From Singulisphaera sp. GP187 (lineage in GTDB: Bacteria > Planctomycetota > GCA-002687715), in assembly GCA_945907755.1 (NCBI GenBank), contig CAMDTN010000020.1, positions 1-42,146 of the forward strand: 42,146 nt of DNA. Direction: 5' to 3'. This document shows positions 1 through 42,146 of this stretch, piece after piece (the first letter of the stretch is position 1; each line of letters starts with the position of its first letter). Under the pieces are notes generated by a model. That model had not been told where the DNA came from. It made no database searches and saw nothing but the letters and a program-made list of their open reading frames with translations. The position numbers and the translations under genes are program-made.

Positions 1-745
1 CGGTCTCACCGACGAACAAGTGATGCGCTTCTTCGGTCAGCATGAACTGGCAGGTGCGGCGCATCGGGGCGAACCCAGATTCCGCCAGCGCGCCCAGTTG
101 GTACTTGCCCACGCGGTCTGTGAACATGGTGAAGCAATAGAAGCTGAGCCAGTTGCGAATCGGCTGATTGAATGTTTCGAGGATGCGCGGCTTGTTGGCG
201 TCGCCCGAGCGGCGCGCCAGCAATTCATCGGCTTCGTCGCGGCCATCGCGCCCGAAGTGGCGGTGCAGCAAGTACACCATGGCCCACAAGTGGCGGCCTT
301 CTTCGACATTCACTTGGAACAGATTGCGTAGGTCGTAGAGGCTGGGGCAAGTGTGGCCGAGCAGGCGTTGTTGTTCCACCGATGCAGGTTCAGTGTCGCC
401 TTGGGTGACGATCAAACGCCGCAGTGGATTGCGGAACTCACCAGGCACTTCTTCAAACGATTCGATGTCGGGGTTGTCACCAAAGCCCACCGGACGCTTG
501 CGCTCTTCGGGCGTCAGGAAGATGCCCCAGCGATAGTCGGGCATCTTCACATGATCGAAGGTGGCCCAGCCGTCGCGGTGCACACTCACCGCAGTGCGCA
601 GGTAGATATCTTTGGTTTGAAAACCATCGGGCCCCATTTCCTGCCACCACTCGATGAAGCGCGGCTGCCACTGTTCCAACGCCTTCTGCAGGCGTCGGTC
701 GTTGCTGAGGTCGACATTGTTTGGAATGCGATCTTCGAGGGACAT
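1..745 (-). CDS. boxB: Benzoyl-CoA 2,3-epoxidase oxygenase subunit BoxB, 3' end cut by the window
   Basis: The first 248 residues are present; the rest lies beyond the left edge (the family is about 475 residues). The protein starts MSLEDRIPNN. BoxB is the diiron oxygenase that, with the reductase BoxA, converts benzoyl-CoA to its 2,3-epoxide in the aerobic box pathway of benzoate degradation. The carboxylate and histidine iron ligands are visible at E119 (GDTEP), E149 and H152 (VEEGRH), D210 (MFTDR), and E239 and H242 (TEEAHH). This spacing matches the characterised enzyme with an offset of about one residue, as I remember its numbering. The ATG overlaps the boxC stop codon (TGATG), so the two genes should be translationally coupled. 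There is no frameshift in the visible part. Confidence 0.93.
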   Translation of the reverse strand, partial: MSLEDRIPNNVDLSNDRRLQKALEQWQPRFIEWWQEMGPDGFQTKDIYLRTAVSVHRDGWATFDHVKMPDYRWGIFLTPEERKRPVGFGDNPDIESFEEVPGEFRNPLRRLIVTQGDTEPASVEQQRLLGHTCPSLYDLRNLFQVNVEEGRHLWAMVYLLHRHFGRDGRDEADELLARRSGDANKPRILETFNQPIRNWLSFYCFTMFTDRVGKYQLGALAESGFAPMRRTCQFMLTEEAHHLFVGET

Positions 746-2409
746 CAGGTTCTCCGATAATCAAATGCTGGCCGCGTGGGCAAGCCGTAGTTGGTGAGGG
801 CGCCTTTGGGGCCGGTGGCATTGGGGCGCTGGAAGATCCAGTTCTGCCAGGCTGACAGCCGCGCAAAGATCTTGCTGTCACACGTTTCGGGGCCGGGGAA
901 ACGGAGTGACGCTTCCATGCCGGTGAGTGCGTCGGGGGAGAGGCTCGCACGCTCTTCCACAGCGAGACGCACTTCGTCTTCGTAGTCGAGGTCGTCGAGG
1001 GCCATGGTGAGCAGCCCGGCGGCTTCGGCTGCTTCAATTGCCGCGCCGCTTGCAGGCACTGCTGCGCGCGCCGTGGCTGCAACGGTGGCGTCACCGCAGA
1101 AGCGCGCTTGCAAACGCGTCAATCCGTGCGTCATGGGCAACGCGCCGTCGTTCATGGCGCTGAAGGCCAACTTGCCGCCTTGCTCGTGGATCAGCCCGTA
1201 ACCGCGATCTGCGCCCAAGAGCAGTTCCAGCAAGCAACCAGCGAAGCACGAACCAGGCTCCACCAGCGCGAACAAACTCTTGGCGGTGAGATCGTAGCGG
1301 CGCATGGTGCGCGCCATGTGCAGGCGCACTTCGTTCAGGAAGCCGTCGTCGGCGTTGGCCAGCAGTGCAGCATCCACGCTTTGCACCTTGGCGCCATCAC
1401 CAGCGGTGCGCACGCGCACGATGTTGATTTCGGGGAAATCCACGCGCAGGTGCAGCAACAACAAATCCAATTCGCGCATGGCACGCAGGGCCCACAGATC
1501 TGCACCCTTGGCGATCATCCCGGCGCGGTCCACTGGCTCTGCAGCCTCGGGCCCGCACACCAGCAAATCAGCGACACGCTCGTTGCGATGCAATGTCACT
1601 TGCGCATAGCGCCCGCGGAAGGTGTCACCGTCTTGTGCCAGTTCGATGCGTGGCAGTTGCACAGCCTTGGCACTCTTGCGTGTTGATGCTGCCACGAGCG
1701 CGGCGCTGCGCGCAGCAATGCTGGCGTCGAAAGTCGTCTTGCTGGGGGCTTCATCTACCAAGCCCCACTCTTTGGCTTTGCGGCCTTTCAAGCCTTCGGC
1801 GATGGTGCAGAAGATGTCCGCGCGGTCGCGGCGAATGCGGCGCTTGTCCACTAGGCGCGTCAATCCGCCTGTGCCTGGCAGCACTGCCAGCAGCGGCACT
1901 TCAGGGAAAGACACTGCACTGTTGCCGTCATCGACCAGAACAATTTGGTCGCAAGCGAGCGCCAATTCGTAGCCGCCACCGGCGGCTGTTCCATTCAGCG
2001 CAGCGATGCTGCGCACACCGCTACCGGCGGAAAGATCTTCGATGCCGATGCGTGTTTCGTTAGTGAACTTGCAGAAGTTGACTTTGAAGGCGTGCGTGGA
2101 CTTGCCGAGCATGTAGATGTTGGCGCCGGCGCAGAAAATGCGCGGCACTGCGGAAGTGAGCACCAAGGCCTTCACCTCCGGATGCTCGAAGCGCACACGC
2201 TGCAGTGCATCGGCCAGTTCGATATCCACGCCGAGGTCGTAGCTGTTCTGTTTGAGCAGATATTTCTCGCCGAGGCCTTCGTCTTCTTGCACTTGCAGGG
2301 CAAGCGTGGCGACCGGGCCGTCGCAGCGCAGTTGCCAGTGGCGGTACTGTGTCGGCGCGGTCTGGAAATCGGTGAGCGTTCCCGCTGGTGCAGAGATGTC
2401 TTCAGCCAT
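745..2409 (-). CDS. boxC: 2,3-epoxybenzoyl-CoA dihydrolase (benzoyl-CoA-dihydrodiol lyase) BoxC
   Basis: This 554-residue protein is the usual BoxC length. It opens the epoxide ring made by BoxAB, giving an acyclic semialdehyde CoA ester and formate. It is a crotonase-superfamily enzyme: the N-terminal half holds the oxyanion-hole segment FCAGANIYML (around residue 111) and the second one, NGTAAGGGYELA (around 158). The C-terminal half is a second, diverged crotonase-like region typical of the family. It is the first gene of a leftward unit with boxB and ends in a TGATG overlap with it. The start at 2409 has no good Shine-Dalgarno sequence. A TACAAC hexamer lies 6 bp upstream of the ATG, and a palindromic operator with an embedded -10-like box lies about 37 bp upstream. 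Confidence 0.94.
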   Translation of the reverse strand: MAEDISAPAGTLTDFQTAPTQYRHWQLRCDGPVATLALQVQEDEGLGEKYLLKQNSYDLGVDIELADALQRVRFEHPEVKALVLTSAVPRIFCAGANIYMLGKSTHAFKVNFCKFTNETRIGIEDLSAGSGVRSIAALNGTAAGGGYELALACDQIVLVDDGNSAVSFPEVPLLAVLPGTGGLTRLVDKRRIRRDRADIFCTIAEGLKGRKAKEWGLVDEAPSKTTFDASIAARSAALVAASTRKSAKAVQLPRIELAQDGDTFRGRYAQVTLHRNERVADLLVCGPEAAEPVDRAGMIAKGADLWALRAMRELDLLLLHLRVDFPEINIVRVRTAGDGAKVQSVDAALLANADDGFLNEVRLHMARTMRRYDLTAKSLFALVEPGSCFAGCLLELLLGADRGYGLIHEQGGKLAFSAMNDGALPMTHGLTRLQARFCGDATVAATARAAVPASGAAIEAAEAAGLLTMALDDLDYEDEVRLAVEERASLSPDALTGMEASLRFPGPETCDSKIFARLSAWQNWIFQRPNATGPKGALTNYGLPTRPAFDYRRT

Positions 2410-2444
2410 GCTGTGGTTGTACCTGCTTCTTCATTCGCGGCAAG

Positions 2445-2486
2445 CACTATAGTGTGTTGCGCACGAAACGAAACCGCACTATAGTG
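2445..2486. promoter_or_regulatory. Pair of identical 10-bp palindromes in the boxC/boxR promoter (putative BoxR operator)
   Basis: The palindrome CACTATAGTG occurs at 2445-2454 and again at 2477-2486, with centres 32 bp apart, about three helical turns. Both copies extend to GCACTATAGTG on the left. They lie in the only intergenic space between boxC and boxR. The second copy ends 5 bp before the boxR start codon. Because the motif is palindromic it contains TATAGT, a -10-like hexamer, on both strands, so a bound regulator would cover the promoter elements in both directions. BoxR-family regulators are known to bind box promoters and respond to benzoyl-CoA. That BoxR binds this particular motif is inference. 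Confidence 0.75.
2457..2485 (+). promoter_or_regulatory. Likely boxR promoter, leaderless geometry
   Basis: A TTGCGC hexamer (2457-2462) is separated by 17 bp from TATAGT (2480-2485). The -10 box ends 6 bp before the boxR ATG at 2492, so transcription would begin at or next to the start codon. No Shine-Dalgarno sequence fits in the gap (GCCGCC). The -10 box sits inside the second palindrome, which would allow autorepression. Confidence 0.5.
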
Positions 2487-2491
2487 CCGCC

Positions 2492-3262
2492 ATGCCGAGT
2501 CGCTCAAACACCCCCAGCATGGAATTGTCTCGCCTTGGTAAACGCATGAAAGCTGCGCGCGGCGCACTGAACTTATCTCGCGATGCGTTGGCGCAACGAT
2601 CGGGCGTGTCGGTGCGCTTCATCGCGGAAGTGGAAGCGGGGCGTGGCAACATCAGCGTGCTGAAGTTGTTGGCCATCGCCAAATCTTTGGGCACTACGGG
2701 TGCCAACCTTTTAGGTGAAGGCACCGAAGGGCGCAGGCCGTTCATTGTTCTTTGCGGCATGCGGGGCGCAGGCAAGAGTTCGTTGGGCGCTGCCGTGGCC
2801 AAGGAATTGGGCGTGCCCTTCTTCGAGCACGACCGCATGGTGGAAGAACGCGCCGGCATGGATTTACGCGAGATTTTTACGGTGCAAGGCGAAGAGTGGT
2901 ATCGCTCGCAGTCGCGTGCCGCGTTGCGCGATCTGATTGAGCACGAAACCCAACCGCGCGTGATCGCCGCTGCTGGCGGTGTGGTGTTGGACCACGATCT
3001 TTGGACCATGCTGCGCGGGCGCACCCATACGGTGTGGTTGTCGGCGCGGGCGGAAGACCACTGGCGCCGCGTGGTCGCGCAAGGCGATCAACGCCCCATG
3101 CGCGGGCGGCCCGAAGCGCGCATTGAATTGGAACGCTTGCTGGCCGAGCGCACGCCGCTGTATGCCATGGCTGCCGACAAGATCGATACTTCGCGCATGG
3201 GCGAGGTGCGTTCGAAGGCCGCGCTGCGTGGGCTTGCGCAACGCGCCTTCGCTCTTGTCTAG
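2492..3262 (+). CDS. boxR: BoxR-type regulator: XRE helix-turn-helix fused to a shikimate-kinase-like domain
   Basis: This 256-residue protein has an N-terminal XRE/Cro helix-turn-helix (about residues 12-70, with [20 protein letters not shown]). It is followed by a shikimate-kinase-like domain whose P-loop GMRGAGKSS is at about 89-97. This fusion is characteristic of BzdR/BoxR, which repress benzoate catabolic genes and sense benzoyl-CoA through the kinase-like domain. It is transcribed divergently from boxC across 82 bp containing two identical palindromes. The stop codon overlaps that of the convergent aconitase gene in the shared bases CTAG (3259-3262). The ATG is the first in frame and sits 6 bp after a -10-like box. 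Confidence 0.92.
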
Positions 3263-5532
3263 CTGCGCGCTGCTTGCTGAGCGCGGATGAGATTCAGGGC
3301 GCTGCCCGCCTTGAACCACCCTTGTTGCTGCGGCGTCATGGTGTGTTGCAGTGAGATCTCTTCGCTGCTCCCATCGCTGTGGTGCAGCACGCAGCGCAGA
3401 GCGGTGCCGGGTGCGATGGCCGCCAGCCCGAGCAAGTCCACACGGTCGTCTTCGCGAATTTTGTCGTAGTCCGAAGGGTTGCCGAAAGTGAGCGGCAAGA
3501 TGCCCTGCTTCTTCAAGTTGGTTTCGTGGATGCGCGCAAAGCTGCGCACGATGACAGCGCGCGCGCCTAACCAACGGGGCGACATCGCAGCGTGTTCGCG
3601 GCTGGAGCCTTCGCCGTAGTTGGCATCGCCCACGGCCACCCAGCCCACCCCGCGCGCTTTGTAGTCTCGCGCCACTGCGGCATATTCCGCGCGCTGCCCG
3701 CTGAACACATTCAGCCCGCGTCCCACGGCGCCATCGAACGCGTTCTTCGCGCCTAAAAACATGTTGTCGCTGATGCGATCAAGGTGCCCGCGGAAGGCCA
3801 GCCACTTGCCGGCGGCGCTAATGGCATCGGTTGTGCACTTGCCCGCTGCCTTCATCAGCACCGGTGCAGCGAGGATGTCTTGGCCGTCCCACGCGTTGAA
3901 GGGCTGCAGCAACGCCAGTCGTTGGCTGGCAGGGTCCACTACCACCTTCACACTGGATGTGTCGCGCGGTGGCGCAACGAAGCCTTGTGCGCCACTGGCA
4001 AAACCTGCGGCGGGTAGTTCGTCTGCCGTTGGTGCAATGAGGCGTACCTCGGTTCCGTCGGCGCTGCGCAGCGCGTCGGTCATCGGGTTGAAATCGAGGC
4101 GGCCGGCCAAAGCCATGGCCATCACAATTTCAGGACTGCTGATGAATGCGCACGTTGCACTGTTGCCGTCGTTGCGCGCTGGGAAGTTGCGGTTGAACGA
4201 AGTGATGATGCTGTTCTTTGCGCCTTCGGCCATGCCTTCGCGCTTCCACTGCCCGATGCACGGGCCGCAGGCATTCGCGAGCATGGTCGCGCCCATGGCT
4301 TCCAAATCTGCAAGGATGCCGTCGCGCTGGATAGTGGCGCGCACCGCAGTGCTGCCTGGGGAAATGAGCAGTGGCGCTTTCAATGCCACGCCGGCCCTGC
4401 GCGCTTGGCGCACTAAGTTTGCGGCGCGCCCTAGGTCTTCGTAGCTGGAGTTGGTGCAAGAGCCGATGAGCGCTGCTGAAAGCTCGGTGGGCCAGTCATT
4501 CTTGCGCAGGTCTGCGGCGAAAGCGCTGACAGGCCGCGCGAGGTCCGGCGTGTGCGGTCCCACCACATGAGGCTCCAGTGTGTCCAAATCGATCGTGATC
4601 ACTTGATCGAAGAACTTCGCTGGGTCTGCGGCGACTTCATTATCGGCGCACAATTCCGTGGCGTGGTTCTCCGCGAGTTGGGCTACATCGGCGCGGCCCG
4701 TGGCGCGTAAGTACGCGGCCATGCGAGCGTCGAAGGGGAACACCGAACACGTGGCGCCGAGTTCGGCACCCATGTTGGTGATGGTGGCCTTGCCTGTGCA
4801 CGACAATGATGAGCAGCCGTTGCCGAAGTACTCGATGATGGCGCCGGTGCCGCCTGCGACGGTGAGCAGTCCCGCGAGGCGCAAGATGACATCCTTCGGA
4901 GCGGTCCATCCCGAGAGCTGCCCTTTCAAGTGCACGCCGATGAGTTTCGGGCTGCGCACATTCCAGGCGAGCCCCGCCATCACATCGACTGCGTCGGCCC
5001 CGCCGACGCCTATTGCCAACATGCCGAGGCCGCCCGCGTTGGGCGTGTGGCTGTCCGTGCCGATCATGAGCCCACCGGGAAAGGCGTAGTTTTCCAGAAC
5101 CACTTGGTGAATGATGCCGCTACCGGGTTTCCAGAAACCAATGCCAGCGCGAGCCGAAGCCGTGCGCAGGAATTCGAACACCTCTTGGTTCTCGGCTTCG
5201 GCCACAGCGAGGTCGTCGCCGGCGCCGACGCGTGCACGAATGAGATGGTCGCAGTGCACCGTCGTTGGTACTGCCACGCTTTCGAGCCCGCCCGAGAGGA
5301 ACTGCAGCAAGGCCATCTGTGCGGTGGCGTCTTGCATGGCCACGCGGTCAGGGCGCAAGTCCAAGTTGCTCTTGGCGCGCGTCAACGCTTGGTCTGCAGG
5401 GTCGAGGTGCGTGGCCAAGATCTTCTCGGCCAGTGTCAAGGCGCGGCCGAGGCGCGTGCGCGCCGCGGCGTGGGCCGCAGCTTGGCGAGAATAGAGACGG
5501 GTGATGGCGCTGGTGCAGTCAGGCGAATGCAT
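3259..5532 (-). CDS. acn: Aconitate hydratase, mitochondrial-type
   Basis: This 757-residue protein interconverts citrate and isocitrate in the TCA cycle. The three cysteines that hold the [4Fe-4S] cluster are visible: C359 in [10 protein letters not shown] and C422/C425 in [10 protein letters not shown]. The substrate-binding segment [12 protein letters not shown] is near 157-168, and the swivel domain with [11 protein letters not shown] is near the C-terminus. The length and motif spelling fit the mitochondrial-type aconitases rather than the longer AcnA (about 890) or AcnB. The ATG at 5532 is preceded by a strong GAGGAG about 6 bp away. The gene ends in a four-base overlap with convergent boxR. 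It is probably a housekeeping gene rather than part of the box cluster. Confidence 0.93.
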
Positions 5533-5604
5533 GGGCTCTCCTCGTGAAGCGTGTGCGCTGGACCATAGCGCGAGCGCGGCCGAACTTCATCTCCGCTGCG
5601 CGTG

Positions 5605-6312
5605 TCAGGCTGGGCGCGAACGCACGCCCTCGGGCGTAGCGAAAATCGCACGCGCGCACATCCCCAAGAACAGGCCGTGCTCAACCACGCCGGGGCGCAG
5701 GTCCAGAGCCGCAGCCAAAGCCGCGACATCACTGATGCCGTTGGCAAAGTGCAGGTCAACGATGACATTGCCGTTGTCGGTCAGTTGCAAGTCGCCGGTT
5801 TGGCCTGCGCGGGGCAGTGGCCGGGCGCCCAAGCTCTCGAAGAAGGGCAGGTGCGAGCGCCATGCGAAGGGCACCACTTCCACTGGCACTGGCGAGCGCG
5901 TGCCCAAGCGGGGCACATCTTTGGTGTGATCGGCGATGACGACAAAGCGCCGCGCTATCGAGGCCACCATCTTTTCGCGCAACAGCGCGCCGCCGAGGCC
6001 CTTGACCAGATTCAATTGCGGGTCGACTTCGTCGGCACCGTCGATGGCGATGTCTAACCACTGGCGGCTCTCTAAAGCCACCAGCGGGATTCCTTCGGCA
6101 CGGCACTGCGCCACGGTGCGTTCGGATGTGGGCACGCCTGTGATGTCCTTGAGGCTGCCGCTGCGCAACTTCGCGCCGAGGCCGCGCAGCAGCCAAGCGA
6201 CGGTCGATCCTGTGCCTAGACCCAAGCACATGCCGCTGCGCACTTCATCCAAGGCTGCCAGTGCCGCTTGCTCTTTGAGCGCTTCGAGGTCCATGAGCGT
6301 GATTGTAGTCAT
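5605..6312 (-). CDS. rpiA: Ribose-5-phosphate isomerase A
   Basis: This 235-residue enzyme of the non-oxidative pentose phosphate pathway interconverts ribose-5-phosphate and ribulose-5-phosphate. Visible motifs are GLGTGSTV (31-38, phosphate binding), GVPTSERT, IDGADEVDP (about 90-98, active-site aspartates) and KGLGGALLREK (104-114; the second position is Leu where most family members have Gly). The chosen ATG at 6312 gives the normal N-terminus (MTTITLMDLEALK). A longer reading back to 6393 would run into the divergent gene starting at 6361. Downstream, 72 bp separate it from the aconitase start in the same direction. Confidence 0.93.
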   Translation of the reverse strand: MTTITLMDLEALKEQAALAALDEVRSGMCLGLGTGSTVAWLLRGLGAKLRSGSLKDITGVPTSERTVAQCRAEGIPLVALESRQWLDIAIDGADEVDPQLNLVKGLGGALLREKMVASIARRFVVIADHTKDVPRLGTRSPVPVEVVPFAWRSHLPFFESLGARPLPRAGQTGDLQLTDNGNVIVDLHFANGISDVAALAAALDLRPGVVEHGLFLGMCARAIFATPEGVRSRPA

Positions 6313-6360
6313 GGCGGCGCTCTTGGTCACACTTGCGATTCCTTGCCATGATATGCAGCG

Positions 6361-7077
6361 ATGCGTTTGAGCGTGCTCACATGGAATGTGCATAAAGGCC
6401 TCGGCCTTCTGGGGTCGCGGCCGGCGTTTCGCGAGTTAGCTGCGGCGTTGGCAAAATCCGACTCCGATTTGGTGTGCTGCCAAGAAGTTCTGCAAGCGGT
6501 GGGGCGCACGCCGCAGGATCGCGTGCTCGCGGCGGCGCTCGCGCACCACAGCCGCTTCACGGGGCACGCCAAGTGCGCGCGCGGGATTCACGGCTTGGCC
6601 ACCTTCTGCGACTGGCCCATTTCGCGTCACAATCACGAAGACATCAGCACCAACCGCTTCGAGCGCCGCGCCGTGCTGCATGTGCGCGTTCATCCGCGCG
6701 TTGGCGAAACCCTGCATGTCTTCAATGTGCACTTCGGGCTGACGCGCAAGCAGCGCAAGCTTCAGGCCGAACGCCTAGCCGCGCTCATCGCGCACTGTGT
6801 GAAACCCGAGGAGCCCTTCATCGCCATGGGGGACTTCAACGACTGGGACAAACGCATCGAGCAGCACTTGACGCAGACGATCGGCGCGCACAACGCGCTG
6901 GCGCATCTGCATCAGAGCGAGCGCCGCACCTTCCCGGTGCGCAGGCCCCTATTCGCGCTGGACCGCATTTACTACCGCGGGCTCGAAGTGGTCGAGAGCA
7001 ATGTGCTCAGGGGCGCCCCATGGACAGGACTTTCCGATCACCTTCCGCTCCGCGCCGTCTTCAACCTGCCGCGTTAG
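6361..7077 (+). CDS. Endonuclease/exonuclease/phosphatase (EEP) family hydrolase
   Basis: This 238-residue protein is a full EEP fold. It carries the metal-binding residues TWNVHKG (N9), CCQEV (E42), NVHFGLT, GDFND and SDHLPL near the C-terminus. Family members cut phosphodiester bonds in DNA, phospholipids or nucleotides. No signal peptide is present, so a cytoplasmic role is likely. The small size and the WNVHKG start resemble the YbhP-like subgroup often found near cardiolipin synthases, but no such partner is present here, so the substrate is unknown. It is divergent from rpiA across 48 bp. A CATGAT hexamer lies 8 bp before the ATG and may be a -10 element. A GC-rich 6-bp hairpin follows the stop but lacks a T tract. 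Confidence 0.85.
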   Translation: MRLSVLTWNVHKGLGLLGSRPAFRELAAALAKSDSDLVCCQEVLQAVGRTPQDRVLAAALAHHSRFTGHAKCARGIHGLATFCDWPISRHNHEDISTNRFERRAVLHVRVHPRVGETLHVFNVHFGLTRKQRKLQAERLAALIAHCVKPEEPFIAMGDFNDWDKRIEQHLTQTIGAHNALAHLHQSERRTFPVRRPLFALDRIYYRGLEVVESNVLRGAPWTGLSDHLPLRAVFNLPR

Positions 7078-7209
7078 TGCTCCGCGCGAGCTTGGGGGCT
7101 ACGCGCTCCGCTTTGGCCCCCGCACAGATTGTCATGCTGTTGGAGGGTGGCGCGGGCAGGCGTAGAGTCTGGTCCCTAATGGCGGCCGCTGCGCACGCCT
7201 GGAGCAACC

Positions 7210-9081
7210 ATGCCTACTTTCATGTCCGTCCTGACGCTTTTGTTGGTTCTTTTCAGCGCCCCTTCCACCGCCCGCTTCGATGAGGGCATGTGGACCTACG
7301 ACAACCTGCCTCTGAAGCTGCTGAAGGAGAAGTACAACTTCGAACCCAGCGCTGAGTGGCTGAATCAGGTGCGCTCTTCGTCGGTGCGCGTTTCTACCGG
7401 CGGCTCGGGCTCGTTTGTTTCTTCCACCGGTTTGATCATGACCAACCACCATGTGGCTTTGGAACTGGTCAACAAACTCAGCACGACCAACAGCGACTTT
7501 GTGAAGTCGGGTTACCTCGCCAAGACTCACGCCGATGAATTGAAGTGCCCAGACGCGAATGTGCGCGTGCTGATGAAGATCGTGGATGTCACCGAGCGCT
7601 TGGAAGCTGCAGTGGGCACCCTGACTGGCGCGGAAGCCAATAAGGCGCGCACAGCGGAAACCAACGCGATCAAGACCGAACTGGAAACCGATGGACTGAA
7701 GGTCGAGATGACCACGCTGTACAGCGGCGGTCGTCAGGTGGCTCACTGCTACAAAATCTGGAACGATGTGCGTTTGGTGTTCGTGCCAGAAATGGCAATC
7801 GCCTACTACGGCGGCGACTGGGACAACTTCTGCTATCCGCGCTACTGCTTAGATGTAGCCTTCCTGCGCGCTTACGAAAATGGCAAGCCCGCTGACACCA
7901 GCGCCACGCACCTGACTTGGAACAGCGCTGGCCCTTCGCAGGACGAATTGGTGTTTGTTTCTGGCCACCCAGGCAGCACCGGGCGCCAGATGCCCTACTC
8001 CAAGATGCTGTTCGAGCGCGATGTCTACAACCCCACCATCATCAGCTTGCTGCGTGCCAACGAAATGGCGATTTGCGGCTACGCGGGCGACAATGCCGAG
8101 CGCAAGTTGGCCACCCTCGACGAACTTTTCGGCGTGCGCAACTCGTTGAAGGCCTTCGAAGGCCATCAGGTGGGTGCGATGGATCCGTCATTGCTCGCAC
8201 GCAAGAAGACTGAAGAAGATGCGCTGCGGACAGCATGCAAAGACGATGCTGCGGTGATGGCGGCTTACGCCACCCTCGATCGCGTCATGGAAGCCCGTGG
8301 CAAGATGCTGCCGCTGTTGATGTTGCCGCGCATCGCCCAAGGCATCTTCGCCGGCCCCGTTGACGCTGGCGATGAACGCGAGCGCAACAATCTTGCTGCG
8401 TTGCTGCACTACGGCCGCGAACGCCTTGGCAGCGAAGACGCCATTGTCAAGCAGTTCTTGGGCGACAAGCAGCCGTCGGAAGCGGCGACAGCACTCATCG
8501 GAACCAAGGAAGAGCTCGATAGCTTCAAGGCCGCTGTGAAGGCGCGTGTGCAGCCCCTGACGGGTGAGTTCAGCAAGCTGGCTGCCGACGAATCCGCGGC
8601 CAACACTTTGATCGCGAAGGCGCGCTTCAAGGTCTATGGCACCAGTCTTTACCCCGATGCCACTTTCACTCTGCGCCTGTCGTTCGGCGAAGTGAAGGGC
8701 TACGAGCTGGGCACCACGCTGGTGCCGTGGCGTACCACGATCGGCGGCCTTTTCGGCAAGGCTTCAGAGTTCGATGACAAGGCACCCTTCGAAGTGCCCG
8801 CCTCTTGGCGTGCAGCGCAAAGCACCTTGAACATGAACACGCCCTTCGACTTCGTCTCCACCTGCGACATCACCGGCGGCAATTCCGGTAGCCCAGTGGT
8901 GAATCGCAAGGGTGATGTGGTGGGCCTGATCTTCGACGGCAACATCCAGAGCTTGCCCAATCACTACGTGTACGACGAGAAGGTCGCGCGCAGCGTTTCG
9001 GTAGACACCGCCGCAATCTCGGAGGCGTTGCTAAAGGTGTACAAGGCAACCAGCCTCGCGGCAGAACTCGGCTTGAAGTAA
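7210..9081 (+). CDS. S46 family dipeptidyl-peptidase, DPP7-like
   Basis: This 623-residue exported serine peptidase removes dipeptides from oligopeptide N-termini. An N-terminal signal peptide ends near SAPSTA. The catalytic His is at H81 in IMTNHHV, the Asp-bearing segment is GGDWDNF, and the catalytic Ser is S559 in GGNSGSPVV. Eighteen residues after that Ser is G577 (FDGN). In this family, Gly here goes with hydrophobic P1 preference (DPP7) and Arg with acidic P1 preference (DPP11). The protein is shorter than the Bacteroidota enzymes (about 700 residues). The ATG at 7210 has GGAG five bases upstream. TTGGAG, 17 bp, TAGAGT (about 7140-7168) is a possible promoter. It probably acts in the periplasm and feeds peptide scavenging together with the M14 and M28 enzymes further on. 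Confidence 0.92.
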   Translation: MPTFMSVLTLLLVLFSAPSTARFDEGMWTYDNLPLKLLKEKYNFEPSAEWLNQVRSSSVRVSTGGSGSFVSSTGLIMTNHHVALELVNKLSTTNSDFVKSGYLAKTHADELKCPDANVRVLMKIVDVTERLEAAVGTLTGAEANKARTAETNAIKTELETDGLKVEMTTLYSGGRQVAHCYKIWNDVRLVFVPEMAIAYYGGDWDNFCYPRYCLDVAFLRAYENGKPADTSATHLTWNSAGPSQDELVFVSGHPGSTGRQMPYSKMLFERDVYNPTIISLLRANEMAICGYAGDNAERKLATLDELFGVRNSLKAFEGHQVGAMDPSLLARKKTEEDALRTACKDDAAVMAAYATLDRVMEARGKMLPLLMLPRIAQGIFAGPVDAGDERERNNLAALLHYGRERLGSEDAIVKQFLGDKQPSEAATALIGTKEELDSFKAAVKARVQPLTGEFSKLAADESAANTLIAKARFKVYGTSLYPDATFTLRLSFGEVKGYELGTTLVPWRTTIGGLFGKASEFDDKAPFEVPASWRAAQSTLNMNTPFDFVSTCDITGGNSGSPVVNRKGDVVGLIFDGNIQSLPNHYVYDEKVARSVSVDTAAISEALLKVYKATSLAAELGLK

Positions 9082-9177
9082 GTTCGGCGCGCTGAGCGCC
9101 AGTGCGAGTGGCTCGGGCTGAAAAGCTCGGGCCATTCTGCGTTTTGGAGAGTGCTGCACCCTGTGCGAACGCGAAGG

Positions 9178-10692
9178 CTAGCTCAGGCGTTCGCGCACGA
9201 AGCACTCAAGCAGCGGTACTTCGTGCAGGCCTTCTGCGCTAAGGCCGCCAAAGTGCGTCTCGCTGAACATCACGCCGCGCAAGCGGGCCAGTGCGAGTGC
9301 TCCTTGGTCGAATGGCACGCGCTGCAACTGCGACTTGTGTGCGCGCACCGCTGCGAGCTTGCGCGCTTCCGTTTCGGGTGTGAAGTGCAGCAGTGTGTTG
9401 ATGGCCGCACGGGGGTGCTGGAACCATGGGCCTTCGAAAGTCCAGAGTTCAGGGCTCCACGCTGCAGCCTCTGCGCTGGCTTGCGCTGATGCCAGAGACC
9501 GTGCTTGTTGCAGCGCAGCCTCCAGAGTGAAGCGCGTGAGGCGATGGGTGGGGTGCGGGTCTTGAGCCGACGGCAGCAGAATCCATGCGGGCTGTATGTG
9601 CGCCAACAATTGGGCGCAGCGCGCGACATCATCGGCTTCGAGTGCCCCTGTGTCGTAGCAGCGCGCACGCAAAAAGTGAGCATGGCAACCAAGTAGGCGT
9701 GCCTCCTCTTGCACCTCGGACTCGCGTAGCGCAGCAACGGCAGCCGGGTCTGTCAGCCCGCGCACGGGGGAGCGCGCCCCTGTGGTGCAGCACAGGATGT
9801 GCGCGTCCGCTGTGGCGCACAGCGCGAGCAAGGCCCCGCAAGAAATACTGGCGTCATCCGGGTGAGGCGAAGCGCACAGCACTGGGCCGGGCGCATTCAA
9901 TGTGCGCAACACTTCGAAGCTGCAAGCGGCGCGATCATCCACCTGCCGTGTTAGTTGTGCTGCGGCGGCAGCATCGAGAATCACCAGTGCGTCTGGGTGC
10001 ATGCGGACGAGGCTTGCGGGGCAAGCGGAATCGACCGCACCTTCCAGCATCTGCTGCACGGCAAGGGCTTTGCTGGTGCCAGTGGCTAACAGCACCAAGC
10101 GTCGGCTTTGCAATAACTCTCGAGGACCAGTGGTGAGGGCTCGTGACCCGCGAAAGGCATCTGCGAAGCGGCCTGTCTGCGTCCGCAGTGTGTCCGCGTG
10201 CAGCGCGACGACATGGGCGCCAGCAGAAAATGGCGTGCCTGGTTCGTTGAAAGCGATGTGCCCGTTGGTGCCGATGCCGGCGAATTGGAAATCGGCCGGT
10301 TCGCGTGCGCGCAAGGCAGCCAAGCGCGCAGCGGCATCGCTGCCACAGGCATCGATCATGTTCAAGCGCAGGGTTGGTTGCGTGCCCGCAAACAGAGCTT
10401 CATGCAGCTCCAGCGCCATGGAGCCGGCTTCATCGGGGCGCACACCTTCGTACTCGTCGAGGTGCGTGAACTCCGCGTGTTGCAAGAGCTGCTGCTGCTG
10501 GCGCAAGTGCGCAAAAACCGGCGCAAAAGTGCGTCCCGTGGCCAGTCCAATGCGCGCATCGGGCTGCGTGAGCAGTGCGCGCAGCAATTCATTTGCGGCT
10601 AGCAGTGCAGCACTCGCAGCGTCGGCGCACACGCACACTTCAAGTCTGTTGGCCCCAGTTAGCCACGATCTCGCGCTTGCAGCAGTGCTCAC
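9178..10692 (-). CDS. Fusion of glucosamine-6-phosphate deaminase-like (NagB) and LmbE/PIG-L deacetylase-like domains
   Basis: This is a 504-residue two-domain protein. Residues of about 15-245 are NagB-like: GLATGRTFAPVF, LDEYEGV, GIGTNGHIAFNEPG and ATGTSKALAV. Residues of about 265-400 are an LmbE/PIG-L zinc-dependent N-acyl-glucosamine deacetylase, with SPHPDD and DPHPTHR supplying the metal ligands. The fusion suggests that deacetylation and deamination/isomerisation of an amino-sugar phosphate are joined in one protein. Similar fusions are known in Bacteroidota. I chose the GTG at 10692 because the sequence upstream of it is not NagB-like and would overlap the divergent gene at 10749. 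The adjacent TTG two codons earlier is an alternative. It converges on the S46 gene with a 96-bp gap holding only a weak 5-bp hairpin (9086-9100). Confidence 0.88.
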   Translation of the reverse strand: MSTAASARSWLTGANRLEVCVCADAASAALLAANELLRALLTQPDARIGLATGRTFAPVFAHLRQQQQLLQHAEFTHLDEYEGVRPDEAGSMALELHEALFAGTQPTLRLNMIDACGSDAAARLAALRAREPADFQFAGIGTNGHIAFNEPGTPFSAGAHVVALHADTLRTQTGRFADAFRGSRALTTGPRELLQSRRLVLLATGTSKALAVQQMLEGAVDSACPASLVRMHPDALVILDAAAAAQLTRQVDDRAACSFEVLRTLNAPGPVLCASPHPDDASISCGALLALCATADAHILCCTTGARSPVRGLTDPAAVAALRESEVQEEARLLGCHAHFLRARCYDTGALEADDVARCAQLLAHIQPAWILLPSAQDPHPTHRLTRFTLEAALQQARSLASAQASAEAAAWSPELWTFEGPWFQHPRAAINTLLHFTPETEARKLAAVRAHKSQLQRVPFDQGALALARLRGVMFSETHFGGLSAEGLHEVPLLECFVRERLS

Positions 10693-10736
10693 GCGCAAAT
10701 CATGCCCAGCGCAACTGTTTCCATCCAGTGCCCGCG

Positions 10737-10742
10737 TAAACT
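10737..10742 (+). promoter_or_regulatory. -10-like TAAACT element 6 bp before the DUF423 gene
   Basis: TAAACT is followed directly by GCCGCC and the ATG at 10749, the same layout as at boxR. Transcription would start at or beside the start codon, giving a leaderless message. No convincing -35 box is visible. Confidence 0.3.
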
Positions 10743-10748
10743 GCCGCC

Positions 10749-11135
10749 ATGAACTGGATGCGCATAGGTGCTGTGATGGCGGCGTTGGCTGTGACGACTG
10801 GAGCACTTGGAGCGCATGCGCTGACTGCGCAGCTCGCAAGCAGCGGGCACACAGAACACTGGAAAACAGCGGTGCAATACCAATTTGCTGTGATCCCGGC
10901 GCTTTTTCTACTGGCATTTGTGCGCGCACCGCGCATCTGCGGGCCAGCTTTGCTCAGCGGGTGCTTGTTTTTCAGCGGTTCCCTTTACGCGTTGTGCCTC
11001 GGAGGGCCCAAATGGCTCGGTGCAGTTACCCCTGTGGGCGGTGTTCTGCTGATTCTGGGACACCTCTCGCTGGTTTTCGCAAAGCGACTTGCGTCCGAGC
11101 CCTCTGCAAAGGAGCGAGGCGAAGTCCCTAATTGA
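10749..11135 (+). CDS. DUF423 (YgdD-like) small membrane protein
   Basis: This 128-residue protein has about four hydrophobic segments and the typical start of the family: an N-terminal helix followed by GALGAHAL. DUF423 proteins are inner-membrane proteins of unknown function, found widely in bacteria. The C-terminus is a short charged tail (ASEPSAKERGEVPN). It is divergent from the NagB-LmbE gene across 56 bp. No Shine-Dalgarno sequence is visible; a TAAACT element sits 6 bp upstream of the ATG. The next gene, a glycosyltransferase, follows in the same direction after about 200 bp and may or may not be co-transcribed. Confidence 0.85.
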   Translation: MNWMRIGAVMAALAVTTGALGAHALTAQLASSGHTEHWKTAVQYQFAVIPALFLLAFVRAPRICGPALLSGCLFFSGSLYALCLGGPKWLGAVTPVGGVLLILGHLSLVFAKRLASEPSAKERGEVPN

Positions 11136-11191
11136 CAGCGGTTTGCGTTGATCCGCGGTGGTCGGCCATCGACGCAACACAGCAGCCTTTA

Positions 11192-11210
11192 AAAATTGTG
11201 GAAAATTGTG
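11192..11210 (+). repeat. Two direct copies of AAAATTGTG upstream of the glycosyltransferase gene
   Basis: AAAATTGTG occurs at 11192-11200 and 11202-11210 with a 10-bp period. It lies in an AT-richer patch of the otherwise GC-rich 206-bp stretch between the DUF423 gene and the glycosyltransferase. It could be a binding site on one face of the helix or a curved promoter element. The rest of 11136-11341 shows no gene that I recognise. Confidence 0.35.
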
Positions 11211-11341
11211 TTGAGAGATGGTGGAAAAAGCTGCGCCGTGTGTGCATACTTTCCATGTCGCTGCTGCCTCGAAGGCACGGTGGGCCGAAACTTTCGGCGA
11301 ATGAAGCGAGAGTGTGTCGTGCGCGCGAAGAGACTTACGAA

Positions 11342-12556
11342 GTGATTCCAAGCAGTATTGATGGTCTGAACATCGTCAGGTTCATCCTTGATGTCCACGA
11401 GATCGGCGGCGCCGTTCTTGATGTGGATGTCTTGGACCGCACTTTGGCGCGTCGGCATCCGGTGACCATCCACAAGCTCTTCATGACTCCGCGCGAAGCA
11501 TGCGGCTGGACCGAAGTCGTAGGCAGCAGCACCATCAGTTACCACCCGATTCAGTACCGCCTCGACCGCATCCAACAGGATCGCGAGTTGCTGATGGCGC
11601 GCATTCGTAACACCCTTGCCTCTGTGGTGTATGCCCACGACATCGACCTAGTCGCAAACCATGTGCCCGAAATCGCATCCGGGGTTTTGGTTAGCCGCAT
11701 CGCTAAGGAAATGGGGCTTCCTCTGTTTGTCCAGTTCCATGGCGGTGAGATTCCGCGCATGCGCTTCAGTGCCGACCATCAGCTGATGGTGGATACGGTG
11801 GTGCGAAACCTCAACGAATCTGCCCGGCTTGCTGACGCGGTTGGTGCCGTCAGCGATTCCGCCGGCAAGATCTTCAAAGTGAATTCGCACATCAACCTTT
11901 GGACCGGCGCGGATGCCGATTTTTACGACCCGAGTTCGGTTCAAGCAGGGTTTGTGCGCGATCGTTTGGACCTTGCAGTTGATGTACCTACCGTCGTATT
12001 GCCTGCGCGCATCGTGATCGAGAAGGGCCACAAGATTCTGCTAGATGCCGCACGCGTCCTCGCTGAACGCAATGTGCCCTTCAATTTGGTATTCGTCGGC
12101 TCTGCACGCGAAGACATCAAGCGTCAGTTGGATGCTTGCGTCATGGAGTATGGGTTGTCAGGCATGGTGCACACCATCCTGAATGCTACGCAGCATGAAA
12201 TGCGCTACATCTACCGCGATAGCGACATCGTTGTGCTACCCGGATACCACTTCGAAGGTTGCCCTCGTTGCCTCTTGGAAGCGCAACTGATGGAGAAGCC
12301 TGTGGTGGCTTCCGATTCCGGCGGCACCCGCGAGTCCTTCCGCGATGGGGAAACTGGCTTGCTCTTCTCCGTGGGAGATGTGGGCCAGCTTGCCACGAAG
12401 CTCGAAAAACTCCTGCGCGATCCGCTCTTGCGTGAGCGCATGGGCAAGGCCGGGCGTGTGTTCGTCAAAGATCGTTTCAATCTGGAAGCGTTGGCGGCCC
12501 GCCACGAGCGTGTCTACTTGGACTTGCTCCGTCGCCCAGCCGCTGTGGTTGCCTGA
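11342..12556 (+). CDS. GT4-family glycosyltransferase
   Basis: This protein of about 404 residues has the two Rossmann halves of GT-B enzymes. The N-terminal half begins LNIVRFILDVHEIGGA. The C-terminal half contains LPARIVIEKGH and the donor-binding E-x7-E segment EGCPRCLLE followed by PVVASDSGGTRE. GT4 enzymes transfer sugars from nucleotide donors, often in polysaccharide or lipid glycosylation; donor and acceptor cannot be told from sequence. The start is uncertain. GTG at 11342 places the domain at the N-terminus. ATG at 11255, or TTG at 11132 overlapping the DUF423 stop, would add up to 70 residues with many rare codons and no family resemblance. The 3' end overlaps the convergent MazG-like gene by 43 bp. 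Confidence 0.85.
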   Translation: MIPSSIDGLNIVRFILDVHEIGGAVLDVDVLDRTLARRHPVTIHKLFMTPREACGWTEVVGSSTISYHPIQYRLDRIQQDRELLMARIRNTLASVVYAHDIDLVANHVPEIASGVLVSRIAKEMGLPLFVQFHGGEIPRMRFSADHQLMVDTVVRNLNESARLADAVGAVSDSAGKIFKVNSHINLWTGADADFYDPSSVQAGFVRDRLDLAVDVPTVVLPARIVIEKGHKILLDAARVLAERNVPFNLVFVGSAREDIKRQLDACVMEYGLSGMVHTILNATQHEMRYIYRDSDIVVLPGYHFEGCPRCLLEAQLMEKPVVASDSGGTRESFRDGETGLLFSVGDVGQLATKLEKLLRDPLLRERMGKAGRVFVKDRFNLEALAARHERVYLDLLRRPAAVVA

Positions 12557-12984
12557 CGATTAGCTGCGGCGCGTTTTTCGATGCGGCTCACGCCGCGTGC
12601 GCGTTTCCTCGCGGCATCAGACGGTAATGCGCTGCCCGCGAGTTGCGCTTGGCTACGCGCAGTCTTCAAAGCCGAGCTGAGTTCCTTGCGCCACTGGGGT
12701 GCACGCTGCGCCAAGTCTGCGATTTTTGCCTGCACAGCGGGGCCCAACTTCACGCCATGCGCACCAGCGATTTCTGCTAAGCAAACAAACACATCCGCGA
12801 GCTCGCCAGCCAGGTCCGCTTTCGAAAGCGGTTTGCCGTAAGCGTGGCGATCCAGCAGCAGCTTGGCCACTTCGCCGCACTCTTCAGCGAGGGCGGTGGC
12901 TTGCCCCAGCGGCGGATGTTGCAAGCCACGAAGCGTGCGGCGTAGCTGCGCGCAGGCAAGGTCGATGGCAAGGGCTTGAGTCAT
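12514..12984 (-). CDS. MazG-like nucleotide pyrophosphohydrolase
   Basis: This 156-residue protein belongs to the all-alpha NTP pyrophosphohydrolase superfamily. The Mg-binding pattern EExxE...ExxD is visible as E34, E35, E38 (ALAEECGEVAK) and E61, D64 (GELADVFV). Such enzymes hydrolyse non-canonical or excess (d)NTPs to the monophosphate. The C-terminus is a Lys/Arg-rich tail of about 50 residues that does not belong to the domain. The ATG overlaps the rsmG stop (ATGA), so it should be coupled to rsmG. The stop lies 43 bp inside the convergent glycosyltransferase gene. Longer readings of this frame upstream of 12984 are antisense to rsmG and not real. Confidence 0.78.
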   Translation of the reverse strand: MTQALAIDLACAQLRRTLRGLQHPPLGQATALAEECGEVAKLLLDRHAYGKPLSKADLAGELADVFVCLAEIAGAHGVKLGPAVQAKIADLAQRAPQWRKELSSALKTARSQAQLAGSALPSDAARKRARGVSRIEKRAAANRQATTAAGRRSKSK

Positions 12985-13640
12985 GACTTCCTCCGGAAAC
13001 GGAATAGCTGCGAGGGTTTGAAACTGGTGTATTGCAGTGGTGGGAGCGTTTCGCAGCGCGCAGCGGCGGCGATTGCCTGCTCGATTTCCTTGGCTTCGAT
13101 CGGGTCGGATTTCCACACCACCAACGAGCCTCCGATTTTTAATGCGGGGACCGCGCATTTGAGGGATTCGCGCAACGAGCCCACAGCACGGCAGGTGATT
13201 ACATCGCAGCGGTTTGCGAGGCTGCCAGCGACCATGTCCTGCATGCGTGCGTGTTGCAATTTGATGTTGTCTGCAGGCAGCCCGGTGAGCGCGCGGCGCA
13301 CCGCTTCGAGCTTGCGGCCGCGGCTCTCGACGAGGTGCACTGTCCAGGTGGGCCACACGAGTCCTATGACCACGCCCGGAAAACCGCCGCCGCTGCCGTA
13401 GTCGGCGAGGCACGCGTCGGCGGGCAAGGGATATTCGCGCAGATGCAAGCCGAAGGCGAGTGCATCCAGAACCAGCCGCGTGGCGGCTTCGTCCTCGGTG
13501 CGAACGGCGGTGACATTGGTCATGGCGTTCTCAGCCAAGATGGCGCGGACATAGCGTTGCAGCAGTTCGCACTTGACCGAGGTCAGTTCGACGCCGAACG
13601 CAGCAGCAGCAGGAATGAGCTCTTTTTCAGTGAAATTCAT
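12981..13640 (-). CDS. rsmG: 16S rRNA (guanine-N7) methyltransferase RsmG (GidB)
   Basis: This 219-residue enzyme makes m7G527 in 16S rRNA using SAM. The SAM-binding loop DYGSGGGFPG and the following VHLVESRGRKLEAVR are clear. NVTAVR near residue 40 and CRAVGSL near 150 are family motifs. Loss of this modification gives low-level streptomycin resistance in well-studied bacteria. I chose the ATG at 13640 (MNFTEKELIPAA), which gives the normal length; a longer frame back to 13718 adds an atypical extension. It is first in a two-gene unit with the MazG-like gene (ATGA overlap) and divergent from the DUF4920 gene across 87 bp. Confidence 0.93.
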   Translation of the reverse strand: MNFTEKELIPAAAAFGVELTSVKCELLQRYVRAILAENAMTNVTAVRTEDEAATRLVLDALAFGLHLREYPLPADACLADYGSGGGFPGVVIGLVWPTWTVHLVESRGRKLEAVRRALTGLPADNIKLQHARMQDMVAGSLANRCDVITCRAVGSLRESLKCAVPALKIGGSLVVWKSDPIEAKEIEQAIAAAARCETLPPLQYTSFKPSQLFRFRRKS

Positions 13641-13727
13641 AGGGCCTTGCGTCTCGTGGAGGGCGGAGTCTATCGTGGGGCGCGGCGTAAGCACCGCGGC
13701 CCTGCAATTTGCGGGCATGGAGACAAT

Positions 13728-14495
13728 ATGCGCAACTCAATGATGCTCGGTTTGATGGTGGCGTTGATGGCAGTTTCGGTGGTGGCTCAAGCGGAAAAAG
13801 CACCGGAGCGCCGCTTCGGTTTTGCGAAGCCCGTCAAGCTGAGCGCCGAGTCCGAAGTGTATGGCGCCGAATTGAAAGCGCTGCCGCTGGTGGACCTCGC
13901 CAAAGTCGTCGCCGCACCAGCAGTGTGGAAGGGCCGCACGGTCCAAATGCGCGGCACGGTGGCTTCAGTCTGCACCAAGAAGGGCTGCTGGATGATGGTC
14001 GGCAGCACCGCGCAGAATGTGCGCGTCGGTTTCAAGGACTATGGATTCTTCGTGCCCTTCGATGTCGCGGGGCGCGATGTGGCAGTTGAAGGTGTCATTG
14101 ATGTGCGTGTGGAGACCGAAGCGGAACGCCGGCACTATGCTCAAGATGCAAAGAAGAGCGCCGAAGAAATTGCGGCCATCAAGGGCGACAAGACTGTCAT
14201 CTCTTTCATCGCGGACGCAGTGCAAATCGGCAAGCTGCCGACGGCTCCTGCGGAAGCCAAGGTCGAAATCGCAGTTGGCGAAAAGCGTGCCGAAGGTGGG
14301 CCAGTGTGCCCCGATGTGAAGCCTGCCGAAGGCTGCGGCGGTTGCGCCAAGAAGGTCGAAGGCGCAAAGCCAGTTGAAGGTGAGAAGAAGGCCGACTGCG
14401 GCGGTTGCACCAAGAAGGTCGAAGGCGCAAAGCCTGCCGAAGGCGAGAAGAAGGCCGACTGCGGCGGTTGCGCCAAGCCCGTCGGCGGCAACTGA
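13728..14495 (+). CDS. Exported DUF4920 protein with a C-terminal Cys-rich repeat tail
   Basis: This 255-residue protein has a signal peptide (cleavage near VVAQA). A DUF4920 domain of about residues 40-165 contains the hallmark KKGCWMM (C87) and a strand-rich core (VQMRGTVASV). After an Ala/Glu/Lys linker, the C-terminus carries 2.5 copies of a 21-residue repeat beginning CGGC, plus one further Cys (PVCPDV). The ATG has GGAG five bases upstream; a second Met four residues on is an alternative start. DUF4920 function is unknown. The CxxC-rich tail suggests binding of a soft metal or redox activity outside the cytoplasm, but that is inference. The stop is only 3 bp from the stop of the convergent M28 gene. 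Confidence 0.85.
   Translation: MRNSMMLGLMVALMAVSVVAQAEKAPERRFGFAKPVKLSAESEVYGAELKALPLVDLAKVVAAPAVWKGRTVQMRGTVASVCTKKGCWMMVGSTAQNVRVGFKDYGFFVPFDVAGRDVAVEGVIDVRVETEAERRHYAQDAKKSAEEIAAIKGDKTVISFIADAVQIGKLPTAPAEAKVEIAVGEKRAEGGPVCPDVKPAEGCGGCAKKVEGAKPVEGEKKADCGGCTKKVEGAKPAEGEKKADCGGCAKPVGGN
14334..14492 (+). repeat. 63-bp in-frame tandem repeat encoding CGGC units
   Basis: Copies begin at 14334 and 14397, with a partial third copy at 14460-14492. Each full unit encodes 21 residues: CGGC, then a Lys/Glu-rich spacer with EGAKP and EGEKKAD. The copies differ at only a few bases, which points to recent duplication and possible copy-number change between strains. Confidence 0.85.
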
Positions 14496-14498
14496 AGA

Positions 14499-15737
14499 TT
14501 AGGCTTTTCTCACCTCAAACTTGAAGGTGAGGTTCTTGCGACCCCGTTGCACTTTGAGTTGCAGCGGGGTTGCTGGTCTTTTAAGCGAGAACATTTCGTG
14601 CACTTGCTCGAGGCCTGTGACAGCCTTGCCGTCCACTTGCAGCAGGCGGTCGCCCTTCATGAGTCCATTCTTGGCGCCGTCACCGGAGTCGCTCAACTCA
14701 GAGATCACGACGCCTTGATCGACCGCAGCCACACGCGCGCCGAGGTAAAAGAACGGCCCTTCCACCCCGCGCTCTGAAGTGCGCGGCATGGACTGGCGTG
14801 CGTCTTCGGCAAACTTTGGCTTCGGGCCATCGCCCAAGCGGCGCACAGCGCGATAGGCGAGGCGTGTGATGCGCGTGAGATCAACAGCGTTGATCTTGTC
14901 GGCGTCGTCGGCGGGGGTGTGATAGTCCGCGTGCTCGGCGGTGAAGAAAAACAATGCGGGCACGCCGATGGCATAGAACGAATCGAAATCGCTAGGCCCG
15001 CGGCCGCCACCGTGCAATTCTAGGGCGAACGCGAAGGGCTTGTTCACTTCGCGCAAGATGGATTCAAAATTCGAGCCTGAGTTCAGCCCGCCTACGAACA
15101 AGTATTGATCACGACTGCGGCCGATCATGTCCAAGTTCAGCATCGAAGTGAGTTGTGTCACTGGGACTGTGGGGGCCTTGCACCACGCTTTGCTGCCCAC
15201 CAGCCCCAGTTCTTCGCCGGAGAACGCTAGGAAGAGGACGCTGCGCTTAGGCGGCTTCGCGGCCAGAGCTTCGATCAGTTCGAGGAGCGCACTGGTGCCA
15301 GAAGCGTTGTCGTCGGCGCCGTTGTGCACTTGGCCGCGCCCCGCCTCGCCGCTGCGCGAACCGAAGGCCCCGATGCCCACGTGGTCGTAGTGCGCTCCGA
15401 CGACCACATGCTCCTTGCGCAACGCGGCATCACTGCCAAGGACGATGCCGCAAATGTTGCGGCACACTTTGTTGAGCGCTGGGAACTTGTTCTCGTAGCC
15501 CTTGTTGTCGCCTGCGGGCTTCAGGCCGTGCTGCTTCATGACCTTGATGATGCGTTCGCCCACAAGCGCGATTTCATCCGAGCCTGTCACGCGGCCCTTC
15601 AGTTCGTCACTGGCCAGCCAGCGCAGGTGCTCCATCACACCTTCGCTGCTGATGAGCTTCTCGCCATCATCCAGCGGGTCTTGCGCGCACAGAGGGAGAA
15701 CGAAAAGGCACAGCAGACCAATTTGGAGAGTTCTCAT
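14499..15737 (-). CDS. Secreted M28 family zinc aminopeptidase with C-terminal PDZ domain
   Basis: This 412-residue protein has a signal peptide (ending near LPLCAQ). The M28 ligands are all visible: H116 and D118 (GAHYDHVG), D142/D143 (NGADDNASG), E175/E176 (FSGEELG), Asp in NLDMIGR and His in YHTPADD. The last 90 residues form a PDZ domain (NGLMKGDRLLQVDGKAV). M28 enzymes with this layout are aminopeptidases acting in the periplasm or at the cell surface. The ATG at 15737 starts the signal peptide; the frame is open further upstream to 15905, but that part is not plausible protein. It is divergent from the GHL10-like gene across 162 bp. Confidence 0.92.
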   Translation of the reverse strand: MRTLQIGLLCLFVLPLCAQDPLDDGEKLISSEGVMEHLRWLASDELKGRVTGSDEIALVGERIIKVMKQHGLKPAGDNKGYENKFPALNKVCRNICGIVLGSDAALRKEHVVVGAHYDHVGIGAFGSRSGEAGRGQVHNGADDNASGTSALLELIEALAAKPPKRSVLFLAFSGEELGLVGSKAWCKAPTVPVTQLTSMLNLDMIGRSRDQYLFVGGLNSGSNFESILREVNKPFAFALELHGGGRGPSDFDSFYAIGVPALFFFTAEHADYHTPADDADKINAVDLTRITRLAYRAVRRLGDGPKPKFAEDARQSMPRTSERGVEGPFFYLGARVAAVDQGVVISELSDSGDGAKNGLMKGDRLLQVDGKAVTGLEQVHEMFSLKRPATPLQLKVQRGRKNLTFKFEVRKA

Positions 15738-15899
15738 GGCGTTTTCTACGGCGGAAGTGGTGGTGGGCGTGTTAGGGGGGCGGCGCGGGTCAAGGTCTGC
15801 CACATTGCAGATGGCAATAAGCATATGCGCTCGACGCGCATCCCGCGCGGGCTTGACGCGCACTCTGCGCGGTTGCACATTGGGCCTGTGGAGCCCCGG

Positions 15900-17168
15900 A
15901 TGCACTTTTTCTCCTGCGTTGCGTTGCTGCTGCTGATGCTGTTTTCTGCTTGTGCCACGGACCCCGAAACCCCTGAGGTTGTGGGCCCAGCAGAAATCCC
16001 TCTGCCGTTGGTGGCGCGCAAGCCCCTACCACTGCCTGCGGTGACACGCGCTTCGTGGGTGGTGCGCACCACGCTGAAGGACCGTGCCAGCGTGCAGCGC
16101 ATCGTCGATCAAGCCGCGGTGGCTGGCTTCAACAGTCTGTTCGTGCAAGTCCGCGGGCGTGGCGATGCGTGGTTCCAAGGTGGCGTTGAGCCTGTTGCGG
16201 CGCCCCACGCCGCGGGGAGTTTCGACCCGTTGGAAGAACTGCTCGCATTCGCGCACGCACGCGGCATCGCCGTCCATGCGTGGGTGAACGCCAATCTGGT
16301 GGCGGATGTGCAAGCCATGCCCACGGACGCAAAGCACTTGGTGAACGCCCATCCAGAATGGTTGCAGTTGCCTGAATCGTTGTGTGCGGAATTGCTGCTG
16401 CTGGACACCAAGCACCCAGTGTTCCGCGAGCGCTTGGTGCAACATGCGCGAGAAAACCACGCGAGCGTCGAAGGTCTGTTCGCAGACCCCGCCATTCCCG
16501 AATACCGCGCACATTTGGTGTCCGTGGTGGCAGATCTTGCCGCGCGCTATCCGCTGGAAGGCATTCATCTCGACTACATCCGTTATCCGGGGCCCACTTG
16601 GGGCTACAGCGCCGCAGGTTTGGCCGCACTGCGCACAGACACGATCGCGCGGATGTCAGCGGCAGATCGTCGCGAGCACGAGGCTGCTTTGGCCGCAGAT
16701 GTTTCCTTGGTCGCGCGGCGTTTCCCGCAGCGCTTCCAGCAGTACCGGCGCGACGCGGTGAATAGCATGGTGGCTGAAGTGCGGGCACGATTGAAGCAAG
16801 TGCGCCCCGATGTGTTGTTGAGTGCAGCAGTGTTTCCAGACCCTGCCAGTTGCCGTGAGCGGCAGTTCCAAGACTGGCAGTTATGGCTGCGTGAAAACTG
16901 GATTGATGTGGCTTGCCCCATGAACTACGCCGTGGAGCGCGGCGCGTTCGAGCGCGCATTGACTGCTGAACTGGTGCAACATCCCCAGCGCATTTTCGTG
17001 GGCGTGGGTGCCTGGCGTCTCGAAATGCCCGAGGTGATTCGGCGCATGGCACTGGTGAACAGCCATCAGGTCGGAGGTGTGATCTTATTTTCGCATGGTG
17101 GGCTTGAAGAAAAGCCCGGTGCCTTTGAGCTGTTGGGTGACGCGGCACGCAAGGCCGTGACGCAGTGA
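15900..17168 (+). CDS. GHL10-like (DUF187-type) glycoside-hydrolase-family lipoprotein
   Basis: This 422-residue protein begins with a hydrophobic signal ending FSAC at C18, a probable though not perfect lipobox. The mature part is a TIM-barrel of the glycosyl-hydrolase-like 10 family. It has FVQVRGRGDAW near the start, AWVNAN, the hallmark GIHLDYIRYP (about 221-230, with the candidate catalytic Asp) and ACPMNYAV. Family members act on cell-wall or extracellular polysaccharides; the exact substrate is not deducible. The ATG has GGAG six bases upstream. The M14 peptidase gene follows after 31 bp, so the two are probably co-transcribed. Confidence 0.87.
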   Translation: MHFFSCVALLLLMLFSACATDPETPEVVGPAEIPLPLVARKPLPLPAVTRASWVVRTTLKDRASVQRIVDQAAVAGFNSLFVQVRGRGDAWFQGGVEPVAAPHAAGSFDPLEELLAFAHARGIAVHAWVNANLVADVQAMPTDAKHLVNAHPEWLQLPESLCAELLLLDTKHPVFRERLVQHARENHASVEGLFADPAIPEYRAHLVSVVADLAARYPLEGIHLDYIRYPGPTWGYSAAGLAALRTDTIARMSAADRREHEAALAADVSLVARRFPQRFQQYRRDAVNSMVAEVRARLKQVRPDVLLSAAVFPDPASCRERQFQDWQLWLRENWIDVACPMNYAVERGAFERALTAELVQHPQRIFVGVGAWRLEMPEVIRRMALVNSHQVGGVILFSHGGLEEKPGAFELLGDAARKAVTQ

Positions 17169-17199
17169 ATAGAGCGTGTTGCACGCCGAGGTGAAAAAG

Positions 17200-19734
17200 A
17201 TGATCAAGACACTTCTTGTAGTTTGCTCTGTGTTGTCGGCGCTGCCTGCTCAGACGACGGAGATCCTGAGTGTGTTCGGTGGCGGCGAGCGCAGCACCAG
17301 TGTGCCGAGCTTGCAGCAGTGCATTGGCATCGAACTCGGGTCGCGCGTAACCACGCCCGAAGAAGTGCTGCAGTATGCGGCAGCAGTAGCGGCTGCATCA
17401 CCACGGGTGGCACTGGTAGAAGTCGGGCGCACCACTTTGGGCCGCCGCTTGGTGCATGCGCTGATTAGTTCGCCTGCGAATCTGAAGCGTCTCGACGCCA
17501 TTGCGACGGCCCATCGCACCATGTTGGAGCAGGGAACAGCGGCGGCGGACGACTTGCCAGTCCATTTGCTGTTCGGCATGAGCGTGCATGGCAACGAACC
17601 TTCAGGTGTTGAGGCAGGGCTGGGTTTGCTGTGGCATTTGGCTTCGTCCAAGACAGCAGAAACAGAGAGTGTGCTCGATGCTTGCGTCATCGAAATCGCA
17701 CTCGACATGAACCCCGACGGGAGAGGGCGCTTCACCGCAGGGCTGCGCGACCGCGGCCAGTGGAACGGCGAAGAGAAGCGTGGGTCATTCGCCCATGCAG
17801 AACCCTGGCCCAGCGGCCGCGGCAACGGCAACTGGTTTGACATGAATCGCGATTGGCATCTGCAAACGCAGCCGGAATCGAAGGCCCGAGTGGCGCGTTG
17901 CGTGCAGCATCCGCCGCAAGTCATCGCCGATTTTCATGAAATGGGCAGCGACGATGGGTACTACGCTGGCACACCTGCGGGGCCACCACGCAACATGCAG
18001 CAAACACCAGAAACAGCGTCAACGCTGGAGCTGTTGGGCAAAGCCATCAGCGCGGCCCAAGAGGCTCGCGGGCAGAGCCTGTGGACCGCAGATCGCTTCC
18101 CGGCGGATTTCCCCGGGTACGGCGGCGCGTGGGGCAGCTTCAGCGGGGCTGCGTGCCTCACATTAGAGCAGGCCGGGGCAGGCGCGGGCACTGTTGAGCG
18201 CAGCGACGGATCTGCGTTGACATTTGCAATGGCCGCAGCGAATCATGCTGCCACGGCACTCGCATTAGTGCGCGCGGCGGCAAAAGAGCGCCCGCAGATT
18301 CACGAGCGCTTTGCTGCGCACAGTCGGCGCGTGCAAGAAATCGCGGCGCGCGAGGCGCACCCGGATTTCATTTTCGCAGCACTGGCTGATGCGAGTGCTT
18401 TGCGCCTGCTGGCCGAGACGCTGCAACGCAACGGCATTACCGTGATGCAACTGCGCGAGGCGCAGAACTTGGAAGTGCGCGGCCTCGCGACGGAAGCTGC
18501 AACGACGCACAGTTTCGCGGCGGGCAGTCTGGTGGTGAGCTTGAAGCAAGCGCGCGCGCCACTGGTGCGCACGCTGTTGGATCCGCTGTTGCAACAAGAT
18601 GACGAGTTCTTCGCTGCAGAGAACTCACGCGAAGCTGCGGGCAATAAGCCCGAGCAATACGACATGAGTGCGTGGTGCTTGCCGCCGTTGTTTGGCGTGC
18701 CTGGCTGGCGCTCTGCCGCTTTGGCCGCTGAGAAGTTGCAGCCGTGGGCCCCTGTGCAGCCGACGCCGGCTGAGGCAGTTGCTGCGCCGCTGGCGTGGGT
18801 GAGCCGCGACAACGGGCTGAAAACCACGCGTGCGGCGGTGAGTTTGCTGCAATCTGGCGTACGACTGCGTTATGCGCCCTTCGAGTTTGTCGCGGAAGGC
18901 GGCGTGCATGCTGCTGGCAGCATCGTGGCTCTGCGCGAACGCAACACGGATGCTGCGGCGCAAGCGCTGTTGCAAGCGGCGGTCGCAAGCGGCTGGATGC
19001 AGCCGCTGCGTAGCACGCAAACTGAGCAAGGGCACGATGTTGGTTCGTGGCGCACGCGTGCGCTGCTGGAGCCCAAGATCGCACTGTTGGTTGGAGAAGA
19101 CACCGACTCCACTTCAGCGGGGGCCGCGGGCTGGGTGTTGCACACAGCCGCAGGGTTGCCCGTGGTGCGTTCTCGTACGAGCGACTTGGCGCGCGTGTTG
19201 GCGGATGCCACCGTGCTGGTCCTACCAGATGGCCGTTATGCCAAGGGTTTGCCGAAGGAAGCGCTCGAAGGATTCCTCGGCCGCGGCGGCGTCGTCATTG
19301 CATTCGCCGGTGCCGTGAAGGCGTTGGCCAGCAAAGAGTGCGCGCTACTGAACCTCAAGCCCACGAAGTTGCTGGAGCCAGCCGACGGTTTCAACGGAGT
19401 GATAGTGAACAGCGCTGTGACGCCAGAGCATTGGCTCACCTACGGCATGGAAAGCGCTGGCGCATGGTTGCTGCGGGGCGACGCGCTCTTCAGTCTTCCG
19501 GATGCTGAATCCAAGGTGCGGGTCTTAGTGCGGCCGAATGGAATCCTCAGCGGGCATGCGGGCAAACGCCTGCGGGATGCGCTCGTGGCGCTGCCGCTAG
19601 TCATGGAAGAGAGCGTGCACGGCGGGCGCATCGTCGCGTTTTGCAGCGACCCGTGTTTGCGCGGAGCCAGCCCTGTGGCGTGGCGGCCGTTGCTCAACGC
19701 GATTCTGCTGGGGCCAACTCTCGCGCGCGAGTAA
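17200..19734 (+). CDS. Secreted M14 family zinc carboxypeptidase, large form
   Basis: This 844-residue protein has a signal peptide (MIKTLLVVCSVLSALPAQ). The zinc ligands are H130 and E133 (VHGNEPSG) and H246 (DFHEMG); the catalytic Glu is E323 (TLEQAG). NRDWH between them fits the family. The remaining 500 residues are an additional C-terminal region seen in large M14 proteins of Bacteroidota and related bacteria. It includes a glutamine-amidotransferase-like stretch (VLVLPDGRYAKG), probably non-catalytic. The ATG at 17200 is fixed by a strong GAGGTG with 6-bp spacing; the in-frame GTG at 17176 lacks such a site. A clear intrinsic terminator follows the stop. Confidence 0.9.
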   Translation: MIKTLLVVCSVLSALPAQTTEILSVFGGGERSTSVPSLQQCIGIELGSRVTTPEEVLQYAAAVAAASPRVALVEVGRTTLGRRLVHALISSPANLKRLDAIATAHRTMLEQGTAAADDLPVHLLFGMSVHGNEPSGVEAGLGLLWHLASSKTAETESVLDACVIEIALDMNPDGRGRFTAGLRDRGQWNGEEKRGSFAHAEPWPSGRGNGNWFDMNRDWHLQTQPESKARVARCVQHPPQVIADFHEMGSDDGYYAGTPAGPPRNMQQTPETASTLELLGKAISAAQEARGQSLWTADRFPADFPGYGGAWGSFSGAACLTLEQAGAGAGTVERSDGSALTFAMAAANHAATALALVRAAAKERPQIHERFAAHSRRVQEIAAREAHPDFIFAALADASALRLLAETLQRNGITVMQLREAQNLEVRGLATEAATTHSFAAGSLVVSLKQARAPLVRTLLDPLLQQDDEFFAAENSREAAGNKPEQYDMSAWCLPPLFGVPGWRSAALAAEKLQPWAPVQPTPAEAVAAPLAWVSRDNGLKTTRAAVSLLQSGVRLRYAPFEFVAEGGVHAAGSIVALRERNTDAAAQALLQAAVASGWMQPLRSTQTEQGHDVGSWRTRALLEPKIALLVGEDTDSTSAGAAGWVLHTAAGLPVVRSRTSDLARVLADATVLVLPDGRYAKGLPKEALEGFLGRGGVVIAFAGAVKALASKECALLNLKPTKLLEPADGFNGVIVNSAVTPEHWLTYGMESAGAWLLRGDALFSLPDAESKVRVLVRPNGILSGHAGKRLRDALVALPLVMEESVHGGRIVAFCSDPCLRGASPVAWRPLLNAILLGPTLARE

Positions 19735-19737
19735 GTG

Positions 19738-19785
19738 CACCGTTGGCAACAAGCGCCAAGAATGCCTACCACCAACGGTGTTTTT
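19738..19785 (+). terminator. Rho-independent terminator after the M14 gene
   Basis: CACCGTTGG at 19738-19746 pairs perfectly with CCAACGGTG at 19772-19780 and is followed by TTTTT. The 25-base loop is long. The right arm and T tract lie inside the last codons of the convergent kinase gene, so termination for one gene is encoded in the coding end of the other. There is no T tract in the opposite direction. Confidence 0.7.
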
Positions 19786-20770
19786 GCGCGTCAGGGAAGT
19801 GCTGCGCCAAGAAATCCGAAACGCGTGCTTCATCAGGGAACATGAAGTGCAGCAGCAAGAACTGTTCCAGTTCGCGGGCCATAGTCGAGGCATCCGCGAA
19901 GCGCCGTTCGGGGTCTGAGTCGGTGGCTTGCAAGATGATGGCGGCAAGTGGCGGGGCCACCTCGCTGAGGTGCTCGCTGACGCTGCGCTGTTCTTGGTGC
20001 TCGTCTGCAAGCAGCGATTTGAGTGCGCGAGTGCTGCCCACATTGTGCGCCAACCTTCCTGTCAGCATCTCGAATAAGACCAGCCCTACCGAGTAAATGT
20101 CCGAGCGCCGATCGGTGCCGCGCCGGTGCACTGCTTCAGGCGCCATGTAAGGGAACTTGCCCCAAATGATGTTGCCTTCGTCGTCCACGCGCGAAGTCGT
20201 GGCCTTGGCAACGCCGAAATCCGTCAGCTTGGGGATGCCGCGAAAGCTGACAAGGATGTTGGACGGGCAAATATCGCGATGCACGATGCCGATGTGGCGC
20301 CCTTCGCGCGAGTGCTTGTTGTGAGCGTAGTTCAGGCCGTGCAGAACCCTCGCGGCGATGTACACAGCGATGTCCACCGGCATGGGAACACCTTTGGCTT
20401 GCAATCGTTCGGTCAATTGCAGCACCGAAGTGCCGAAGACATGCTCCATCACGATGAAGTGTTCGCGGCGCGTGCGCCCTAGCTGGAACGCCTGCACGAT
20501 GTTGGGGTGGATGAGGTTGGCCACCAAACGGGCTTCGTCGGTGAACATCTCCAAAGTGCGCTGATCCTTCAGTTTCTCGGTGAGGATCATCTTGATGGCG
20601 ACCAGTTTGCTGAAACCGGCGTAGCCGGTCTTCTCGGCCAACCAGACTTCGCCCATGCCGCCTTTGCCTAAGAGGCGCACAAAACGGTAGCGACCGCTGG
20701 AATGCATCACGCGGCCTGTGCCGCGTTTCCAGCGAGCGAACAAATCAGTGATCCAACGGGGCCAGCGCAT
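19766..20770 (-). CDS. Cytoplasmic Ser/Thr protein kinase
   Basis: This 334-residue protein is essentially one Hanks-type kinase domain. It has GKGGMGEVW (35-43), the ATP-binding Lys K60 (VAIK), catalytic loop HRDICPSN with D166, DFG at 184-186 and MAPEAV. There is no transmembrane helix or PASTA repeat. The catalytic-loop Lys (HRDxK) is Cys here. Replacement at this position, usually by Ser, is common in Myxococcota-like kinases and need not abolish activity. The C-terminus after the kinase fold is only about 40 residues. It converges on the M14 gene and is divergent from the methyltransferase gene. A TACAAT element lies 8 bp before the ATG, without a Shine-Dalgarno sequence. Confidence 0.92.
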   Translation of the reverse strand: MRWPRWITDLFARWKRGTGRVMHSSGRYRFVRLLGKGGMGEVWLAEKTGYAGFSKLVAIKMILTEKLKDQRTLEMFTDEARLVANLIHPNIVQAFQLGRTRREHFIVMEHVFGTSVLQLTERLQAKGVPMPVDIAVYIAARVLHGLNYAHNKHSREGRHIGIVHRDICPSNILVSFRGIPKLTDFGVAKATTSRVDDEGNIIWGKFPYMAPEAVHRRGTDRRSDIYSVGLVLFEMLTGRLAHNVGSTRALKSLLADEHQEQRSVSEHLSEVAPPLAAIILQATDSDPERRFADASTMARELEQFLLLHFMFPDEARVSDFLAQHFPDAQKHRWW

Positions 20771-20778
20771 GGCGGCGG

Positions 20779-20784
20779 ATTGTA
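20779..20784 (-). promoter_or_regulatory. -10-like TACAAT element 8 bp before the kinase start
   Basis: On the minus strand TACAAT is followed by CCGCCGCC and the ATG at 20770, so the transcript would be leaderless or have a leader of one or two bases. The -35 region is weak (TGGTGA at about 16 bp). Confidence 0.35.
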
Positions 20785-20809
20785 GAAGGGCGCGGTCCGG
20801 TCACCAGCA

Positions 20810-20839
20810 TTGACCGAAGCGGCTGGGCGTCCTTATCAT
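20810..20839 (+). promoter_or_regulatory. Sigma-70-type promoter for the methyltransferase-to-dnaE2 run
   Basis: TTGACC (20810-20815), an 18-bp spacer and TATCAT (20834-20839) match five of six consensus bases at each element. The predicted start lies about 25 bp before the ATG at 20872. It is the best vegetative-type promoter that I noticed in the window. Confidence 0.55.
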
Positions 20840-20871
20840 CCCGCCGCCGGAGCGTTCGTCGCGCCGCCACC

Positions 20872-22665
20872 ATGAGCGCAACCAAACCAAGTCTTTTGAT
20901 TCCACCTGCTTGCACTGTTGCGGGCTATGCAATCGGACTCATCAGCGGCGGAGCGCCGCTGACTGGGACTCTGGCTGCGTGCATAGCAATGCTCGCATGC
21001 AGCACTGCGCTGCTGCAAGCCAGCGTCTTTGTGTGGACCGGCAACCGCGTGGTCAGCGTCATCACTGCGTGCCTCTTTGGTTTGCAACCTCTGGCGCTCA
21101 GTGTCTGGAGTGGGCCAGAGGCACTCGAATCCGCAGGTGCGCTTTTATTCAGCTTGGCTTCACTCCGTCTGCACACTGAAGCACTGCGTCTGCGCAGCGC
21201 GGGCGTTGCGGGGCATCAGGTGGAGCTGTCAGCGCTGCTCTGCGTGGGTGCGGGCGCGTGGCTCAGCCCCTTTGCTTTGGCGCTGCCGACACTTTGGTTG
21301 TTGACCGAAGCAGTGTTTCAAGGCGGCGCCCCCACGCGACGCGGATGGGTGCTGGCTGTAGGTGGTTTGGGCTTGGCGCTGTGGGCTGGGGCGCAAAGCC
21401 CAGCGAATCCGGAGCAGGTCGTTGGGTCGTTGGCGGCGTTGGCCACCGCTGCTGGAGCGCCGTTATCGGAACTCGAAACGCACGCCGGTTTGCTGACAGG
21501 CATCGTCATCGGCGCCGGAGTGCTCGCGCTGTGTGCTGGCCTCTGGCGCAGAGCCGCGCATCCGCGTTGGCTTCTGCTGCACACAGCTTTCGGCCTTGGT
21601 TGGTTGGCAGTGATGACTTTGGTGGCGCTGCCCGCGGGCAAGCTCAGCCCGCTGGCTGCGATTGGGCCGTGTTTCTTGCTGCCGGCATGGGCGTGGCGCG
21701 TGTTGTTGCTGACGCCTCCAGGGCGAAGCGAAGCGGCGCGGCGCGGTAGCGGCGCTGATGGCATGGCAAGTGCGGCACCGCTGGTGCAAGCGTGGCGCGA
21801 GCCCGCTGCGCCAGCAGTTGTCAACGTCGCGCCGCAACCCATGGAAATGCCAGCAGACGAGCCAGTGGCCTCTGCAGCGCAAATCCGCACACGGGTAGAG
21901 GCAGCAGTGGCCGCAGCCGTGGAAACATCAGTAGCGAGCCTGCTGAGCGCCGTCGCCGAACAGCGCGGCGTGCCGCGGCCAGCAGCAGCGAATGCGCAAC
22001 GCGATGCAGCGCGCGAACGTTGGATGGAAGACACGCGCCGCACTGCTGCGGGGGCGCTGGTGGCGGCCGATGTGCAAGCCAATTTGCGCGAAGGTGTGTT
22101 CGCCACTTTGTTGCAGCCATTTTTGGGGCAAGGCGTGCGGGTGCTCGAAATCGCGCCGAGTGTCTACACATCCATGCTCGCTGGGGCCTGTGGCGAATTG
22201 GTTTGTGTCGACACTTCTCCATTGGTGTTGGAACAAGCGCGCCGCGGTTTGCCTGCGGGCGCTCGCGCATTGTTGGTCTTGGGCGAAGGCTCTGCCACTG
22301 CGGCACTACCTGACGCCAGTTTCGATTTGGTGTTTTCTGCTGAAGCGCTGGTGTGGTCCGATGCCGCGCGCAGTTTTCGTTTGCTGTTGGAAGTGCAGCG
22401 CGTGTTGCGCTCAGGCGGCGTGGCCGTGTTGGGCTTCACCAATTTGAGCGAGGCACTGGGGCGGCGTGCCTTCGTGGCCAGTGCGCTGAGTGCTGGGCAA
22501 ACGCGCAGCGGACCCATGCAAAGCATGACCGTCGAGACGCTGCGCATTTGTGCCGCAGAGGCTGGTTTGGATGTGGACAGCGTGCACCTGAGTATCGCGG
22601 GGCCCAGCAGCCATGCGCTGTTGCGCAAAACCGTGCATGCCGAGAGGAGCCACTGTGGCCAGTAA
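20872..22665 (+). CDS. Membrane-tethered class I SAM methyltransferase-like protein
   Basis: This 597-residue protein has about seven hydrophobic segments in residues 10-280. A low-complexity Ala/Pro/Glu linker follows (280-370), then a C-terminal methyltransferase fold from about 400. In the latter, VRVLEIAPSVY (about 422-432) stands where motif I (LDxGxGxG) is expected. CVDTSPLVLEQARR supplies the acidic residue of motif II, FDLVFSAEAL is motif IV-like and VLRSGGVAVLGF is motif V-like. The Gly-rich loop is therefore degenerate, so SAM binding needs testing. The membrane part resembles no family that I can name; a polytopic sensor or transporter-like module is possible. It shares an 11-bp overlap with the next gene and begins a four-gene rightward run. 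Confidence 0.72.
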   Translation: MSATKPSLLIPPACTVAGYAIGLISGGAPLTGTLAACIAMLACSTALLQASVFVWTGNRVVSVITACLFGLQPLALSVWSGPEALESAGALLFSLASLRLHTEALRLRSAGVAGHQVELSALLCVGAGAWLSPFALALPTLWLLTEAVFQGGAPTRRGWVLAVGGLGLALWAGAQSPANPEQVVGSLAALATAAGAPLSELETHAGLLTGIVIGAGVLALCAGLWRRAAHPRWLLLHTAFGLGWLAVMTLVALPAGKLSPLAAIGPCFLLPAWAWRVLLLTPPGRSEAARRGSGADGMASAAPLVQAWREPAAPAVVNVAPQPMEMPADEPVASAAQIRTRVEAAVAAAVETSVASLLSAVAEQRGVPRPAAANAQRDAARERWMEDTRRTAAGALVAADVQANLREGVFATLLQPFLGQGVRVLEIAPSVYTSMLAGACGELVCVDTSPLVLEQARRGLPAGARALLVLGEGSATAALPDASFDLVFSAEALVWSDAARSFRLLLEVQRVLRSGGVAVLGFTNLSEALGRRAFVASALSAGQTRSGPMQSMTVETLRICAAEAGLDVDSVHLSIAGPSSHALLRKTVHAERSHCGQ

Positions 22666-23200
22666 GAGCGGACGCAAGCGCCGTCAGCGCGAAGATCTCG
22701 CCAACCACGGGCCAGCAACGCCCGCGCCTGCGGCCAGGTCGCCCAGTGCCGTCCCGGTGAGCATGCTTGTGTCGGCCCAGCCGGTGCGCGTGCCGGCGCC
22801 AGCTCCTGCGCCAGCGCCCGCAGCGGTGCTGGAGGCGCCATCAGCGCCATCACCTCGGGTTGCTGCAAGCATTGATCTGTTGTGGCGCCGTCCGGAGCCT
22901 ACGTCGCAACCACTGCCTGTGGCGAAAGCTCCAGTGGTTTGCGTCCCGGCTGCGGTGAGCGTTGCAGTTAGCGCCGCGCCGGAAGTGCTTCATGCCCTGG
23001 CGCGCCTCGAAGCACGCATGGAATCGCTGGCCGCATGGGCCAGTGAGTTCAGCGCTTGGCAGGCTCGTGAGCGCACGCACCGCGCCCAAGACTCGGCCCC
23101 CCAGACGCGCAAGCGCGCTTTGGTGGCGTGGATGGCCCTGCTTTTCTTGCCGCTGGTCGCGCTGCTCGCTTGGCGCCTCCGCGCCGCATTCCTCGTCTGA
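22655..23200 (+). CDS. Small Pro/Ala-rich protein with C-terminal membrane anchor
   Basis: This 181-residue protein starts at GTG (22655), which is preceded by AGGAG at 5-bp spacing and overlaps the methyltransferase gene by 11 bp. It has a basic N-terminus (ASKSGRKRRQRED), a long Ala/Pro/Val-rich low-complexity middle and a short helix (LHALARLEARMESLAAWASEF, possibly coiled coil). A single C-terminal transmembrane segment spans about residues 153-175 (VAWMALLFLPLVALLAW). The topology would leave the bulk in the cytoplasm. I recognise no family. The tight overlap suggests it works with the membrane methyltransferase. Confidence 0.65.
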   Translation: MASKSGRKRRQREDLANHGPATPAPAARSPSAVPVSMLVSAQPVRVPAPAPAPAPAAVLEAPSAPSPRVAASIDLLWRRPEPTSQPLPVAKAPVVCVPAAVSVAVSAAPEVLHALARLEARMESLAAWASEFSAWQARERTHRAQDSAPQTRKRALVAWMALLFLPLVALLAWRLRAAFLV

Positions 23201-23274
23201 CCCGACGCGCGGCGCTCGGGATGTCCATTCGACTCTTGCTGCACAGATAACGGGTTGGGATCTGTCGGGGCTGC

Positions 23275-24366
23275 ATGTTAGGGTTCCGTTCGGTATTGGA
23301 GAACGCGGTGTTCAGCGCAGCACGGACAGGATATTGCTTGCAGGTGCGTCGCTCGAAGGCTTCGGCCTGCGGCGTTGGCGCGTACAAAAATGCGGAGGCG
23401 CTGCAGACGCTGTTGGGGCAGCAGTCGTGGTCAGTTTTCGCACTGGCTTCTGGGGATGCGTTGGTGCATTTACCCGCTGCGGGGGAGGCTGCGGCACTCG
23501 CTGCCGCAGATTCTGTGGCGCAGCAGGCGCGCAGCGCACTGGGGTTCGCGCTCTGCATGGGCACAGGGCGTTCTTGGTTGCTGGCGGATCTGGCGTCGCG
23601 GCGCGCTCCGAAAAATGCGTGCTTGCTGGTGTGCAAGGAAGGCGAGTTGTCTTTCGTGCGAGGGTTTCCGTTAGGGGTCCTGCCCGGAATGGACCGCTCG
23701 TTCTTGCGCCAGTTGCAGCAACTGGGCATTGAAGATGTGGAAGCGGTGGCGCAACTGCCTGTGCAGGCGCTGGAAGAGGGTTTCGGTGCGCGCGGTGCGC
23801 TGCTGCATGCGTTCGCTCACGGACGCGATCCGCGTCCGCTGCCGCAGCACGAGCCACCATTAGAGCGCGCGACGGTGTTTGCTCAACCGGTCCAAGATCG
23901 CGGCGTGCTCTTTGGCATGGCGGCGCATCTCACCGAGCGCTGTATGCGTGCAGCGCGTGCGCGCGGCTTGGCCCCGCGCGCTTTGCAGTTGATGTTGCAG
24001 AACAGCGCTGGAGTGCGCGTCACTCGCACGGTGCGCTTGCGCGAACCCATTCGCCATGAAGCCAACCTGATCCCTTTGCTCGATGGTTTACTGCGCGCAC
24101 TTCTGACAGGACGCAGCAGTATTTGCAGCCTGCGCGTGCGCTTCGAAGATTTGCGATCTTGCGGCAACGAGCGCCAAGCTCAACTGTTCCCGCAGCAGCA
24201 AGAGCAGGAATTCCGCACAGAACGCTTGGATGCGGCCACGGAAGCCTTGCGTGCGCGCTACGGGTTCAATGCGGTGGTGCGTGGGCCTGCAGTGGATCTA
24301 CTGGGGCGCTTGCCAGCAGACAAAGAGGGTTTTCAGCTACGCACGCCGACAGAGGGTGCGCCATGA
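23275..24366 (+). CDS. imuB: ImuB-like Y-family polymerase protein lacking the N-terminal palm strand
   Basis: This 363-residue protein aligns by eye with the fingers, thumb and little-finger part of Y-family proteins: GRSWLLADLASRRAPKN (98-114), FPLGVLPGMD, LGIEDVEAVAQLP, FGARGALLHAFAHGRDPRP. The N-terminal palm with the first catalytic Asp is absent. An in-frame TAA at 23248-23250 rules out extension, and the SxDE position reads ASGDA (58-62). This fits ImuB, the non-catalytic partner of DnaE2 in mutasomes. QAQLF at 301-305 resembles a beta-clamp-binding motif. The stop overlaps the dnaE2 start (ATGA). A 9-codon mini-frame from ATG 23221 to that TAA lies just upstream, so a disrupted N-terminus is another possibility. 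No SOS box is visible in 23201-23274. Confidence 0.72.
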   Translation: MLGFRSVLENAVFSAARTGYCLQVRRSKASACGVGAYKNAEALQTLLGQQSWSVFALASGDALVHLPAAGEAAALAAADSVAQQARSALGFALCMGTGRSWLLADLASRRAPKNACLLVCKEGELSFVRGFPLGVLPGMDRSFLRQLQQLGIEDVEAVAQLPVQALEEGFGARGALLHAFAHGRDPRPLPQHEPPLERATVFAQPVQDRGVLFGMAAHLTERCMRAARARGLAPRALQLMLQNSAGVRVTRTVRLREPIRHEANLIPLLDGLLRALLTGRSSICSLRVRFEDLRSCGNERQAQLFPQQQEQEFRTERLDAATEALRARYGFNAVVRGPAVDLLGRLPADKEGFQLRTPTEGAP

Positions 24367-27300
24367 GTGTGGCCTATGTGCCTTTGCAAGTGCTGGGTTC
24401 GCATTCGTTGCTGCGGGGCACTTTCACGCCTGAAGAACTGGTGCAGGCTGCGGTGCATTTAGGGCTGCGGCGTGTGGCGCTCACCGATCGCAACAGTCTG
24501 ATGGGCGCTGTGCGTTTTGTGAAAGCGGCTCGGGCGGCGGGAATCGAACCTGTGTTGGGGGTGGATCTACAGCACGGCAACACGCGCTGCACGGTGCTGG
24601 CGCGCGGGGCGCGGGGCTATGCCGCGTGCTGCCGTTTGGTGGGGCTGGTGCACAGCGCCGCGCCGCTGGATTTGCCCATGGCATTGGCAGAGCACGCGCA
24701 AGATTTGTTCCTCCTGTGCTCGGACACTGCATTGCTGGCGCGGCTGCATGGATTGGTGGGCGCCGCAGCAGTGCGCGCTGCGGTGGCACGCATTCCCGGA
24801 AGGCGCTCCTCCGAAGGCTTACGACGCTGCGCTGAAGAACTGGGCATCGCTTGCGTTGCCACCGGCGAAGTGCATCTACTGCGGCGCGAAGATCACGCCT
24901 TGCATTGCTTGCTGCGGGCCATCGCTGAGAAAACGGTGCTGGCGCGTTTGGATGCGGCGCAGGTGGCGCCGCCCGACGCATTGCTGCTGAGCGCTGCGGC
25001 TATGGCCGCGCGGCATCATGGTGAAGTTGAATTGCTGCGTGAAAGTTGTGCGTTGGCGGAAGCCAGCCCGGTAGCAATGGAACTGGGTGTTTTTCGCATG
25101 CCGCGCTGGTCGCAAGCAGAGGGCGCTGATGCGTCCGCAATGTTGGAGGCGTTGGTGCGTGCTGGGGCGCAGCGGCGTTATGGGCAAGTGGTTCCAGAAG
25201 CGGTGGCACAACGCTTGCAACAAGAGTTGGCCGTTATCAGAGAGTTGGAATTCTGCGATTACTTCTTGGTGGTGCACACCATCGCAGAGTTTGCGCGCTC
25301 CCGTGGCATTCCCTTTGTTGGGCGTGGTTCCGCCGCCAATTCCATGGTGGTTTATGTGCTGGGATTGACTCGGGTGGATCCGCTGGAACACGGCTTAGTG
25401 TTCGAGCGTTTTCTTTCGCGTTCGCGAAAAAGCCTGCCTGATGTGGATCTCGATTTTTGTTGGCGCCGCCGCGCCGAAGTGCTGGCTTTTGTGGATCGGA
25501 CTTGGGGTGCGGAGCGCGTGGCGCTGATTGCCACGGCCATTCAGTTGCGGCCACGGTTGGCGTTTCGTGAAGCTGCGGCTGCGCTGGGGATGCCGAAGAA
25601 TCTGTTGGGCAAGGTGGCGCAGACGTTGCCGTGGCATCTGGAGAAGGTGGTGCCCGAAGACTTGGCGGAACTGCGCCCTTGGTTGGATGCGCCGCAGGTG
25701 CGCGAGACGCTGCAACTGGCCGCAAGATTGGGCAAGTTGCCGCGCCACTTAGGAGTGCATCCTGGCGGCATGGTCATCGCAGATAAACCTCTGTGGCATT
25801 ACACGCCCGTGGTGCCTTCCGCGAAAGGCCCGTTGGTGACGCAAAACAGCATGACCTCCATTGAAGCCATGGGGTTGGTGAAAATCGATCTGTTGGGGCA
25901 GCGCTCACTGACCACGGTGGGAGACACCTTGCAGATCATCAGCAGCATAGGGGAGCCTGTGCCGGATCTGGCGCAAGTGCGCGCCGATGATCCTGCCACT
26001 GCGGCGTTGGTGGCGGAGGGCCGCAGCATCGGTTGCTTCCAGACGGAATCCCCAGCCATGCGGCGCCTGCTGGTGGAAATGCGTGCGCGCACCCGCGATG
26101 AAGTAGTGGATGCCATCGCGTTGGTGCGCCCCGGGCCATCGGGTGCTGGCATGAAGGACCATTATGTGCGCCGCGCTCGCGGACTCGAAGTCGCCACAGT
26201 GCCGCACCCGCTGTTAGAGCCGGTGTTGCGTCGCACCCGCGGCATCATGCTCTATCAAGAGGACATCTTGCGCGTGTGTGCGGCTTTGGCCGGGTTCAGT
26301 ATCGAAGAAGGCGATCAAGTGCGCGCGGCGTTGGGCAAACGCAAAGACCCTGAACAACTGGCGTTGCTGGCTGCGCGCTACGGCGCCGGAACGCAGCGCG
26401 CCGGAGTGGAAGATTCCGTGGCGGCTGAAGTGTGGTTGCAGATCAGCAACTTCGCGGCGTTCTCATTTTGCAAGGCTCACGCAGTCACCTACGGGCATCT
26501 CGCTTGGGAAGAACTGTGGCTGAAGGCCCGATACCCGGCGGCATTTTTTTGTGCGGTGCTGAACAATGATCGCGGTTATTACGCAGACCGCGTGTATGTG
26601 GACGAAGCGCGGCGTTGTGGCGTGCGCTTCTTGTTGCCTGATGTGAACCGCAGCCAGAAGCTGCTGACTCCGGAACGGGGCAGCTTGCGCATTGGTCTTG
26701 GGCGTGTGAAAGGGCTGCGCGAAGAAATCTTGGAGTGTTTGCTGCAAAACCGCGCTGCGCACGGCGTGTTCCTGTCGTTCACCGAACTTTTAGAACGCGT
26801 GCCGTTGCACCGCGACGAAGCGGAGGCGTTGGTTCGCTGTGGTGCGCTGGATGCCTTCGAGCACACGCGCCCAGAATTACTGTGGCGCTTGCATTTGCGC
26901 CGCAAGCCTGCGGCCAGTGGAGCGCCGGGTCTTTTTGCGGAGGCTGCGCCGCGTGCGTTGTTGCCGCGCGTGGCAGATTTTTCCGACGAACGCAAGCGTC
27001 GCGACGAGTACGCATTGCTGGGCTTTTGTGCCGCTGGTGGTGCCGCCATTTTTGGCGACGGGGCGCAGGCCTGCAGCCCAGAGGCGTTGACGGTGGCCGC
27101 GTTGGCAGCAAGGATAGGTCAGTCGGTGCTGTGCCGTGGTTGGGTTTCCGCTTCGCGGCGGTTGCGTACGAAAGAGGGGCGCTACATGCGTTTCTTAAGC
27201 GTGGAAGATGCGAGTGGCATGGTGGAAGCCGTGCTGCACCCAGAGGCCTACACGCGTCACGGCATGAAGCTGGTCGGCGAAGGTCCGTTCGAATTTCGCG

Positions 27301-27548
27301 GTGGAATGGAACAGCGTTTTGGCGTTCCTTGCCTCGTGGTGGAGGCGGTGAGCAATCTGCAGGAAACTTGTGCGCGTCAGCTTTGCTTCGGCGGATCGAT
27401 TCGGAACCAACGATTGAGATCTTCGGGAGTGGGCGTGCCCAGAGGATCAGGGCGCCCAGCGAACCTTGGGAACAGCACGACGCGATCGCCACGCCACCCT
27501 TCAGGTACCCAGACCTGCCCGCAGATGGAGCAGCTAGATTCGCCATGA
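24363..27548 (+). CDS. dnaE2: Error-prone DNA polymerase III alpha subunit, DnaE2-like
   Basis: This 1061-residue protein begins with a PHP domain (residues 4-70). Its metal-binding His cluster is degenerate: LQVLGSHS in place of LHxHS, and TDRN in place of TDHN. The C-family polymerase core is intact, with catalytic D362 and D364 in PDVDLDF and the third Asp in KIDLLG (about 508). The OB-fold near 920-980 (LCRGWVSASRRL) ends the recognisable part. The last 62 residues (from about 27361) use rare codons and have no domain features, and an antisense small gene occupies the same DNA. DnaE2 performs translesion synthesis with ImuB, whose likely homologue overlaps the start by 4 bp (ATGA). Confidence 0.87.
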   Translation: MSVAYVPLQVLGSHSLLRGTFTPEELVQAAVHLGLRRVALTDRNSLMGAVRFVKAARAAGIEPVLGVDLQHGNTRCTVLARGARGYAACCRLVGLVHSAAPLDLPMALAEHAQDLFLLCSDTALLARLHGLVGAAAVRAAVARIPGRRSSEGLRRCAEELGIACVATGEVHLLRREDHALHCLLRAIAEKTVLARLDAAQVAPPDALLLSAAAMAARHHGEVELLRESCALAEASPVAMELGVFRMPRWSQAEGADASAMLEALVRAGAQRRYGQVVPEAVAQRLQQELAVIRELEFCDYFLVVHTIAEFARSRGIPFVGRGSAANSMVVYVLGLTRVDPLEHGLVFERFLSRSRKSLPDVDLDFCWRRRAEVLAFVDRTWGAERVALIATAIQLRPRLAFREAAAALGMPKNLLGKVAQTLPWHLEKVVPEDLAELRPWLDAPQVRETLQLAARLGKLPRHLGVHPGGMVIADKPLWHYTPVVPSAKGPLVTQNSMTSIEAMGLVKIDLLGQRSLTTVGDTLQIISSIGEPVPDLAQVRADDPATAALVAEGRSIGCFQTESPAMRRLLVEMRARTRDEVVDAIALVRPGPSGAGMKDHYVRRARGLEVATVPHPLLEPVLRRTRGIMLYQEDILRVCAALAGFSIEEGDQVRAALGKRKDPEQLALLAARYGAGTQRAGVEDSVAAEVWLQISNFAAFSFCKAHAVTYGHLAWEELWLKARYPAAFFCAVLNNDRGYYADRVYVDEARRCGVRFLLPDVNRSQKLLTPERGSLRIGLGRVKGLREEILECLLQNRAAHGVFLSFTELLERVPLHRDEAEALVRCGALDAFEHTRPELLWRLHLRRKPAASGAPGLFAEAAPRALLPRVADFSDERKRRDEYALLGFCAAGGAAIFGDGAQACSPEALTVAALAARIGQSVLCRGWVSASRRLRTKEGRYMRFLSVEDASGMVEAVLHPEAYTRHGMKLVGEGPFEFRGGMEQRFGVPCLVVEAVSNLQETCARQLCFGGSIRNQRLRSSGVGVPRGSGRPANLGNSTTRSPRHPSGTQTCPQMEQLDSP

Positions 27549-27562
27549 GCATGAACGCTCAT
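27377..27562 (-). CDS. Small CxxC protein, antisense to the dnaE2 tail
   Basis: This 61-residue reading frame starts MSVHAHGESSC. It contains CSICGQ (residues 11-16), WVPEGWRG, and a Pro-rich C-terminus with GRPDPLGTPTPEDL. An in-frame GTG at 27649 would add 29 residues with a CxC pair (ACTCQ), making a possible four-Cys metal site. The codon choice looks more native than that of the dnaE2 tail on the other strand over the same bases. No family is recognised and there is no clear Shine-Dalgarno sequence. A promoter-like TTGGTC, 18 bp, TATACT lies upstream at 27715-27686. It could alternatively be a chance open frame. Confidence 0.42.
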   Translation of the reverse strand: MSVHAHGESSCSICGQVWVPEGWRGDRVVLFPRFAGRPDPLGTPTPEDLNRWFRIDPPKQS

Positions 27563-27685
27563 GGACTTTGAGTCGTAACCCCGTTGGCAAGTGCAGGCTT
27601 TAGTGGTCAAACAAAATTCCGATTCGTGCAGACGCCAGAAAACTACCACTCGTATCGGCGCTGTGGGCCAACAGGCTGATGCGGG

Positions 27686-27715
27686 AGTATAGACCGAGAA
27701 CGGCTGGAAGACCAA
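27686..27715 (-). promoter_or_regulatory. Possible promoter for the small CxxC gene
   Basis: On the minus strand, TTGGTC (27715-27710), 18 bp and TATACT (27691-27686) lie just after the UMF1 transporter stop, in an AT-richer 158-bp gap. The predicted start is about 27679. No other feature is seen in 27563-27720. Confidence 0.3.
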
Positions 27716-27720
27716 AATAA

Positions 27721-28983
27721 CTAAGAAAAGTCTGAAGATTGGCGCAAGTCGCTGTCAACCGTGTTGTTGCGTCGAGCGGCCTGAAGGCCTCTGTGCAAAT
27801 CGACCTTCCGCAATGCCACTAGGCCGCCCAAGAAAAGCAGCCCGCACAGGCCCAAAGACTCGCGCAGCGGCAGCGCCGAACGCAGCACGGTAAAGCAGAC
27901 CAGACCCAGCAATGCGCCGCCTTTGCCCGCGAAACCCCAGAGGCCAAACCATGTGGCTGCGCGGCCTTCAGGTGCCAACATGCCCACGACCGCGCGCGCG
28001 GACGCCTGCGTGGCACCCATGCCAGCACCGGCCAAGGCCGCCCCGATGTGGAAAAGCGTGCTGTCAACGGCAACCGTACAGCAGAGCACCGCCGCTATCC
28101 ACACCACTAACGACAACTTGAGCCCGCCCATGGCGCCAAAGCGGTCTTGGAAAACACCGCAGCCCCACGCACCTAGGCCCGCAGTGACTTGCAGCAAAAT
28201 GAACAGGCGCATGACCGCCCCGTCATCGAGGCCGACGACTTCTTCGGCGTAGATAGCAGCAAGAGTGATGACCACGGCAACGCCCGCTTGGAACAAGCAC
28301 TGCGCCTGCAGGAAATGCAATGTATCGCGCCAGTGACCACGCTGCTGCCAAAGGTCGCGCAAAGCGCCCGTGTCTGACGCATTGTTGCTGGTTGCGGCGG
28401 GAGGCTCGCGCAGCAGCAGCACTGCTGGCAGCGCGCAGATGAAGAAGAATGCGGCGGTGAGCAACAAGGCAGTGCCCATGGCGCCGTCGGCCGCGATGGG
28501 ATTCACCAACAACAACGCTGCAAGGCCGCCGCAGTAACCCACAGCCCAGCCCATGCCGGAAATGCGTCCGAGTTCTGCTGTGGTGCCAAGTGTGGGTAGG
28601 AAAGCACTGACCGCGTTTTCGCTGATCAAGAAAGCTAGGCCGGCGCAGAACAACAAGACGATGCTTGCACCGAAGTCTTGGGTTTGACCCAGCAACGCAG
28701 TGGCGCCGCAACAGACCACGACTGTGGCTGTTAGCCAGCGTTTGCGTTGGGCCTTGCGATCGGCGGCGGCACCAATCGAAGGCCCGAGCAGCATGGCTGC
28801 GGCCATGGTGGCGGCGTTACACAGCGCCCAGAGCGCATCAGCTTGCAGGCCAAAAGCGCCTTCCGCCGGAACGACATGATTCACGAACCAGCGTGCGTAG
28901 ACCACTGTGATCACGACGGTGGTGAAAGATGAATTAGCGAAATCAAAGGCGCACCATGCGGCGCGCTCGATGCTGCGGTTCAA
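27721..28983 (-). CDS. UMF1-type major facilitator superfamily transporter
   Basis: This 420-residue polytopic membrane protein has about 12 hydrophobic segments. The N-terminal ERAAWCAFDFANSSF is the signature of the UMF1/Atg22-like MFS branch, and GPSIGAAADRKAQRKRW corresponds to the MFS loop 2-3 motif. Substrates of bacterial members are mostly unknown. I chose TTG at 28983, which forms a TTGA overlap with the preceding small gene and has GAGG about 7 bp upstream. Starting further up (TTG at 29013) would lengthen the overlap without adding family sequence. The gene belongs to the leftward unit headed by the ABC exporter. Confidence 0.87.
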   Translation of the reverse strand: MNRSIERAAWCAFDFANSSFTTVVITVVYARWFVNHVVPAEGAFGLQADALWALCNAATMAAAMLLGPSIGAAADRKAQRKRWLTATVVVCCGATALLGQTQDFGASIVLLFCAGLAFLISENAVSAFLPTLGTTAELGRISGMGWAVGYCGGLAALLLVNPIAADGAMGTALLLTAAFFFICALPAVLLLREPPAATSNNASDTGALRDLWQQRGHWRDTLHFLQAQCLFQAGVAVVITLAAIYAEEVVGLDDGAVMRLFILLQVTAGLGAWGCGVFQDRFGAMGGLKLSLVVWIAAVLCCTVAVDSTLFHIGAALAGAGMGATQASARAVVGMLAPEGRAATWFGLWGFAGKGGALLGLVCFTVLRSALPLRESLGLCGLLFLGGLVALRKVDLHRGLQAARRNNTVDSDLRQSSDFS

Positions 28984-29144
28984 GAGCCGCCTCGTAAGCG
29001 CGTGCCTAACCAAAACACGAAGAAGCCTCCGGCACCAAAGGTGATGAATGCACCTTCAGAGACATCGATCCAAAATGCACCCAGCGCGGCCCCGCCCGTC
29101 AGCAGCAACCCAGCGATCTGCAAGACCTTGCCGAGTGTGCGCAT
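28980..29144 (-). CDS. 54-residue membrane protein between the ABC exporter and UMF1 genes
   Basis: The frame reads MRTLGKVLQIAGLLLTGGAA and continues with FWIDVSEG, then FITFGAGGFFVFWLG and ends in TRLRGGS. It has two hydrophobic segments joined by a short acidic loop, giving a helical hairpin with positively charged ends. The ATG is 12 bp after the stop of the ABC subunit gene, and the stop overlaps the transporter start as TTGA. The conserved-looking start and perfect placement argue that it is real. I can assign no function; an accessory subunit of one of the flanking transporters is possible. Confidence 0.7.
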   Translation of the reverse strand: MRTLGKVLQIAGLLLTGGAALGAFWIDVSEGAFITFGAGGFFVFWLGTRLRGGS

Positions 29145-29156
29145 GGCCGCAGGGTA

Positions 29157-30956
29157 TCAGGCGGACTGTGGTGCAGCAGCAAGTGGCGCTTCGCCGTCGT
29201 CGCGGAACTGCAAACGATAGAGACGCGCATACAAACCGTTGGCTGCAAGTAGTTCGCGGTGTGGCCCTTGTTCGACGAGTCGTCCGTGGTGGAGCACCAA
29301 TGCGCGGTCGCAGTGTTCGACTGTGCTCAAGCGGTGCGCGATGACCAGTGCAGTGCGACCCCTTAGCACGCTGCGCAGAGCCCGCGACAAGCGCGCCTCC
29401 GTTTCGGTGTCGATGCTGGCGGTGGCTTCATCGAGGATCAAGATGGCGGGGTCTTGCGCCAGAGTGCGCGCAAAGGCGAGGAGCTGTTTCTCGCCGCTGC
29501 TGAGCCCCTCGCCACGCTCACGGACATGTCCGTCCAGCCCGCCCAGCCGTGCCGCGATGGAGCTCGCCTGCGCTGTTTCAAGGCACTTGCTCAAAGCAGC
29601 GTCATCGCACGCGGTGCCGCCCAGTAGCAAGTTCTCGCGCAAGGTCCCCGCAAACAGGAACACATCTTGCAGCACCACGCCCACATGCCGCCGCAGAAAC
29701 GCTGCTGGCAGCGTATTGACCGCGCGCCCATCAATCAGCACGCGGCCTGCGCCGGGGTCGTACAGGCGTGCCAGTAGCGCCATGACAGTAGATTTTCCGG
29801 CACCTGTAGAGCCCACCAGCGCTACGCGTTCATGCGCAGCAATCTCTAAATTCAATCCGCGCAGCACCGGCATGCTGCCATATGCGAAATCGACGGATTC
29901 GAAACGGATCGCTCCGGCAACAGTCTCGGGTGCAGGCTGCACTTGGGTGGGGTCTAACGCCGAACCAGTGTCAAGAAGATGAAACACGCGATCGCCAGCA
30001 GCTACTGCAGATTGCAAAATGTTGACGCGATCAGTCACTTGCCGCAGTGGCTCGATGAACATGGCCAGATAGAACCAGAAACTGAGCAGCGTTCCGACAG
30101 GGAGGTCTGCATTGGTGACGCGTTGGTAGCCCACCAACAGCAGCAATGCGGTCCCGAGCGCTGGCAGAAACTCGGTGCCTGGGAAGAACCACGAAAAATT
30201 GTGCACTGTGCGTAGGTGCGCGTCGCGCAGTGCATCGTTGCGCGTGTCGTAGTTGGATTGGGCCCAACTCTCGCGCCCATGCGCGCGGATGGTGTTGATG
30301 CCGGCGATGGCTTCAGAGGCGAAGCCGTTGCACTCGCCAGTGCGCTCGCGCACTTCGCGGAAAAACACGCGGCCCCGCCGTTGGAACCAGAAGGCCCACA
30401 GCAGAATCAACGGCACGACGCACAATGTGGCCAGGGCTAAGCGCCAATCCAGCACCAGCAGCACCACAGAGATGCCGGCAATGCGCAACAAGTCCGCCAG
30501 CATGACATCAACGCCGGAGACAAAGAACTCGTTGATCGTGTCGATGTCTTGCGTGACGCGTGTCACCAGCACGCCGCTGTTGTGGCTGTCGAAGAAGCGC
30601 AAATCGCGCGAGAGCAGATGATCAAAAAGCTCGCAGCGCAAGTCGTGAACAACCCGTTGGCCTGTGCGGTTGGTGATGCGAGTTTGCACGTAACGCGCGC
30701 CGAGTGCGGCTGCCCCCAGCCCGGCCAACGCAAGCGCTGCCCACACCAATCCTTGTGCTGAAGCCGCCGCGTCTACGCGAGGTTGCAGCCACATGTCCAC
30801 GCTGCGCCCAAGAACCAAGGGCATGGCCAAGTTCAGCGCCATGATCAACAACAGCAGCAGCGAAGAAACGACGAATCCGGATGCATGAGGGCGCGCGAAA
30901 CGCAGCAAGCGCACAACAAGTGCGCGATCAAAAACTCGGCCCGTGAGCGCGCTCAT
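29157..30956 (-). CDS. ABC exporter half-transporter, canonical NBD subunit
   Basis: This 599-residue protein has an N-terminal six-helix transmembrane domain and a C-terminal ATPase domain. Walker A is GSTGAGKST, the Q-loop is VVLQDVF, the signature is LSSGEKQ, Walker B plus catalytic Glu is LILDEAT, and the H-loop is IAHRLSTV. The start at 30956 overlaps the stop of the next upstream subunit gene as ATGA. Together they form a heterodimeric type IV exporter of the YheI/YheH or TM287/288 kind, probably for lipids, drugs or peptides. In this subunit the catalytic Glu is present. The longer frame extending to 31256 is antisense-like and not used. Confidence 0.92.
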   Translation of the reverse strand: MSALTGRVFDRALVVRLLRFARPHASGFVVSSLLLLLIMALNLAMPLVLGRSVDMWLQPRVDAAASAQGLVWAALALAGLGAAALGARYVQTRITNRTGQRVVHDLRCELFDHLLSRDLRFFDSHNSGVLVTRVTQDIDTINEFFVSGVDVMLADLLRIAGISVVLLVLDWRLALATLCVVPLILLWAFWFQRRGRVFFREVRERTGECNGFASEAIAGINTIRAHGRESWAQSNYDTRNDALRDAHLRTVHNFSWFFPGTEFLPALGTALLLLVGYQRVTNADLPVGTLLSFWFYLAMFIEPLRQVTDRVNILQSAVAAGDRVFHLLDTGSALDPTQVQPAPETVAGAIRFESVDFAYGSMPVLRGLNLEIAAHERVALVGSTGAGKSTVMALLARLYDPGAGRVLIDGRAVNTLPAAFLRRHVGVVLQDVFLFAGTLRENLLLGGTACDDAALSKCLETAQASSIAARLGGLDGHVRERGEGLSSGEKQLLAFARTLAQDPAILILDEATASIDTETEARLSRALRSVLRGRTALVIAHRLSTVEHCDRALVLHHGRLVEQGPHRELLAANGLYARLYRLQFRDDGEAPLAAAPQSA

Positions 30957-32737
30957 TCTTTGGCCTCGACAGTGCTGAGGTCGTCTGCCGCATGCCACAG
31001 ATTGCGGTACGAGCCTTCCGCGCGCAGGAGCGCGCTGTGCGTGCCTTGCTGCACGAGGCGGCCCTCTTGCAGCACGAGAATCGTGTCTGCGTGGGCCAGT
31101 GCGTGCAGACGGTGCGTCACGATGATGGTGGTGCGGATGCTCGGTGACGCCTGCAACGCGGCACAGATGCGTTCCTCGGTTTCGGCATCCACGGCGGAAA
31201 GTGGGTCGTCCAGCAGCAGTACTGGTGCGTCCAATAACAAGGCACGCGCCAAGCAAGCGCGTTGCCGTTGCCCGCCGGACAGGGTGACACCGCGCTCACC
31301 CACCATGGTGTCCAGTCCTTGCGGCAGTTGTTGCAGATCTGCCGTCAACGCCGCGGTTGCGACCGCTGCATCAAGGCGCTCATCGCTGACGCGGTGCCCG
31401 AACAGAATATTGGCGCGCAGAGTGTCGCTGAAGAGAAAGCTCTCTTGCAGCACCACCGCCAATTGGCGGCGCAAGTCGGGGAGCGCCCAGTCCATCACAT
31501 CTTGGCCACAAACGAATAATGTGCCACGCGGCGGGTCGTGCAGGCGCAGCAGCAATTGCAGCAGCGTGCTCTTGCCGCTGCCCATGCGCCCAACCACGCC
31601 CACCGTGGCCCCAATGGGGATGCTGAAGGAAACATCATGCAAGACATCTGCAGCGGCATCGGTGTGGCGGAAGCTCAAATGACGCGCTTCGATCAGCGCC
31701 GGACCAAGGCCAATAGAGCCGCGAAGATCTTCTGTCTCCATGGCCCGCAGTTTGTTGATCAGGCCCAAATTGGCGTCGGCGGACTGGAACAAACCCAGTG
31801 TCCAGCCAAGGGCGATCATGGGCCACACCAGCAAGTTGAGGTAACCGCTGAAGGCGGTGAACGCGCCGAGCGTGAGTTCGCCTTCCAGCACAGCACGGCC
31901 ACCGAACAAAAATATGAGAACCAAGGCCAGCCCGGCGAAGAGCTCGATGCTGCCTGAAAACAGCGCGCGCTGCCGCACCAAGCGAAGACTGGTTTGTTGC
32001 AGTCGTTGCGACATGACACCGAAGGAATGGGCGCGCTGTTGTTCACGCCCAAGTGTCTTCACGACGCGCATCCCGGCAAAGCTCTCTTGCGCTTCCGCGG
32101 CGAGCAAACCCTGAAGCTCTTGCACTTCGGTACTGAGTGTGTGGATGCGGCGCAGGATGGGCCGCAACGCCACAAAGAGTGCCAGCATGGGCAACACAGC
32201 CACCAAACTGAGAAGTGGCGCTGTGCCGAGCATCAGCGCGAGTGCGGCGGTCCCCAAGGCGGCAGTGCCGATGGCGTGCATGAGCCCAGGCCCATAGCCC
32301 ATGCGCACGGCTTCAGGTGCGCCGGTCAGCCGCGTCAGGACTTCACCACGGCGTAGTGAAGCGAATGGCACCAAACGCACCTGCAGCATGTGTTGGAACA
32401 GTCCCGAGCGCATGTCGCGTTCGGTGTGACGACTCCAGCCGATCAGCAGCCAGCGCATCCACCATTGGCACACCGCGGTGATCGCAGCGAAGCCGAGAAC
32501 CAACCAAAGCATTTTGTGCAGCTCTGACAAGTCGGCGTGCTGCACCACAACATCCACTGCTTTACCGGTGAAGAACGGTGCTGCCACGGCCAAGGTGTTG
32601 CGCAGCAACAAGCACGCCGCGCCTATGGCGATGTGTGGCCAGCGCAGGCGTGCGGAACTAAGGAGTGTTGGTTCACGGAGGAATTGAAACACGGTGGTGC
32701 GGGCATGATGCTGGCCCGCGCGCGTGGCGGCAAGCAT
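30953..32737 (-). CDS. ABC exporter half-transporter, degenerate NBD subunit
   Basis: This protein of about 594 residues has the same layout as its partner. Walker A is GRMGSGKST, the signature is LSGGQRQR, Walker B is LLLDDP, and the H-loop is VTHRLHA. The residue after the Walker B Asp is Asp instead of Glu, as in the degenerate site of heterodimeric exporters, so ATP hydrolysis should be asymmetric. The start is uncertain: ATG at 32737 is used, while GTG at 32692 (VFQFLREP) gives a shorter N-terminus. No Shine-Dalgarno sequence supports either. The divergent lpxK gene begins only 18 bp away, so the two promoters must overlap. Confidence 0.9.
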   Translation of the reverse strand: MLAATRAGQHHARTTVFQFLREPTLLSSARLRWPHIAIGAACLLLRNTLAVAAPFFTGKAVDVVVQHADLSELHKMLWLVLGFAAITAVCQWWMRWLLIGWSRHTERDMRSGLFQHMLQVRLVPFASLRRGEVLTRLTGAPEAVRMGYGPGLMHAIGTAALGTAALALMLGTAPLLSLVAVLPMLALFVALRPILRRIHTLSTEVQELQGLLAAEAQESFAGMRVVKTLGREQQRAHSFGVMSQRLQQTSLRLVRQRALFSGSIELFAGLALVLIFLFGGRAVLEGELTLGAFTAFSGYLNLLVWPMIALGWTLGLFQSADANLGLINKLRAMETEDLRGSIGLGPALIEARHLSFRHTDAAADVLHDVSFSIPIGATVGVVGRMGSGKSTLLQLLLRLHDPPRGTLFVCGQDVMDWALPDLRRQLAVVLQESFLFSDTLRANILFGHRVSDERLDAAVATAALTADLQQLPQGLDTMVGERGVTLSGGQRQRACLARALLLDAPVLLLDDPLSAVDAETEERICAALQASPSIRTTIIVTHRLHALAHADTILVLQEGRLVQQGTHSALLRAEGSYRNLWHAADDLSTVEAKE

Positions 32738-32755
32738 GCTACGGTTCGCGCAGCG

Positions 32756-33781
32756 ATGAACACGCAAGGACTGGCGCGTTGGCTGCGTGGTGAAAAGCGC
32801 AGTGTGTGGGGTGAGGTGCTGCGAGCATTGTTGTTGCCGCTGGCGCTGCTCTATGGGTTGCTGGCGTGGGTTCAAGGCGCGTGCACGCGCACGATGCCCC
32901 TGCCAGTACCTGTCATCAGCGTAGGCAATCTGGAGCTTGGCGGCACGGGCAAGAGTGTGCTGGTGCGCTGGCTGGGGTTGCGTTTACAGGCGCAAGGCTT
33001 GCGAGTTTTGGTGGTTGCGCGTGGGTACGGTGCGCCCACTGCAGCAGGTTTGGACGAAGAAGGGGCCGAATTGGAGGCGGCAGGGTTGCGCTGTGCTCAG
33101 GGCCGCAAGCGCCACTCCACTGCCATGGCTGCTTTGGCGCAAGAGCCTGCGGATGTGATCTTGCTCGACGATGGTGCGCAACACCGCCGTGTGCAGCGCG
33201 TTGTCGAGATTCTGCTGTATGACGCAGCAAGGCCGCTCGGCGCTGGTTGGCCGTTGCCCGCGGGCAGCCTGCGCGGTTTTGCTTGGGCCGCCCCGCGGCC
33301 GCACTTGGTGGTGCTTACGCGCGTTGACGAAGTGGATGCTGCCACGCTGCAGCACACACGCGAGCTGTTGGAATGGATGCATCCGGGGGTGCCGCAGGTG
33401 TGCATGATCCACGCTCCGATGCTGTTGCTGCCAACGGGTGCTGTCGCTGCTCTTGCTGGCAAGAGAGTGTGCCTGTTGAGCGGGATGGCGCGGCCCGCGT
33501 CCTTGCACCGCGTGGCGACAAGCGTTGGAGCAGTCGTGGTTCACGAATACGCTGCCGCTGACCACCATCCGTGGACCCAGCACGAACTATCAGCCGTGGA
33601 TGCGCAAGCGCGGCGCGCTGGGGCGGAATTGCTGCTAACAAGCGGAAAAGACTGGCCTAAGCTGCGTTTCATGGCGACCGAGCTGCCCTTGCGGGCCTTG
33701 CAGGTGCAAGCTCAATTCGAGCCTGATGAGGTGGGCATCATCGACGCGATTCTGCGCGCCGCATTGCCGCCCCGTACATAG
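32756..33781 (+). CDS. lpxK: Tetraacyldisaccharide 4'-kinase LpxK
   Basis: This 341-residue inner-membrane-associated kinase phosphorylates the 4' position of the lipid A disaccharide precursor. An N-terminal membrane helix (LLLPLALLYGLLAW) precedes the P-loop VGNLELGGTGKS; the family motif LLDDGAQHRR is intact. Its presence implies an outer membrane with lipid A. The ATG at 32756 follows a TACGGT hexamer 10 bp upstream. The 1-bp gap to the next gene, an FHA-type activator, places lpxK as the first gene of a four-gene unit. Confidence 0.93.
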   Translation: MNTQGLARWLRGEKRSVWGEVLRALLLPLALLYGLLAWVQGACTRTMPLPVPVISVGNLELGGTGKSVLVRWLGLRLQAQGLRVLVVARGYGAPTAAGLDEEGAELEAAGLRCAQGRKRHSTAMAALAQEPADVILLDDGAQHRRVQRVVEILLYDAARPLGAGWPLPAGSLRGFAWAAPRPHLVVLTRVDEVDAATLQHTRELLEWMHPGVPQVCMIHAPMLLLPTGAVAALAGKRVCLLSGMARPASLHRVATSVGAVVVHEYAAADHHPWTQHELSAVDAQARRAGAELLLTSGKDWPKLRFMATELPLRALQVQAQFEPDEVGIIDAILRAALPPRT

Positions 33782-33782
33782 A

Positions 33783-35699
33783 ATGAACACCATGGCAGCC
33801 TCAGTGGAAAGTGCGGATTTGGAAGACGGATGTGCGCGCCTGCAGATTCAGTCGCCAGCCGGGTTGGTGGAAGTGCCGCTGGGGCCGCAGGGTGTGCGCA
33901 TCGGCCGTGGCGAGGAAAACACAGTTGTGTTGGCGGACCCACGGGTGAGTCGCGAACACCTGCTGGTCGAAGTGGACGGGGCCGCCGCGCGTTTCGCAGA
34001 CCTTGGCAGCCAGAACGGCACTTGGTGGCGCGGACAGCGCTCTAACGCGGGTTCGTTGGCGCTGGGCGATGCGGTGCGCATCGGCAATTCGACCGTGCGC
34101 TTGGTCGCCAGTGCTGCGACACACTTGGTCACAGCGGTGGTGGCTGGCGGCGTTCCTGGAGCCGATGCGCTGGAAGCGTTGTTGCATCTGGATGAGCATG
34201 TGGTGCTGGATCCCGAAGCGCCGGACCTCTTGGAGCGAGTCTTGGATGCAGCCATTGCTTGCACTGCTTCCGAACGCGGTTTTATTCTGGAGCATCGGCC
34301 TTCTGGCATGGTGCTTGCTGCGGCGCGGGGTTTGGATGGCGATGGTGTTCCAAGTGCAGAGCGTGAGCTGTCGTGGTCGATCGCCATTCGCGTCGCCACG
34401 AGTGGTGACGACATTATGCTGGCGGATGCTCGCGACGACGGCCGTTTCAGCGGACAAGAATCTGTCGAATCGTTAGGACTGCGTTCAGTGCTGTGCGTGC
34501 CCATCCGCACACAGGACGGCATCCGTGCGGTGATCTATTTGGAGCATCGCGGTGTGAGCGGTGCTTACAGCACGCAGCAGCGCCTCTTGCTGCGCCTCTT
34601 TGCGAACAGGGCGGCGCTGGCGTTGCAATCAGGGGACCGCTTGGCGCGTTCGGCCCGCGAGCTGTCCACAGCAGAGGCACGCAACCTGCGGCAAGCAGTG
34701 GTTTTGCAGCAGCGGGACGCAGAACTGAGTTCGCTGCGCGCGCCAACCGCCGTGTTGGCAGCAGAGCAATTGCGCGGCACCAGCGCAGCCATGGTCGCGC
34801 TCCGCACGGCATTGCAGCGCATGGCTGCTACAGATTTGCCGCTGTTGCTGCGTGGCGAATCCGGCACAGGCAAGGAACTGGCGGCGCGTGCGGTGCACGC
34901 TTGTTCGCCGCGCCATGCTGGGCCATTTTTGGCGCTCTCTTGCGCGGCAGTTCCAGAGGCCCTGGTTGAAAACGAATTATTCGGGCATCGCCGGGGCGCC
35001 TTCACTGGTGCGGAAGAATCTGCACCAGGGCTGTTCGAGGCCGCTGATGGTGGCACGTTGTTTCTGGATGGCATTTGCGAGATGTCGCTGGCGGTGCAGG
35101 CGCGCTTGCTGCGAGTGCTGGAGCAAGGCGTTGTGCGGCGCATCGGCGACCGCGACGAGCGCGCGGTCAATGTGCGCATCGTGACTTCAACGACAGAAGA
35201 CCTTGCGCTGCGAGTGCGCAGTGGCGCCTTCCGTGAGGATCTGTATTACCGCCTACATGTGTTGGAACTCGTGTTGCCGGCGCTGCGAGAGCACAGGGAG
35301 GACATTCCCGAGATTGCGCTGTTCTTGATGCAGCGGCACGGCGGTGTCGAACGCCCGGAGCTGACGCCTGCAGCGTTGGCGGCGTTGGCAGCGGCGCACT
35401 GGCCAGGCAACGTGCGACAACTCGAAAACGAAATGCGGCGGCTGGTGGCGTCGGGGCTGAAGCATGTGGATGTCGCGGACCTAGACCTCAGCGCAGCAGC
35501 ACCCACGCCGCTGTTGCGCGTTGAAGGCGTTGCCTATCCCGATTTGACCAGCATGACTGAAGCGCTGGAAGTGCAGCAGATCCGGCTGGCGCTTTCGCAG
35601 GCGGCAGGCCAGAAGACCAAAGCCGCAGAGTTGTTGGGGATCACGCGCTTCACGTTACAGCGCAAGTTAGAGAAACACGGAATTGGAGACGGACCATGA
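33783..35699 (+). CDS. FHA-GAF-AAA+ sigma-54-type activator with altered catalytic residues
   Basis: This 638-residue protein has an N-terminal FHA domain (about 25-110: IGRGEENTVV, SREH, GSQNGTW), a GAF domain (about 150-285), a AAA+ domain (about 330-560) and a C-terminal Fis-type helix-turn-helix (KTKAAELLGITRFTLQRKL). Walker A GESGTGKE (358-365), the sigma-54 contact loop GAFTGA (405-410) and the arginine-finger segment FREDLYYRL are intact. Walker B reads FLDGICEM, with D429 followed by G430 instead of Glu. The usual NCAAL is SCAAV (S386), and the sensor I Asn is Thr (STTEDL). FHA domains bind phosphothreonine. The stop overlaps the next gene by 4 bp, and a receptor-like kinase lies two genes downstream. 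The alternative start is Met4. Confidence 0.93.
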   Translation: MNTMAASVESADLEDGCARLQIQSPAGLVEVPLGPQGVRIGRGEENTVVLADPRVSREHLLVEVDGAAARFADLGSQNGTWWRGQRSNAGSLALGDAVRIGNSTVRLVASAATHLVTAVVAGGVPGADALEALLHLDEHVVLDPEAPDLLERVLDAAIACTASERGFILEHRPSGMVLAAARGLDGDGVPSAERELSWSIAIRVATSGDDIMLADARDDGRFSGQESVESLGLRSVLCVPIRTQDGIRAVIYLEHRGVSGAYSTQQRLLLRLFANRAALALQSGDRLARSARELSTAEARNLRQAVVLQQRDAELSSLRAPTAVLAAEQLRGTSAAMVALRTALQRMAATDLPLLLRGESGTGKELAARAVHACSPRHAGPFLALSCAAVPEALVENELFGHRRGAFTGAEESAPGLFEAADGGTLFLDGICEMSLAVQARLLRVLEQGVVRRIGDRDERAVNVRIVTSTTEDLALRVRSGAFREDLYYRLHVLELVLPALREHREDIPEIALFLMQRHGGVERPELTPAALAALAAAHWPGNVRQLENEMRRLVASGLKHVDVADLDLSAAAPTPLLRVEGVAYPDLTSMTEALEVQQIRLALSQAAGQKTKAAELLGITRFTLQRKLEKHGIGDGP

Positions 35700-36694
35700 T
35701 CAAGCTCGTTGGGAGAGTTGCGTTGGTTCTGTGGTGCGCTTGTTCTTGGCTGCAGGGGCAAGACGCCAAGGATGAGGCCACTGAAATAGCGACAAAGACA
35801 GGGTTGGTGCTGGAATCGCAAGAGAGCGACCACTTTGTTTTTTTGTGGGGCGTGCCGCGTGCCGCAGGGCAGCCCTCTCTGCTGGCAGCGGAAGCAGCAT
35901 GGTCTGAGTTTTCGAAGATGAGCTCGGTGACTGACGCGGGGCTACTGTTCGGATCGCGCAAGCCGCTGATCGCACTGTTCGCAGCCAAGACGGGCTACGA
36001 CAAATTTGCAGATTGGTACGACGCGAAATTTACGCCGTATCCCGGCTTTGCAGAAAATGTGAAGCGCGCCGTGTTTTGGCCGCAGCCCACTCCGCGCATT
36101 GCCACATTCACGCACCTCAAGCCCAACACTCCGGAGTCTGCGCGCAACATCATCGCGCACGAAGTGGGGCACCTGCTCGTGATGCGTTGGAAATATCACA
36201 ACAACTTCTTGCCGCCGTGGTTTGAAGAGGGCTTCGCTTGCTGGCTCGAAGCCAAGACTCTTGGGCGCAACAATTGCTACTGCTTTAGCGGTGGATACGG
36301 CGACCGCGCGACACGCTTGGACAAGATCAACGACATTGAATGGCCGCGCTGGAAATCGTCGGTGGCACAGCAGGTGCGGGGCAAGTCCGACAAGGCTCTG
36401 CGCACCATCGTTCCAATGCCGTTGTCCGACCTTGCTGCTCCAGAGATGGGCAAGGCTTGGTCCATTGTCGATTACATGGCTTCGCAGGGCGGCGACAAGC
36501 TGCTGCTGTTCATCGAGAAGTTCAAAGCCCATTGGCCCAAAGAGATTGTCTTTGAACACAATGCAGCGAAGGCAGCTGCACAGGAGCAGGCGCTGCAAGA
36601 TGTGTTTGGGAAAGACTTCGACAGTTTCGATGCTGCCTGGCGTGAGTGGGTGCTGAAAAACTACAAGATCGTTTCGGGGGCCGCGGTGAAGTGA
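35696..36694 (+). CDS. Secreted gluzincin-like metallopeptidase (DUF1570 / peptidase MA-like)
   Basis: This 332-residue protein has a signal peptide (ending near LQGQ). Zinc-binding HEVGH is at 155-159, and 19 residues on comes WFEEGFACW with E178 as the likely third ligand, the gluzincin arrangement of peptidase MA-like proteins. The substrate is unknown. The ATG overlaps the activator stop (ATGA) and the stop overlaps the kinase start (GTGA), so it is firmly embedded between two signalling genes. It may process or sense a periplasmic signal for the receptor-like kinase, but that is inference. Confidence 0.83.
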   Translation: MIKLVGRVALVLWCACSWLQGQDAKDEATEIATKTGLVLESQESDHFVFLWGVPRAAGQPSLLAAEAAWSEFSKMSSVTDAGLLFGSRKPLIALFAAKTGYDKFADWYDAKFTPYPGFAENVKRAVFWPQPTPRIATFTHLKPNTPESARNIIAHEVGHLLVMRWKYHNNFLPPWFEEGFACWLEAKTLGRNNCYCFSGGYGDRATRLDKINDIEWPRWKSSVAQQVRGKSDKALRTIVPMPLSDLAAPEMGKAWSIVDYMASQGGDKLLLFIEKFKAHWPKEIVFEHNAAKAAAQEQALQDVFGKDFDSFDAAWREWVLKNYKIVSGAAVK

Positions 36695-39531
36695 GCGATG
36701 CCGCGGGAGAACTCCCTCAGATTGAAGGCTTCCGCATCATGGAGGAGATCGGGCGCGGCGCGGGGAGCCGCGTGTTCAGAGCGGTTCAATTAGGGGTCGA
36801 TCGCGTGGTGGCGCTGAAGGTAGTCCCTTGCGCCAGTCGCGTTACCGCAGAGCGTTTGGCCCGCGAAGCACGGATTAGTGGCGGGCAAGACCACCCCGGG
36901 TTGGTGCGTGTCCATGCGGCAGGTGCCGCGCCAGGCGTCTGCTGGCTGGCCATGGAATTCATCTGCGGTGAGAGCTTGCAGCAACGCATGGAGCGAGGCC
37001 CGTTGCCGTGGACGGAGGTGTTGGATCTGCTCACGCCAGTGCTTGAAGGACTCGCCTCGCTGCATAGCCAAGGTGTGGTGCATCGCGATCTCAAACCAGC
37101 GAACATCCTCGTCGACAAGCAAGGCCACGCTCGCCTGAGCGATTTCGGTCTGGCCCGCGCTGCGGAAGATGCACGCCTTACCGTTGAATCTGGCACGCTT
37201 GGCACGCCGCTGTACATGGCCCCAGAGCAAGCCAACGCACCGGCTGCTGTGGATGCGCGCGCCGATGTGTTCAGCGCGGCGGTCACGATTCATGCACTCT
37301 TGTGCGGGCGCTCTCCTTTTGAAGCAGGCAGCATTGCTGCAGTGATTGCGCGGGTGCTGACCGAACCGTTGCCGCCGCTGGAATCTGCGCACGCCGTGCC
37401 GCGCGGGCTGGATCCATTGCTCGCTCGCGCTGCTTCGAAGACACCTGCGGCGCGGCCCGCGGATGCAGCAGAACTGCTCTCGCGGTTGCAGGCGCTCGGC
37501 AAAGTTGCTGCACCCCATAGGCAGCGCCGTTGGCGTTGGGCAGCGGGTGCGGCTTCGTGCTTCGGGTTGGCGCTGCTTTTTTGGGCCGTCACTGGTAGAG
37601 ACACAGATGTGCCGATTCATGTTGCAACGGCGCCACAGTTGGTGGCTGTGCCGCTGGCTGATGCCATAGTGAGCGAGGTCCCTCCTGCGGCGGCGGTCGA
37701 GCGTAGTAGTGATGCCGCGGTCAACGCATTGCCGGCCGCAGCCGTAGCGAGTGTGGCCGCTGCGGAAGCGGCGCGAGGTGCCAAGCTGCTCGTGGCTTTG
37801 GCCGCGTGTTGTGCACCAGCGACTGCTGCAGCGTTAACACGAGCGGAAGCCGAAGAAATCGTGGCGGCCTGCGTCAGCGACCACGGCTGCGAGCATCTGC
37901 AGGATTCACTGTTGCGCATGAGTGTTGCAACAGCGCGGCAGAAAGCGGTGGAGCGTTTGTTGCAAGCAGCAACGGATGCGTGGGAGGCTGCGTTGTATGC
38001 GGTGGGCACCATGCGCACAGCGGGAGACTTTGCTGCGGCCGCACTTGGACTGAACGCGGCGGAGGCACAATTCGCTGCAAAGATTCCCGGAGCAACACAA
38101 CGCATCCGACAACTACTGGAAGAATTGGAGCACGACGAGCGCACGCGCAATCAATGCTTGGATGCAGCACTTGCAAGTGTCGAGATGCTCTTGGCCCGCC
38201 GAGCAGAGGAGAGCGTGCTGGTTGGGCCGCGTGCCGCATTGCATGCTGCGCTGACTGCGTTGCCGCAGCTTCCGCTGCATCCAGATGTACAAGGACTAAA
38301 CGAGCAAGCAGCGCGCGAGCTCGTGCAAGCGCTAACAACACTGCCGACCCTGCAGGCACTAGCCTTGGCGCGAACGGCTACGTCGGTGGGCGCCCAGTAT
38401 CCGTTGCGCTTGCGCGGGGAACCGGGCCGCGGGCAACGTGTGTTGTTGGAACTGTTGGAAAATGCTTGCGAATTTGAGCGCTCTGAAGACAAGCAGAAAA
38501 CACGGGTCGCATGGGCAGACCTTGATGCTTCGACCCAGGTGGCACTGGCCGGTCTCGATCGCGATGCTGCTGCACCGCTGCTGCTGTTGCTGGGGCGTTT
38601 GGCCGTTGGTGACGGCAGCAGCATTTGGGAGTCGTTGCAGCAACCGAGCACTAACACGCTGCGCCTTGCTGCTGCGTGGCGGCGTGTGCGGCGCGAGGGG
38701 TTGGCCACCGAGAACGAGCTTGCGGCTGCAGATGCGCTGGCAGAGGCTGCAGCAGCTATGGGACGCGGGGATTGCGCCGCCGCCGTGCAGCATGCGCAGA
38801 AGGTGAATTCACTGCGCACGAAGTCGGGTGCTCGTGCGGGCCCTGCGTGGCCTGCATTGCTGCGAGAAGCGCGGGCCATCGATGAACAGTGTGCGCCCAT
38901 CGCAGAACGCATGGCGCGTTGGCGTGCCTCGGGTTGGACGCCGCAGATCGACTGGGATGCGCGCATTCTGCGTGCGGTGCTGGCTTCGCAAGAGAGCGCG
39001 CTGACACTGCCTGCGAGTGCATTGATTCGTGAAACGGGATGGGATCTGCAACCAGCGCAAGATGCAACTGGCGGCATTGAAGTGCGTCTGCCCGAAGGAG
39101 AATTGAGCCTTTGGTGCGACACTCCAGGGTTTAGTGGGGTGTTGCTGGGTTCCTGGGGCAGCGAGAGTTTCGTGATCGTCGGCGTCAGCAGTGATGCGCG
39201 CGGTGCCAAGGGCGAAGCGCTGCACGGCATCGAACGCGGCATTGCGCGCACTGTTCAGGTGCACCGCGCGGTGGCCTATCGCGGGCCGTTACAGGCTTGG
39301 GCACAAGCGTGGCCACAGGCTGTTCCGTTCCGAATGCCAGTGACACCACAATGGCAGTTCGCACGGCTAGCGAATGGCAAACGCCAAGTGTCTTGCGGGA
39401 CCGCGCTGTTGGATTTGGATGGTGCGCGTCCGGACGCAGCAACTGCGGCAGCACCGCTAAAATTGCAAGCGCCCCAGTCGCTACGACTGGGGCACCTGCG
39501 TCTCACGGCGCCGTTGGATCTACGCCGCTGA
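36691..39531 (+). CDS. Receptor-like Ser/Thr protein kinase with large C-terminal region
   Basis: This 946-residue protein has a canonical N-terminal kinase domain: IGRGAGSRVF, VALKVV, HRDLKPAN, DFGLA and MAPEQ. One transmembrane helix lies at about 281-303 (RWAAGAASCFGLALLFWAV). About 640 Ala/Leu-rich, probably alpha-helical residues follow on the outer side, without a domain that I can name. The kinase side faces the cytoplasm. The start is GTG at 36691, forming GTGA with the gluzincin stop; the frame is open upstream, but only inside that gene. It is last in the lpxK unit and a natural candidate to phosphorylate a partner of the FHA activator. Its TGA abuts the convergent lamin-tail gene's stop in TGATCA. 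Confidence 0.92.
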   Translation: MSDAAGELPQIEGFRIMEEIGRGAGSRVFRAVQLGVDRVVALKVVPCASRVTAERLAREARISGGQDHPGLVRVHAAGAAPGVCWLAMEFICGESLQQRMERGPLPWTEVLDLLTPVLEGLASLHSQGVVHRDLKPANILVDKQGHARLSDFGLARAAEDARLTVESGTLGTPLYMAPEQANAPAAVDARADVFSAAVTIHALLCGRSPFEAGSIAAVIARVLTEPLPPLESAHAVPRGLDPLLARAASKTPAARPADAAELLSRLQALGKVAAPHRQRRWRWAAGAASCFGLALLFWAVTGRDTDVPIHVATAPQLVAVPLADAIVSEVPPAAAVERSSDAAVNALPAAAVASVAAAEAARGAKLLVALAACCAPATAAALTRAEAEEIVAACVSDHGCEHLQDSLLRMSVATARQKAVERLLQAATDAWEAALYAVGTMRTAGDFAAAALGLNAAEAQFAAKIPGATQRIRQLLEELEHDERTRNQCLDAALASVEMLLARRAEESVLVGPRAALHAALTALPQLPLHPDVQGLNEQAARELVQALTTLPTLQALALARTATSVGAQYPLRLRGEPGRGQRVLLELLENACEFERSEDKQKTRVAWADLDASTQVALAGLDRDAAAPLLLLLGRLAVGDGSSIWESLQQPSTNTLRLAAAWRRVRREGLATENELAAADALAEAAAAMGRGDCAAAVQHAQKVNSLRTKSGARAGPAWPALLREARAIDEQCAPIAERMARWRASGWTPQIDWDARILRAVLASQESALTLPASALIRETGWDLQPAQDATGGIEVRLPEGELSLWCDTPGFSGVLLGSWGSESFVIVGVSSDARGAKGEALHGIERGIARTVQVHRAVAYRGPLQAWAQAWPQAVPFRMPVTPQWQFARLANGKRQVSCGTALLDLDGARPDAATAAAPLKLQAPQSLRLGHLRLTAPLDLRR

Positions 39532-40560
39532 TCAGAGCACGAGCGTGGTGGACAGCAGTGCTGTGACCGCTACCGGCACGCTAGCGGGGTCCAGAATCAC
39601 CGCTTGGTGGTACAGCACGAAGCCGCTGAGGACCGGCAACGGCGGCACAAACATGCTTGCGTTGCTCTCGCCAAAGGGACCGCACAGATTCACGCCGTAG
39701 TCGATGAACACGCCATTTGTCGGATCCAGCGACATCCAGAACAGCGCGTCCATGTCGATGGAAAGCGTGAGGGTGCCGAGGGGAAAGCCCGTGTTGCCGA
39801 AGGACGCAGCCAAGACGCGAGGAGCAACGCTATGGCGCGGGCTCAGAATCTGGATGCCAACGACAGTACCGATGGTCGCCGGCGCGGTGTTGCGCAAGAA
39901 CGCGACCGTACTGTCGAGCGAATTGCATGTGCCTGGCGTGCCGTGATCGGTGCTGTTAGGAACGATGCTGGTGGAGGGACCAACATTTCCCGGCGCAAAC
40001 CAACTCAGGCTCAGATCACGCCGTTCGTAGGAAGTGCCGTTGTAGGTGCTGCTTGGCGCAGGCAGTGCCGCCGCTGCGGCTTGAGCGGCATACGGTGATG
40101 CGGCGATTGTTCCGTAGCCAGCGACATCCAAGGTTTGTCCGAGGGAGTCACGGAAAATGATCCCGTCGCCGGTGGCGCTATTGCCCATGAGCAGGTTGCC
40201 CGTCGTGGTGCAAGCAGGGGCGCCGCAACCGACATAGGAATACACCAGTCCGGTGGGGACGATGGCGGCAGCCGCTGCGGCGGTGCGCACGAAGGCGCAA
40301 CTTTGGCCAGGCGCCACAACAATGCTTGCACCAATGCTGACGCTCACGGGTGCCGCTGTCGTGATGTCCGAGAACGAGCAGCCGAGCAGCTCCACGCTGT
40401 GAGTGCCGATGTTGGTGATCTCGAAGAACTCGGAGTCTTCATCGAAGAGAGCAGCGGGGTTGGGCATGAGTTCGGTGATAACGATCTCTCCCGCGACCGG
40501 GCCTGGGGTTTGGGACATAACTGACGCAGCAAGACACAGTGCGACGGCGATCGATTTCAT
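39532..40560 (-). CDS. Secreted lamin-tail-domain protein
   Basis: This 342-residue protein has a signal peptide (MKSIAVALCLAASVMS) and then a lamin tail domain (about residues 24-160), recognised by VITELMPNP, EFFEITNIG and VELLGCSF. The C-terminal part is rich in Ser, Thr and Pro and ends in a strand-rich segment (LYHQAVILDP) resembling the closing module of many planctomycete surface proteins. The role is unknown; lamin-tail domains in bacteria usually belong to exported nucleases or adhesins, and no nuclease motif is seen. The ATG has GGAG 7 bp upstream. The gap 40561-40753 behind it holds no gene. Confidence 0.82.
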   Translation of the reverse strand: MKSIAVALCLAASVMSQTPGPVAGEIVITELMPNPAALFDEDSEFFEITNIGTHSVELLGCSFSDITTAAPVSVSIGASIVVAPGQSCAFVRTAAAAAAIVPTGLVYSYVGCGAPACTTTGNLLMGNSATGDGIIFRDSLGQTLDVAGYGTIAASPYAAQAAAAALPAPSSTYNGTSYERRDLSLSWFAPGNVGPSTSIVPNSTDHGTPGTCNSLDSTVAFLRNTAPATIGTVVGIQILSPRHSVAPRVLAASFGNTGFPLGTLTLSIDMDALFWMSLDPTNGVFIDYGVNLCGPFGESNASMFVPPLPVLSGFVLYHQAVILDPASVPVAVTALLSTTLVL

Positions 40561-40753
40561 GGGGAGTCTCCGTTGGGTGAATGAGAGTAGCGGATGCACG
40601 CAGGAATTGAGCAATCTCGGTGGCTGGTTTTCAGCGGATCGAGGGGGCCGGGGCGCACTGAGTCTGCGCCATCCATCCGCTGGGGATATTGCACCTTCCG
40701 GCGCTCCCGCAACCAGCATCTCGTGCTGGCATCAGGGCGGCGTAGAAGTCGCA

Positions 40754-41173
40754 TCAAGCGTCGGTCAAGCTGGCTGGCGGAGCGTCGGGAGTCGGTTCTG
40801 GGGTTGAAGGGGCGGCATGACGCGCGTCGTCCTCGGCGCGAACATCTCGCAGTAAGCGCGTCATGCGGTCGACGCCTTCGATGGACTCGTCGAACTCGAA
40901 CTGAATAATTGGGGCCCTGCGCAAGCGCATGGATTCGGCGATGGCGCGCTGCACATAGGGCCGCGCCGCTTCCATGGCCGCTGCGGTGGCGCGCCGTGCG
41001 CCGCCTTCTTCAAGGCACGACCAATAGATGCGGCAGCCTTCGAAGTCGGAACTGAGCTTCACCTTGGTCACCGTGACCATGCCGATCCGCGGGTCTGCGA
41101 GATCGCGCTGGATCACGGTGGCTGCCTTGCGCAGGATGGCGTCTTGAAGTCGTTTGAGTCCGCGTGAGGCCAT
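40754..41173 (-). CDS. rbfA: Ribosome-binding factor A
   Basis: This 139-residue KH-like protein assists late 30S subunit maturation. LADPRIGMVTVTKVKLSSD and the end of the domain (LRRAPIIQFEFDESI) are typical. The C-terminus has an extra Pro/Ala-rich tail of about 25 residues (APSTPEPTPDAPPA). It lies 8 bp downstream of infB, the usual order in the nusA-infB-rbfA operon. No Shine-Dalgarno sequence precedes the ATG, so translation may depend on coupling to infB. A 6-bp hairpin at 40713-40729 is the only terminator-like structure after it. Confidence 0.94.
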   Translation of the reverse strand: MASRGLKRLQDAILRKAATVIQRDLADPRIGMVTVTKVKLSSDFEGCRIYWSCLEEGGARRATAAAMEAARPYVQRAIAESMRLRRAPIIQFEFDESIEGVDRMTRLLRDVRAEDDARHAAPSTPEPTPDAPPASLTDA

Positions 41174-41181
41174 CGGGGGCT

Positions 41182-42146
41182 CTACAGGTTGCGCTTGATC
41201 TGCTCGACATCGAAGGCAGTGATGACATCGCCTTCTTCCACGTTCTCGCAACGAGCGATGACCATGCCGCATTCGAGGCCGTCCTTGACCTCGCGCACAT
41301 CGTCTTTCACGCGCTTCAGCGACTCCAAGGTGGTGTCCGAGGCCGTCACAATGCCACCGCGCGAAACGCGAATATGGCTGGTGCGGCGGATGACGCCGGA
41401 GGTGACCTGACAACCCACGATCGTTCCGATCTTGGAAACCTTCCAGATGCGCCGCACCACGGCTTCGCCAGTGATGACCTCTTTGAGCTCTGGGGCGAGC
41501 TTGCCAGCAAGTGCATCGCGCAATTCCTCGATGAGCTTGTAGACCACCTGGTAAATGCGGATCTCGACGCTCTCGCGATCAGCGGCTTGGCGCGCGCCCA
41601 TGTCGGCAGACACATGGAAGCCCAAGATGACTGCGTCGGACGCGTCGGCGAGGGCCACATCGGTCTCGGTGATGCCACCAACTGCGGCGTGAATAATTTC
41701 TGGGCGGATTTCGGGGTGGGTGATGTCCGCGATTTCCTTGCAGAGCACTTCGAGAGAGCCGGTGACGTCGGTCTTGACGATCAGCTTCAGCGAAGCCACG
41801 CCCTTCTTCTGGAACAAACTTTCCAGCGAGACGTGAGTGGCCTTAGCGATTTCGCGCTCGCGCACCAGCATCGAGCGCTTGCCGGCGATTTCCTTGGCCT
41901 TGTCGAGGCTTTCCACGACATAGAACTTGTCGCCTGCTTTGGGCAATTGGTTCAGGCCGGTGATTTCCACAGGCATTGAAGGGCCGGCTTCGGTGATAGT
42001 CCTACCGGTTGGGCCTTTGATGGTGCGGATGCGACCAAAAGCCGTACCGCACAAGAAAATGTCGCCGCGGCGCAGTGTGCCGTCGTTGATGATGAGGCGC
42101 GCAATGCTGCCTTCGCCCTTGCTCTGCTGTGCTTCGATCACAGTGC
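41182..42146 (-). CDS. infB: Translation initiation factor IF-2, C-terminal part, 5' end cut by the window
   Basis: About 320 residues from the C-terminal half of IF-2 are present. They comprise domain II after the GTPase domain (EAQQSKGEGSIARLIINDGTLRRGD), the linker helix, domain III (KTDVTGSLEVL, HAAVGGITETD) and domain IV that binds initiator tRNA (VGCQVTSG). The GTPase domain and N-terminus lie beyond the right edge. The reading frame stays open to the end of the window, so nothing suggests a real start inside. It is followed by rbfA after 8 bp. Confidence 0.95.
   Translation of the reverse strand, partial: TVIEAQQSKGEGSIARLIINDGTLRRGDIFLCGTAFGRIRTIKGPTGRTITEAGPSMPVEITGLNQLPKAGDKFYVVESLDKAKEIAGKRSMLVREREIAKATHVSLESLFQKKGVASLKLIVKTDVTGSLEVLCKEIADITHPEIRPEIIHAAVGGITETDVALADASDAVILGFHVSADMGARQAADRESVEIRIYQVVYKLIEELRDALAGKLAPELKEVITGEAVVRRIWKVSKIGTIVGCQVTSGVIRRTSHIRVSRGGIVTASDTTLESLKRVKDDVREVKDGLECGMVIARCENVEEGDVITAFDVEQIKRNL

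Follow-up and report, generated by a model that had tools for sequence, protein, structure and literature searches.

The window, that is, the whole 42,146-bp stretch of DNA analysed here, is one complete contig (C20) of the Singulisphaera sp. GP187 genome. Its left end carries part of a box gene cluster and a divergently oriented regulatory gene:

2..745, minus strand: boxB, 5′ half only (cut by the contig edge), matching TIGR03225 over model positions 3–248 of 471
745..2409, minus strand: boxC, encoding 2,3-epoxybenzoyl-CoA dihydrolase (TIGR03222 above cut-off)
2492..3262, plus strand: boxR, encoding an XRE-type HTH plus shikimate-kinase-like regulator of 256 aa (HTH_3 and SKI matches; NF006015 above cut-off)

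The identities originally predicted for the two genes flanking the intergenic gap were confirmed by a search with curated models, in which BoxC scored 739 bits against TIGR03222 (cut-off 712) and the BoxR-type regulator 223.6 bits against NF006015 (cut-off 204). The regulator consists of an N-terminal XRE HTH (Pfam HTH_3, 1.9e-10) and a C-terminal shikimate-kinase-like domain (SKI, 3.2e-32), the same architecture as the BoxR repressors of the Betaproteobacteria (Suvorova and Gelfand 2019, PMC6449761), and alignment with betaproteobacterial BoxR revealed that the HTH segment (16 residues compared) is conserved. The protein is short, lacking the linker of roughly 35–50 aa in the alignment that separates the HTH and kinase-like domains in the Rhodocyclaceae and alphaproteobacterial homologues, and this linker is also missing in several other BoxR relatives. 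A search for a solved structure of full-length BoxR found none, the matches being to shikimate kinases and to the shikimate-kinase part of AROM polypeptides. The upstream ATG of boxR is likely to be the start codon because a relative in the same genus (G001) has no alternative downstream Met.

boxR adjoins catabolic genes of the kind that accompany BoxR/BzdR regulators, being divergent from boxC-boxB, and the start of boxB overlaps the stop of boxC. Models for boxB and boxD also matched after boxC in relatives from the same genus (G001) and the same family (G003). This arrangement differs from the one described for the Betaproteobacteria, where boxR is usually found with the adjacent boxCBA operon and boxD/bclA make up the other arm (PMC6449761). 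The BoxA model (TIGR03224) had no match in the Singulisphaera genome despite the presence of boxB, boxC and boxR; a different protein may act as redox partner, or boxA may fall within a region that the assembly lacks. A benzoate-CoA ligase model gave only below-cut-off matches in the same genome.

The boxC and boxR genes, with ATG codons at 2409 (minus strand) and 2492 (plus strand), are separated by 82 bp (2410–2491). As originally noted, this gap contains two identical copies of the palindrome CACTATAGTG, found exactly at 2445–2454 and 2477–2486, with their centres 32 bp or 3.05 helical turns (at 10.5 bp) apart. A more accurate description of the two sites is as imperfect 14-mers, AGCACTATAGTGTG (GCA-N6-TGT) and CGCACTATAGTGCC (GCA-N6-TGC):

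2443..2456, no strand: putative BoxR operator copy 1, boxC-proximal, AGCACTATAGTGTG, matching the consensus core TGCACTATAGTGCA at 11/14 positions and conserved in relatives
2475..2488, no strand: putative BoxR operator copy 2, boxR-proximal, CGCACTATAGTGCC, matching the consensus core at 12/14 positions and containing the predicted boxR -10 box

For BoxR/BzdR sites, the consensus in the literature is ATGCACTATAGTGCAT (TGCA-N6-TGCA), and the sites are usually multiple and located several (mainly 3–5) turns apart (PMC6449761). Footprinting in Azoarcus has defined three BzdR operators, of which OR2 and OR3 read TGCA(N6)TGCA (PMC6678401). CACTATAGTG is the centre of the consensus palindrome, and the sites in the window are the published site with relaxed outer T/A. 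The positions lost relative to the consensus are only these outer T/A positions, absent in their literal form from both copies, plus one inner C in copy 1 (TGT). The palindromes had been proposed to be a distinct operator without TGCA half-sites, a reading that the published consensus ATGCACTATAGTGCAT rules out. The half-sites were overlooked since substitution of the outer T and A has turned them into GCA...TGT and GCA...TGC; these outer positions show only weak conservation in other lineages as well. In its full form, the proposal was that CACTATAGTG is the operator of a divergent BoxR branch and that each copy is both operator and -10 box in both directions. The exact identity of the two 10-mers, the missing literal TGCA pair and the TATAGT present on both strands all speak for this, but it is very improbable, as CACTATAGTG lies at the centre of the published consensus and variants in the same genus and family reach TGCACTATAATGCA, with the positions flanking TATA varying freely.

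A genome-wide search for CACTATAGTG (2,678,557 bases, 94 contigs) found only the two copies in the boxC/boxR gap. The reversed control pattern was also found zero times in the same 2,678,557 bases. Markov models of the window predicted 0.15 (first-order) or 0.20 (second-order) copies per genome. The 10-mers are short and BoxR binding in this organism is predicted from sequence, points that could favour a repeat arisen by chance or a target of a different regulator. However, the finding of two copies 32 bp apart beside the cognate repressor gene, where a fraction of one was expected genome-wide, and conservation of the site with boxR in records of several phyla make this extremely improbable.

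When a wider regulon was sought, seven 14-mer matches (≤3 mismatches) outside the box region of the Singulisphaera genome were inspected, most of them in open frames. One promoter-like match, CGCACTATCATGCA (L057 1501–1514; G000:C3:28717–28730), is a weaker BoxR-like 14-mer with a TATCAT that precedes an ATG by 6 nt, and is probably a leaderless promoter that resembles a BoxR site by chance; the gene downstream has no visible box role. In the window and the scanned stretches of three relatives, no matches to the core of at least 9/10 were found outside the boxC/boxR gap.

To compare related boxC/boxR regions, BoxR relatives were drawn from 59 relative genomes and 80 loci of a genome collection whose record titles include Myxococcales, Deltaproteobacteria, Acidobacteria and Planctomycetota, and tblastn with the BoxR and BoxC of the window identified 46 loci in which boxC and boxR diverge. 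Using an arbitrary threshold of at least 10/14 matches to the consensus, one or more sites were found in 40/46 of these loci (mean 2.2, maximum 6 in dinucleotide shuffles) and two or more in 26/46 (mean 0.06, maximum 1), while six had no site passing the threshold. As some relatives are phylogenetically non-independent (e.g. L003–L005 and L011/L012/L015), these counts overstate the independent evidence. Neighbouring sites were 30–34 bp apart in 16 cases and 41–43 bp apart in nine, the other distances being 10, 21 and 377 bp, such that 25/28 correspond to three or four turns. The pair and the 3-turn spacing seen in the window are conserved, and copy 2 is retained in relatives at an equal distance from the boxR start codon.

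A de novo count of all 3-nt inverted repeats, which did not use the consensus and is the only one of these analyses free of consensus-selection bias, returned GCA-N6-TGC as the top palindrome (34/43 regions, 3.3 expected, z 14). The column profile of the sites, biased since they were picked by similarity to the consensus, was GCA-n-TATA-n-TGC, and in this profile the outermost T/A were weak both in the divergent loci and in other loci, including betaproteobacterial and alphaproteobacterial ones. Both sites persist, with substitutions, in relatives from the same genus, reading AGCATTATAGTGTG and CGCACTATAGTGCC in G001 and AGCACTATAGTGTC and AGCATTATACTGCC in G002. The match to the published consensus and the conservation in relatives thus support the original suggestion that the palindromes are an operator pair for the local BoxR.

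The boxR-proximal sites were aligned and examined for promoter elements. Relative to the TATA, positions -23, -22 and -21 were enriched in T, T and G (24/35, 22/35 and 18/35, respectively), corresponding to a -35 box with a 17-bp spacer, and the distance from the end of TATANT to the first in-frame start codon had a sharp mode of 6 nt (16/37 loci). The elements predicted on this basis are:

2457..2462, plus strand: predicted boxR -35 box TTGCGC, 17-bp spacer, from the T/T/G enrichment upstream of TATA
2480..2485, plus strand: predicted boxR -10 box TATAGT, 6 nt before the ATG, the most frequent gap in relatives

Copy 2 is therefore very probably the boxR -10 box, so that the TATA that BoxR should recognise doubles as the -10 box of its own gene, and autorepression, which had also been suggested, is the natural reading. 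The boxR mRNA should be leaderless because TATAGT follows a TTG -35 box at 17 bp and lies 6 nt ahead of the ATG.

On the boxC side the picture is different. It had been suggested that one element could be the -10 box in both directions, which was not supported for copy 1. In the class of loci with 3-turn spacing (24 loci, window included), no enrichment of TTG at -23 was found on the boxC side, leaving copy 1 without a matching -35 box. Instead, TTG was found directly after copy 1 in 16/24 loci of this class versus 1/11 loci with 4-turn spacing (Fisher p = 0.003), and TA followed 16–18 bp beyond the TTG in 15/16 comparable loci (in 2000 shuffles, 1.41 on average and never more than 6). In the window, the corresponding elements are:

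2438..2443, minus strand: predicted boxC -35 box TTGCCG, touching copy 1, from the TTG at this offset in the 3-turn loci
2416..2421, minus strand: predicted boxC -10 box TACAAC, with a 16-bp spacer and a 6-nt gap to the boxC ATG, from the TTG-N16-18-TA conservation

TTGCGC, TTGCCG and TACAAC are weak sigma-70 matches, put forward as putative promoter hexamers only on the basis of their conservation. In three relatives (L011, L012 and L015), copy 1 reads CAAAGT on the boxC strand, yet TTG...TACGAT or TTG...TAGGAT is kept. The gap between the boxC -10 box and the ATG is 6 nt in at least six loci, among them the window and two relatives from its genus, and the boxC mRNA is also predicted to be leaderless.

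An alternative is that the operators are the same BoxR sites but the boxC -10 box is the TATAGT of copy 1 (2451–2446, minus strand), giving a leader of about 30 nt and leaving another role for TACAAC. TATAGT is the better -10 match, and in loci with 41–43-bp spacing the distal copy is mostly TATANT or a near form, with a TTG at -23 and a Shine-Dalgarno sequence in two of them (L080 and L093). Nevertheless, this alternative is unlikely, given the missing enrichment at -23 in the class to which the window belongs, the TTG-N16-18-TA pair and the three relatives that have lost the boxC-sense TATA from copy 1. Because a separate conserved TTG/TA pair is present, also in the relatives with the CAAAGT form, the probable role of copy 1 is that of an operator located between two -35 boxes and not that of a -10 box. 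The same pair weighs against each copy being a -10 box in both directions, even though the distal copy of the 4-turn relatives does resemble a boxC -10 box.

Overall, we consider it highly probable that both palindromes are ordinary BoxR operators of the TGCA-N6-TGCA type, with the core GCAnTATAnTGC, within the divergent promoter region of boxC and boxR; copy 2 would lie on the boxR -10 box and copy 1 between the -35 boxes, and both mRNAs would be leaderless.

In both boxR and boxC, a conserved predicted -10 hexamer lies about 6 nt before the start codon, as expected for leaderless genes. The leaderless genes of Deinococcus (PMC12340547) are similar in having a TANNNT-like hexamer closely upstream of the start codon, at a distance of a few nt, and no Shine-Dalgarno sequence; the boxR -10 hexamer differs in being also the centre of a repressor site, and the transcripts at this locus are predicted ones. 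In the papers searched, no relevant link between boxR and leaderless mRNA was found. Elsewhere in the window, a candidate gene start at 20770 (minus strand) has TACAAT 8 nt before the ATG and no obvious Shine-Dalgarno sequence, a hint of near-leaderless genes elsewhere in this genome.

The 4-turn loci appear to have a different geometry. TTG after the distal site is nearly absent, and boxC may have its -10 box in this site; the symmetric model with -10 boxes in both directions fits at most this class. In L080, L093, L079 and L013, the centre between the sites tends to a TTGnCAA-like sequence (e.g. TTGCCAAG or TTGCAAG), which could be one -35 box shared by both overlapping divergent promoters. 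We lean slightly towards the view that divergent boxC/boxR loci outside the studied Betaproteobacteria fall into two classes. In the 3-turn class, to which the window belongs, the distal site would lie between two -35 boxes and both mRNAs would begin at the start codon; in the 4-turn class, the two promoters would each use one site as their -10 box, with -35 boxes that overlap mid-way. The -10 box of the repressor gene would be its own operator on a leaderless mRNA.

From the arrangement in the window, we infer that one BoxR dimer would bind each operator copy and that the 3-turn spacing would place both dimers on one face of the DNA, where cooperative binding is possible. As copy 2 overlaps the boxR -10 box, BoxR bound there would block it and repress its own gene. 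The 13 bp that separate the predicted boxC and boxR -35 boxes are taken up by copy 1, which abuts both, and therefore bound BoxR should block both promoters. Benzoyl-CoA would release BoxR and lift repression, by analogy with BzdR (PMC6678401).

This scheme has much in common with known systems. The betaproteobacterial operators (PMC6449761) share the core, the multiple sites several turns apart and a site adjoining boxR; in the window, the outer T/A are relaxed and one copy doubles as the predicted -10 box of boxR, whose mRNA would be leaderless. At the PN promoter of Azoarcus (operators OR1–OR3; PMC6678401), one operator region likewise overlaps the core promoter, and several BzdR dimers bind cooperatively, as we suppose BoxR dimers would here. 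Unlike the region described here, where two sites serve two overlapping divergent promoters, PN contains three operator regions, drives a single operon with a 75-nt leader and requires the activator AcpR.

This kind of operator is already described for the BoxR family, and the finding leaves the picture of the family unchanged; the promoter geometry is a modest, testable addition, providing a concrete account of how one repressor would control two overlapping divergent promoters. Operators of the betaproteobacterial BoxR type occur together with boxR in distant groups as well (Myxococcales, Acidobacteria and Planctomycetota by record title), and box regulons in these groups can therefore be searched with one motif.
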